Shown: piece after piece, positions 1-64,000 of the stretch
How the letters are laid out: the number at the start of each line of letters is the position of its first letter
How positions within the stretch are numbered: the first letter of the stretch is position 1
DNA from: Onchidella celtica
Taxonomy: Eukaryota; Mollusca; Gastropoda; Systellommatophora; Onchidiidae
Assembly: GCA_963931925.1 (NCBI GenBank)
Contig: OZ007581.1
Location: 22,378,947 to 22,442,946 of the forward strand
Reading direction: 5' to 3'
DNA length: 64,000 bases
The notes under the pieces: model-generated
The model's input: the letters and a program-made list of their open reading frames with translations, nothing else
Told to the model about the DNA's origin: nothing
Databases searched by the model: none
Translations under genes and position numbers: made by a program

Positions 1-228
1 AGAATGACAACTTTTTACATCACATTAGTTATACTGAAATTGCATGTCGGTCAGTGCAACATAGAAATTACAATGTTTGTTAACACAATGCTTATCATTT
101 GATATTAATTTTCTTTCTTTATCTAGAGAAAATAGACTTGTTAATACATTTTTATGACTGATTTTCTGCGATAGCTTTGTAACTGCCACCGCAATTGTGT
201 CGCTAATAATTGTCTACTCTTTCTGACT
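1..228. other. left edge, no gene recognised
   Basis: AT-rich sequence without a convincing ORF, splice pair or terminal repeat. It may contain the true left end of the element described next, but no terminal inverted repeat or target duplication could be matched here. Confidence 0.3.
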
Positions 229-2527
229 CACTCCCGTAACGTTTTTATTTTTGTGCCAATTTGGTAAAGACTTAGTTGTCATTTGAGACTTTGGCCACAG
301 TACAAGAGAGTGGATTTAATCACTTGTTAACAACTAATGGCTGCCTTGTTGTGAGGCCGACTTCTCATCTCGTTCCAAGGCTTGATGGTATTTGCATTAA
401 AATGGTGAGTAGTAGACCATAGAACTCACTCCTGTAACTGTTGTTATCATCTTTGTTATAGTATATAATCGTAAATCATGTACACGTATGACAAGAGATA
501 GTGTGGATACATCTACTGTCAACACAATGTGGCTTGGTTTGAACCTAAAAGTTTAGATGAAACAACATCATGTGAGAATTCTCACTCCTGTAACACTCAC
601 TCCTGTAACAACCATTTTTGTTACAGGAGTGAGGGGTGTGTTACAGGAGTGAGATTTTTGGAGGAAGTAATGGAATTTTAGTGAAAATATGACAGTTTAA
701 GAACTGTGTTTATTTACATCCATTATTCACTTCATATTGTAGCATCTGTAGATCTAGATCTCTTATGATCTTCAGTTTATTACTACCAAATTCTTTTTGT
801 TACAGGAGTGAGGAGCATCAGGTGCGAAACCATTTGATGCACAAAATATTGTTATAGAAAATAGATTTAGAGATCTAGACCCTATCTAAATCTAAGTATT
901 GGGTATCTGTAGTTTAGACTAGGTTATTTTTTGACAAGGTGAGAGTAATCAAGTAAATCTAGTGATAACCCATCTAGGCGTTAGATCCAGACCATTTTTG
1001 TTACAGGAGTGAGCTATGTTAAAGGAAGGTTCAAGTCAAGTAGATTGATTGTTTACATTCATGCCAATGTAGACACTTGAGTTAGGTTTAGACATTTGCC
1101 TTTTCTTCACGTTTATTGTTAATACTCTACAAACTGTCACTGTGGCTGAATGGATAATGAATTGGGCATGCAGATGAAAGGTTAGGTTTGATTCTGGCTG
1201 AGTTAGTTTATTCCTTTTTCTGGGTCGTGTCACCGCCTAACACTGTGATGGGGGTCAGGTGCTCTGCCTATGGTATAGGCTAACCATAATTGTGTTGTTT
1301 GGAGCATTAAACTGATCCATCCCTCCCCCCCCCCCCCCCCCCCAAGAAATAAAAAATAGAAAATTTAATCAAATCTTACTCATTTACTGCAATTATAAAA
1401 ATTTAAAAGGTTATTATTTATGGCGTTTTTTATTTGACTTCCTCACAGATCAAGAACAATTTAACTACTCCTCTCTCCAATGCTGAACGGCAGCAGCATT
1501 TCCGTGAAAAGAGAAATGCAGAGCCGGATCGTAGAGTAGCCTATTTGAATTGAAGGCTGAACACGAGAAGTGTGAGAAAGACAAAGCAGGAGGCCAGAAA
1601 AAGCTTGTCAAGGACATGACACCAAGAGAACACAGAAAGCAGAAAAAAGCATGGAGGGAAAGATATCACAAAATCAAAACTGCACAAAGCCCTATGGCTG
1701 AGGTAGCAGCAAAGTGTGAACATTCCAGTGCTCAGTCGTCATCATCATGTGTACTGTCACTGCAGAAAGTTAAATCATTGTGAGCGAAGGCAGAAGAAAA
1801 TAAATCACTAAAACAGTATATCGTGGACCTGGAAAGGAAGATGGAGTCCTCCAAAAGGCATGTCAAAACCTTGGGAAAGAGATTAGAAAGAGCCACACTG
1901 AAAACTACCCAGCTGACAAAACAACCCTTTTCTCCAAGAACAAAAACGAAGTCCCTCCTCCTTGCAGAAAACATTAAAGTTCAGCCTAACAAATCATCAA
2001 GAAAACACAGAATTTGGATAATATTGGTGAGAATAAATTGATTTGTATTTGTCAGTATTCCTTTGTTGATTATTTTCATGTTTTATTTCACAATTTTGAA
2101 ATGTATCAATTAATCCTGAGATAAATACACTCGCACTAGTGGACTCACTCCTGTAACGCCCCACTCACTCCTGTAACACAACCAATAATCGTCAATCATT
2201 TTGTTATTAATGTCGCGACCATCTCAGTCTTTTAGTGAATTAAAGTACTATCCACACCATTGTTAACAAGTGATTAAATTTTCTTTATGTGCCTTTTTTG
2301 CAAAACTTATCCAAATTGATGAACTCATTCTAAAAATGTGTTTGACGTTAACATCAATAAAATGGCTTTAAAAGTGATAATTAAAAAAATAAATTAGACC
2401 ACAGTAAACAAACCAATTGCATTTATTTATTCTTTCCATCAATATATTTAAACATGATCAAAATTTATAGGAACTGGACTCGTACTCATTTTCAGAGACC
2501 TGTTAAAAGTGTTGTTACAGGAGTGAG
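229..2527. mobile_element. degraded DNA element with repeated subterminal motif
   Basis: Eleven copies of ACTCACTCCTGTAAC or its reverse complement lie here and were seen nowhere else in the window. They start near 228 (one variant base), 424, 580, 595, 620(-), 640(-), 799(-), 1000(-), 2143, 2163 and 2514(-). A perfect 20-bp inverted repeat pairs 314-333 with 2260-2279, and weaker similarity continues outward from it. A broken coding remnant lies between the arms. Repeated short motifs near both ends are typical of subterminal transposase-binding sites in DNA transposons. No superfamily can be named and the exact ends and TSD were not found. Confidence 0.5.
1449..2040 (+). pseudogene. broken basic coiled-coil coding remnant, family unknown
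   Basis: An open stretch begins after a CACAG acceptor-like site at 1448 and encodes lysine/arginine-rich, helical sequence (for example KDMTPREHRKQKKAW followed by RERYHK) and then a coiled-coil-like tail (YIVDLERKMESSKRHVKTLG). It is broken twice: the frame changes near 1550, and an in-frame TGA follows codon VKSL at 1781-1783. A donor-like GTGAGA follows at about 2029. The composition suggests a DNA-binding or structural protein of the surrounding element. I do not recognise the family. The flanking motif copies make a transposon-encoded protein likelier than a host gene. Confidence 0.45.
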
Positions 2528-3211
2528 TCTACAAAGTAGGTAACAAACTTCAACACAGAGTACAGCAATAACTTGAAGGAATTAAGCCTCAATATTCTAC
2601 ATCAGGAAAGTTGTGATGTCCCTTTAACTACCCATACAGGCAGGGCTTTGTAGATTGATGTAAAATTTTTGACAATACCATCAACCTTTTCTGCCTAAAA
2701 TTTGAAAATTGCCCAGCAAAACCGGAAATCCGGTATATACCAGAGGTCTGGCACCCATGATAAAAGGAAAACATGCCATTAATTTTTAATCGTACTCCTT
2801 GGCAGGGAATCGTCAAGTTGCTTTTCAACTACATATAGATCTAGATCTAGTACTAGTAGTAACCGATAGTAGAAAACATCCCTGTAGAAGTCTTAACTCA
2901 GAGCCCCCCTGTGAAACCCCGCTCCTAAAGTCGCGCCCTTATGGGGCTCCATATACACATCCCCCACCCCAAGTTCGAAAATGAACCGGTCATTACGGGG
3001 GGAGTAATCTGGGAGTTGGTTTCACTCTGGGAATAGCGGAACATGGATGGATGTGCAGAAAAATGGGGGGCAAGTTTGTAACAAAATGTGTACGGTAACA
3101 ATTAAAAAAGGTGTATATTTGTTCATAACTTGCAGCTCTCGAACATTTGAAGTTTATAGTAGGCCTATGTGGCTTTTAAGTTATAAAGCAAGTTTGGCCC
3201 TCCCTGCTCTA
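2528..3211. other. intergenic, no gene recognised
   Basis: No supported ORF, splice structure or repeat ends. A short CTAGAT-rich patch at 2836-2860 resembles the microsatellite further right. Confidence 0.3.
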
Positions 3212-3264
3212 GGCTATCTAGATCTAGACTAGATCTAGATCTAGATCTAGACTCTAGATTAGAT
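3212..3264. repeat. (CTAGAT)n microsatellite
   Basis: Nearly pure CTAGAT/AGATCT hexamers with a few single-base variants. The same hexamer recurs as short patches around 745-760, 870-880 and 2836-2850, so this repeat is locally enriched. Confidence 0.8.
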
Positions 3265-3686
3265 CTTGATTTAGGCCTCCTACCGGGAGACAAACTTGTT
3301 TCGGACCAATGCAGCTTTGGTTCTCTCCTTTTTCTGCATTTTTTTGGGGGGGTGGGGGGCTAGATCTATTTTTAAAATACTCACAGCCCAGAACATTTGT
3401 AGACAATCACATAGGGTACGTAGGCTAGTGCAACGCAGTTTCCAAAATGAAAGAACGTCATTTCTATAAATTTTTCCTCTCCGGTTCAGGTTTGCATTGG
3501 GACCGGAAGTCAAATATGGTTCATTTTAGTAGTCTCGGAGAGACTATAATCCTAAGCTAATACAAACGATTTATTTTGTAATGTTTAAAATATTAGGTTT
3601 ATCCTCGGTGAATAATCCAGATTTATATATAATATTTGATTAATATTAGTATGAAATTTTTGTGCAACTATATTTTGTGCTGAACC

Positions 3687-3700
3687 GCTATCCTAGCAAC
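3687..3700 (+). promoter_or_regulatory. candidate RFX X-box upstream of CFAP126
   Basis: GCTATCCTAGCAAC matches 13 of 14 positions of the X-box consensus RYYNYY-WW-RRNRAC; the single mismatch is the first W. It ends 97 bp before the CFAP126 start codon, a typical distance for RFX sites in ciliary genes. A second AGCAAC half-site lies at 3718-3723. The site was found by eye; function is inferred from match, position and gene type. Confidence 0.45.
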
Positions 3701-3797
3701 CCATTCAATGATTCGTTAGCAACTGGGTTGTGGATAGATGAGATTCTTCACCGTACAGCTGCATCCTGTTGGCACAAAATTGTGTGAGGGATACAAA

Positions 3798-6700
3798 ATG
3801 AGCATTAATTTTCACGCCAACCAGGTAAGATCCCGCCAACATAAGACTAAAAAAGTGATGTTGAAGAAAAGCAGTTATCAGAAAAGGTGAAACGCTTTCA
3901 AATTAATTCAATACAAACATTGTTCCTGTTTGAGTAAGAAGCAGTAGAGCACTGGCATTAAGTTTGATAAGCTGATCACAACAATAATGAAAAGTTTTCC
4001 TTTCGCAGAAAGATAAAAAAAGGACCATTAACATCTTATTGGAGTGATTTAAAAAAACGAGTGAAACAGTTGCTGTAGGCTATATATGTACCCTGGGCTG
4101 TTAGCTCCATCAAATGCCTGTAAGGTTAAAAAAAAATTTATTATTTTCAGTCTCATGCTGTTTTCATGTATTTCTGAATTATGCAGTTGTTTATTCCGTT
4201 TACAGTACGAACAGGCATACACACCTCATAGGATTCAAAACTGGGAAACACCTAAATCGGCTGAGGGAAAGGTAGGTCTGCACTTTGAAAAAAAAAAAAA
4301 GATTGGTTGATGGGCTTAATTTATTAACAAAATAAAGATCCAACCAAAACCAGTCAAGCCTTAGACAGAGTGTAATTTAACACTCGTCCCATGTTGAGTG
4401 AACTCGTCCATGTAACGCCCTGTGCGGGGATAGCGATAGCCAGAGGCCAGTCAGCCGATCGTTCGCATGTTGCCGATAACCTCAGCGGTTGGGTCAATCA
4501 GGTCCTTTTGAACACATGTATCGTGTTTACTCTAGGACACAGTAACAACTATAGTCGCAGATAAATTGTAAGTGACCCCTATGATATTTGGATAAAGTAC
4601 TTGTGATAATATGCAGTTAGCTCTCTTGTTATACAGAACAATAATCAAGAATTTTCTGCATTTACATGTCGTTTAACACAAGTTTTATTCTTTTCCCGAG
4701 ACCTCGGCGCTTTTGTTTTGTCCTTAAATTGAGCCATTCAGGTGAACAAATTATTTTTTAAGCCACGCGCTTAATTTACTAACCACATGTATAGTGGCAT
4801 TGCCTTCTCCGTCCTCCACTATGTAAAGCCTCCACGTACTATGATGTTAGTTTTGCCAAGAGATTTGATTTCCAGCTCGTCGAGTACATACATGTACTGA
4901 AAGGGGGTTTAATCAAAGCAATGCAATATCTCTCTAATTGCCACATCAAATTAAGACAATGACCAGCAACAAGGTCGGTCATTTTCTCTCAGTTTTCCCT
5001 GATGAAAAACCTACAGACAGACGCCCTCATACAGCATGCCCTAGTATTACATCGGAATTCATTGTTACAGACATAGAACAGTTTCTCAAATATGCAGATG
5101 GCCCCTTTCTTCTCATTTCACATGTAGACGACAACCAGCATCAAAGTAAAAGTTTCCCCAAGAGTTTCCCCAGTTCGAACTTCAGACCGTCACTACTGTT
5201 ACATGAGTATGATGAATAGTTATGAATAGTTGCATTGTAATAAACGTAATTGGACGATACCATTTTGTGAGACATAGTAGGGGTGACAGGATAGATAAAC
5301 ACGCGAGAATAGTGTGGAAAAAAAAACATGCAAAAAACGATAGTTGCGGCAAGCGAATAAACAAAACACGAGGAGCAGTGATGCTATACAATATATTGGC
5401 CTCCTGCAGGACCTGGTTTGCAGTATGTAGGCCACAATATTGGCCTCGCATGTTGGAAAGAATTTTTTTTTTTTATTTCCCACTTTCCACTGGAGTTACT
5501 TGCTTTGTGACATTGATGATAATTATGACCAATCCAGAAAATTTTGAATCAATATCATTTCCTTTATATGTCTTCTGTCACTATTTTGCTTTAACACTTG
5601 TTGTATTGTAATGACATTGATGTCCTGTATTTCAAACAAGTTATTTTGAGATTTATGGTTGATGTGATTTTGAGGATTAAGATTCGGTTTGTTAAGATAC
5701 ATGCAGGACCAGAAACTACCACTAAGTGAACAATTTCAATAAAATGCATATATTTTGTCTCTCATTGACGTTCCTTTGGTGAATAAAATAGCCAGGGAGT
5801 TTTACAACATTTTTTTCTAGTCCCTTGGGTCATCAAGCAATCACCCACTTAGCAACCCTTTGGAAATCCAGTGCACAGGATTGATGTCAAATTTTCAAAT
5901 AGGAATGACATCTTTCCTGCATTCAACTGCTGGTTATGACATTACACTGATGTCAGTTTGATGTAAGGAGCCCAACCCTGTGGTTATCCTATCAACCCTA
6001 CAGAAATCCTGCACAAATCTGTGTTGGATTTGGGCAGGGATGCTGGCTGGTTTCTGTATGAAGGAGAAAAGTCACAAAATTCTGAAGAAAACCTCTGCAT
6101 AAGATTATGAATCAATGTTTAAGGAATATACTCAAATTTTAATACTGATTTTATCCTATCTCACCTGTTTTGAAGCATCATTAGAACTTTTAATTAAACC
6201 TCTTTTGAGGCAATGTTTTCAATACTGCGAATATTTCACTTTAATAAATAGCCCAGTATGGCAAGATACTGCATGGCACACTTTGATATTTTGGCAATTA
6301 CACTTCTTGCAGGTGAATCAGAGAATTGGTGCAATGTGACCATTATCAGCCTTGCACAACATTAATTTAACATACTAAACTCAAACTGCTGTGGCCACTC
6401 TTTTCAATGAACGTTATGCAATTTGTTCCATTTTTTGTTTGTTTTTTTCGCTTTTTAAAAATCCATTTGGATGTGAGAATGTATTTGCTAAAAATATGCT
6501 CCCATATATTTAGCCGTTATTAATCTGATATCCAATCATTATTTTCTTTTGTATGCAAAAGGCACGTTTGAACATTTTGAAAAGAAGGAATACAAAATTT
6601 CATCTGCAGAGAATGACTGATTTCATTCGGTATTGGGTACCACAATCATAGATTAGTCCTAAAAAAGGGTGTCAGTGCTGAAACTACGCTTGAGCTAATT

Positions 6701-9700
6701 AAGACATTGTCATTTACTTATCAGGAATGTAAACTTGCTGATTTTCATCGGGTTTGTTATTCTTTTGGCTTTAGTATCCCAAGCATCTTTTTCCAAGTGT
6801 ATACTGATCTGGTTCACTGTAGCCCTGTTGGGCAACAGATATGCATCTGTGTAATATCCTTCAAGATTTTCTAACATTTTTCTGAAAGGTCGCTTACATT
6901 TCCAAATAATTCAGTAACCAGTAATTTTCTTTTGAATCAAATCCAGTCTATCATTTCCTTTTTTAAGCATGACAATCATGTACAGTATACAGATAAGTTG
7001 CCCAAATGTTTATATTTTGTGTCACATTTTTTTCAAATTATTACAGAGGTTGATATAGTATACCAATAATCTCTTTAAAAAAAAATTAATTGAAGCCATG
7101 CACCACAGACTGAAGATACTACTAGTAAGCATTCTTCATCCTGTTTAAAAATGAAAACAATTTCTTCTGCTGTTTAATATCTGCATCATAGCTGTGTAAG
7201 GTGATTATGAAGTATACATGTCTAGGAGCATTTGCTTATCTTTGACCTTTCGCTGGGAAGAGAAGATTGTTGATCTGTGGAACATAATATATTAGAAATG
7301 AATACAGCAATAATTTATCCTTAATTAATTCAAAATTTTGTTGAATTTTTGTTGTAGTATCCAAATGCAAATGCTGGCTTCACGCGCACGAAAGCAAATG
7401 ATCGAGGACATTTGCTTCCAAATGTTCCACGAGAGAGAACCTCACCTTGGGGCACATATGTTGGAACTTGGGATATGCCCTTGAAGATTCCAGGTCTGCA
7501 TAAAAACAGTATTATAAAGTTAATATCATTAGCTCTGATAGATGAAATAGTTTGATCATTTATTTCATAGGAGGGGGATAAAATTTATTAGTTTCCAAAG
7601 CTTCACTGCAGAATAATCCTCAGCCAGGTCTGATTATAATGACCGCTGAAAATCACAATGTTTTGTTTTTCTTACAAATCCCAAGGAAAGCTTTATAATG
7701 ATATACTTTCTGTTTGCATTATAAAGAGCAAATTAAAAATTACCAGTACATGTATAGGCCTAGCCAGTATTTTCAAATTAATTAAGTTTCATTACTGTTA
7801 ATGCCTGATTTGTGAAGTTGTTAAATCCCTTGGTAGAAAAAATACTAAATACATGCAAGAATGATTTATCAACAGTGTAATTTATCACATGGGAAAAGTT
7901 GATTTTATTTCTTGAACAGATTCCAGGAAGTCATAATGTGTTTCATTTGTGTGTGGGACAAGCAGACATAGATTTTTGAGATATTTAATTTAGATACCAT
8001 ACAGGGCATTTATCTTTTGTTATAAGATCTGAGTGGTGCAGCATGATGCACTTGCAATATTCTCAAGGCAACAGATTTCAATTTGTTGTAGACTGCAGCT
8101 GTAAATTATACAGATTTTCTCCTTCAGGTAACAGCGTTTTGAATCCCACGGCCAGATCAGAAAATGCTGTGCTCAAAGGCCAGAAAGTGAAGGAGAAGGG
8201 TGATGTTGTTCTCAGTGGTGCACTTAAGAGATGCCATGTGAGTCAGAGTTGTATTCACAATTGTGTTTTTTTGTTGTTGTTTTTTTTTAAGGTTCCCAAT
8301 TGTGTTATTTAACTTTTATGCCTTTAGACTTTTCCCTTGTTTAAACCTTTCCCAACTGCCTGCATCTGTGTTTTACCTTTTGCTACGTGAAAGACAACCC
8401 CTGATATCCTTTTATCCTTGTTTTGGTAATCTTTTAGTTGCAAAAGACATTAATACCAATTACATTTTCTGAAACCTTGTTCATATGATTAAATCAGAAC
8501 TAATATTGTTAGTATTGTCCTCCTTGTTAAAAACGCTTCTCTCTATCAAAAGCTATAATTTCTTTGAAATACCTCCAAATTGCACGTATGCAGCAAATGC
8601 TGTGGCCTCCTGCCCCATGTGGACAAGGAATTAACTGTTCCAGCTTTTCATGTCACTTGAACAGTTGAAGGTTAATTCAGTGGCTCATTTAACTGATGAC
8701 AATCCGCGCCATTTTTTTTTTTTCAGTAATTGTGATGTTAGGTGAATGGCAGATTGCAGGAAAATTATCACAGTGTTTATAAGAACTGTGAAAACAACAT
8801 GTATTCCTATCTGGATCTAGCAGCAATAGCAAGTAGATTCAATGCAGTGGAGCTTGACATCATATTTATACCATAATATATTTAACTCCTGCAGAAAATT
8901 GGAGAGCATGGAATCCTATAAGCTCTTAGAAAATGATGCCAATCTAAGTCCTTATGGTGGACTGTAGGATGATTGACCAGCAATGATACACAGTTTTCTT
9001 TTTTCCAGACTGTTGATCCACTGCCTGTGAAAATGGATGCTCCTGAAGATCAACGCCCAGTTGGTATGATTTGTGAGCCAGCTGGTGGCATTACTGGTGA
9101 TGCCACATGTGTCCAGCCATGCCCACAGGTGGAGACAACTCATTACGATGCCAACCAGGCAAGGGCAATGTCCAGGAAGGAAAGCAGAGAAGGCCTCAGT
9201 TGGCCCAAAGTACGTTATCGCTTTTTCTATCTAGTAAGAATGGCTATGGGAGAGTAAAGGGATGCTGTACGTGTTTTTATTTTCCATGTTACTACGTCGG
9301 GTTATTGCACTGTGTAATTTCATGAAAAAGTACATCGCAAAATCATTTCTGTTTGGGCACTACAGTTCTGGAAAATTATCCATTTTTCCAACTTTCCATG
9401 CCACTTTGACAGTCCTCTTTCATTGACTCAATATTGTTAGACCTGAATAAAAAAAATGCAAGAGGCACATTTTAGACAATACATGTATTTATATTGAATT
9501 TTACAGGCCAAAAGCCCAGCTTGTAAGTCTCCAGTGGGACATGCTCAGTCACCCAAGCCTGTAACACCTATGTGTGTTGCTGATGTCAACATTCAGGAAA
9601 ATGCCAGACAGTGTGTATCACCTTTAGCCCCTAAAGCCGACAAAGTACAATGTGGAGGTCTAAATACCCCTGATGCAGATCCCCAGAGGAGGGCTGATCA

Positions 9701-9800
9701 GCCACCTAGTCCTCAAAACAGGATTGTTGGAATGAAGAGTCCAACTGCAGTTCCTCAAGATGGATCAAACCCACATGCAGAAGCAGCTCTGGTTTCTTAA
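3798..9800 (+). CDS. CFAP126: Flattop / cilia- and flagella-associated protein 126
   Basis: Six exons join in phase: 3798-3824, 4206-4271, 7358-7493, 8128-8237, 9009-9209 and 9507-9800 (stop included). They give 278 codons, 277 residues, and every intron is GT-AG. The N-terminus MSINFHANQYEQAY and the core NDRGHLLPNVPR...PWGTYVGTWDMPLKIPG are the signature of Flattop, which in vertebrates acts at basal bodies and in axonemal/planar-polarity positioning of cilia. The mammalian protein is about 180 residues; this one is longer because of a Ser/Pro-rich, low-complexity C-terminal half from exons 4-6. The start is the first ATG before the conserved NYSANQYE-like motif, 5 bp after AAATG context AAA. 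A candidate X-box lies upstream. Part of exon 5 has been copied into a hairpin element downstream. The identity is strong; exon boundaries are by eye. Confidence 0.9.
4272..7357 (+). other. CFAP126 intron 2, no gene recognised
   Basis: A 3.1-kb AT-rich intron. Open stretches at 4938-5219 and 5222-5611 have no splice support or recognisable protein and were not called. No terminal repeats were found. Confidence 0.6.
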
Positions 9801-10567
9801 ACAGAACTTACTAGTTTTGCTGAGATGAGAACAATGAATAACAATGGTTTTTCAAGTGCAAGTATGAAATTTAAAAAAAAACAACAAACAAACAGCAAAA
9901 GGCTGTTGTCACTGCAATAACAGTTCTCTGAGGAGACAGGGCACAAGTAATAATTTTGAAGTATAGTTTATGGAAAAACCTTATACTACATATACATCTT
10001 GTATTGCATACATCTTGTATTTGGAATTTCTTCTCATCACCTTGTATTGTTCCCTGTTTAGACAAGAATTTGATTCAAAGTGCATCAAATTCAGCCCAGC
10101 CAGTAAACTTAAATCTAACAGTAATAACAGGGACAGATTTGTGTCTCAAAACCTTTTGTGACTATTGCTAAATTCTCACATTGCTAGAGGAATGACTGAG
10201 CTGTGTTTCTTTTTGTTTTGTTTTTTCAAATCTGATTTAAGATACTTATAGCTCTTGCCTGTAAACAATTTATCAATTCCTGCAATGCACAGTTGTGAAC
10301 TTAAGTTTCAGAACACATCCCTGATCATGTCTGAATTCATCAGTTGAATTATGTTTGGCGGTGAATTCAACATAATGAAAAATCTAGGGTTTTCCTGAAA
10401 TGGTTCATTGAAATGGCTTGTTTTATTTGGTTGAAATTGTTGTTGAAATTAAGGGCAACAAACACTTTCATTGGGTTAAATAAGGATCACCTGTTTCTTT
10501 CAGTTTGAGCAACAAATATGTTCTGAAAGTTAGGTGCCTATTGCTGTTTTGGAATAATTTCTTTTTT

Positions 10568-10573
10568 AATAAA
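10568..10573 (+). terminator. CFAP126 poly(A) signal
   Basis: AATAAA lies 768 bp after the stop codon, in AT-rich sequence on the gene strand. It is the first canonical signal after the stop, implying a 3' UTR of roughly 0.8 kb. Confidence 0.55.
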
Positions 10574-10589
10574 GATATGTGAAAACATA

Positions 10590-12229
10590 ATTTTCTATGC
10601 ATTTAAAGATGATATCTCGTGCAGAATTACTGGAAAAATGATTAAATACCATCAAAAATTGTTTTTTCTTATAGTGCTCAAAGCTGGTAATAGTTATATC
10701 TGGTATAAGTGGAAAATCAGTGACTGGATGCTTTGAAGGTCATGCTGATGAAGTTTCATTTTACACCACCCAAGAAAAGTCCGGATAATGCAACTATAGG
10801 TCTTTGTCAGCAAACCTTGATTTTCTCCATGAAAGATGTTATGATAACTATTTGTGCCCATCAACCATTCAGCAGTTAGTCCATGTGACCACAGTCAGTT
10901 TTGTGATCTCCACTTCCCATCTCAACTATCAGAATCAGTTTTGAGTAAAGAATTTCTTAGGCAAATGCTTAATTGTTTTTATCCTTATCTTCTCAAAAAT
11001 GTCTTCTTTTGGTGGAGACAGATCTTGATACCACTCAAACATATTTCTCATTCACATTTTGCATAAAATATCTTCTGTACATACTCATTTCATGATTCAC
11101 AAGCTTTTGTGATCTTTCACCAACAAAATCTTTAATTAATCCTAAAGTCACATTGTTTTTTATTTTAAAAGTTTGCCTTGCATTGAAATTGCTGGATATT
11201 CCTATTTATAGATATCAGTATGTGCAGCGATATATATACTAAACAAAGAATTTTCTGAAAGATTTTAAACTATATGTATGAAAATTATGTAAATCCATGT
11301 AAAATGCAGGTAAAGCTCAGTTGATTATGTCATAAAAAGGTTCTATGTTTAGCCCAATGACTCATTCAGTAAAAACTCAACAGTTTAATGGCATGTTTTT
11401 CATCCAAAGACACTTGTCTGAATATCTGTCCTTTACAGCCACTGAATACAAGCTGTCAGTTGACCCCTCTCTTTGCATTCAGCCCAAGCAAATCCTGAAA
11501 AGTTTGGTTAGAACCCTGAGCAAAAATGTAGTATGTCTAATTATTTTATGAGAATAATGTGTTTGTGCACAATACACCCCCCCCCCCCCAACTTCCCAGT
11601 ATGATTTTTTTTTGGGGGGGGGGGGGGGGTCTGGTATATTCTTGGGTGAGCTATGAATGTCACATTGGGGGCAGAGTGATGGTTAATCAATGTCATGGAT
11701 TAAGGAGTGTCATTTACACTATTTGTCTTATATGTGGAGGAATATATTGAACACCAACAAAATAAATAACAAAAAAATAAAAAAAACAAAATGAAAGAAC
11801 AGACAAATTTTTGAGTTTGCAACAATAATGTATATGAGTGGATGCATGTATTTAGTAGCGTGGAATAACATTCTGAATTCTGCTTAGTATTCTTTAGAAA
11901 TACTTTTACCATCACTAGCCCATCGTGTACAACATTGCTTACTTCAGTTTTATATAAACAATTCTGAAAGCAAAATTTGTTAGAATAAATACTGCATCTT
12001 AATTTAGGAAAGCATCAAACTTCTATATAATACATGTACACGGCCTATTTGTACATGTGTGTAAACGTACACTCATAAAGGCATGTATACAAAGACAGAA
12101 CAAAAACAAACAAAAATTGAATAGTAGTTATAGAAGAGCCTTATATAACAACGAACTAAAAAAAATAATATCAAAAGACCCCTTTATAACACCAACCTCT
12201 TTAGAAGCCAAGTTTGACAGGGTTGTTAT
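10590..12229. other. intergenic, homopolymer-rich
   Basis: No gene supported. It holds a C-run at about 11577-11590, a T-run then G-run at about 11605-11630, and several A-runs. Confidence 0.4.
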
Positions 12230-12658
12230 AAAAAAAAAAAAAAGCAGTGGCGGGAATATTCACTGGTATAATTTTCGCCTTGGACTTACAGCTTGAATGA
12301 CAGTTTCAAAAATTACAGTCAACTTTTCTTATGTGTCAATTAATCCAGCCCAGTCGCTTTTGTATCGACCGATTGTGTTGATTCAAGTTTCAGGTATTTT
12401 TAAATAAAAAGTTGTAAAAATGTAAAATACAATGATCTTTGTTTTGGCTCCCTATGTAAGTCCACGGCACGGAAACGTTGTAGGTCTATTAATACGCATT
12501 TAATTCGGGGCACGCAGTTTCCCCACCAGAGATGAGTGCATAGTGCTTTGGTGAGCACGAAATCTGTAGTAAAACTAAAATATGGTAAGCTTTCTAGACC
12601 AAAGAGAGAATGGTGGATTCACAGTTTTATCCCGGAAAATGCCGGGAACCTCATCTAG
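12230..12658 (+). mobile_element. Helitron-like element, family A, copy 1
   Basis: This copy aligns over about 400 bp with 54540-55002. It ends with a hairpin (CCCGG at 12631-12635 pairing CCGGG at 12642-12646), eight bases, then CTAG followed by T. A 3' hairpin about ten bases before CTRR with T as next base is the Helitron 3' terminus. No Rep/helicase sequence is present, so it would be non-autonomous. The 5' TC end was not located; the start given is where similarity to copy 2 begins. Confidence 0.6.
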
Positions 12659-12862
12659 TGTTATCTATTCACGAAATATCATAAAAACCACAGAAAATCT
12701 GTGGGGTCGCAGCAGGGCTATAAGCAAAGTCAAAATTGGGCAAAAAGAAAAGGTTGTATGTTGCAATAAAAGACTTCAACAGGAATAAAGTGAAACAGTT
12801 TACTTAGTTGCGAGTTCTTGCTTCGTTAGCAGCACCAAAGCACGTCCGTCCGCCAAAAGCAT

Positions 12863-12989
12863 GATCCACTGCCTGTGAAAATGGATGCTCCTGAAGATCA
12901 ATGCCCAGTTGGTATGATTTGTGAGCCAGCTGGTGGCATTACTGGTGATGCCACATGTGTCCAGCCATGCCCACAGGTGGAGACAACTC
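12863..12989 (+). pseudogene. captured copy of CFAP126 exon 5 (127 bp)
   Basis: These 127 bases match 9015-9141, inside exon 5 of CFAP126, at 126 positions; the one change is C to T at the Arg codon of DQRPVG, which becomes Cys. The copy starts six bases inside the exon and stops before its end, so no intron boundary is present and RNA- or DNA-level copying cannot be told apart. It lies in the same orientation as its source, at the loop of the inverted repeat, and keeps an open frame (MDAPEDQCPVGMICEPAGG). It is a gene fragment and not a gene. Confidence 0.9.
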
Positions 12990-13032
12990 TCGAGCTTCCA
13001 TGCTTTTGGCGGACGGACGTGCTTTGGTGCTG

Positions 13033-13073
13033 CCATAGATTTACTACACTAGATTAGTGTAGTAAATCTATGG
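13033..13073. mobile_element. 41-bp near-perfect palindrome with 6-bp direct repeats
   Basis: Two 19-bp arms flank a 3-base loop (GAT). The palindrome is bordered by GTGCTG at 13027-13032 and 13074-13079. The corresponding left arm of the host hairpin has a single uninterrupted GTGCTG complement, so this is an insertion that duplicated six bases. It looks like a minimal fold-back insert. Confidence 0.75.
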
Positions 13074-13779
13074 GTGCTGCTAACGAAGCAAGAACTCGCA
13101 GCTAAGTAAACTGTTTCACTTCATTCCTGTTGAAGTCTTTTATTGTTCGTTTTTTTTTTTTCACTTGAAAGAGGCGAAAGCCGAAAATTTTGTGTATTTT
13201 CTGTCTTCTCTTTAGTTTGCTTTGTATTGTTTGGGTTTTATTTCTCACGCGGGGTTTTGCAACATACAACCTTTTCTTTTTGCCCAATTTTGGCTAGTGT
13301 TATCTATGTTAATAAAAGTGAAACTTTACGGCAATTGCAGCGCGCCTTTCGCTACTCCTCTGGTTAATGCTGATTCGGTGGCCCTCAGATTTTATACACC
13401 GCTTAATATAGACTGTCGACGTGTCGCCGGCACAGAAAATAAAAAAAATAATGAATAACTCATAGAACGTTTGTATTAGTTCCTATGTTGCGACACATTG
13501 GCGTTCGATCTATTTTTTTGGGGAAATGTAATTGTGATTGGTTCAGTATCGGTATCACTCTCACAAATTGCGCATTCGATTACAATATCACAAGCACAAA
13601 TTGCAGTCGCCGATAGTGCTGAATCGTCTTGGCTTGGCCCCTCATATTCCACGTTTAATCATAGATACATGCAAATACTCAAATCTAATTATCTACGCGC
13701 ATTGTAGCTTTAAAAATGCATCTTTTATTATAAAAGTGAACTTTGGAGGCTATGTTAGTCTATTCCTCCGTTAATACTT

Positions 13780-13847
13780 ATAGCCATCACCTAAAACTGA
13801 AACTAATAAATAGATTTCTCCCGGGCTGGGCCGGGTAACTCAGCTAC
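13780..13847 (+). mobile_element. Helitron-like family B, 3' end fragment
   Basis: The terminal CCCGG/CCGGG hairpin and following CTCAGCTA match the other family B ends (15174, 25229, 35798 and the minus-strand copy at the right edge). The terminal base is C where CTAG is expected. Only the last 70 bp or so are recognisable. Confidence 0.5.
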
Positions 13848-14216
13848 TATAATATATATGTGTGTGTATTACCGCATATAGGCCTACATCTAGTGTAATA
13901 AAAAAATTAAAAAAAGGCTCACGCCAGCCGATACAAACTTTAGTCAAGCCGGCCGACTTTATTTGGCAACGTGTTTTGCTGAAATTTTGCACAAAAATAA
14001 AAAAACAATTTGGACTAATCGCTTTTGCCGTTCTTTTTTAGATTTGGAGACTTGAAATAGTGCAGTGGGGATGGTGTTTTGTTGTTGTTGTTGTTGTTGT
14101 TTTTAGTTTGTATTGGGTCGTTAATTTCTCCCGCCATCCATTCGTTTCCATGAACAGACGTTATCACTTCCTGCGATGTGTTCACTATCAACAGAGAGAT
14201 GTAATTATAGAGAGAT

Positions 14217-14880
14217 CTCACTTCCGCAAAATCGCGAAACTAGGTCGCTGCAGTAAATAAGAAATTGATCGAAGAATTGATAGAGACCGTCTTCAACAAA
14301 GATAGTGTGCATAATTATCTGTTTACTGTGGTTTGTTTGTATTTTTGGGTGATTGGAACTATTTAGAGCCGTTTAAAAGCGCTTACTCCCCGTGGACATG
14401 CACAAACGGTTGCTTTCCGCTCCATGACTAACTGTGGTTTCGCAAAGCTTCCCGTGTCTCGCAATGCAAATCAACCAATAGTGAAACCTCTCTACATATT
14501 CTCTGCTATCAACAGAGAGTAGGGCTAGACCTAAGCTTATGTATAATTTATAGGGATAGGCCCTATATCACTTCCGCAAAATCGCGAAACTAGATCGCTG
14601 CACTAACAAGAATTGAAAGAGACCGTCTTCACCAAATATAGTGTGCATATCTGGTTACTGTGGTTTGCCCATATTTTTGGGCTAATTGAAACAATTTAGA
14701 GTAGTTTGATAGCTTTTACTCCTCGTGGAAATGTACAAACTTTGTTTACCGCAGCGTCCTACTTTCCGCTCCATGCTAAGAGTGGTTTCCCGGCGCCTCC
14801 CGTGTCTTGCGGTGCAAATCGACGAATAGTGAAACCTCTGTATAGCCTATAGATCTACACATAACATACTCTCTGCTGTC
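14217..14880 (+). repeat. tandem pair of about 300-bp units
   Basis: Two diverged direct copies, about 14217-14520 and 14567-14880, each starting with TCACTTCCGCAAAATCGCG and running through shared blocks up to ATAGTGAAACCTCT. A related short piece lies near 30376-30440. They directly precede a family B Helitron-like end and may be part of that element. Confidence 0.7.
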
Positions 14881-15174
14881 AAACACACTGACCCGCACAG
14901 ACTAATAAAATTATTTATTATAAAAATTATAAAATTGATTTTATAAGTCTGTGCTGGCCCGTGAGCAAATTAGTGCCATTTCATGAATATCTGACGGGGT
15001 GCGCAAAGGGAGTGCAGCATGACATTTCTAACACAAACAACAACAAACAACATCAACAACAAAAATAAACCTAAAGGAACAAGCAAGGTGCAGCATATCC
15101 GTGATAACCACCCAAAACCGAAATTAATAAAACTATTTCTCCTGGGCAGGGCCGGGTAACTCAGGTACCGGTAG
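14881..15174 (+). mobile_element. Helitron-like family B, copy 2
   Basis: Shared family B blocks are present in order: an ACACTGACCCG-like stretch, the GGGGTGCGCAAAGG block, an AACAACAAACAA-rich segment with AAATAAACCT, ATAACCACCCA, then a GGGCAGGGCCGGG hairpin and the end. No coding capacity. The 5' end is uncertain and may include the tandem pair just upstream. Confidence 0.5.
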
Positions 15175-16704
15175 TATACACACATGTGTTATAATTATTA
15201 TCAAGCATTTTAAGTATGGTCATACTACGAGAACAGGAAACTTGTTCTCAATCATAAAATTATGGACGGTATTCACACAAAAAAAATTCATAAAAGACAG
15301 ATCTAGATGTATTGTAAGAATACGCGCGTACGTGAGCACGCATGCACTAGCCTGTAAATAATTCTTAAAGTATGAATTGCGTTTAAATCTTTCTGCAATA
15401 AAGAGACAGAATATGCAAACTCATAGTCTTTTTCTACATGGATTCTCTTGAAATTTTCAGCACAGTTTGCTTTAAGACTAAAAATGATTCTTTGCACGCG
15501 TGGCAGCCTCACGCATTCAGCCGCGCAAAGGCAGAGCGACGGATCTGCTCATTTCATACTTTTGAGAAAAACGTGTGGCATAACTATATAAATGCTTCTA
15601 TTAATGCGATTGCCATAATTGAAACTACTATTTCGGTAGCTGATACGGTCTATCTGTCTTTGGCATAAAATAATTAAGTGTGAGACAAGTTCACGGGGAC
15701 AATAAAGTACCGGTAGAAAAAGGCCATTCTGTCAGTTACGTCGCTCTGCGTTTGGACGGCAGTATTGTCTGCGAAGTTTTAGAAAAAAAATTGCTCAATT
15801 AAAAATACAGTAAATGAATAAATAAATTTAATAAATAAGACACTAATATCTTGTCCAATCTGGTTGATTATCCGCCAGGAAAGAAAAGTCCCGGTGTAAG
15901 GAAGCTATGGGCAGATCTGGCTTAATAGAATCGATCGCAAAGCGCGAGAGAGAAGCGCAAGTAGATTTGTCCTGGACGCATCTCAGCTAGTGTAAATTAG
16001 ATATCATAAAACAGTTGCTTGCTATGTTTACCCGCGATGACAAACACATTGCTCCCACAATAGTTTTATACCTTGTAAAACAAAAATGATATTTGTGGAG
16101 AAAGTATCAGAGGTGAAGACAATGGTTTTTAAACTTCATGAAATGATTTCACACGTCTAATGTCAGAAGAAAATTATCACAAATTCTGCTGAAAGAAACT
16201 TGTGTTGGTGGGTGGGGGTGGGGGTGGAGAGGGTGAATATAAGCATGTTGCAAAGCATACCTGAATACAACTATACCAAACATATTTGCGAAAGACTTAC
16301 AATATGACACAAGACTAGCCCACAATTTTGTAGTTTCATCATCTAAACTTAAATCCCCACCCCACCACCGAAAGTACGACCTCATTCAACACAGCACACT
16401 ACATGATATAGAAAAAAAAACGAAATTTACCGTAAATAAATATTATTACATGACACTGACTATGGAAAGTTTCTACCTATAGGCTTCAGTCGTGCAATAA
16501 ATTACTGGATTATTTTCTGTATGATTCAACCGCACTGTTGTTGTGCTTTGCTGAAACAAATTTAAGAACGAAGAAATTAGGTTTCACATGAATACCAGTA
16601 ACATTCTGTATCCACAGTGACCAGTGGAATAGTGACCTTCATATAATATAATCAAAGTGTTCCACATATTCTTCTGACTTCTGTTTTTAATTTTTTAGAC
16701 GGTT
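15175..16704. other. intergenic, no gene recognised
   Basis: AT-rich, no supported ORF or terminal repeats. It must contain the 3' UTR of the minus-strand GCNT gene near 16704; an ATTAAA lies on that strand at 16691-16686 but is very close to the stop codon. Confidence 0.4.
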
Positions 16705-19700
16705 TCACAAAACACGATTTTGTACAAAAGAGAGGTTGGCATAATAGGATGCATCGAAAGATTCAGTGCCCAGATATTCATCCCTGGTCCTGTTGAAAAT
16801 CATTTCTTCAAGACATCCGATGACGACCCGGTCCTTTGACAGGTAAAATTTGTTGGCAAAATAATGTTTGGCCACGCCAAGAAGCGGTAAGTCACCTGGG
16901 GAGAGAGAAAATGAGTTGGATTTTGACGGATGTTTTCTTGGTACATGTATGAATCAATTCAGTTCTACAAGTTCAATGATTTTATCAAACGAAGCAATTT
17001 GAATGGAAGAGAGAGAGAGAGAGAACTACCAGCGGCCATCATACTGACCATTGCCCACAAGGGTTAGATATCACTGATACTGATATTCTTTGCCAGCACA
17101 GCAGTCTTGGGTCTGATTTTGTGTTAGGTCTTTAGGCCTATTTTAGGAGCTTTGCTGCCATTGGCATTTACCCCTCAAATTTTCTTTTCCCCGTCGGCTT
17201 CTATAGGATACTGAAGAATGACGTACTGATATAGACACTACTTACAGCCTTAAAATGGGAAGGATGAAGCTATTACTGTAGATGGTAGTTTTCTACTACT
17301 GAGCCTGTTGCAGGCACATTTGTACGTTTGCTTGTCGATGCGCATTTTCCGCCTCAATTCTTAAGTTAGCCCTAACTCAAAGATCAGATGTATGTGACTT
17401 GGAAAACATCGAAGGCATTTACACTCGAAATTTACACTCATGAGGGGCACCATCTTGAACAGGAAGTGGTCGCGGCAAATAATATTGTACATATCATATT
17501 GTTTGGACTCATTAAAAAAATGACAGGCCTGTTCATTGATAGTAATATCAATGTATTTCGCTCTAAGAACTGGTCGGGGCAAGATACATACATACATACG
17601 TTATGACACTTAAGTTCTAGAGGTGTGTCTGTTTGTCTCCAGTTACGTGTAGGTATTCTGGTACTTTTTATAGCACTTTAAAAAAAAAAAGCTTATTTTA
17701 TGAAAATGAAAAGTTCCGTGCAAATGACCCCACTTGCTTTATATCAATGAAACAGAATTCTAGAGACATGCATTCAAGGTATTCCACCTACCTGTACTCA
17801 GGATGCAAATCCCTCTAACGAATCTACGACCAGCACAAGGGTTGTCTCCCCAGTTTTTATAGCGAGTGAGAAAAGGTTTGTCAGGTCCAGTCTCGGGTTC
17901 TCCTGTGAATGAACACAAAATCTGTCATATTAAAATTCCATAATATATATAAATCTGAAACATAAATAAATGACAGGCACGCCTAGACGAAGCAGTGCTC
18001 GTCTCGACCTTGTGAAATTTGACTCATGGCTTTGGTGTTGTTGTTCTTGTTGTTTTGTCTTTGGCTTTTCTTCATGTAAAAGAACGGGGCGGGGGGGGGG
18101 GGAAGCTGTTTGTATCGTAAATAAAGAGCTTAGACGGGCAGAAATCCACTAAGCTTATTAACCCTCTAAAATTAATATTCTCCATCGCTACATATAGACT
18201 ATGCCATACGAAAATAAAGAAGTGCCAAAAACTTCACAAATCTTCGTCAATTTTTTTTTTTTTTTTGGCATACATGGGGAGGGCCTCCCATAAGCCCAAC
18301 CCTGGGTCCTCGTCCCGGGAGGTGGAAACAGGACAAAGTAGGGGATTGCTGGGTTTGGGCGAAGTACGGTGTGACCTTGTGTCACTTAGGCGCTACGCTA
18401 GCCGTGAAGGCCATCCCGGGTCACCCCGAAACGTCGCTGGCTAACAGGGCTCTGGTGAAATCCTGGCAGCAGGGGATGGATGAGGACGGAAGGCGACCGA
18501 AGGATCTTTGGGCACGGCTTTTGTCTCTCGTGGTTGCGGGCAGAGGATTCCGTTTTTGAAACAATGGCCGGGACCAATGCACAGTATGTGCACTGCGCTT
18601 TCAGAAAGCAATGGCAGACCACTGGAAGAATTTCTTGCCAAAAACTACAATGAAATGTCACACAAAAGGAAAGAAAGTTATAGTTCTGTGTCCTCTGAGT
18701 CCCCCAGGGAGGGTCGGGACTCAAAAACGACTGGGGAAGGAGAATCCACAACTGCAGAAGGCACCCGTGATGACGATACTGGCGTATCTGACGGTGAGTG
18801 CAAGAAACAGAGGTGTAGATACTCCTATTCAAAGAAAAGAAAAAGCAAAAGTGTCATCAACATCGGCACCTGGAATGTTAGGACCATGAAACAAATGGGA
18901 AAACTTACACTTCTGTTAGAGGAGCTGAAGGAACTCAGCATGAACATCACTGGACTGAGTGAAGTACGATGGGACAAACAGGGCCTATTCAGGACAGAAG
19001 ATCACACCATCGTATACAGCGGAAACAAACGCGGCATGAATGGTGTTGCAATTATACTGGACAGACGCTTACGAGACAACATTAGCAGCCATGACGCTAT
19101 AAGTGATAGAATTGCCACTGTGAAACTTGACACCCAACCCGTGCCCCTGAACATCATACAAGTATACGCCCCCACATCTGCGAGCACAGAAGAAGAAATA
19201 GAGCTGTTCTATAATGACCTACAATCAGTAACAGACAAAATCCCAAGCAGAGAAATATGCATAATCATGGGAGATTTCAATGCCAAAGTGGGAGAGGGTG
19301 AGGATCTGGAATGTGGGATAGGACCCTATGGATTAGGAGAACGAAACGACCGAGGAGACATGTTAGCATCTTTCTGCCATGCAAATGAAATGAGCATCAC
19401 GAACACCCGATGCGAAGAAGATACACATGGATAAACCCTGGAGGCAATCTCCGAAACCAGATTGATTACATCCTGATTGACAAAAACTGGAAAACAACTG
19501 TGCCCAACTCAAAGACAAGGCCAGGGGCAGACTGTGACACTGACCACATTTTAGTGACAGCAAAGCTGAGATTGAAAGCCTATAGGAAGAGCAAGCCAAA
19601 ACCCACCACCAGATTTGACACGGACAAACTGAAAGACCCTGAAATCAGCAATGCTTTTCAGATCGAAACAGAAAACCGTTTCTCAGCATTACTCAAGGAG

Positions 19701-22700
19701 TGGTCAGCTGAAGAAAGACACCCAGATACACTGTGGAAAGACATGAAAAGAATTTGGAGTGAAACAGCTGAATCGAAACTCGGGAAAAGAACGAGGAAAA
19801 CTCCCAAACCATACATCAGTGAAGAAGTGATAGAGCTTGCAATAAGAAAGAGCAAAGCCAGAAAACTTAGTAAACAAGATGAATATCATGCACTGAAGAA
19901 GGAAATCCAAACAAAGATCAGAAGAGATAAGAATGCATGGTTAGAAAGAGAGTGTGCAAACATAACAGAATGTAATACACAAAGAAAGTCAAAAGAAATG
20001 TTTGAACAAATAAGAAAAGTAAAAAAGAGGGATTTCCAACCACAGAACTTGAGTCTGAACAACAAGGAAGGCACAACATTAACAAACACAAAAGATGTGC
20101 TCTCAAGATGGCACGAATACGGCAAGATGCTGTTTGCGGACAACATCAGACCAGACCCGAGGGACCTCCAACAACCAGACTCACAACAGATAGATAAAGA
20201 ACCAGAACCTCTCTTGGAGGAAGTACAGGCTGCAATAAAACAAATAAAGAATGGAAAATCCCCTGGATTAGACAACATACCAGGTGAACTCCTGAAACAT
20301 ACCAGCGAATCAGGAATAAAAGCACTCCACCAAATGATCTGCAAAATTTGGCAGACAAATGAATGGCCAACAGACTGGAAGCTACAAGAATTCGTCATGC
20401 TATACAAAAGCGGCAATGTCAAAGACTGTGGAAATTATAGAACCATCGCCCTCATCAGTCACACCAGCAAAATCCTGCTCATCATCATACTCAACAGAAT
20501 GAAATCTAAGGTAGAAGAGGAACTATCAGAATGTCAAGCTGGTTACAGGACCAACAGAGGAACCGCTGACATGCTCTTCATACTACAAATAATGATTGAA
20601 CAGATAAGAAGCAATGGAAACGAAGTGTTCATCACGTTCATAGACTAAAGCAAAGCGTTCGACAGCGTTAGGCACCATCACCTGTTCGATATAATGATTA
20701 AGATGGGATTCCCGAAACACCTTGTGACCCTCATCGCTGCACTATACCACGAACAAAAGGCAACGATTAGATGGAACAATGAGAACTGTCCATATTTCAA
20801 CATCGAGAAAGGAGCCAGACAGGGTTGCATACTTTCACCTCATCTTTTCAATATTTATACTGAGCAGATCATGAGAAACGCAGACATAGAAGATATGGGA
20901 ATAAAGATCGGAGGCCGAAACATCACAAACCTTCGCTACGCTGATGACACAGCTCTTATGTCAGATAACATCACCAGCATGAAAAGAGTGTTGCACAGAG
21001 TGGATGAAGCGGGCAAGACAGCAGGCCTACACCTAAATGCTAAGAAAACGAAAGTCATGCATACTGGAACAGGGCACCATGAACACCAGGAGATACTAGT
21101 AAACAAAACAGCACTAGAAAAAGTGACTGATTTCAAATACCTAGGATCACATAAATCGCAAGATGGAAGCTGCTCAAAGGACATAAAAACAAGGATAGGA
21201 ATGGCAAAACACAAAATGGTTCAACTAAACAACATTTGGAAGGATAGAGGCACACCAACGGACCTCAAAGTGAACATACTTAAGTGCTTGATCTGGCCAG
21301 TCCTACTATATGGTTGTGAAGCCTGGACACTCAAAAAGGCAGACATAACAAGATTGGAGGCAGCTGAAATGTGGCTTTACAGAAGGCTACTCAGAGAGCT
21401 CCTCTTCGCAGATGATGCTGCAATCGTGGCCCACGATGAAACCACGCTCCAGGCTCTCATCAATAGCCTTGCCAAAGCCTGTGACAAATTCATGCTAAGG
21501 ATCAGTGTCTCAAAAACTGTAGTTTTGACACAAGGCTTGAGAAACCCCAACCCAATCATGCTGAATGGCTCTCCTCTGGAGCAAGTGGGAAAATTCTGCT
21601 ACCTAGGCTCAACCATCAGTGGTAGCACAGACATAACAACTGAAATAAATGCCAGAATAGGAAAGGCGGCCACAGCTTTTGGCAAACTCTCAAAAAGGGT
21701 GTGGAACAATAGCAAGCTGACCATCAAAACAAAGGTACTCGTGTACCAAACTTGCGTCCTAAGCACCCTGCTGTATGGCTCAGAGACATGGACCACCTAC
21801 TCCAAACATGAAAGATCCCTCAACTCCTTCCACCTGCGCTGCCTACGCAAAATTCTCAAGATCAAGTGGCAAGACAGGATCTCAAATATCGAAGTTCTGA
21901 GCCGAGCCAACATTCCATCAACTCAGGCTCTCCTAGGCAAAAAAAGACTGCGGTGGCTTGGACATCTCCACCGTATGGAAAATGATCGCATCCCCAGACA
22001 AATTCTCTACGGGGAACTTGCTACTGGCAACCGACCCAGAGGTAGGCCACATCTGCGATTCAAAGACACTTGCAAGGTCACGATGAAAGCATTCAACATC
22101 GACCCCAATGAATGGGAGAACCTTGCAAATGATCGAAGCAGATGGAGACAAAAATTGCGCAGTGGCACGCTCGCAATAGACTTCAAGGCAAAAGAAACAT
22201 ACCTGACAAAACGACAGAGGCGGAAGGAAAACACTCGCCAAAGTGAACCCAAAAGACTGACCTGCAATCACTGCCATCGCACTCTCGGGTCAAACATTGG
22301 TAGAATAAGCCACGAGAGAAGCTGTCAGTCAAAGTGAAAGTGAATATTCTAGCTGCTAAGACCGTCTGTAAAGACGCTAAAGGCCATATTATACTCAGAA
22401 TAAGTTGGACAGAAAGGAGAACAAATACAAGCATCTTAGAACAGCTTGGCACCACCAGAAGAATAACACCTGAAATAAATAAAAGAAGACTTGCATACAT
22501 CGGCCACGCGGCCCGAAACAAAAGCACGGCCCTTATGATATCAATCCTTCAAGGAAAGACAGAAACAAAGAGAAAACAAGGAAGACCACCCATTACATAT
22601 CACGATAACATCAAGAAAGTCAGCCAGCTGGAAATAAGTGAACTAACTAGGAAAGCTAAGGACAGAATTGGGTGGAGGAGATTTTGTCGTGACATCCACT

Positions 22701-25700
22701 GTAGCAGCTAACATCGATGACGATGAAGCCGACAGGTGACAGGTGACATGGGGAGGAAGGTGGGTCTGGGGAGAGTACATAAGCTTTTCGATTATAGTAA
22801 TAAACTAAAAAGTTTGGTTTTACTACATACCTGTTTTCAACAAAATGAGTTAAAGGATGTATAAAAATAGAGTATAAGCTATGTCTCCTGATTCAATCAA
22901 ATAGTCCATACAAAGTGCCACCTAACGCTTTGGAAAGACACGGTTTTGTCTTAAACACTCGCGATTCTAACGGCCGCACGATCGGAGGAGGTTTGGGGGA
23001 GGAGGGGGGGGGGATCTAAAGCCAATCGTATGAAAAGCCTATCGTACAATCATGGAGGTGGGAGAGGGGTGGGGTCAAAGCTACCAACATCCACCATACG
23101 TACATTAATCATTATGGATGGCTTCTTCTCATGAAGCTCGTTCATTATTAAAGATTGTTCACGTTTTGATTTCCCATTTCCTTTTTAAAATTGGGAAAGG
23201 GGCGAGATTATTACATGTAGTTCTATTAATGTTACCTTTATAAGTACCTCTAATACCAAGCTGAGGATTATGATTCAGTGTTGCGAAATACGTCTCATCC
23301 GGCACACCGGTGTCTTTTGTCCAATTAAGTAAATCTTTGGCTGTTTGATTATGGAGAACGTAGTCCACATAGTCTCTGCAACAGTCACAAAAATGATCAT
23401 AACAGAAATGACAACGGTCAACAATGGTTAAATGCCAATCATGATTTACAAAATTAGGCTGAATGCGTCGTTTCCAGCACGAAACTCTCTACCCTTTCAC
23501 TCACCATTCTGTTCAATTGAACAAAATATTCTGCTGGAACAAATTACTCTGCTATTCTTGCAAACAATGCAGCTGGCAATTTTCTACGAAACACGACTCA
23601 AAGAAGAAAGGGGAAAAAAAAAAATTGACTTAGCAATATCCACAGATGTAAATGTGACATCGATACTTAAAACATTCGGACAGGGCATTCAAAATGTAAA
23701 AACGTGTCAATTTATGGCAATATTAATTGTCTCGTATTTCGGCCACACTTTTCGTCTTAATTATTTTATTTTATTTCATTTGTTGCTCTTCATGCATGCA
23801 TTTTTTAAAATGAAAACTATTTATACACGTCTCAGTAATTCATTATTCGTTTCTACCTGTTGACAGTGATGTGAATCGATCCCTTTACGGGGCGTATTCC
23901 ATGCGGCGGTGGGCCTTTTTTCCACCTGCCTTTGTTGGCCCTGGACCAAAGATATCACAATAGGGTGTTTATAAATATAATTATGTATGAGAACACACAT
24001 CTATACACAAAATGTACACCTTTGTATGTGTGTCTTATTTTATTCAGCCACCTTTAACCTACACTGCCTTCAGTGATTTTCCTCCAAATATTCACATGAA
24101 ACTTTCTTTAAATAAAACAATTATCTCAGCTGTCTTTCCATGTGTTCTGAAACGAAAACAGAAACTTCAAAATAAATTCACCACGTAGTGAAAAAAAAAA
24201 AAACGTTTCTATGCATAAATGGCGGTGACGTCGTGCTGAAACTGCAGAGGAGTAGGAGCAATTTATAGTTTTGCTTCCTTTCGTTCTTTTAGCATTTTAT
24301 CCTTCGCTCTTTAATTTTTCATTCTTCATTGCTTCACCTTCAGCCCAAGTTTTACAACTGTCTTTGCCATGCTCAATACGGGTTATCGAGCTGCTGAAAA
24401 CAGTAAGTTGATTGCGTAGTTCGTTAAAAATGTCCTGTGTCTTGAATTCTTTCCCGTTTTGTAGTGATTAAATATATTATACAGAAACTAACCGGTTTTG
24501 ATTGCCATGTTTAGAAACATGGGTGTCCGTGAGTACTATTAAACATGGAAAACAAGAAAAAAAAACAAAAAAACAATTACATGTATCTATTTCTTACACA
24601 CTTAAAGTGAGACAACTCAAGAGCAACTCTGTTGATGGGACATAACAAATAGAATACACAGACACATGAATCAATGTGTTCGTCTTTCCATCTATGAGAG
24701 ACACGGGCCTGCAAATAATAGGCCTGCTAGTACTACTGTCTCCAGTTCTTTTTTCTTCTCATCTATACTATATATTTGTGGACTTGAGATTTTTCGTTGC
24801 AAAAGGCTTCTGAACCACTCAACACTTAGACTTCAAATTTTATATGGTGCATCAGAATGGATGTAAGCGTGCACAGTTTTTAATAGAAGTCTCAAATCGG
24901 TGTAGTTTTTTTTTATTGGAAATTTATTGTTTCGCCATCATTTAGGTCTATTTCGAGTCATGGTTCGCCATTTTAAGGTTTCGTTATCAATTCCTGCGAT
25001 GTGTTCACTATCAAACACACTAACCCGTGCGCAAATCATGCTGTTGTACGGGATGCGCAGGGTGTCAACTCACAAAGGCAGAGCAGTAAGACTTATTTGA
25101 AAACAAACAAACAAAAATAAAATAAACAAATAGGAACCGGCCAGATGAAGCAGGTCCATAATAACCACCCAGAACTGAAACCAATATTCAAACCGATTTA
25201 TCCCGGGCAGGGCCGGGGACCTCAGCTAGTATAAGTATATTTTTCTTTGCAACCTATTATAATTTTTGGCGCGTATATTTATCGTGAACATATACTTTTT
25301 ACATGTATTTTATTTTATCATGTTTGGATTTATCTGTTATCAATCTATCAGTGACAAATTTATCAAGTTCCTTAAATTTGATGACTCACCGTTTGATAGT
25401 TCCTTCGAGGTCATTGGCTCCCTTGTAAGCTGTAAGAATTTTCACCAGTTCATGATTTGACTTCAATGGAAACTCTTGACCAGTCGTAGTAAAGAAATAT
25501 TTCCAGTGCTTATATCGCCACAATTCTTCCATACAGATTAGCTCAGGTTCCAGAACACTGAACTGACCCCACCGAACGTTTATTCTTTTACTGGTCAGAA
25601 AAACGTTGGGGAAACAATTTGCTATAGACGATATTGCCCGATAAAATATTTGTGAGGACTTCTGATCTACGTGAATACAATAATAATTTTGAGGTCGATA

Positions 25701-26315
25701 AATCGCTCTCAGGAAACGCTCGACCATTTCAGAATCTTTAAAGACAAGCATAGAAAAGGCCAATGGAAATTCTCTCTCTTGGTCAGACAATGAAGACATT
25801 ATATAGCCTCGAGATGACTGAAAATGTTCACAATCTGTGGTTAGATTGATGTAATCTTGGTCAGTGAAGGGAGTTCCAACTGTTTTTGAAATGTTGATTG
25901 CTCGGGTCAAGTCATGCTTCATGCCAACAAATAGTGGTCTACAATCCACTTCTTTAACTTTAAACAAGCTTTGCATCCCAAGCAGCTTCTGTGCATATAA
26001 GAGAGACGTGGATCCAGAGTACCCTTGGGTGGAAAATACGCCAGTCAAATCTGTGGTCTGAAGACTCTGGATTGTGCTTTTCAAATGATCTGTTGTAATT
26101 GAGGTGGCAGTTTCCTGTCTTGATATTATGTCTGGTGTTAAAGTTTGTCTTAGGGAGAGATCAGGACTCAGCACGACTTTTCCAAAAAATTGAAATGCGA
26201 TGATAAAAATTACAACAACAATGAAGAGGGTTAGTGTCAAAAAGCGAGCGAGAAATCTGTTGTGACACACCTCGAATAACAGTTTTGGCAGAGCATGCTT
26301 GGCAGCAAGAGAGAT
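16705..26315 (-). CDS. GT14 beta-1,6-N-acetylglucosaminyltransferase (GCNT-like), 5' coding exon missing
   Basis: Five exons read on the minus strand: 26315-25390, 23940-23857, 23375-23236, 17902-17792 and 16895-16705 (stop at 16705-16707). They join in phase with GT-AG sites to give 483 residues. The product is a type II Golgi membrane enzyme: residues 25-45 form one hydrophobic helix, followed by a stem and the GT14 fold, with CIHVDQKS, INVRWGQFSVLEPELICMEE, KYFFTTTGQEFPLKSN, KGSIHITV, the catalytic-region PDETYFATL and LTRYKNWGDNPC...VRGICIL. Family members add GlcNAc in beta-1,6 linkage to O-glycan cores or polylactosamine. No in-frame ATG precedes the membrane helix, and a strong acceptor lies at 26316, so a start exon further upstream is expected. 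An intron hosts an antisense LINE. Which GCNT acceptor type is unknown. Confidence 0.88.
18508..22711 (+). pseudogene. LINE endonuclease-reverse transcriptase ORF, three lesions
   Basis: One polyprotein reading frame broken in three places. A one-base frameshift near 19410-19434 separates the N-terminal endonuclease (18508-19434) from the rest (19410 on). A TAA at 20646-20648 replaces the Tyr of the FIDYSKAFDS motif A. A 996-bp insertion at 21396 splits the C-terminal region after RRLLR; the host frame resumes at 22394 with LRISWTERRTNTSILEQL and ends at 22711. The lysine-rich N-terminal extension before the endonuclease is of unknown role. Inactive as read. Confidence 0.85.
21396..22391 (+). 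mobile_element. second, 5'-truncated LINE nested in the first
   Basis: Flanked by an 8-bp target duplication TACTCAGA (21388-21395 and 22392-22399). It begins inside the reverse transcriptase at LLFADDAAIVAH, which is a second copy of the YADD box from a different LINE family, and ends with a CCHC finger (CNHCHRTLGSNIGRISHERSC) and a stop at 22335-22337. By chance its frame is the same as the host LINE frame, so a single open frame runs 20694-22337 across the junction. The 3' end lacks poly(A). Confidence 0.82.
22757..23235. other. GCNT intron remainder
   Basis: Intron sequence between the LINE and the exon at 23236. It contains a G-run near 23000-23013. No further feature seen. Confidence 0.5.
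24960..25229 (+). mobile_element. Helitron-like family B, copy 3
   Basis: In the first sequenced GCNT intron. It has the CCTGCGATGTGTTCACTATC block, the AAACAAACAAACAAAAATAA segment, ATAATAACCACCCAGAAC, hairpin CCCGG (25202-25206) with CCGGG (25213-25217), then CTCAGCTAG followed by T. This is the best-preserved family B terminus. No coding capacity; the 5' end is not defined. Confidence 0.6.
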
Positions 26316-26338
26316 CTGAAATAAGATAAACAAAATAC

Positions 26339-26425
26339 TGATAAATAGATAGATAGAAAGACAGACAGATAGATATAGACAGACAGACAGACAGATATAG
26401 ACAGACAGACAGACAGACAGACAGA
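26339..26425. repeat. (GATA)n/(GACA)n microsatellite
   Basis: Alternating GATA and GACA tetramers just upstream (minus strand) of the GCNT acceptor at 26316. The open frames that cross it are only translations of the repeat. Confidence 0.9.
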
Positions 26426-26604
26426 TAATAAATTAGATTCGAGATAATTTGATACCACAATCCGTAATGGAAGCAAGAGAAGAAGGAAAAAACAAGGTTA
26501 CCTTATATCCAATAACTTATTGTAAACGGAACGACCGTTCTGAAATGTTTTCATAGCAAAACCAACCAACCAAACAAACAAGTGCCCAACATCTTGAGGT
26601 GAGC

Positions 26605-27316
26605 CAGACCAAAGCCGATGCTTAGTTGGTAGAGCCAGATCAAAGCTGATGCTGAGGTGGTAGAGCCAGATCAAAGCTAATGCTGAGTTGGTAGAGCCAG
26701 ACCTAAGCTGATGCTCGGTTGGTAGAGCCAGATCAAAGCTGATGCTGAGGTGATAGAGCCAGACCTAAGCTGATGCTCGGTTGGTAGAGCCAGATCAAAG
26801 CTGATGCTGAGGTGATAGAGCCAGACCTAAGCTGATGCTCGGTTGGTAGCCAGATCAAAGCTGATGCTGAGGTGATAGAGCCAGACCTAAGCTGATGCTC
26901 GGTTGGTAGAGCCAGATCAAAGCTGATGCTGAGGTGATAGAGCCAAACCTAAGCTGATGCTCGGTTGGTAGAGCCAGGTCAAAGCTGATGCTGAGGTGGT
27001 AGAGCCAGACCTAAGCTGATGCTGAGGTGGTAGAGCCAGATCAAAGCTGATGCTGAGGTGGTAGAGCCAGATCAAAGCTGATGCTGAAGTGGTAGAGCCA
27101 GATCAAAGCTGATGCTGAGGTGGTAGAGCCAGACCTAAGCTGATGCTGAGGTGGTAGAGCCAGATCAAAGCTGATGCTGAGGTGGTAGAGCCAGACCAAA
27201 GCTGATGCTCGGTTGGTAGAGCCAGCCAAAGCTGATGCTGAGGTGGTAGAGCCAGATCAAAGCTGATGCTGAGATGGTAAAGCCAGACCTAAGCTGATGC
27301 TGAAGTGGTAGAGCCG
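26605..27316. repeat. 31-bp minisatellite, about 23 copies
   Basis: Tandem units of about 31 bp built on GAGCCAGATCAAAGCTGATG plus CTGAGGTGGTA. Two main variants alternate: CTGAGGTGGTA and CTCGGTTGGTA, and AGATCAAAG versus AGACCTAAG. One unit near 26845 lacks a few bases. A single decayed unit stands at the matching place in the duplicated block near 28592-28630. Confidence 0.92.
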
Positions 27317-28330
27317 ACTATCGGCGAGTGGTGTAGCTCCAGCTTTGGTGGCTCTCTGTTCAACTGAATCCACTACATCTGGGATAGTGGCGTTGCCACG
27401 GTGATTGCTGTGTTTGCCGGAAATGGCAGCTATCCCGCGCAGCTGAGATATTTCTATCGATCAATATGACGATTCGCGACATTTCATTGGTTATTTGGTA
27501 GTTTGGATACTTTAAATAGATTAAACGTTAATGGGGACTGGGGAATCCTTGGCCATTCATTCTTAGCGCGCTGGACCCGGGGACTGATCGACGCTGCTCC
27601 GAGCAAGGGGCTGATTGTTCGCCGACCAGGGGACCGATTTTATTAACACAATTTATTGTTCTATCTACATGTAAAAAGCGTTAGACTTACTTTGACATAA
27701 TATGTACAAACATAAACGCCAACGTTCTTTCTGTCGTTTTCAAAACAAAATATCAAATATATCGTGTCTGGAAGGACTTCCGAATGTGTTCCATAGCCCA
27801 AGTGAAAACAATATATAGCTACCCCGGCGGCTTTCACTGATATGTCAATCTCACTACTGCCCAGACGAACATCGGCCTATGGCCTCGATGATACAAACTG
27901 ACTAGACCCTCACATCGTTACATGATATCAATCTGACAATGCCTATGCACTTGTCGAGCTATGGAACGCATTCGGAAGTCCTCCCTCGTGTCTTAACTTC
28001 ACTCACGTGTCAGTCAAGTCCTATGGCTGCTACGGGAAAAAAAAAATTAAACTACCGGCCTAAATCTGTTCGGCTGTAAAGTCTCATAACAAACCAAGGT
28101 CATTTTCTGCATCGAACTGATGTGTAAACACAGTGAATATGGCAGGTCCAAATAGGCGAGGAGTAGGCGTGAGGAAGTCGCATTGACAGCCGTAGTGTTT
28201 ACAAAGTGAATAGGTCACGGTGGCCCAACTCTCAGCAGAAAACATTGTTTAGTTGTAGCGTCCTCTTGTTGTTACTTTGAACTGAGCAGTGAACACTAAT
28301 CTAAAACCGAGACTTCCCTTGTTTTGTCGT
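27317..28330 (+). repeat. duplicated block, copy 1
   Basis: Diverged direct repeat of the block at about 29268-29940. Shared anchors include CACGGTGATTGCTGTGTTTG, CGGAAATGGCAGC, CGCGACATTTCA, ATGGTTCGCCGAC-like sequence, AAGGTCATTTTCTGC-like sequence and GTGTTTACAAAGTGA. It follows directly on the minisatellite. No coding sequence recognised. Confidence 0.75.
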
Positions 28331-28363
28331 GAACTATGTTATATCGCCACTTCAGTGTGGCTC

Positions 28364-28560
28364 AGGGTAGCCACACAAAGGCCACCGAATTCGGTCACCG
28401 AGCCACTAGGCGCTTTAGGTGAGAAGAATTGCATTATATAAACGGACCGAATCTAGGTGGGCTCTACATGCAGTTGTTGAAATTATATAGTGCAATTCTT
28501 CTCACCTAAAGCGCCTAGTGGCTCGGTGACCGAATTCGGTGGCCTTTGTGTGGCTACCCT
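28364..28560. mobile_element. fold-back element with 77-bp arms
   Basis: Arm 28364-28440 is the reverse complement of 28484-28560 with one mismatch; the spacer is 43 bp. Termini read AGGGTAGCCACACAAAGG. No ORF and no clear target duplication. Confidence 0.85.
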
Positions 28561-28635
28561 TAGATATATAATTATAAGCCCCACACCTTCAAGCCAGACC
28601 ATAGCTGAGGCTGGGGTCGTAGAGCTCCATACTAA

Positions 28636-29264
28636 AGGCCTGTTTACACTGGTAGGTTTTAGGAATAGAAAAAAGGAAAGGAAATCTAGCGGAAAGCCTG
28701 TCGCGTTTACACTGTTCCGAAATCGGAATGGAATCTGACCCTTTCCTATTTCCTTTCCGATTTCCCCCTGAAACGCTGGAATAGGACCATTCCTATTTTC
28801 ATTCCGATTTCGGAAAGGTTATGCGTCACGTGACTACCGCCTCGGTGTAATGGCGTTCGGTAGACCTATCGAAGAAACTTTCACCCAAACATTCTTGAGG
28901 GCGAGAGCTGTCTATGGGATACTAAATCGCCCACATATCATAACAAGCAGACGAGAACTAAAGCCCTTGGAATTTTAATGAGTGATAAAAGCCTTGAAAG
29001 ATCAGATTAATTTCACATTCATACATTGAAATGCCGAACCGAACATTTCCTTCGCTCGACGAGTGAGAGGCCAGCGGCCGCCACGCGAGCGTCCATCCCA
29101 GTCACATGACCAAAACAAACGATGCGCATCGCTTCTCATTCAGAAAACGGACTAGTGTAAACAAGCCGCGTTTCGAGGGGGAAATCGGAAAGCTAGGAGA
29201 GTTCTTCCCCCACGGCCTCGATTCCGTTTTTCTATTCCTAAAACCTACCAGTGTAAACAGGCCT
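28636..29264. mobile_element. MITE with 38-bp TIRs and TAA target duplication (Harbinger type)
   Basis: Perfect 38-bp terminal inverted repeats at 28636-28673 and 29227-29264, starting AGGCCTGTTTACACTGG. TAA flanks both ends (28633-28635, 29265-29267), the TWA-type duplication of PIF/Harbinger elements. It is 629 bp long, with no transposase. It is inserted in the second copy of the duplicated block and interrupts it. Confidence 0.85.
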
Positions 29265-29267
29265 TAA

Positions 29268-29940
29268 GGACTGGTGTAGTACCAGCTCTGGATCTGGGCT
29301 GGTGGCGTTGTCACGGTGATTGCTGTGTTTGCCGGAAATGGCAGCCATCCCAACCCGCTCAGCCTTGGCATTTCTTTCGATCGATAGGACAACTCGCGAC
29401 ATTTCACTGGTTCTTAAATTGGGCAGTTCTGACACTATAAATAGAATATACATTACTGTGGAATCCCTGGTCAGTTATTCTTTGCGCGACCGAGCGAAAC
29501 AGCATCGGGCACGGGGCCGATGGTTCGCCGACATGGTGGCAGATTTCAGGAACACAATGTTTTATCTGCATTTAAAATAGCGTAGAAAGAAGGCAGGTGT
29601 ATTTATTTAGACATGGTATCTATAAAAATAAACATAAACCTTCCTTCTGTCGATCTCAATGTATCTTAGAAGTGAACACAAAACGAAACACCAAATACCA
29701 TGTCTTAACTTTATTCATGTGTCACTCAACCTGATAGAAAAAAAAATTAAACCACGGGACTAAAGTTAATCTAATCGGCTGTCAAGTTTCATAACAAACA
29801 GAGGTCATTTTCTGCCTCAAACTGGTGTGTAGACACAGTGAGTACCGGAGGCGTGAGGAAGACAGCGTTGCTGCCGTTGTGTTTACAAAGTGAGTAGGTC
29901 TTCGTGACCCAATTTTGATCCGGAAGCATTGTAGGGTAAT
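29268..29940 (+). repeat. duplicated block, copy 2
   Basis: Counterpart of 27317-28330, about 2 kb away in direct orientation. Together with 28575-28632 upstream of the MITE it forms the second copy. Short ORFs in either copy are not conserved between the two. Confidence 0.72.
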
Positions 29941-29954
29941 AATTTTTATTACAA

Positions 29955-31116
29955 TCACCGAAGTCCACACATTTGTTGTGAAAAGACTATTTGTATGACA
30001 AAATTGTGCACTGACATCCTCAGTATTTTTAGATATATTGTTTTGAATCTTTGGATCAGGCGAGCTGAAACCGGTCTGGTGGCTGATGATTATAGGTAGA
30101 ATGCGCATGGCGTCACAGAGTGTTTTCGTTTTGTTCTTCCGACACCCAAGATGGCAGGTGGATCAGCCGATGAGTGTAACTTCGAGATGTGTCTAAGCGG
30201 TTAAAATGCCTGCTGGTTGCAATGCAGTTGACTGTTATGACAGGGGTGCAAAGGATGGATCCAAGGTGTTCAGATTCCCTACCATCCGTGTAAACAAGGG
30301 AAAGAAAGTGAAAGAACTGACCGAACGTCCCCCATGTGCATGTACACACGTGCCATTGTTTACTGTAGTGAACTACTTTTAGCTCGCCGCCGGTTGGTTC
30401 GCGACGCTTCCCGTGCTCGCAGTGCAAATCAGCTGACGAATCAAAATCAATGCCACAATCGCCATGGTTATGCGTGGGTCCTTACATCAAAGATGGCGGA
30501 TATGCGCATTCTTTCAAGCAATTGGTGGTCCTCCAACTAGCACCCAGCTGGATTGCGGCGTGACTTGTTAGTAGTGTTTTAGTGTGATGCATAATAATTA
30601 GGTGGCGTGCCACTAAAGTAGGGCTACGCCAGCCTAAGTCTGGCTTACCCCTTACTGTGTTGTGTGTGCCAACCGTAACTATGCAAGACCAAGAAACGCT
30701 CACATCGTGAGCTCGATCATTTTGTGTAATAAAACTGTCGTGGTGAGACTTGTGAAAAAATTTTTGTCGTTTGTGTTTGTCAAGCTGTGGTTTGTGGAAT
30801 CGCTAAATAGTAATACTCATAATCACCAAAGTCCATACATTTCTCAAGAAAATGATACAAACGGGTGAGATGACTATTTGTATGATAAAAATGTGCACAT
30901 ACGTGCTCATTTTAATATTCCTTTGAATCTTTGAATAGGGCGAGCTGAAACCAGTCTAGTGACTGGTAATTATGCCACACTGCACTATAACGTCTGTCGC
31001 CAGCATGTGGTGGCCCACCGGCTTGCATCCCGCTGGGTCGCGGCGTGGGCAGTGAGTAGTATTTTATTATGATCCATAATAATTAGATGGTGAGCCACTG
31101 GGCTGGCGCCTACACC
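29955..31116 (+). repeat. second duplicated block pair
   Basis: Two diverged direct copies of one sequence. 29956-30095 matches about 30818-30972 (ATCACC.AAGTCCA.ACATTT, GACTATTTGTATGA, GGGCGAGCTGAAACC-like). 30548-30635 matches about 31030-31116 (GCGGCGTG, ATAATAATTAG, GAGCCACT). The period is about 0.5-0.9 kb, so the pieces have been separated unequally. Confidence 0.6.
30206..30373 (+). pseudogene. THAP-domain N-terminal fragment
   Basis: ATG opens a frame with the start of a THAP zinc-binding domain: MPAGCNAVDCYDRG with Cys5 and Cys10, then VFRFPTIR. The frame runs to TAG at 30371-30373 (55 codons) but loses similarity after about residue 38, and no WxxxI/CxxH second half follows. It may be a first exon whose donor is not obvious or, more likely inside this duplicated repeat block, a THAP-transposon remnant. 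Confidence 0.5.
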
Positions 31117-31117
31117 A

Positions 31118-31672
31118 GTGGCCGTATGCATGAACTTGGCGTAAATCCGCCCGTTTTGCACCATGGTGCAGGCATTGTAGTGCGTACGGTGTAAGCTAGG
31201 TGTACACCACCTAGGTTTAAACTTAACTTTAGACGGTACGTGTAATCTAAAGTTACACCTACTTCTCCCTGCGCATCAAATGCCGCTTACGGCTGTAACA
31301 AATGATATTGCGCAAGGACATAATTTGTATCGGCCAATCCGAGCCATGAGAAAATAACTCTGGTCAAAACAAAATTTAAGAAATCTAGGGTGAGTAGAAA
31401 TCCATTTTTTTCCCTTGGCCCATGAAATCGTGGGTTGGAATAACATGTTAATTTCTTTCTTTCATTCTTTCTAGCAGACCCCACTTTTCCAAGCAAGTTA
31501 CGCACTGCGTATCCGATTTAGTAGTCCTCGGAGACAGTTTAAAGTTATGAAACCTTTACACGTGGGTGTAGGCCTATGCAAAGTTTATGCATACCGGGCA
31601 GCGTCTTGCACCGACCCCTAACCGTGTAACCAATTACGCACAGTTCATGCATACGGCCACTAGAGACGTCTG
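31118..31672. mobile_element. MITE with TIR GTGGCCGTATGCATGAAC
   Basis: The left end CAGTGGCCGTATGCATGAAC at about 31119 is inverted at the right end GTTCATGCATACGGCCACTA (about 31652-31671). The interior has no ORF. A relative begins 40 bp to the right. Confidence 0.68.
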
Positions 31673-31711
31673 GATGGCGATCAGGGTCATAGTCGATCAT
31701 AATCTGGAGGG

Positions 31712-32000
31712 CCAGTGGCCCTATGCATTAACTTGGTGTAAATCCGCCCATTTTGCACTATGATGCAGGCTTGGTGATGCGTACAGACACCTAACTGTGA
31801 ACTCAAATTTAGTCAGTATACATTAACTAACGTTACACCTACCTCTCCCTACGCACCAATTGCCGCTTACCCCTGTAACAAAAATTGACATTGCGCATGC
31901 ACAGAATTAAATTGTGTCGGCCAATCCCCGCCACGAGAAAACAACACCTACCGAAACTAAACTTAGAAGATGAGGGTGAGTCGAAATCCAACTCGGTAGC
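31712..32000. mobile_element. second MITE copy, right end missing
   Basis: Collinear with 31118-31405: CCAGTGGCC.TATGCAT, AAATCCGCCC, TTACACCTAC.TCTCCCT, ATTGCGCA, GAGTCGAAATCCA. The inverted right terminus seen in the first copy is absent here. Confidence 0.65.
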
Positions 32001-32112
32001 AAAAGTAGATCCTTAGGAGTAATTATATAATTTTCATCAAATTACAACTTCAAAGCTTGCCTTCCGTATTTTTACTTCAATGTTAAGGAGTCTATTTAAA
32101 AAGTAACAGTTA

Positions 32113-32200
32113 TTCTCTGTCTGTCTGTCTGTCTCCCTGTCTGTCTGTCTGTCTGTCTCCCTGTCTGTCTGTCTGTCTATTTTATATATATATATATATT
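32113..32200. repeat. (GTCT)n then (TA)n microsatellites
   Basis: Repeated CTGT tetramers with two CTCC interruptions, followed by a TATATA run. Confidence 0.92.
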
Positions 32201-33769
32201 TTTTTTGTGTGTGCATAATCTAAAGAAGCTAAATGCGAAGTAAAATTAGGTTTCAAAGAAACATCTTCTTAAGATAATGAAAGACCAACACGACGGGGGA
32301 GGGGAAGAGGGGGCAGAGGAAGGGGATCGGGGTGTCAGCGTAGTTGCTAGTCTCGTTGGCCCCCTATTTTTATGTTAGGACTTTTCGTCGACAGATTTCT
32401 AACATCATAAATTACCCTGCAACAAAAACTGAGAATGATACATGTTTTCCCAATGAAAATGAGAACCTATTTTTTTGTGAAGCTTTTCTCGACTCTACAA
32501 TGGGAGCAGCGAATGAGACCTATCACAGAAAATTACAAATAAAGTTATTATAGAAAATCCGTCACATTTCTTAAGATGTTTTTGTGGCTAAAACATTGAT
32601 TTGTTCAAACAATGATTAATGGATCTGGATCACTATGCAAGTAGATCGTTGTTATTCTGTTGCATGTTTTTTGGAGGGGGTGGGGGTAGGGTGGCCAATT
32701 TACTAAAGGCGGCATTCCACAAAATGGCTGTTCCCCGGGAAAAAGAGCATCTACAGATCAGATGCATTCGACATCTACAGAGGAGCATATTTTAATTTTA
32801 CTAGGGCATCTGCACCTGAAACCTTTAATATTAAGTGTCTCCTGAGAATGATAAAGTTTTAAATTATTGTTTGAAGCATCCAGCCTGTTGAGGTGCCAGT
32901 AAAATAAGGATGAATACATAACAGTCTGGACTCATTCGATTTTGTTGTGGGGCACTAGTTTCTCAGCCTGTTGCTTCCATCGAACACTTTCGCAGAAACC
33001 AGATGTCCAGTTAAGAACATAACTATATTTACACCTTTAGCTGAGAAAGTTACATGTCCATGACTCACCTTTTTGCCTTCCATTCCTAGACATTCACTTT
33101 TATAACCTGTAGTGCAGCTGGTGAAGTTTAGGTTGGCCCTCGGGAACCTGGACACTCAAGGAAGACTGAAAGAGGCACTCGCTGTAAAACTGCCGCTACA
33201 TCTGGCCCAGTGGTGACAGCTCTTTCTACGAATTAAAGGCATGCACCTCAGTTGGTAATAATACCAATTTTTCTTTGGCGGCTCTAAGATATGACACATG
33301 ATCTAGGCACCACCGAGCATTTTCTGTTCAAATCAGACAAGCAAATCCTCAGTTGGTAAACAAAATAATTGCTTTTCATGTATGTGGAAGGTGCGGTTTA
33401 ATTTGTATGAAGTGTTTGAATTTGTTGATTGAAAGATTAACAGATTTTATATGTTGTCTTTGAAAAGATAGAATGAGATTATGATAAAAAAAATTTCGCA
33501 TGACTTTTCTTTTTTTGGGCTTTCTATTCTTTTTTTCTTGAGCATTTTATAAATACAGATGACCGATTCAAGTCTCACGGGGCTTTACACCGACTTTAAA
33601 AAATCCCCATTTTCAAACTGATTAAAACAGTAGCAAACATACACACACTCACCAAACTGATATAGAACGAACTCACCCAGACATAAAATACTCTCGCACC
33701 TTGGTATCACAAAGTTTGTTGTGAGCTGAGCTCACCCAATCAGAAAACGGTTAATATCGCCCTTTGGAC
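32201..33769. other. intergenic, no gene recognised
   Basis: No supported ORF, splice pair or repeat ends in 1.6 kb. Confidence 0.4.
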
Positions 33770-33779
33770 CGTAACTTCT

Positions 33780-34002
33780 GAACCGCTGAAAGTGCTGCCA
33801 TTTTCAAGACGGGGTTAAAAACATATTTATTTGAGAAATATCTATAGTGTGTGTGTGTGTGTGTGTGTGTCTGCCAGCTGGCCATTTATGTGTACGTGTG
33901 TGTGTGTGCATATATTCCATCATGTTATTGTAAAGCGCCTTGAGGCATGGCTAAAGGCGCTATATAAATCTACTTTATTATTATTATTATTATTATTATT
34001 AA
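33780..34002 (+). mobile_element. 3' end of an L2-like LINE or derived SINE
   Basis: The last codons of a LINE ORF are visible (FKTGLKTYLFEKYL, stop at 33844), then a 3' tail with GTAAAGCGCCTTGAGG and AAGGCGCTATATAAAT followed by (TTA)n. That tail motif is shared by L2-type LINEs and SINEs of many aquatic animals. A (GT)n tract is inserted at 33848-33872. Only the 3' end is present, as usual for 5'-truncated copies. Confidence 0.6.
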
Positions 34003-34102
34003 GTAAATCGATGGTGTTTTTACTGTGCTGCTCATCTGAATGATCTAAACAAGAAAATAAAATTTTTTTTGACCTCACTCAAGTTTTTGCTACTTAATAG
34101 AC

Positions 34103-35138
34103 ATGCCACATTTGAGTGCTGAGGAGAGAGCTTGGGCCACTGGCATGCTACAGGCCTGAATCTGACATCGAAGGGTTGCTCACATACTCAATTGTGATCG
34201 CAGGGTCGTTGGTAGACTTTTGTACCGGCTCAATCTCATTGACACTGTGTAAGATCGTCCCCGGTCCGGACAGCGACTTTGTCGATTGCAGTGCAGACCA
34301 GCAAATTCAGGAGCGGGGCAGCAACAAACCCCCAAACACGGGTAATCGTCTAAGGGATTTCTCGTCCTATCGAACACCACCATGGGTGCTGCAACCTCTG
34401 GACTGTGCACCTTAACCCGAACCCTAACCCTAAAATGACTCTGAACGTCACCGAAAATCCCTGGGATGTGGCTATGTGGCTGCCCTGAGCAGCCTAGAGT
34501 AACAAAGCCAGCAGAAAATCACCGCATTGTCCTAATTTCTTACTGCCGCAGAAACTTCTAAGCAGATTCAAAGCAGAAGAGGAAATGTGTGTACGAACAC
34601 ACTCTTCACAGACGACTTCATGCAGCAGAGTTTGCAAATCGCCGGCCCCGTGTTGGAGCTGAGCTTACATGGGCCCGCTGAGATGTCGGACTGCAATGGT
34701 GCCAACGCTATATCAGATGGACTGGCCTTGATTGGGATGACGTTGTCTTTTCTGACGAATCTTGCTTCTGTCTGAGTCAAGTGGATGGGGGTGTATCAGA
34801 GTCTGGCGTCGTCCTGGTGAGCAATATGCAGACTATTGTGCGACAATGCTCGATGGCACACACAATAAGCATTTGTTTGAACTTCCTCAATAACCAACCA
34901 TTCAACACTCTGCCGTGGCCCCCATATTCTCCCGATCTATCCCTTACAGAGCATTGTGGGATCAACTAGGTCAAAGAGTTAATTCAAATCGAAACATCGC
35001 TACTTCGAATGATTTGAAAGATGCCCTTGTGCAGGAATGGAATAATCTGGACCATAGATGATTTCGAGACTCCTCCGTTCAATGCGACGACGGATTCAAT
35101 TTTGCATCAACAGCCATGGTGGCCATATTCCATACTGA
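34103..35138 (+). pseudogene. dead Tc1/mariner-like transposase
   Basis: Recognisable pieces lie in the expected order but in different frames. The N-terminus MPHLSAEERAWATGMLQA starts at 34103. DWDDVVFSDESCFCL carries the first two catalytic-region acidic residues (about 34730-34775). LPWPPYSPDLSLTEH and WDQLGQRVN hold the third catalytic region (about 34910-34985), split by a two-base loss. The C-terminus LLRSMRRRIQFCINSHGGHIPY ends at TGA 35136-35138. There are several frameshifts and stops; it cannot encode a functional enzyme. TIRs were not identified. Confidence 0.75.
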
Positions 35139-35499
35139 AATTTTGCTTGAGGGGGGTGACTAGAAAAAGTAATGAAATTTCTTTCGTCAGTAACTTTTAT
35201 GAGCAAATTTTACTCATTTTGTTTGAGGAAGAGAATATAGTTTACAATAAGTTTGTTTTGCTTTTGTTTTATTGCAAGAGGGCTTTTTATGTGTGGGGAC
35301 TTTTTAAAGTCGGTATGTATATACTATATTACGAAAACTCGGGATTTTCAACAAGACCTACCACCGCTTATTAAGCTCAAATTTTCGTGAAACTTTGGAG
35401 GCGCCTTCCTTTCGACCCGAGGAAGGTTATTTTTAAGATCTGGAGACTATTTCATCAAACTTGCTTCTTGTCCCTGATTTGCCCCCTCCATTCTTCTAC

Positions 35500-35798
35500 G
35501 CTCACATTGAGTGCGACGTCATCACTTCCTTCCAGTATGTTCACTATTAAATGAACTGCCCAGTAGGAAAATTAGTGGATTTATTTTCATGGCAGCCTCC
35601 CCCTCGTATGCTGACGACGTGCACTGGGCATTAATGCGCAAGGAGAGACTTATCTAAAAACAAACTTCAACAAACAAACAACAGCAACAACAAAATAAAC
35701 CTAGAGGAACTGGTAATGTGAAACAGATTCATTATAATCACCCAGAACCGACGGAAATAAAAAGATTTATCCCGGGCAAGACAGGGTGCTACAACTAG
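35500..35798 (+). mobile_element. Helitron-like family B, copy 4
   Basis: Shares with the other B copies TGTTCACTATTAAA, the AACAAACAACAGCAACAACA segment, AATCACCCAGAACCGA, the hairpin region CCCGGGCAAGACAGGG (decayed) and terminal CAACTAG. The base after CTAG is C, not T. Confidence 0.55.
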
Positions 35799-36387
35799 CG
35801 ATCGATCGGCCCGGAAGGTACATTTCAGGCACAGTGTATATAGAATTATTGACACCCAATAGAAAATCTGACACTAGTTTCATTAATATGTGGCAATATC
35901 TTTCTAAGTTATAGTCGGTTGAAGTTCGCAAACCCGCAACTGGTCAAAGTTTTGAGAAAATCGAAATTGAAGATGAGCGATGTTTATGCATGGTAACATA
36001 TACCTTCAATCTAAGCCAGCCATGTGAAATTTGGCAGGGTTCATTCACAGCAGATTTTGATAAAAATCGTCGAAGGATTGGGAAATACATCGAAATTATT
36101 AAATGAAACAAAAGCACACTGAAATGGTCCATGAGTTTTACCCATACAGGTGACTACATGTTTATGTATCGTATAATTCGTTTACTTGCGAAAAAACACC
36201 AATTTTCATGACATTAGGGACTGAGTTATGGCCATTTAAGATGAGCAAACCTAAAATTTCGACCACATTCAGATCCCCAAAAATTTATTTCTTCGGCTAT
36301 CATGCTATCTCATGTTCTCTCTACAAATCAACCTGTGAGAGCGCAATTTAGATCACATGGTGGTCAAGACTATCGGGAGAGAGAGAC

Positions 36388-36552
36388 ATACAGACAAACA
36401 AACAGACAGACAGACAGACAGACACACACACACACACACCCACATAGACACAGACACACACACAGACACAGACACACACACACAGACACACACAGACACA
36501 CACGCACGCACGCACGTGCGCGCGCACACACACACACACACTCACACACGAG
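36388..36552. repeat. (CAGA)n/(CA)n compound microsatellite
   Basis: CAGA, CACA and CGCA units. All long ORFs over this stretch (both strands) are translations of the repeat. Confidence 0.95.
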
Positions 36553-39329
36553 ACCCGCACACTTAATGGGCTGTGGATCAGTATTCGAACATTGCAGATG
36601 AAGAGCTATTCACTTTCCAAATTGTGACATTCAGAATGGGTGATATTTGTTAGTTCCCAAAGATTTGTAGTTTATTGTAGCTTATTGAAGCATCTGCGTT
36701 TTCACGGTGCGGGAGACAGTGAGGCTAGAAGAAAGCTTGCCCCCTACCAGGGAAATTTTTGACTGATTCAATCAGAGTTGGCCATGCTTCCATATGACAG
36801 AACAGTTAAGCAGCTTGATAGTTTCGAAGCAGAGCGACGTATGTTTTTCAAGTGCAGATGCCATAAACTCGGCAAGTACAGAAGGAAATATATTCTTTTG
36901 TGACAGGTCGCTCATCTGCCGAGTAATATCCCATTATTTTAAAGCAAGGATCGGTCAGATGTTGAAGAGACAATAGATTGATCGTCAAGCCACAGGCTGC
37001 CACAAAGCAGTAGAGATGTATTTGACTTAAAGCAGAAGTACTATAGATATGACAATAACGTCATTACCGACGGACATAGTAAAATTCATAGAAAGCTGAA
37101 CATGCCCGATCACGATCTCCCTACTTGTAGGCTACCTTCAGGGTCCTATTAGACCATCACCATAACTTAGACCTACGCTGCGGCAGGGTTCTATGTGAGC
37201 CGATGATTGTGGTCGTGTCCTGCAAGACCCGATCGCCAAGTTAGGTAATTATTTTCATCACCACGGGTGGGCTAGGCAGATACATCGCTTCCGGTTCTAC
37301 CGATCCTTGACTTAGTAATAACAGTTGGGTTCTCGTCCACAGTAACTGCGGGTCCCGGTTACTTTATGGGTCCCGCCTCAGCTTACCTCAGACATGACTG
37401 TCGATTGAAACATAACTATGTATCCCGAGTATTACTATGAGGTAATACTGTAAATGACTGAGAGTTACCTGGAGTCCTGTAGTGTGATTATCTCTACACA
37501 TCCTCAAAGACAAAACTTCCGCAGTATCTTTCCTGGGATAAAGTTATCAGTCCTGGTGTCAGTAGGTTGACCTTGCATATGTTATCACACTGATAAACTT
37601 GATAAAATCTCAACAGCACTTATCACATAGTATCTAGTATCTTTGGTTGAAGATACGTGTCCAGCAAATTATTAGGTAAACAATGATGATAACACTATCC
37701 AGTGGAGACATCTTTATTTGGGGTGTGTGAAGCGGAGAAGTTTAACAACGAAATTTCCCGTTGAAGAATTGGAATTGCCGTATCTGGGCACAAAAAAAAA
37801 AAAAAAAAACTTGATACCTGCTACATTAAGTGTTCCTAACCCCACCATAAAGCATACATATAATTTCTTTATTACTTACGTGTAAGTGTCTGGAAAAAGG
37901 TTGCAGAGGATGAAAACTTGCGTATTTTCTGAATCCGTCTAAGTTTTTATGTAATGTCTAGTTTTCCATGACCACTCAAGAATAAGCACAATGATATATA
38001 ATTGTTTTTAGTTAGCAAAGCCACTGATATTATACATTGTTAAAGTATGCTTAAATAACATGAAAAGATTATCTAAAACAAAACAAAACAAAACCAAAAA
38101 AAACGAAAAAATCTGTGGGATGGCAGTCAAGGCTTGAGGTGAAGTTAGAATGCGGCAAAAAGAAAAAGTTGTATCTTCCAAAGCCTCGCATACGATATGA
38201 TACTAAAACGTAACAATAAAATGTGGGCATGAGGAAAAACAATCACTACATAATCAAGCTATTACAATATTATTATTAGACCGCCGATGAAAATGTGTAA
38301 TATTACTACAATATCAGTAAAATAATCAAAGAAAAAACATAAATAAAGAGTGGTTGAATATACCCTTGTAACGCAAGGAGATACTTCCAAAAGACAAATA
38401 TATAAATAAATAATATGACAATAATATAAAGTCACAATGGCATCTCAATCATCCTGTTACCATAACTAAAGTCGAACCTTCGCTTCATTTCATGTATAAA
38501 TCTGCTGGTTCAGCCTGTATCTTTTTGTTGAAACAATCAAACTTCTTGAATGGATTATGAACATGTATGGGTTCGTATGTCCATTGTTCATTGTGAAATT
38601 CTGTCCCAGGGAACTTCATTCTCATTCTTAAAAGTTACGAATTCAAGGGATCACATCCTTGTTCAGTTCTTGTGGTTGATATTAAAGAAATATATTTTTA
38701 TGCCTTCTTCCACGATGGTGACTTAAAATAACTAACAATTTAATCCAGACAAAGTGTTGAAATATCATCTTTTAAGCTAATAATGCAAATGACATGGTTC
38801 AGTCGTCAGAAATAATTCATGGCGAAAAAATATTGAAATGTCCTTTCGTAGGGCTTACCTTAAAACTTGGCGTAGTTTATGAAGTCTTTGGTTTGCCCAA
38901 GTTATCCCATGTATCACTGAGAGAGGAACATAATCAGACCTCCTATAAGGTAGGGAATCTTCACCATCACTATCTATGAATTAGGCTCGGTTACTCTGAT
39001 AACAAACTATTTGGGTAAGTGAAGTGTCGTCTCATCTGTTTGTTTAATGCTATCAGTATCAGCAGCCTAGATGCGGTACAGGTATTTACACAGATGCCCA
39101 CTAGGTTAGATCGATCTGAACAAATGCTGAGGACAGGTTTGGCTAAGCTGTGGTAGACAGCCGTCGGTTGGCCGCTAGCGGTGGAGATCGCCTGAGGAGG
39201 AGGACGAGCCCTGTGCCAATTGCGACGCGCCTGCGCTGTCCCCGACCTCGACACTGCGACCAAATTTCATTTGACATACATGCAAAACCTAGTGACTGTG
39301 ATCGTCTTAAAAAATAATTAGGATCTTCC
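36553..39329. other. intergenic, mostly featureless
   Basis: No gene supported. 38109-38180 resembles the left flank and outer arm of the hairpin element at 12690-12765 (AAATCTGTGGG, then GGCAAAAAGAAAAAGTTGTAT), so it may be a fragment of the same family. An A-run lies at about 37792-37809. Confidence 0.4.
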
Positions 39330-39334
39330 ACCCG

Positions 39335-39800
39335 GTTAGACCCCTTTCGCGGGTGCGGGTCGTGCTTTTGCGCGGGCGAAATGTTTTTCACGGGTTCCCC
39401 TAGGATACCCGCACCCGCGCAGTTGAAATTGTACACCGTATGCAGGAATTTGTCCTTGGGTGCGCTATATCCTGTATTTCCCTTTGATTCTGACTTTTTT
39501 TTCTGTAGGGTTTCTACAATAAAAAAAAAAAAAGTCAGAATCAGAAGGAAATACAGGATAAAGCGCACCCACACATAAAATCAAGTTGAAATTGTACACT
39601 GTATGCAGGAATTTGTCCCTGGAGCTATGCGCGGGTGTAGGTACCCTAGGGGCACCCGCGCAAACATTTCGCCCACGAACGAGCACGACCCGCCTTCGCG
39701 CCGCGTGAAAGGCTTCATTGAAAACCCCAGCTAAGTTTGCAGGGGTCCCGCACATAAGGGACCGGGTGGACCCGCGCCGTGTGAAAGGTGTCTTAGTGCG
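39335..39800. mobile_element. GC-rich palindromic MITE, internally rearranged
   Basis: The flank-to-centre sequence is inverted. GGGTCGTGCTTTTGCGCGGG (39357 on) faces GCACGACCCGCC (39689 on). TCCTGTATTTCC...GATTCTGACTTTTTTT (39470-39500) faces its reverse complement at 39527-39560. In addition the block GTTGAAATTGTACAC to CAGGAATTTGTCC occurs twice in direct orientation (about 39421 and 39585). Its CG-rich ends stand out from the AT-rich surroundings. No ORF; superfamily unknown. Confidence 0.6.
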
Positions 39801-40237
39801 CTCTTCCATAACACCCGAACACTCTTTTTATAACGCTATATATATATATATATATATGTCACAGGACAAATTACGATTCAGGATGATCCGGGATTGTCCT
39901 AGTACAAATAAGGATCTGCATTTTTCCTAGAAAAATCAGGGATCCATGATTATCCTGGAAATAACCCAGTAAAAACGCAGAATCCTGTTTTTCCTAGGAA
40001 AAACGAGCATCCTTGTTTTTCCTAATGTCTAGTACAAATGAGAACTAGTACAAATGAAGATTGTCTTGGCATATGTACTAGTGTTAACAGGACTAACCTC
40101 AGTTCAAATTTGCTTGCATGATGTGGTTAGCTGTGCTCACTTTCTTTATCTTCTTTTTTCTGGTCAAGTCAGTCAGCTCACTTCTCAGTTGTCTTCAAAG
40201 TTTAACCAGTCCTCTGTGCAGCGATTGTTGAGTCAAC

Positions 40238-41659
40238 ATGGCTCAAAAGGAGACTTTTTACAGACTCATGGAAGAATATGCAAAGACTCTGAAATCTAAG
40301 AATGAACATTTCAGTGTGACAACAACGAAATACAGCAATATTGTTCAAGCTTTGGGATTGCAGAAAGGAGAAAGTTGTCCAAAAGGAGCTAAATTCAAAC
40401 TGTGGTGCAAGAAACATTTCAAACTTGAGCAAATTGGATCAAAACAGATAGTGTACTGTTCCAAAACGTCTTGTCCACTTGTTACATACGAGGAAATATT
40501 TGAAACGGTAAAGAAGTGTCATGAAAAAGTGGGCCACTCTGGACGTGATAAGACTTGGAATGAAGTTCATACTAACCATGCAGGAATTAAGCTGCCGCCT
40601 GATCCTGCTACACCTGCTGTGCTGCCGCCTGATCCTGCTACACCTGCTGTGCTGCCGCCTGATCCTGCTACACCTGCTGTGCTGCCGCCTGATCCTGCTA
40701 CACCTGCTGTGCTGCCGCCTGATCCTGCTACACTTGCTGTGCTGCCTCCTGATCCTGCTACACCTGTTGTGCTGCCGCCTGATCCTGCTACACCGGCTGT
40801 GCTGCCGCCTGATCCTGCTACATCTGACAATGAACTTTCACTTACAACAGACAGTGGGTCTAGCCTAAACGCAAGTAGTACCAGTTCCAAAAGAGGAAAA
40901 GAATTTATACTTCTTAATTGTAATAATTTGACTGTAGCTACTGGAACAGAGGTTAAAAACCGTGCAGTCATTCATGGAAACAGTGTCAACAGTGCATCGC
41001 ACACAGTAATCCTCATAGATGAAGTGATGGATCCATCCTTTGTGCCAACAGATGCCAATCCAGCAGAGGAACCACTTGAAACTGGTCAATTCGTTTTGTG
41101 GTCCCGATCAGAAATGGTGGAAATGGAAGATGGCAGATCGGGTCATAAAGAGGCTCGATTTCATGCAAGAAAAGCGTACCTTAAAGCTGCAGAGCGCCAA
41201 CAAAGTCGGTATGAAAAGCGAACAAAAAAGTTAATAATATCATTCAAAGAGGGCGACACAGTGGGCATTAAAATTCATAAACTAGATAGGACAAACACCA
41301 GTGCAAAACTTCTCCCTTCCAAGGTACTTACAACAAAAACACAGGATCAAAGTATTAAGTTGTTCAAAGTGTACACAACGACAGGTATTATCAAAAACTG
41401 GTTCAGATCAGAGGAACTTGTTGACATGAACAACGTGCATTTTCCAGCCCTAAATCGTGTTGAAATGAGCAGTCTCACAGAGATTAGCCTCATACAAGCC
41501 TCACGAACATGCACTGGGTGGCAGGCATCTGCTAATTCTGACACATCAAACGTCTGCAAATGCAAGACGACTTGTTTGACCAACAGATGTTGTTGCAAGA
41601 AGGCAGGCGTTATGTGTGGAAGCAAATGTCACCCATCAAGATCATGCTGCAAGAATTGA
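40238..41659 (+). CDS. internally deleted KRBA2/Ginger-like integrase protein
   Basis: One uninterrupted 473-codon frame. Residues 1-117 match copy 2 and include the two histidines of the H2C2 zinc finger (HEKVGH); the frame then jumps straight into a PATPAVLPPD repeat (about 8 units, 30 bp each), followed by a linker and a basic C-terminal domain (FHARKAYLKAAERQQSRYEK, KEGDTVGIKIHK) ending in a Cys-rich knuckle (CKCKTTCLTNRCCCKKAGVMC). The two zinc-finger cysteines and the entire D,D,E catalytic core are missing. Because the deletion kept the frame, the product would retain putative DNA-binding ends without catalysis. An upstream frame at 40054 has no similarity to known proteins and was not used as start. 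Confidence 0.72.
   Translation: MAQKETFYRLMEEYAKTLKSKNEHFSVTTTKYSNIVQALGLQKGESCPKGAKFKLWCKKHFKLEQIGSKQIVYCSKTSCPLVTYEEIFETVKKCHEKVGHSGRDKTWNEVHTNHAGIKLPPDPATPAVLPPDPATPAVLPPDPATPAVLPPDPATPAVLPPDPATLAVLPPDPATPVVLPPDPATPAVLPPDPATSDNELSLTTDSGSSLNASSTSSKRGKEFILLNCNNLTVATGTEVKNRAVIHGNSVNSASHTVILIDEVMDPSFVPTDANPAEEPLETGQFVLWSRSEMVEMEDGRSGHKEARFHARKAYLKAAERQQSRYEKRTKKLIISFKEGDTVGIKIHKLDRTNTSAKLLPSKVLTTKTQDQSIKLFKVYTTTGIIKNWFRSEELVDMNNVHFPALNRVEMSSLTEISLIQASRTCTGWQASANSDTSNVCKCKTTCLTNRCCCKKAGVMCGSKCHPSRSCCKN
40591..40830 (+). repeat. 30-bp coding minisatellite, 8 copies
   Basis: Units of CCGCCTGATCCTGCTACACC plus TGCTGTGCTG encode PATPAVLPPD. The same array has about 23 copies in the second transposon. 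Confidence 0.93.
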
Positions 41660-41942
41660 TTTTTTGTCTGTGTGTGCATTTGTCTAACAAGTACATATAA
41701 ATTGGTAATCTTCAGATTTGCAAATTGGCTATTGGTCATCCTCATTTGTACTAGTTCTCATTTGTACTAGACATTAGGAAAAACAAGGATGCTCGTTTTT
41801 CCTAGGAAAAACAGGATTCTGCGTTTTTACTGGGTTATTTCCAGGATAATCATGGATCCTTGATTTTTCTAGGAAAAATGCAGATCCTTGTTTGTACTAG
41901 GACAATCCCGGATCATCCTGAATCCTAATTTGTCCTGTGACA

Positions 41943-44169
41943 TATATATATAAAAAATATATATAAGGGGTGACAGCATTATTTATTTTTGTTTATCTCA
42001 ATGTTTGGTTATATCCTAGGGAGGTAGTGATGGGCAGCGGCTTGCGTTTGAGTGGATTTTTGGATCATCCATATCAAATTATCTGGATATCCAAATTATG
42101 ATCGAAATTTTAGATAGTGAAGAAAGTCAGGTCTCGACCCCCAATCCGGATCGAGGAAAGAACAGAGTTGTAGCGTAAAAATTCACTTACTTCTAAGACG
42201 GTTCGGCAGGTTAATTTTACCAAAAGACACTAGAAACAAGCTGAGACACTGTCCTCTTCGTACCACTAAAAAAAACGTGAACACAATTTGCTCGCTGATC
42301 TGGGGCGGGCCCGTGGCGCATAGTATGAAATAGTAGGGGGGGGGGGGGAGGCAAGCCGTCAGATAGCCGGAAACCTTGCACAAAAATATATACTCCTGAT
42401 TTTGCATTTTGCTATAAATGTTAGTAGAATCACTTTGGGCTACTATTAATGCCGGAAATAATGAGATAAAAGGTGGCAACGCTTAGAAATTCCTCAAAAA
42501 CACTCCCTACGTGACATTACAGATTAGCGCTCTTTTCAGCCAAAATGACAGTAATAAAGTTGTACCCTGCCAAATATCAAAGAGATACCCATGCTTAATA
42601 TATATCAAATTAAAAAGAATTCAATTTCCTACCACATAAAAGTTATTTCTACTGATTTGTGTTTATTACAAGAAATCTACTGGACAAAATCAAAACTATA
42701 CCCCTTATATCGCTAAACATTGCGAGTCCAATATTTTAAAAAATCTTATAAAATATACCAGATGGCTAAGGTTGAACTTTACTGCCTATTATCATAGACA
42801 TGTACCCATAGAAGTTTTTGAAAAACATAATGCAACAATTTGAAGATCAAATTATTAATAATACATGTAGCAGTTACAGTAATACGCCTTTTTGGAGGAT
42901 CCGCTCTGAACTGCTTCACATATTGAGAAATGTTAAGTAGTACATGTAGTACGTTACGTCTGTTGTTGATGCTGAGATATGTTTACTATATTGCTTGCAA
43001 GAGTTAGTTGTTTCATTACTGCAGTTCAAGTCAGGTTCATCAACTTGGATTATATCGGAATGTGGTGTGGAAACAATTATGTCAATGCTTGAGAAACAAG
43101 TCAAATAGACAAACCCCTCTGTGCTGTCCAGTGCATATAGACAACCTCCAACAAACTATCAATCTTAGCGTGGCCTAAGTATACCCTGTTTCGTAACTGG
43201 GTGTATATTGAAAGTTTCCTGCTGGTTTTGAATGAAAATTAAATTCCGGTTCCAGATCCGATCGATGCCACCTGTGAGAATAATGGGCGTTTTTCAATAA
43301 ATGACGAACTCCAAGTTAGCCGCCATTGAAAAGGTCCGGTGTCCTTCACATTACAATTGAGAACAACTTCCAAAGTGTTTTTTGCTGTTGTTGTTGTTAT
43401 TGTTGTTGTTTTTTTTTCAGATGGAAATAATCGATTTTTAACAACAAACAGAAACATACCAAAATAGACTAGACATACATACATTTGGTGCCAATTGTTT
43501 AATCTTAATTCTAACAAAACCATTGTTGAATGGATGAGGGGTGATGCAGATGCATTTAGTCTCCAAAGACACCTACAAACTAATCACCACCGTATCAGTA
43601 GAGGTGTAATTGAGGTCATTAATGATATTCTTTCATGTCATCACTGTTTCACCAATGCCACATTACTTCAGCCATAATAACTACAATGGGAGAATTCTCA
43701 TTTTTAGGTGAGTCACATCCAATTCACCGATGATGTAGGAAACTGGTTTTTAGTGGTCTTCAGCTGGACTCCTCTCAGCTGCTACATCCCTAGCAGAATT
43801 GCTATAGAGGTTGTCTCCTTTCGTTTGCACAACTGAATCCAGGTCGGTACATTAGCTTGTGCCGCAGCTCGTTTTGCAACTGCAGCTAAACAGGTTAAGA
43901 ACCTTTTTTGGTGCTCTCAGCTGCATCTCCACAGACCATGTAGTCACAGTGCAGAAGGTTGAATTTGGAATTGAGCCACCAGCAACTTTCCACGGTAACA
44001 CCTGATGCTGAACGTCCAGACATTGTGTCTGATACTGTTCATAGATGGTGAAAAGCTGAGCAGCTTTGGTGTGGCATACCTCTTGGCTGCAATTTTCGTG
44101 CTGAAAAGATGCATTTTCTATGATTTCTTCCTCTGTTTAATACGTATTACCAACTTTTGGAAGACCAGA
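41943..44169. other. intergenic, no gene recognised
   Basis: AT-rich; a G-run at about 42337-42350. ORFs at 42183-42479 and 43239-43523 show no family features. Confidence 0.4.
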
Positions 44170-44174
44170 GAACA

Positions 44175-44890
44175 TTACATTTTAACTTGGTAAGAACTGT
44201 AGTGTTTCCAATGACAGCAAACGAGGAAACAGTGTCCCACCCAGTGAGGACATGGATTGCAAAGATGTTCAGCATGATGGCTTCGGTGATGCTGACAAAC
44301 AATATTAACGGACATGACATTACTGGTTGGCAATAATACCGTCATGAAAGATACTATATTGACCAGACTTCCATGCATTTCCACGCGCAGGGTGTTAGCG
44401 AGATATGGCAGTATGTCTGTGTCGTCTGAGTTGACTATAATGTTATGATGCCCATCACTGATTTCCTGAATCATGTGATATACCACAATAACAACAGCTT
44501 TCTCGTGATTGATAGATGTGTGCTGAATTCCACCTCCCAACTCTACTGGTTATGGGTCTGGGCCTATGGCAATGCTATGTGTACTCACTGAATTCTACAG
44601 AGACCTCATCTGGCTGATAGACATCCGACTGGTTTGCTCTTCGAACGTAGCAACGGTGAGACCAAGGGTCTGCTGTGGACGCGTCGGCTCTTCGTAGTGT
44701 TAATGAAAAAAGACGGTTGAGTTCCTACTTAGTTTGAAATACACTGATCGAAAACCACATACAGAATACGTGCATTCTCATAACGAAGGATAAGTCCCTT
44801 CACTGCTGAAGTGATAAAGTCAGACACTTTGTTTGGGGAAACTGGTCGTGGCATGGGTCCACAGGCAACAAGGATGTCTACATCTGAAAC
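44175..44890 (-). pseudogene. degenerate mobile-element-associated coding remnant
   Basis: Reading the minus strand and allowing frame changes gives, in order, DVDILVACGPMPRPVSPNKV, ILRYENARILYVVFDQ, SDGHHNIIVNSDDTDILPYL and MLNIFAIHVLTGWDTVSSFA. The acidic DDTD block followed by HxLTGxDTVS is a pattern I associate with a repetitive, lineage-expanded invertebrate protein family that looks like a PIN-type nuclease fold; that assignment is from memory of the pattern only. Several stops and frameshifts make it non-functional. Confidence 0.45.
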
Positions 44891-45797
44891 CTCATGGTGA
44901 AATATTCAGTAGAAACTTTGTTTAAGCACTGGCTTTGCTGATAGATTGCATTTCCACCATTTGACCAAAGAGAGATGACGACAGTGAGTGAGTTGTAATG
45001 AGAACAAAGTTTCTATTAGGCTACAAACGCGTGAACAGTTGAATTCAGGTTCAATATTTAGCTCGAGGGTGGAAGCTATATCCCTGGCCCTACCATGAAT
45101 CGCACAATTATGTGTTCTCACAACTTCAGATGACAACTCTCTTTTGCCCAATATTCTACACACTCTATGCAAAAATTTCATTTTTTTCCTACCGATGAAG
45201 GGAAAGTACAATCTTTCAATATTTACAGCTGAAAACGTAAGAAGATAAGCAATTGCATTTGAAGAAATTTATTTTCTCCCTCCTGTAAATCTGTTCCTTG
45301 CCCTTATGCAGTTTCATATGTGGTTACATAACTTGGCCACCGATAGGTTTATCAGTTTTCTGCTGAAACCTTGGGAAAGGGGGGGGGGGCATTTATGTCG
45401 TTTCAATGAAAAGATCTGACCAAACGCTAGGCCACACACCAACTTACGATGCACAGCATGTCTGGTGGAAAGAAACCTCTTAACGAGGACAGGATGAAGC
45501 CCTATACTAAAGGCAGGTAATACAGTCTGCAGTGTACCTAGCTGTTGTGATCTTCTGCGAAAAAATATGGTTGCATCCTCCTGCTGCAATCAAATGAAAA
45601 GGCCAGTCATCTTCCTCCATCCCCCCCCCCCTTTTCTGCCAGTACAAATAAAGTCATGATGGACAGTCCAGTTTGTCAACGATTGCGTCGCCGTTGACTT
45701 CCCAGTTTTCTGTTCAGGCATGCCTGGGGTCCACAAATCTTGCGAATTTATAAATTTGGTGGTGAATCCTGATCCCAAGAGGTCTTTGACGACTGAT
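44891..45797. other. intergenic, no gene recognised
   Basis: Minus-strand ORFs at 44906-45211, 45314-45589 and 45590-45868 have no recognised family, and the last crosses the LTR boundary. G-run at about 45379-45390; C-run at about 45620-45632. Confidence 0.35.
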
Positions 45798-45802
45798 CTC
45801 AG

Positions 45803-47043
45803 TGTCATGATTCGGATGTTGTTAAAACTCACGCAGAGAGTGAGTTGTTGTTGTTTTACCAGGGCCATGAGAAATTGGCTGGTGGCCTTGAACGGCCCTC
45901 GCGAATTATAGTTGGTGAGTAAATAAATGTAAAGTTAAACTGTTAGATTCACGCTTGTCGGTTTTAATGTTCGTGATTAATAAGTAATGGAGTAGGGGTG
46001 AAACAAGGTGGGGATAGTTGACATTGTTAAGTATGACTAGACAAGTTTTTGCACGTTAACTGGCTGGTAGAATAGTGCAGACGTATTACTACAATTAAAA
46101 TGGTGGGAGGTTTCGGCCAATGAGATAGCTGAACTAATTGGGCCAGCGGACTAGCACTGCTGGGTAGTTAGATAGTATAAAACAGCGTGTAACGTTCAGA
46201 TTTATTGAATACAGACGAGCAGAAGCATCGTGTCGTGAAGTATCTCCGGTTGGCCAGTACCTGAACTGTGATTTGAAGACTAGAAGTCCTTGCTAACGGA
46301 CTGACTGAGCTCTAGAAAGAAAGGTCTGAGTGGGCTGACCTTTGAAAGCCCACGCTGCGCTATTTTGATGTTCGCGCCTACCAGTAGGCGTGACCAATGG
46401 TAATATATCTTATTTGTTCAAGCATAATAGAATATCAGAGATAGAGAGAGAACCACAGCCTCATAGGAAGTCTAAGGAAACCCCAGCTGGCACTCGACGA
46501 CGAGTGGCCTGTGTTATAGAATTATTTCCATAGTGTGATTGAAGTAATATGGCACATTGTTGATGAATTGAATAATGATTGTGCATATATATAAATAGTT
46601 TTTTTGCAACTGCATAATTACCTACAAGCCGAAGTGTGCTTCTGTAGGCTTGGAACGTACTGGGCTCTCCTAACATTCAAGCCCATATGATTTAGGGAGA
46701 GTTTGCCTGGCGACTGGCCAGTGGCGACTCAACAGTCACTTTAAATTGATATCTAGTTTCGTATAATATACCTATTTGCTATTGATTGCAGTACATCCAA
46801 TAAGGAACCATAATTACATGAGTATCATAGATTAATTTAGTAATTAGAATTTATTGCTTTGAATATACCTCTATTGTCTTTTGTTTTGTTTATTAATATT
46901 TATGTAAAACATGGCCTGACCGGCCTGACATATATAGATACTCTAGTTGTTTAATACTTTTCTTGTGTGGTTGTGTCCGAGTGTGAGTTAGCTGCCTCTC
47001 GTGCAGTCGAATGCTCCCCAAGACCCTAAATTTGCTCGTGACA
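45803..47043 (+). mobile_element. solo LTR, 1241 bp
   Basis: It starts TGTCATGATTCGG and ends TTTGCTCGTGACA, with short inverted TGTCA/TGACA termini and a 5-bp direct repeat CTCAG on both sides (45798-45802, 47044-47048), the LTR-retrotransposon hallmark. A promoter-like set lies inside: CCAAT at 46117-46121 and TATAAAA at 46176-46182. No second LTR or gag-pol sequence flanks it, so it is a solo LTR. Orientation is from the TATA box. Confidence 0.65.
46176..46182 (+). promoter_or_regulatory. TATA box of the solo LTR
   Basis: TATAAAA, 55 bp after a CCAAT motif (46117-46121), in an LTR-like segment. Confidence 0.4.
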
Positions 47044-47048
47044 CTCAG

Positions 47049-48618
47049 TGCTCAGCTCGCTGCAAGTTGGTCAGTTAGTTTACCGCCCTCCTGTCAGCTG
47101 AACTTGTACCTCATTCAATATTTCCCATGATCGGACAGTATCGTGTGCAGGATCATCGATATTCGGCATCGATATAGTGACGTCACAAGATGGAACATGA
47201 AAGGATCGCTAGTGCTGCAGTACCGTGGGTGGCCAGTATCGGTGCTTACGAAGGCATTGTTACTGATGACAGCGAACATTTTGGCCTCTCATAAGAAAAA
47301 CTCGACTCGCATCCCTTGGCGTCAAACTGAACCGAGATCAGTAACTATCTGACCTAATTCAGCAATAAAATTTTCCATACGTCCAATCGCTAGCCTCAGA
47401 TAGCCTTACATAGAAGCCACACTCGAACTATATTGCATCAGTTTGAGAACAATTTGTTGTTATTAGGTAACAATGGCACAGAGAGCACCCAAACGGAAAA
47501 TATTTGGTAACAGATTGGTAAAACTACAGAAATTTATTACAGTGGTATTGGTTGTTCTTAGTGTTCAGAATGGCGGAGCAGGAGAAATGAGTGCTATAAT
47601 TCTTATATACAAAAAATGTTTGGTCGTTTAGAAATTCTAAATTTATATTCTTGAGGGATTAATGTTATGATTAGCAAATTAAAAAACGTTTGGTCATCTT
47701 TCTAAGACATTTGTGGTAAAAACATTTAGATAGTAAATCATTAGTCACTGTAAACATGGATCCGAAATTATTTATTCAAAATTTTCATACTTTTTAATGT
47801 GTACAGAGTTCTGGACCCATGACATGCAGAATAATGAATAAATACTACATTTGAAGCCTTCAATTCCTGGCCTGTTTATTTGAGAGTAAGTGTGTAGAGT
47901 ATCAAAGCTTTTGGTAGAAAACCAAGGAAGTAGTGAATATTTTTTTACTCCATCCCCGTTAAAATTGACCTATATTATCTAAATAAAATTGGAGACTCGC
48001 GTATATTTTTTAGTGCAAGGTTCAACGCTTATTTGAAGAGGTAGAGCAAGTTTGTCCCCCTACTAAAAAGAATGCTTAATATAAGGACAAATTTATGATA
48101 CAAAATTGTGACAGTGCTCCTGCGACTAAAAAGAAAGAAAACATAGCCACAGTTTTTCCCACACCGATTGAAGTTATAATTCCACAATAAGTGACGTCAA
48201 TCTAGGCCTATACCGATAACTGAACAGTGAACAAAATTCAATATTTTCCCTATTTGACTTTGTAAAATACGGCACTTTTCATGATTACCCCGCATTTGCC
48301 GCTAGGTGGCGGTGAGAAATCTGTGCACGCTAAAAGTACTAGCTGTCTGATCTTGTCTTTGATTTACTCCCTTTGATTTCTGTGAGGTTTTTTTGTTTGT
48401 TTGTTTGTTGTTGTTGTTTTTGGGGGGTCCTTTTGTGGCACAGGCAAGTTTGGGGGGGGGGCAGTTAATAGAAGGGGTTTTTCATATTGACAAGGCCGAG
48501 AATGGGGGGTGGGGGGGGGGGGAGAAACTGCTTCATTATGAAACGAGCCTCTGATCTGGATTTCTAAATACAAGTCGGAAGCGGGCCGCAAAAGAGGTCA
48601 CCCGCTTATAATCCGGAT
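47049..48618. other. intergenic, no gene recognised
   Basis: No supported gene. T/G-rich low-complexity sequence at 48385-48530. Confidence 0.4.
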
Positions 48619-50485
48619 AACTGTGTCACGAGTGGAGTGAGCGGGATTCAAGGATTACGGGGGCATGGAAGTGAGGGAATGACTCACGGGATAGTGAGGC
48701 TGCTCACCTATATTGACTTCTGTTAGTTAACGTTAAAGCGTGAAATGTTGTGAGTTGGGGGGTCGGCATGAGGCGAGAGCGCTGTACTGACAATCACTGC
48801 AAGTTAAGAGGTCCCAGGGGACAGACGTGAGATCAGAGCAGTCGGGAGATTGTTGTGTGTTTTCCAGTGATGACTGGTAGGTTGAACTGTGATTTATAAT
48901 TATGATGATTGATGTATTATATTCGCCTATGACCATGATGTAAATAAGTATATGTGAGGAATGTGGAAGTCAGTGATTACTGTGTATAGAAATGTGCGCC
49001 ATGAGCGATAGATGTAAGTTAGGTTCATGGATTCGTAGCGAGAGTGAGTGCTGTGTGGTACGGTGGAGGTGTGTTACCGTAAGAGGTGTGGTGAGTGGAA
49101 GGTGGACTAGTGTGTGTACGCTTCATGGTTTGTAATGAGGGGTGAAGTGGTTAGAAATGGTATGGTATTATACCAATGTAATGTTCTTCTTGTAGGTGCC
49201 GGGGTCGGGCCGAAACGCCACCTACGGTGAGCACAGGGTATAGGCCAGCATAGGGCCGAAGGCTACGCAGAGGCCAGTGGAGGGAAGCTGTGGTGCAGGA
49301 CAGTAGAAGCACATGAGTCGTGGCAGTCTGGCCACAGACAGGGATGTATATGTCACAGGACAAATTAGGATTCAGGATGATCCGGGATTGTCCTAGTACA
49401 AACAAGGATCTGCATTTTTCCTAGAAAAATCAAGGATCCATGATTATCCTGGAAATGACCCAGTAAAAACGCAGAATCCTGTTTTTCCTAGGAAAAACGA
49501 GCATCTTTGTTTTTCCTAATGTCTAGTACAAATGAGAACTAGTACAAATGAAGATTGTCTTGGCATATGCAATAGTGTTAACAGGACTAACCTCAGTTCA
49601 AATTTGCTTGCATGATGTGGTTAGCTGTACTCACTTTCTTTATCTTCTTTTTTCTGGTCAAGTCAGTCAGCTCACTTCTCAGTTGTCTTCAAAGTTTAAC
49701 CAGTCCTCTGTGCAGCGATTGTTGAGTCAACATGGCTCAAAAGGAGACTTTTTACAGACTCATGGAAGAATATGCAAAGACTCTGAAATCTAAGAATGAA
49801 CATTTCAGTGTGACAACAACGAAATACAGCAATATTGTTCAAGCTTTGGGATTGCAGAAAGGAGAAAGTTGTCCAAAAGGAGCTAAATTCAAACTGTGGT
49901 GCAAGAAACATTTCAAACTTGAGCAAATTGGATCAAAACAGATAGTGTACTGTTCCAAAACGTCTTGTCCACTTGTTACATACGAGGAAATATTTGAAAC
50001 GGTAAAGAAGTGTCATGAAAAAGTGGGCCACTCTGGACGTGATAAGACTTGGAATGAAGTTCATACTAACTATGCAGGAATTAAGCATTCCGTCATAGAC
50101 ATTTTTCTTAAAACTTGCACAGCATGTAGTCAGCGACAACCTTCAAGAACCATTCCAGCAGGGAGACCGATGATAAATTTGGAGTTTCTACTGCGACTAC
50201 AGATTGATCTGGTAGACATGCGGAGTCAGCCTGATGGAGAGTTTAAATGGATCCTTCATGCCAGAGACCACTTCACCAAGTTTAGCTGGCCCTATCCAAT
50301 GAGAACAAAAATGGCTGCAGAAGTAGCTGACCATCTGATTACTCAGTTTTGTGTCTTTGGACCTCCGAGAATCTTACAATCTGACAATGGAAAGGAGTTC
50401 ACTGCTCAAGTGATCAACAATTTGTCGCTTCTCTGGCCTGGCTTGGTTATCATTCATGGAAGACCAAGACATCCTGAATCACAAG

Positions 50486-51044
50486 GTAAAGTTTCATCCA
50501 TAATTTTACTAATTGACAACAATCTCTCCCAATTGTTCTTACCTTGTTACTGGTTTTGTGGTTTTGTAGGATGCGTCGAGCCATACATCCTGAATCACAA
50601 GGTAAAGTTTGATCCATATTTTTTACTAATTGAGAAGAATAATTTTGACAGTGATCTTGAAGCTTACTTATACCCGATCTTCACATTGTTAAACACAACA
50701 TCCCGCACCCCCCCCCCCTTTCCTATTTTTCAAAAAACACACAGAGAGAGCGGGAGGATGGGAGAGAGTAGTAGGAGAGAAAGTGAGGGAGGGGAGGGAG
50801 AGGAGAGAGAGAGAAGGGGAGGGGAGAGTAGGAGACGAGGAGGGGGAGGCGTGTGATAGAGAATACAATTATGTGGGAATGAAGATTGTGTTTAGCGCAG
50901 TTAAGATTTTGTTTCATTCCCCCTTGTCATAAAGCTGTATATTGCTATACGGCAATAAAAATGTCCTGTGTCCTGTGTCTCTCTCTCTCTCTTTCTCTCT
51001 CGCCCAAATGTTCTCACCTTGTTACTGGTTTTGTGGTTTTGTAG
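50486..51044 (+). other. duplicated intron with 32-nt pseudo-exon
   Basis: The interval holds two intron copies in tandem: 50486-50569 (84 bp) and 50602-51044 (443 bp, enlarged by GA-rich and CT-rich low-complexity DNA). Between them, 50570-50601 joins the head of exon 2 (GATGCGTCGAGC) to the tail of exon 1 (ACATCCTGAATCACAAG), with its own acceptor and donor. Including the 32 nt would break the frame; skipping it gives the conserved protein. Confidence 0.75.
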
Positions 51045-51301
51045 GATGCGTTGAGCGTGGAAGCGGAGACATGCAAGTGAAGCTAGGAAAATGGATGGAT
51101 GAACATGGACAAGAGTGGAGCAAAGGACTGAAGTTTGTCACACACGCTATCAACACTTCCGTTTCCAGCACCACAAAGACATCTCCTTATCATCTTGTCT
51201 TTGGCCAACTCCCTCGGTCTGACTGTACTATTTGGGAAGAGCTGGATCGCCAGGGAATACACGAGGAAGAAAACCTTCCGGAAAACATCCTGTGCCAGCT
51301 G

Positions 51302-52003
51302 TATCCTGCTACACCTGCTGTGCTGCCACCTGATCCTGCTACACCTGCTGTGCTGCCGCCTGATCCTGCTACACCTGCTGTGCTGCTGCCTGATCCTGCT
51401 ACACCTGCTGTGGTGCCGTCTGATCCTGCTAAACCTGCTGTGCTGCCTCCTGATCCTGCTACACCTGCTGTGCTGCCGCCTGATCCTGCTACACCTGCTG
51501 TGCTGCCGCCTGATCCTGCTACACCTGCTGTGCTGCTGCCTGATCCTGCTACACCTGCTGTGCTGCCGTCTGATCCTGCTAAACCTGCTGTGCTGCCTCC
51601 TGATCCTGCTACACCTGCTGTGCTGCCGCCTGATCCTGATACACCTGCTGTGCTGCCGCCTGATCCTGCTACACCTGCTGTGATGCCGCCTGATCCTGCT
51701 ACACCTGCTGTGCTGCCGCCTGATCCTGCTACACCTGCTGTGCTGCCGCCTGATCCTGCTACACCTGCTGTGCTGCCGCCTGATCCTGCTACACCTGCTG
51801 TGCTGCCGCCTGATCCTGCTACACCTGCTGTGCTGCCGCCTGATCCTGCTACACCTGCTGTGCTGCCGCCTGATCCTGCTACACCTGCTGTGCTGCCGCC
51901 TGATCCTGCTACACCTGCTGTGCTGCCGCCTGATCCTGCTACACCTGCTGTGCTGCCTCCTGATCCTGCTACACCTGTTGTGCTGCCGCCTGATCCTGCT
52001 ACA
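51302..52003 (+). repeat. 30-bp coding minisatellite, about 23 copies
   Basis: Same PATPAVLPPD unit as at 40591, expanded about threefold. Several variant units (KPAVLPPD, CCGTCTGATCC) recur at a spacing of about six units, suggesting amplification of larger blocks. Long ORFs in other frames and on the minus strand here are by-products of the 30-bp period. Confidence 0.95.
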
Positions 52004-53589
52004 TCTGAAATGAACTTTCACTTACAACAGACAGTGGGTCTAGCCTAAACGCAAGTAGTACCAGTTCCAAAAGAGGAAAAGAATTTATACTTCTTAATTG
52101 TAATAATTTGACTGTAGCTACTGGAACAGAGGTTAAAAACCGTGCAGTCATTCATGGAAACAGTGTCAACAGTGCATTGCACACAGTAATCCTCATAGAT
52201 GAAGTGATGGATCCATCCTTTGTGCCAATAGATGCCAATCCAGCAGAGGAACCACTTGAAACTGGTCAATTCGTTTTGTGGTCCCGATCAGAAATGGTGG
52301 AAATGGAAGATGACAGATCGGGTCATAAAGAGGCTCGATTTCATGCAAGAAAAGCGTACCTTAAAGCTGCAGAGCGCCAACAAAGTCGGTATGAAAAGCG
52401 AACAAAAAAGTTAATAATATCATTCAAAGAGGGCGACACAGTGGGCATTAAAATTCATAAAGTAGATAGGGCAAACACTAGTGCAAAACTTCTCCCTTCC
52501 AAGGTACTTGCAACAAAAACACAGGATCAAAGTATTAAGTTGTTCAAAGTGTACACAACGACAGGTATTATCAAAAACTGGTTCAGATCAGAGGAACTTG
52601 TTGACATGAACAACGTGCATTTTCCAGCCCTAAATCGTGTTGAAATGAGCAGTCTCACAGAGATTAGCCTCATACAAGCATCACGGACATGCACTGGGTG
52701 GCAGGCATCTGCTAATTCTGACACATCAAACGTCTGCAAATGCAAGACGACTTGTTTGACCCACAGATGTTGTTGCAAGAAGGCAGGCGTTATGTGTGGA
52801 AGCAAATGTCACCCATCAAGATCATGCTGCAAGAATTGATTTTTTTGTCTGTGTGTGCATTTGTCTAACAAGTACATATAAATTGGTAATCTTCAGATTT
52901 GCAAATTGGCTATTGGTCATCCTCATTTGTACTAGTTCTCATTTGTACTAGACATTAGGAAAAACAAGGATGCTCGTTTTTCCTAGGAAAAACAGGATTC
53001 TGCGTTTTTACTGGGTTATTTCCAGGATAATCATGGATCCTTGATTTTTCTAGGAAAAATGCAGATCCTTGTTTGTACTAGGACAATCCCGGATCATCCT
53101 GAATCCTAATTTGTCCTGTGACATATATATGATTGTTAATGTGCTATTAAGATGTACTACTGTGATATGGATGTACTACTGTGCTATTGAGATACTCATG
53201 CGAATTGAATTATTAACGTGCTATGGCCACGTGAGGTGCTATTGGAAGGCGAAGGTGTTATTGCCATAGGGAGGCGCTATTGAGAGACTGTGGTGCGAAA
53301 GAATACTAGTGTGTTATTAAGACCTTGAGTGGAGAGGCTGAAGCCGAAGTGTCTTTAAAAGTAATTACCGGGTTGTGGACCCGAGGAAGAGTGCTTGAGG
53401 AAAGAAGGCCGTTGGACGGCAGTTAAATTGAATAATATAATGTATGTAATTGCACTGTTATCTTTATATTTATGTTTAATAAATGTGTGAGTCTGACGGG
53501 TTGTCCTGTTAAGTGTTATACGTGTTCGTTCGTGATTGTTGTCCTGTTATAACTATTACATCTCCCAGTCTGGGATTTGTGACAAACTG

Positions 53590-54539
53590 GACTGATCCGT
53601 TGAACTGGATATCCATCTCTAAAACTGTAAAAGTATTTGCACTCCCACCCAGCACGAAAGTGAAGTGAAGGTTTTGTAGGTGGATCTACGTAGTATTTTC
53701 AGCACGCCTATACCAACCAAATTTTTTGCGCCGATACATTGATAAATTAGGCGAACACTCCCATCCATTTTCCCGAACTAATATTAAGTTAGCAATAAAG
53801 GGATTGGTCGCTTATTAGCATAGAATTTTCTAAACCCCGGCGACTTACGACACAAAACACTGACAATCGTCGAGTATGTGGACATTGGATAGCCGATGTA
53901 CTCATGATAAAGAAATAAAACCGATTCAAAAATCAGCTGCAACATAGTCTCATTTGCTTTTCTCCTGCAGTGAGCAGTGGTCGTGAAAGTCACAAGACCT
54001 GTGAATACTGCCTTGAGGGATAGTTGTTATCTCTCGACCTCGTCAGGGTCTCAGTTATACTTTGTCTATACTGAATTATGTGTCGCATGACTGTAGGTCC
54101 GTCGTACATCATTATGAGCCCTTGCGCAAAGCAGTAGGCTGCGACCCACCCGCCACGCAACTACTCAGAAATTTGCATGTAGTGATGCATGTCCCCCACC
54201 CCTACACCCTTGGGGTCCCCGAGCAACTGCTCAGTGTGTCCATGAGTTAAGGCGGCTCTTGATGACTGTTTTAAAACAAATCCGTCTGTATACTAGCATA
54301 TAATCTTTTTATATTATAGATTCTTGAATCTTGAATATTTCGGCGTTGAAGCCTTTTTAAGGCTACTTCGTCACAATTTCAAACTGGTGTCACGCATTGA
54401 AGTCACCAATTCATTTGAACATTCTCATACAGTCTACTTTCAGACTGGGGATGGTTCTGTGAAAGTTAGGCAGCCCCACGTATTGCCTGCGAAAGTTTAG
54501 AAAAAAAAATTTTTTTTCAGATAATTTTGTTCACCCAGC
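53590..54539. other. intergenic, no gene recognised
   Basis: No supported ORF, splice structure or terminal repeats. Confidence 0.4.
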
Positions 54540-55002
54540 GCACATCTTATTATAAAAAAAAATAGTGGAGGGAGTAATTCATTGTCGTGCAATTTCGCCC
54601 CTTTTTTTGCTCGACTCTACGGCCTAAATGACAGTTTCAAAAACTATAAAATTAATTTTCTTAACTGTCAACTAATCCAGTCCAATCGCTTTTGTATCAA
54701 CCGATTATGGTGATTCAAGTTTCAGGTATTTTTAAATAAAAAGTCATAAAAAAGTAAAATACAATGATCTTTGTTTTGGCTCCCTGTAGTAAACCCGCCG
54801 CACCGGAAACGATGTATTAATACGCGTTCAATTAAGTGCGCGCAATTTCCCTATCAGAAATGAGTGCGTAGTGCCCTGGAGCGCATGGAGTCTGTTGTAA
54901 GACCAGAGAATATCGAAAGCTTTCTAGACCAAAAAGAGAGAGAGAGAGATAGAACGCTGGTTTCACAGGTTTATCGCGGATAATGCCGGGAACTTCATCT
55001 AG
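54540..55002 (+). mobile_element. Helitron-like element, family A, copy 2
   Basis: Aligns with 12230-12658 across most of its length (for example TTTCAGGTATTTTTAAATAA and TTTGTTTTGGCTCCCT). It ends GCCGGGAACTTCATCTAG followed by T; the first hairpin arm is mutated (CGCGG). A (GA)n tract is inserted near 54940. Non-coding. Confidence 0.6.
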
Positions 55003-55159
55003 TTGTTTCAAAGAAATTAAAGACAAGAGGCAGACTGACTATACAAGTCCATTAAAGACTGTTGCTTTGGTGTGATTGGGGCGACATGCCGATTGGAACG
55101 GTTCCAAAGATTATTTCTGCACATCTGTTGTTGTCAGTGATATAAAATAACTCTAAAAT

Positions 55160-55475
55160 CTTTGACAAAAAGGGGAGATTAGAGGCTGGTCTGTAATTCT
55201 TCAATGTATTCTTAATCCAGGCCAGGCTTTTTCAATAGTGGTTTAACCACAGCTTATTTGAATGAAGATGGGACACTACCGTTTTCAAGACAGGAGCTGA
55301 TTATTTCACAGAGTGGTTCGAGAAATGCATTTCTACACATTCAATCAACAAAAGATGAGCAGGCAATGGGTCAGGACATGTCTTTGGTGAGGACAGGATG
55401 GTGTTTCGAACCCAACCTCTCCTTACAGGCTTAAACTGAAATTTATTTTTTTTTTTTAAGAAAAAAAATGGTTGC
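55160..55475 (-). pseudogene. L2-like LINE reverse transcriptase fragment
   Basis: The minus strand, over two frames, encodes SPKTCPDPLPAHLLL, LCEIISSCLENGSVPSSFK, then AVVKPLLKKPGLD, the typical N-terminal RT block of L2/CR1-group LINEs (PIPAxLL...GxVPxxFKxAxVxPLLKKPxLD). There are stops after FK and after GLD. Neither end of the element is visible. Confidence 0.7.
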
Positions 55476-56332
55476 GTGCTCAAGGCCTAAAGACCTTTTC
55501 TCTTATTGACCATTTTTCTCACTATAACGGCTATTGAAACTATTAATACATTGGTACATAGTCTGCAAAATTTTCATTTATTATTACAAAAAGTTCCTCA
55601 TTTGATGAGCAGGACAAAATAAAATTGGTACACCCCCCCCCCCCCGCCCCCAAAACAAACAAACAAACAAATAAAAAACAAAAACAAAAACAAAAAAATT
55701 GAGAAAGGCAGAAAGTTTTCTTTTTCCGTGCCGAGGCACCGTTGCACCCTGACTCAAACTCAAACTAGACCCCTCCCATCCGATCCATACAAACACACAT
55801 AAGAGCATAAAGTGTTGCATTAAAGCGAATGAAAGCAAGATTTGCCACTACAACAATTGAGCGACCTTAATTCACCCTGCTTTCAATTATTGTAAGCAAC
55901 CATTATCTCGTTATTGTAACCTTTTATCCATTTTAATATACATATAATTATATAATTATTTTAATATTCTAGCTCCCCGTCCCGCCACCATATTGTTTTT
56001 CTATTATAGTTCGTTCACCGAGGCGTGATCACGGTTTAGCTGGATTTTCTCAGCTATTACGAAATACAGCGTCCTGAATTTTTGCATGCACTCTTACATT
56101 TATCATGGCCCTACAAAACTTGAATTTGAAGTCTGTGCACAAAACCGTTCTTTCAAAGCAGCGAATTCTTTTGATCTTTTCTGTTTTCAATTTAATAGGC
56201 CCCAAACTACTATAGACGTTTACAGTATATGTGTGTTCCAACATGATCTGTCACTTCTCGTTGCCGTGTAGTTGATCTAAATTCCTAAACATAGTGACGA
56301 TCTGTGGTGTATTGCAGTGGCGTAGCGTCACG
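55476..56332. other. intergenic, no gene recognised
   Basis: C-run at about 55630-55645 and A/C-rich low-complexity DNA to 55700. No gene supported. Confidence 0.4.
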
Positions 56333-56335
56333 TTA

Positions 56336-56470
56336 CGGACTTGAGGTTTGCTTTACATGTAAACATCTTGATAATTTCTCTTCTGATGATGTCTTCATCA
56401 AAATCATCCACCTTTTCTGCTGTGTGTCCTTTCGGTCTCTTTGATTCACTGGGAACGCTTCTTTCCATCT
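56336..56470 (-). pseudogene. short HTH-transposase-like fragment
   Basis: One minus-strand frame reads ESKRPKGHTAEKVDDFDE then DIIRREIIKMF before a stop near 56336. A KVDDFDxxxIRRxI block is common in a repetitive invertebrate protein family with a winged-helix N-terminus. The match is short and the assignment tentative; it could be chance. Confidence 0.3.
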
Positions 56471-57941
56471 TTTAAGAAACGAGCGATTTATCAGAGCATG
56501 ATACGTACTTTTAAACGGACTGCAAAGTTTTTGGTGAAGTTTACCTCTTTTTTCTTCTCTGGAGAAGTAAGACAAGGCAATATTCCGCATCGTAATGATT
56601 TTGATGTTTAAATCCATGATGAAAGGAATTCTGAAACTGAAAGATTTCTGATAACGTGTCTGTGTTGACCAGTGAACAATCACGAGAGTTTGTTTTTAAA
56701 CTCACTTTAATCCCGTGCTGTACCACATTTTAGTGGGGTTCAAAACGATGTGCAGTAAACCACCTAACTGTTTACCCTTGTCGGTACTCTCTTTATTTAT
56801 ATACCGCAAATAGATAAACTCGAAAACTGTTTTAATAATTCGGGAGAAAAATATCTGGGTAAGGGTCATCACAAATCCAAGACTTCACGCCAAATTACAT
56901 TCCAATATCACCGACGGTTGCAACGCTACGAGCAGTTTTCTGTGATCATGCCTCCGTGAAAGGACTATAAGACAAACGGCTCTGGGAAAGTGGCATGCAA
57001 AACTAGAAGAATTTCTGTCTTATCGTTTCAGAGTTATTTTGGAAAAATATGCATCATTTATCTTACAACATAATTGTGCGAGTCCGTCTACAATGATCTA
57101 TTACATTTGATTGTTTCATCAACTTCGAGAAAAATATTGTTTCGCGAGGGTTAGAAAACAGTGTAAGTAACCCGTTACAATTTATAATCAAACCCAAATT
57201 AATCAAAGATCGTCTTCCAAGCGGGTCGGTTAAGATGGTGACTATGTCAAAGCCTCGTTGGGGAGGGTGGGGGGTCAAAATTAGTCAATTTTTGATGACA
57301 TAATATGTGAACGGTCCCCAACGATGTCAGTCCTGCATCCTGTCATTCAAGTGCAAACTTGATGCCAATCCTTCCCATTGGGTTTTCGTAGGGTTGCTGA
57401 CTGAGTAATAATTTTGAATAGTAGAGATTCTCAGCGATTAAGTTTGATCTCCAATTCTTTTTCTAGTCCCCATAATATTGATCAACAGCAGCCAACTTGA
57501 CGTGTCCCATTATTATCCACCTAAACTGTACTAGAAATAAAAAAGCATAGAGGATTTGATGGGTCAAATTTGAAGTGTATGTAGGTGAACGTGGCACTGC
57601 TGAGTACAATGTCATCTTAATACATATACACAACGTGCCTCATATCTAGATGTAGCTTTAATATCTCACCCCCCCCCCCCTTCTTGTGCTCTCTTTCTGA
57701 AGACCACTATTTCTGTGAGATTATACTGAGGATTTGATACTTAGGGTCAAAGTGTATTCCTCCAAAAGTTCCTATCATCCAGTTCCTCATTGAGGTAAAC
57801 TTTTACACCGCAAAATTCTACACGAATAGACACTATCTTTGGACGAGCACAGTCAGTAACTCAAACTTGGTACTGTGTTTTATTCACTGGATCCGTATTT
57901 ACGACAATTTTTTCTACACCCGTTTTGTGGGTTTCTCTTAC

Positions 57942-59020
57942 GTTATTGAGATGGAAAGGTAAAGGTGTCAGGAAGTATGCTCCCAAAATGTGTTTGGGTA
58001 TTGACGATGGTATAATGTCCCAAGAAGGTCTTGGCATGTTAAGTAACAAGCTCTACTATTTTTATATCATGGCCTGGCTATCTAATCTTATGGCTAAAAG
58101 TTCTTTTCTGAAGTACAAACAAGTAATGTATTTTGTGTATTCACTGTTTTAGCATAATAATGTTTCCTACAAAACGTAATAGGTAAGTACACATGCGGGG
58201 ACTGTGAGCCGTCTCCACTTGTCCCTGTGCTGGTTTAAATTCAATGTTTTAATCATTACATTTCTCTTCATACTGTTTGTAATTTTTTTTCTCCTCCTGA
58301 CGCTGAACGCATTTGTACTTTCTGTACAATAACAATACAATAGCAAATAATTATTATTCTCGCTTGGATGTGGAAAATTAGAATTTAATCAGTCCTAAAC
58401 AGACTCTATTTTTTTAAAATCAACTACATCAATTAATCGGCCAGTGAACTGCACAGATTTTATATGAACAAAAAGTAAGCTGAGTTTGTCATTAATTTCA
58501 TTTAAATGTGCCCTTCTTTCTTTCCCACTCAAACAATTGATTCTTAAATTCGTTCTTTTAACACATGTATTTTTCTTCTTCCCGTTGAAATCTGGAGAAT
58601 GACAGGCCTGGACTGTTGTATCTCCGATTCGTGCAGTTGATTGCTGAACACGACTGATTTCTCGGCTCTTTCTTTCCCGATGAACGAACATCATCGAAAG
58701 GTATGCCCATGTCCATGACTTACCAGTTGAAGTTCAGCAACAAGGACTGTTTGCAATTCAAAAAACCACCTGTAAATGCGCCGGTCCCCTTGCACCGTCT
58801 TGGTATACTGTGTCTTGGGTAGCATTAGCATGTCTGTGATGTCGAATGCCAAGCGACGGTACTGTCGGTCCGCGATGAATCTAGCGCTGGCTGCATCGCT
58901 GTGGATCAGCTTGACTTTTCGAAATCCCCACGACTGCACGAGGAGAACGTTTACAAGCAAACCAGAACGAATTTGAACTGTGTTTATCTTGAAATATTTT
59001 TTATGAAGACTTGGCCACAT
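57942..59020 (-). CDS. unidentified candidate gene, two exons
   Basis: Exon A, 59020-58724, starts at ATG and encodes 99 residues (MWPSLHKKYFKINTVQ..., with VKLIHSDAASARFIADRQY and IYRWFFELQTVLVAELQL), ending at a consensus donor GTAAGT in phase 0. Exon B, 58052-57942, is 37 codons (SLLLNMPRPSWDIIPSSIPK, then HILGAYFLTPLPFHLNN) between a TAG acceptor and a GTAAGA donor, phase 0 at both ends. The composition is protein-like, without transmembrane segment or signal peptide. I recognise no family. Exon B has no stop, so more exons would lie below 57942. A minus-strand ORF at 58395-58694 lies in the intron and could be an alternative exon. Confidence 0.4.
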
Positions 59021-59397
59021 TTTTAACGCCTCCTTTTAATATCAAATTACTTTTGAATCCACCAGCAGACAATTTGAAAACAAAAACAATGGTCGCCATA
59101 GTGTGTTTACCAAACATACTCTCCAACTTTGAACCATGATTTCTCAATAGCCTTCTTTGAATGGTCCCATTTTCTCAGAGCCGCCCTCAATTATATCTGT
59201 AAGTAATCCATTTATCGATACTATACCAATTACTTCGGGGGGAAGGGGGTGGGGGTGGTGTGAGAACAAAACAAGTTGATTACTTTCATAAACAAAACAG
59301 ATTATAGACATTCAGCCCTTGCAAATACAGAAATACAGTAATGCTTTGGGAAACGTTTGGTATGGAAAATGTATCAAAGCAAAACAGTAATTGCCTA

Positions 59398-59545
59398 GAA
59401 CAGGCATGGGCAATCTTTCATATTGTAAGGGCCAAACCTGGAAAATGTGGGGCTGCAGAGGGCCGGTGTGGCATTATAAAAGGGCCCGCCGGCCATAATA
59501 ATATGGTCCCTGGCCCTTTTATAATATCACAGTTTGTCCCCCTCC
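59398..59545. mobile_element. hAT-type MITE remnant
   Basis: CAGGCATGGGCAATCTTTCA followed by GTAAGGGCCAAACCTGG and GGGGCTGCAGAGGGCC resembles the common hAT terminus that starts CAGGGGTGGGCAA and continues GGGCCACA. An inner inverted repeat pairs ATTATAAAAGGGCC (59471) with GGCCCTTTTATAAT (59512). The right end is not identified. Confidence 0.4.
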
Positions 59546-60150
59546 CGTCTTTCTGCAATGTCACAAAAAGCCGTCGCCGCCCCACCCCACCCCAATCATT
59601 TCTGTTTTCAAAATGTTAATATTTCTTGTTTTGATTGTTTCCGACTTTTTCCGTCTGAATAATTATATTTCTAGCGAGAGAGAGAAAGGGTAATGCAAAT
59701 GGGTAACTTACAGATGATTTAATGAGTGGAAGGAAGTTGCGAGTGGGTTTTGTTTTTATTAGTATTATTATTATTATATTTACAGCTCTCTTTAGTAATG
59801 TTCAATTGACCACGGGGACCGGCCAATTAAATTACTTAGCAGGCAGTAGGCTGCCCATGTCTGGCTTAGATCCTATATGGCAACAGATCGTGGCCTTCGT
59901 AATCAAATGGCCTGACACAAGAGAACATAGCAAGGCTGTGACGTCACGATATGGGGCGGCCTACGGGAGGCTGGCGCGAGATTGAAATGTGCATAGTGCA
60001 TTAGTCAGCAGACAGAATAGCTGCCGGCATGTAGTGTTGTCATGTGTTATAGAAAATTGTATTTGTTTATTACTGCTTTGCTTGTGGATAGAGTGCATTT
60101 TTTGGATATCTGACCTTTATTCATATTCTCATTGTTGTTAAATGTAAACT

Positions 60151-60814
60151 ATGCCACGAAAGTGCTGTGTGCCCAATTGCAGGGGCAACTACGATAAGAC
60201 TGTGAAGACATCAGTGTTTACTTTTCCAAAAGACTCGGGGACACGTAGCCTGTGGATTAGCAAGATTCCGAGGGCCAATTTCCAGCCTACGGATGAATCT
60301 GTGGTTTGTGCAAACCATTTTAGTCCACAATTCATTCTCACGGAGGACTCAGTGACCAGGCCAGATGGCAGTATACTAACAGTTGCAAGACAAAGACCAA
60401 TGTTAACTGATGATGCTTATCCCTTTATATTCCCAAACTGCCCGTCGTACTTGACAGAAACACCACCCGCTAAAAGGAAAAGACCAGAAGAAAGGCAGTT
60501 CGAGTTGGAGAAACGCGATGAATATGCGTTCAATGATTGGATGGAAGCTGATAAAGTCACAGATTTTCGGATTTTAGCAAGAAATTGCATTTACGGCTTA
60601 ACAATACATCATGGCTACACAGGCTGCAAAACAACACAGAACAGTCTACATACTGGAGTTTTTATCACATAAAGATTCTGACAACTTCACAAAGCCTGTC
60701 CTGACTAGTGCTGTACGAGTTTTCACAGATATGCATGCGGAAGTTTACACCGACAGTTCTGGTATAACATTAATAAACATTTTAAAAACCTATAAAGAAC
60801 AAAAACACTGGTAA
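60151..60814 (+). pseudogene. THAP-domain transposase, N-terminal part, frameshifted
   Basis: The first frame (60151-60672) begins MPRKCCVPNCRGNYD and is a full THAP C2CH domain: Cys5, Cys10, FTFP at 23-26, Trp35, Cys53, His56, and AYPFIFP at 89-95 as the AVPTIF box. A charged helix (KRPEERQFELEKRDEY) follows. Similarity then moves one base to the frame of 60611-60814 (YILEF...FTKPVLTSAVRVFTDMHAEVYTDSSGI), so a frameshift lies around 60605-60650. THAP domains bind the DNA major groove and are the DNA-binding unit of P-element transposases. Confidence 0.8.
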
Positions 60815-60974
60815 AGGAAAAGGAAAAATGAACCTTCTCTTCCCTCTCTCTCTTTCTCTCAGTAAGCGAAGTAGCGATTAACCAAATTAAAGGAAAAAAC
60901 AAAAACAGTTAAACCAGAAACAGAGGCACTTAATCGGATTTTTGTACGACTTTGGACCTCCTTAGCTCGACCGT

Positions 60975-61345
60975 ATTGTCAAAAAATAGCACCATTTGCC
61001 AATGGAAGTGGCTATTTTCACGACATGTCGTGGAAATCGCCTCCGTGAAGTTTTCCGCGACATGTCGTGGAAATGACCTTGGTGAAGTTTTTCACGACGT
61101 TTCACGACAATACAGCTACCCCAGCCCCTTTTCGCCTGATTAGTCAATCTGACTACCGCCCATTGATACAAACTGACTAGACCCTCACGCCCCCCAGGTT
61201 CCGACCTCCCGCTCAGTGGGGGCCGCCATTTTGAGTCAGAAAACGGTAAGCTCTGATTGGATGAAAAACGTGTCGTGAAAAAATCTCTCCACGCTTTTTC
61301 CACGATATGTCGTGTGCCTAGACACTTCGTTTGCCAATAGTATTT
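60975..61345. mobile_element. nested MITE with CACGACATGTCGTGG palindromes
   Basis: TCACGACATGTCGTGGAAA occurs at about 61018 and in variants at about 61050 and 61080. The right side holds reverse-oriented CCACGATATGTCGTG at 61301. The outer blocks (TTTGCCAATGGAAGTGGCTA on the left, TTGGCAAACGAAGTGTCTAG reversed on the right) form an imperfect inverted pair. It lies in the middle of the THAP transposon, with no coding capacity. Confidence 0.5.
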
Positions 61346-62190
61346 CATTTCTGGCATTTCCATTTACATCAAAGAGCCACAGATGTGTTCCAGAGGTCAA
61401 TTAGAGAGGGAAGGTGCAGTTTCGGTTGCATGCTTACTGCCCCCTTATGACCCTGCAATCTCTTCTGAGAATCAAAGGAGGGCTTGACCTCATGACCTGT
61501 CTTAATTAAAACTGATTTTGCCAGCCGAAACACTTCTCAGCACAACTTACAACTTTACTTCACTTGGATAATGGTAATGTTTTTTTTTTGTTAGCGAATG
61601 ATGATACCGCAATACAATAATAATATTATCGTGTTTAAATCTGTAAGAGTTTGGTGCTCGCACCAGCTAATTTCGACAATCAGGCTTGCATTTCCGTATG
61701 TATCTGTTTTGTTGGCGCTACTGGTTGATGCCTTAGTCAGTGGAAAGTTAAGCCTTATCTCTGAAATAATGGTAATCGTCTTGAAGTATAGGATATTAAC
61801 CCCAGACACCGCACTCATTCACACTCTGTAATGCTGATTAACCTACTAGTATTGTCCTCAGAGCTTTCTGTCAACTCTTTCATTTTCAATCGGTACATAA
61901 TAAAAATTAATTGCTTTGAAGTGATATTTATGACAAAGATAAATTTTTGCTTGTCTACATTCATAAAATCAGCCTATGAATTCTTTACAGTACGAGTACC
62001 AGACAGTTCTCTGAAATGGCTGTTTGGCCAGAACTCTCCTCCAACACTGACAGTGACATTGTGCATGTGGTCACAGTTTGACACTCTTTTATCTTGTTTT
62101 TGTGGTCATAATGTAAATAAGACAACGGATATCAAGGACCAATAGCAGGTCTTTATTGACGGTCTGTAAAACTTTACCAGTGATGAGAGA
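61346..62190. other. THAP transposon interior, no clear coding
   Basis: AT-rich. ORFs on both strands at 61591-61831 and 61831-62145 have no recognised domain. The central transposase region expected here is not readable. Confidence 0.35.
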
Positions 62191-62593
62191 ATGGAAGACA
62201 GTGATGACGAGAAGGGATCGCAAGTAAAGGAGAGGATGTTGTTCGTACTGGAACAGTTGAAATTATTGTTCTCTTCTGTGAAGAGATATTCCTGTGAGAT
62301 GCTGTTGCAAGCTTTGTATAATATATTATCACATCCTTCATACCTAAAAAGGCCTTTGTGTAAATCAGAGACAAGTTTTGTTAAAGCTGGCAATGGCACG
62401 GATTCAGTCTCTAGGCATGTGTGATGGGGAGTGTGAAGCATGTGGTCAGGATTATTCTCAACTAGTTATGAAATATTGTAAACCTACAGTGAACATTTTC
62501 CTGAACAACTACATGTATTCAAAACATTTCTCGGACAAAACTTCTTCAGGGAATAATGCCAGAAACCTGAAGACATACACCAAAAGGACCTAA
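62191..62593 (+). pseudogene. C-terminal transposase pieces of the THAP transposon
   Basis: The frame at 62191-62424 gives VKERMLFVLEQLKLLFSSVK then RYSCEMLLQALYNILSHPSY, resembling the helical block after the THAP region in P-like transposases. A second frame (62378-62593) gives CDGECEACGQDYSQL and KPTVNIFLNNYMYSKHFSDK up to a stop at 62591. The frame change lies near 62400. Assignment rests on position within the TIRs and pattern; moderate only. Confidence 0.45.
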
Positions 62594-63761
62594 ATTCCAA
62601 ACATCTTTTTTTGCGGACGATTTTGTTCACGTTTACAAAGGTACGTTTCACTCTTATGATTATAATTTTTTTTTTTTTTGCTGTTAATACTGGCTACTAA
62701 TGTTACATGCAGGCCACTCTTTATTGCACTTTCCTAGACTAGCTGTTCTAATACTAATTACTAATGTTAATGTTGTATCCACTAACCTAGTTCTGACGGT
62801 GCTTTTTATGTTACATGCATTAACATTAAATATGTGAAATATTAAATAGGGGAAAAAAACACAAAAATTGTGAATGTTAACGTAGGGATGTTTGGTTTGA
62901 ATCACACTCGACTGTTTTAGTACATGTAACAGGAAACCAGTTTCACGATAACAAACACCGATCTTGCCAATAGTCAGGCTTACTCTTTGGCTATTAGTTG
63001 GTCAGTCTACACTTAGCCCAACGTTAATAAGTGCTATAGACGTGCGACAGATAATGGAAATAAAAAAAAAGCAGAGAATCCATAATTATTTCAACACACC
63101 CGCCAGATAGGTACCGGCGTGATACCAATGCTTTTGTTTCTTCGCGTGCAATAAACATCAGGGCTGCTACTCGCTCGCCGACCGCCCCATAGTGTGACGT
63201 CACGCCAGGAGTGTGTCGGGCCATGTTATCACGAGGGCCATGAACAGATACACCATACATTCATGTGATAGAACTAAAAGATTATTCACAAGACTCATAA
63301 TTGTGTCCCGGTGAATAAGTCTTGTAGTGGCTCACAAATCTGAAGGAATCCAACTTCAGAACATCGTCCTAGCACAACAAAAACTGCTGGTTTTAAATGC
63401 AGTTGGCGTGGCGACCTTTTAAAACAGTTGTTTATCTTCATTTTGGCACGTCTTGCATACACAAGTTGTAGAGTGACGCACTTGGATTAGTTGGATCCGT
63501 TTCGTCTAAATGGTAGATTATACACGTGTAGCGGCCACAACAGGCCACCGAATGGTCCAGTTGAAATAACTATTTAAAGAACCGTAAATGTGATTTTTTA
63601 AAAATTTAAAGATGAATGAATTCTGTTTTAAGAAAATGAAGGTGCAGGAGCGCAATTTGTTAATTATTTCAGTAATCGCCAATTTTCTACTGATCGATTA
63701 CTGATTACTTTTATCCTAAAAAATCGAAGTAATCAATACATAGTAATCAAAATGCCCAACA

Positions 63762-64000
63762 CTAGTAGCCGAGGTACCCAGCGTAGCCGAGGATCAATCT
63801 ATTTGTTAGTTTCAGCTCTAGGTGATTAGAATGGGTCTGCTTCACCTTGCCCGTTCCTTGCTTTAGGTTTATTTTGTTCGTTTGCTTATTTGTTGTTGTT
63901 GTTTCAGATACGTGTTACTGCATTCCCTAATGCCCTACGCACCCCTCCAGCAATAGAGACAAAGGATATCATGAAATGGCAATACTCTGCGCACTGGGCA
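63762..64000 (-). mobile_element. Helitron-like family B, copy 5, cut by window edge
   Basis: Read on the minus strand it has the shared blocks in order: TGCGCAGAGTATTGCC, AACAACAACAACAAATAAGC, AAATAAACCTAAAG, CAAGGTGAAGCAGACCC, then CTCGGCTACTAG at 63762 followed by T. It extends beyond the right edge. Confidence 0.55.

What the first reader, a model, noticed from the sequence alone, without database searches (positions are those of the whole stretch)
12669..13293. A mobile hairpin has captured a piece of the neighbouring ciliary gene CFAP126
A 127-bp segment of CFAP126 exon 5 (9015-9141) reappears at 12863-12989 with one base change, framed by 100-bp inverted arms and further 35-bp outer arms. 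Gene-fragment capture between inverted repeats is known from plant Pack-MULEs and similar elements, but a large, very recent example beside its animal source gene is unusual. Transcription would give a hairpin with the exon in its loop, or antisense RNA from readthrough on the other strand, so a regulatory effect on CFAP126 is conceivable.
Basis: partly seen in the sequence, partly recalled or inferred. Interest (0 to 1): 0.85.

Follow-up and report, generated by a model that had tools for sequence, protein, structure and literature searches.

The report
Penelope element holding neighbour-gene exon piece
A common retrotransposon of the Penelope kind inserted near the cilia gene CFAP126 and, where its two inverted halves meet, carries a 126-base copy of part of one of that gene's exons; this looks like a one-off copying accident, useful mainly as a clue to how these elements insert.

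Summary
CFAP126 exon 5 (9014-9141) recurs at 12862-12989 with one change (C9054/T12902), between inverted arms. A genome search finds only these two places, so nothing shows that the exon was spread by transposition.

The arms are not a foldback or Pack-MULE transposon. They are the terminal repeat of a high-copy Penelope-like retroelement (PLE): in other copies the same sequence follows coding sequence with GIY-YIG and reverse-transcriptase matches. The insertion, 12668-13295, is flanked by a 14-bp target-site duplication. Its left end starts at terminal-repeat position 1, the right end at 61: the two ends that define the PLE 'tail'. Of 36 double-ended copies among 90 sampled, 35 have this one-of-each arrangement. 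A purified PLE protein extends both cut strands from two start sites in vitro (PMC11167929).

Both arms stop at positions 312 and 321, beside a common stop of the family (322-325), and the exon lies exactly between. Best reading: template switching to a nearby CFAP126 template, RNA or DNA, filled the junction during insertion. Later gap filling of a broken hairpin is the main rival. A 39-bp palindrome with an 8-bp duplication entered the right arm later. No sign of a regulatory role.

The parts
9009..9209 (+). CFAP126 exon 5 (source; copied part 9014-9141)
   Evidence: Open frame 8973-9254 with acceptor TTTTTTCCAG before 9009 and donor GTACGT after 9209; Flattop match of an upstream exon; exon boundaries are my reading of splice signals, no RNA evidence
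9507..9800 (+). last coding exon of CFAP126, stop codon 9798-9800; polyadenylation-like signals follow at 10568, 10641, 11761, 11776, 11984 and 12403
   Evidence: inference from sequence
12655..12668 (+). left target-site duplication CTAGTGTTATCTAT
   Evidence: 14-bp exact direct repeat with 13294-13307; 28 copies listed (this one included) have 9-15 bp repeats at the same place
12668..12863 (-). left arm: PLE terminal repeat, family positions U1-99 then U213-312 (internal deletion with CAA microhomology); E1 end, includes the 'tail' U1-58. PLE sense is on the - strand
12862..12989 (+). copy of part of CFAP126 exon 5 (9014-9141), same orientation as the gene, one change (C9054 to T12902)
   Evidence: second of two places found in the genome
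12990..13033 (+). right arm, inner part: family positions U321-278 (PLE sense on + strand)
13034..13072 (.). 39-bp palindrome CATAG...CTATG flanked by an 8-bp duplication GGTGCTGC (13026-13033, 13073-13080): tiny transposon-like insert placed after the PLE
   Evidence: 3 of 39 positions differ from its own reverse complement, in the centre; one other genomic place with 2 mismatches, C1:66377353 (up to 3 mismatches allowed)
13073..13295 (+). right arm, outer part: family positions U285-61; E2 end, no tail
13294..13307 (+). right target-site duplication CTAGTGTTATCTAT

Best explanation
This is one insertion of a host Penelope-like retroelement. SHOWN from sequence: the arms are the terminal repeat that lies downstream of coding sequence with GIY-YIG and RT matches in other copies; 14-bp target-site duplication; one end starts at position 1 (E1, with tail) and the other at 61 (E2), as in 35 of 36 double-ended copies; both arms stop at 312 and 321, next to a common stop of the family at 322-325; the CFAP126 piece fills exactly that junction, with a 2-nt overlap on the left and none on the right. 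INFERRED: the element's nuclease cut both strands 14 nt apart; each 3' end primed reverse transcription of PLE RNA at one of two start sites; both cDNAs ran almost to the 5' end of a short PLE RNA; one of them then switched template to CFAP126 exon 5 in the immediate neighbourhood, and the ends were joined. The right-hand cDNA grows leftward as the minus strand, so the exon in gene sense fits copying of a sense CFAP126 transcript, but a DNA template is not excluded. Later the 39-bp palindrome inserted into the right arm. I expect no function for the exon copy.
For: PLE identity: GIY-YIG (PF01541, E = 9.5e-05 in L047 and 6.1e-05 in L046, above cut-off) and RVT_1 (E = 2.6e-06 in L059, 27.7 bits against a cut-off of 29.6), all just upstream, in sense, of the same terminal repeat. 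Structure: 36 double-ended copies among 90 loci, 35 of type E1/E2 and 1 E2/E2 (the rearranged L032), against 29 E1 and 18 E2 among 47 single-ended and 7 unclassified; chance of 35 or more mixed of 36 is 8e-11 if ends paired freely at the single-copy frequencies. TSDs of 9-15 bp in 28 copies picked for clean repeats. Common stop: 16 of the 20 loci end at U322-325. Template switching in this family: L094 holds between its two arms 126 bp of another repeat (603 candidates; 40 scored places exact over 93 bp, L094's own among them), entered at the (TTATC)n tail where L096 and L097 stop being alike, in the direction in which a cDNA would copy that RNA. The left arm of the window copy has an internal jump U99 to U213. 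Precedents: both-strand extension and two internal start sites in a PLE protein (PMC11167929); host DNA between PLE terminal repeats in Adineta vaga (PMC3846280); template jumping by the R2 RT (PMC8857657, outline and abstract seen).
Against: The source lies 3.7-3.8 kb away; a random genomic source within 4 kb has a chance near 7e-06, so a freely diffusing mRNA is a poor donor, and the first CFAP126 polyadenylation-like signals (10568, 10641) are 2 kb short of the insertion, though later ones reach 12403. Proximity fits DNA repair as well or better. Nothing in the exon piece marks it as RNA: no splice junction and no poly(A). The nearly equal arms would by themselves form a fragile palindrome where later gap filling could occur. 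RVT_1 is slightly below Pfam's cut-off and was not found in L048's 433-aa ORF. Seven of 90 loci start at neither E1 nor E2, and the bins are broad (U1-14, U46-67), so L022 (U14/U46) is a loose fit. Many copies run past U325, among them most that picked for holding U330-412.
Confidence: 0.6

Rival explanations
1. Same PLE insertion, but the exon came later: the nearly perfect palindrome broke at its centre and the gap was filled by DNA template switching (FoSTeS/MMBIR-like repair) from sequence 3.7-3.8 kb away on the same chromosome.
For: Source in cis, same orientation, 3.7-3.8 kb away; the exon sits at the palindrome centre; 2-nt microhomology on one side. In animal Pack-TIRs 160 of 281 lie within 15 kb of the source, the majority of these within 5 kb, with median microhomology 2 bp (PMC8277862 section 8). 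L032 also carries a 151-bp, 98% copy of sequence about 0.2 kb away.
Against: In L032 the local copy joins the element at U47, not at a palindrome centre, so that capture fits insertion-time switching better. The exon lies where PLE cDNAs commonly end anyway.
Confidence: 0.3
2. Pack-MULE-like or foldback DNA transposon that captured an exon and could move it.
For: Inverted arms, internal gene fragment, flanking direct repeat.
Against: TSDs of 9-15 bp rather than a fixed length; outer ends at two alternative places and variable inner truncation; copies with a start site at one end only (47 of 90); the arms are the terminal repeat of an element with RT and GIY-YIG matches; the exon-bearing form was found once.
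Confidence: 0.02
3. Assembly artefact: exon sequence misplaced into a repeat.
For: High-copy repeat next to the gene; reads not available.
Against: Copy differs from the source by one base; clean TSD; typical PLE anatomy around it; a second, later insert with its own 8-bp duplication in one arm.
Confidence: 0.04
4. The hairpin has become a regulator of CFAP126 by small RNAs or antisense RNA.
For: Near-identity of 126 bp to exon 5; inverted arms could form a hairpin if transcribed.
Against: The exon is in the loop, not in the double-stranded arms; both arms lack the probable start base U324 and would transcribe outward. No RNA data and no test for selection.
Confidence: 0.03

Closest known systems
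Penelope retrotransposons of Adineta vaga (Arkhipova et al. 2013, PMC3846280; parts 1-3 of 5 read)
   Same: Inverted terminal repeats (pLTRs), optional 31-bp tail on one of them, target-site duplication, host DNA captured between terminal repeats, microhomology-made junctions
   Different: There a whole intron-bearing gene and unique spacers of 0.9-1.5 kb are reported; here a 126-bp exon piece from a gene 3.7-3.8 kb away, in a copy without element coding sequence
Poseidon/PAc of Anolis (Frangieh et al. 2024, PMC11167929; parts 1-2 of 4 read)
   Same: Extension of both cut strands and two adjacent internal RT start sites that define the tail
   Different: In vitro no difference in start site between strands was seen; the genome here shows one start site per end in 35 of 36 double-ended copies, and a tail of about 58 nt
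L1 twin priming and L1/snRNA chimeras (PMC2912911, PMC4476161; 12 passages of each seen)
   Same: Inverted segments with TSDs; template switching onto foreign RNA during insertion
   Different: In L1 twin priming the second end anneals internally on the RNA; here both ends use fixed start sites, and the donor is the neighbouring gene
Animal Pack-TIRs (PMC8277862; passages and section 8 seen)
   Same: Single-copy capture of nearby sequence inside an inverted-repeat element, microhomology at one junction
   Different: Those are DNA transposons; this is a retroelement

Membership tests
Penelope-like element (PLE) | Reverse transcriptase encoded by the element | tested here: inconclusive
   RVT_1 E = 2.6e-06 in L059, 27.7 bits, just under the cut-off 29.6; none in the 433-aa ORF of L048. 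Motifs AMGTKMGPSYACLF and YIDDGFG called PLE-like from recall
Penelope-like element (PLE) | GIY-YIG endonuclease encoded by the element | tested here: met
   PF01541 above cut-off in L047 and L046, upstream of the terminal repeat. That RT and GIY-YIG share one ORF rests on reading L048's 433-aa ORF (GIY-YIG there only E = 0.16)
Penelope-like element (PLE) | Terminal repeats, often inverted, with an optional tail on one of the two | tested here: met
   36 of 90 loci double-ended; 35 of 36 with the tail at one end only; tail about 58 nt, longer than the 30-40 bp reported
Penelope-like element (PLE) | Variable target-site duplications and 5' truncation | tested here: met
Penelope-like element (PLE) | Hammerhead ribozyme in the terminal repeat (common, not treated as required) | tested here: not met
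   No Rfam hammerhead at E up to 5 in window 12300-13700 or up to 2 in ten loci
Penelope-like element (PLE) | RT phylogeny inside PLEs | not tested
   No tree was built
Pack-MULE / TIR DNA transposon | Fixed-length TSD and fixed terminal inverted repeats recognised by a transposase | tested here: not met
   TSD 9-15 bp, two alternative end points, copies with a start site at one end only
Pack-MULE / TIR DNA transposon | Element carrying a gene fragment between its arms | tested here: met

The most novel reading that the evidence does not exclude
Penelope insertion complexes use one RNA with a fixed division of labour (one cut strand starts at the distal site, the other at the proximal site), and when a cDNA runs off the RNA's 5' end it readily copies whatever transcript or DNA lies beside the insertion, so PLEs duplicate bits of neighbouring genes in place.
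Probability: 0.3. Interest if true: 0.6.

Novelty: new member of a known kind. Interest (0 to 1): 0.38.

Why it matters
How Penelope elements insert, and how they pick up host DNA, is largely open (PMC11167929 says that steps after first-strand synthesis are yet to be validated). A high-copy family with young copies shows the two start sites, one per end, in 35 of 36 double-ended insertions, and gives three captures to study. For the gene itself it most likely means nothing: a small non-functional copy downstream.

Tried and rejected
Foldback/Pack-MULE DNA transposon: rejected by TSD lengths, alternative ends and the PLE coding sequence. tRNA-derived SINE: no tRNA in 12300-13700. LINE with poly(A) tail: no recurrent A tail at the outer ends in the flanks printed for 39 loci. 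Hammerhead ribozyme as cause of the U324 stop: no Rfam match; instead TCACTTC at U324 with GGACGTG 29 nt downstream resembles an initiator plus downstream promoter element (recalled), so U324 is probably a transcription start. Nine loci showed a gap over 100 bp between element pieces: L001 (window), L094 and L032 are taken as captures; L059's 131 bp is more PLE ORF; L061's 338 bp repeats about 10 positions of the body reference and is read as a later insertion; L007, L034, L075 and L081 were not examined in detail and are read as neighbouring older pieces or weak hits. An apparent terminal inverted repeat in my first working unit (from L019) turned out to be the usual E1 end. Not settled: whether the 151-bp sequence duplicated in L032 is a dispersed repeat (no other hit in the 323 kb held; genome search unanswered), and the flanks of the second 39-bp palindrome (fetch unanswered). 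Copies: best-scoring ones only;'s 40 places 12 came as loci and 20 more were fetched (8 not, one of them L019's site);'s 40 places 6 were already held and 20 were fetched (14 not). Frequencies are therefore not genome-wide rates.

Full report
What is there. The window holds CFAP126 (Flattop): the translated exon in 7358-7552 matches PDB chains named Flattop, best E = 4e-17, and exon 5 (about 9009-9209) and the last coding exon (9507-9800) follow on the same strand. At 12862-12989 a 128-bp stretch equals 9014-9141 except C9054/T12902, a CpG-to-TpG change; the first two bases are shared with the element arm. A genome search with window 12864-12998 gives two places only, the exon and the copy.

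What the arms are. A search with 12669-13293 gave 2994 candidates, of which 40 were scored and matched. With later searches I held 90 distinct insertion loci including the window's own. Left out before counting: L005 and L053 (near-duplicates of L004 and L045), the exon loci L009 and L010, the mitochondrial L011, and L096-L097. Copies are pieces of one unit (U) with two preferred outer ends, binned as U1-14 (E1) and U46-67 (E2), and variable inner ends. In longer copies the same sequence lies just downstream of coding sequence with a GIY-YIG domain (L046, L047: PF01541 above cut-off) and an RT domain (L059: RVT_1, E = 2.6e-06, just under the cut-off). The 433-aa ORF of L048, which by eye carries both motifs, gave no Pfam family at E up to 0.01 and GIY-YIG only at E = 0.16. 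RT plus GIY-YIG in one element with such ends is the mark of Penelope-like elements (PMC3846280, parts 1-3 of 5; PMC11167929, parts 1-2 of 4).

How it inserted. By script, 36 of 90 loci are double-ended (inverted segments with a start site at both outer ends); 35 are E1/E2 and one E2/E2 (L032, visibly rearranged); 47 have one start site (29 E1, 18 E2); 7 have neither. If ends paired freely at the single-copy frequencies, 35 or more mixed of 36 has probability 8e-11. Direct repeats of 9-15 bp flank 28 copies that I picked for clean repeats: 27 of the 36, plus L017, whose second arm is too short for the script. The nine not on that list have best direct repeats of 4-10 bp (L007, L015, L019, L022, L032, L045, L059, L089, L094). 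In the 28, the base after the duplication is G in 20 and the base before it is C in 12, a hint that the two cut sites are alike, as one nuclease cutting both strands would give. An Anolis PLE protein cleaves and extends both strands and starts at two internal sites whose distance is the tail (PMC11167929). The window copy is a plain case: TSD 14 bp, left end U1, right end U61.

Where the exon sits. Among arms that reach U312 in the loci, 23 of 28 stop at U312-324 and 5 go further (U332-412); in the 20 loci, 16 stop at U322-325, nine of them exactly at U324, and 4 go further. The query forced the latter to reach U320, so only the upper limit is informative; the loci were picked for holding U330-412 and mostly run through. 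U324 is the A of TCACTTC, with GGACGTG 29 nt downstream; by recall this looks like an initiator and a downstream promoter element, hence probably the 5' end of a short RNA. The window's arms stop at U312 and U321 and the exon fills the space between. The left arm has a further jump from U99 to U213 at a CAA microhomology. So the exon stands where two cDNAs commonly end.

Other captures. By inspection of gaps, three of the 90 loci hold more than 100 bp of non-element DNA that seems to belong to the insertion: the window, L094 and L032; six other loci with such gaps are dealt with under what was rejected. L094 has 126 bp of another repeat (603 candidates; 40 scored places exact over 93 bp, its own among them). 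Two other copies, L096 and L097, are alike up to a (TTATC)n tail and differ beyond it; L094 enters the repeat at that tail, in the direction in which a cDNA would copy it. That is good evidence that template jumping onto RNA happens in this family. L032 has a 151-bp copy, 98% identical to sequence about 0.2 kb away, joined to U47 of an E1 end; it has no other hit in the 323 kb held, but the genome search for it did not complete, and the locus is rearranged. So two of three captures look local.

RNA or DNA donor. The exon is copied in gene sense. A right-hand cDNA (minus strand, growing leftward) that switched to a sense CFAP126 transcript would give exactly this; so would DNA templates. No splice junction, no tail. 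Animal Pack-TIRs show the same local bias and are explained by DNA gap filling (PMC8277862, section 8). I put 0.6 on capture during insertion and 0.3 on later gap filling.

Age and later events. The two arms differ at 2 of 133 aligned sites, and exon and copy at 1 of 126, so all are young and of similar age; numbers are too small for a date. A 39-bp palindrome at 13034-13072 sits between two copies of GGTGCTGC, so it entered the right arm after the PLE; one other place in the genome matches it with 2 mismatches in the centre.

Function. The exon is in the loop, not in the arms; the right arm reads outward from U321 and the left from U312, both short of the probable start at U324. I see no basis for a regulatory role, but no RNA data were available.

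Host. The mitochondrial contig C43 is 13,988 bp and its COX1 match contains 5 TGA; AGA/AGG stand where serine is expected. I take it, from recall, for a heterobranch gastropod; the species was not identified.

Literature. Searches listed no title or abstract start about a PLE carrying a piece of the adjacent gene; the nearest is A. vaga, where host DNA between PLE repeats is described. Most subscription papers are not in that library.

Noticed in passing
13034-13072: A 39-bp near-perfect palindrome (CATAG...CTATG) flanked by an 8-bp duplication; only one other genomic place within 3 mismatches, C1:66377353-66377391, with a different centre.
   Followed up: partly
90 loci, e.g. L002, L040, L088: 35 of 36 double-ended PLE copies start once at U1-14 and once at U46-67, none twice at U1-14: a near-strict one-of-each rule for the two ends.
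   Followed up: yes
28 copies: G follows the target-site duplication in 20 of 28 and C precedes it in 12 of 28, a possible shared preference of the two cut sites.
   Followed up: partly
U324 of the family; cut off in the window at 12863 and 12990: Twelve arms end exactly at U324 = A of TCACTTC with GGACGTG 29 nt further on: probable transcription start inside the terminal repeat.
   Followed up: partly
L094:741-866: PLE copy with the (TTATC)n-tailed end of another repeat between its arms, entered at the tail.
   Followed up: partly
L032:1225-1674: Rearranged PLE copy with a 151-bp local duplication and an 11-bp flank sequence (ATTCAGTTAAA) present in inverted orientation on the two sides.
   Followed up: partly
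18484-20648: ORFs with Exo_endo_phos (E = 2.6e-09) and RVT_1 (E = 7.7e-05) matches: probably a non-LTR retrotransposon in the same window.
   Followed up: no
12236-12659 and 54554-55003: The insertion lies beside an older repeat, 77% alike between the two places.
   Followed up: no
38108-38189: Old relative of the PLE terminal repeat, 77% identical to U27-107.
   Followed up: no
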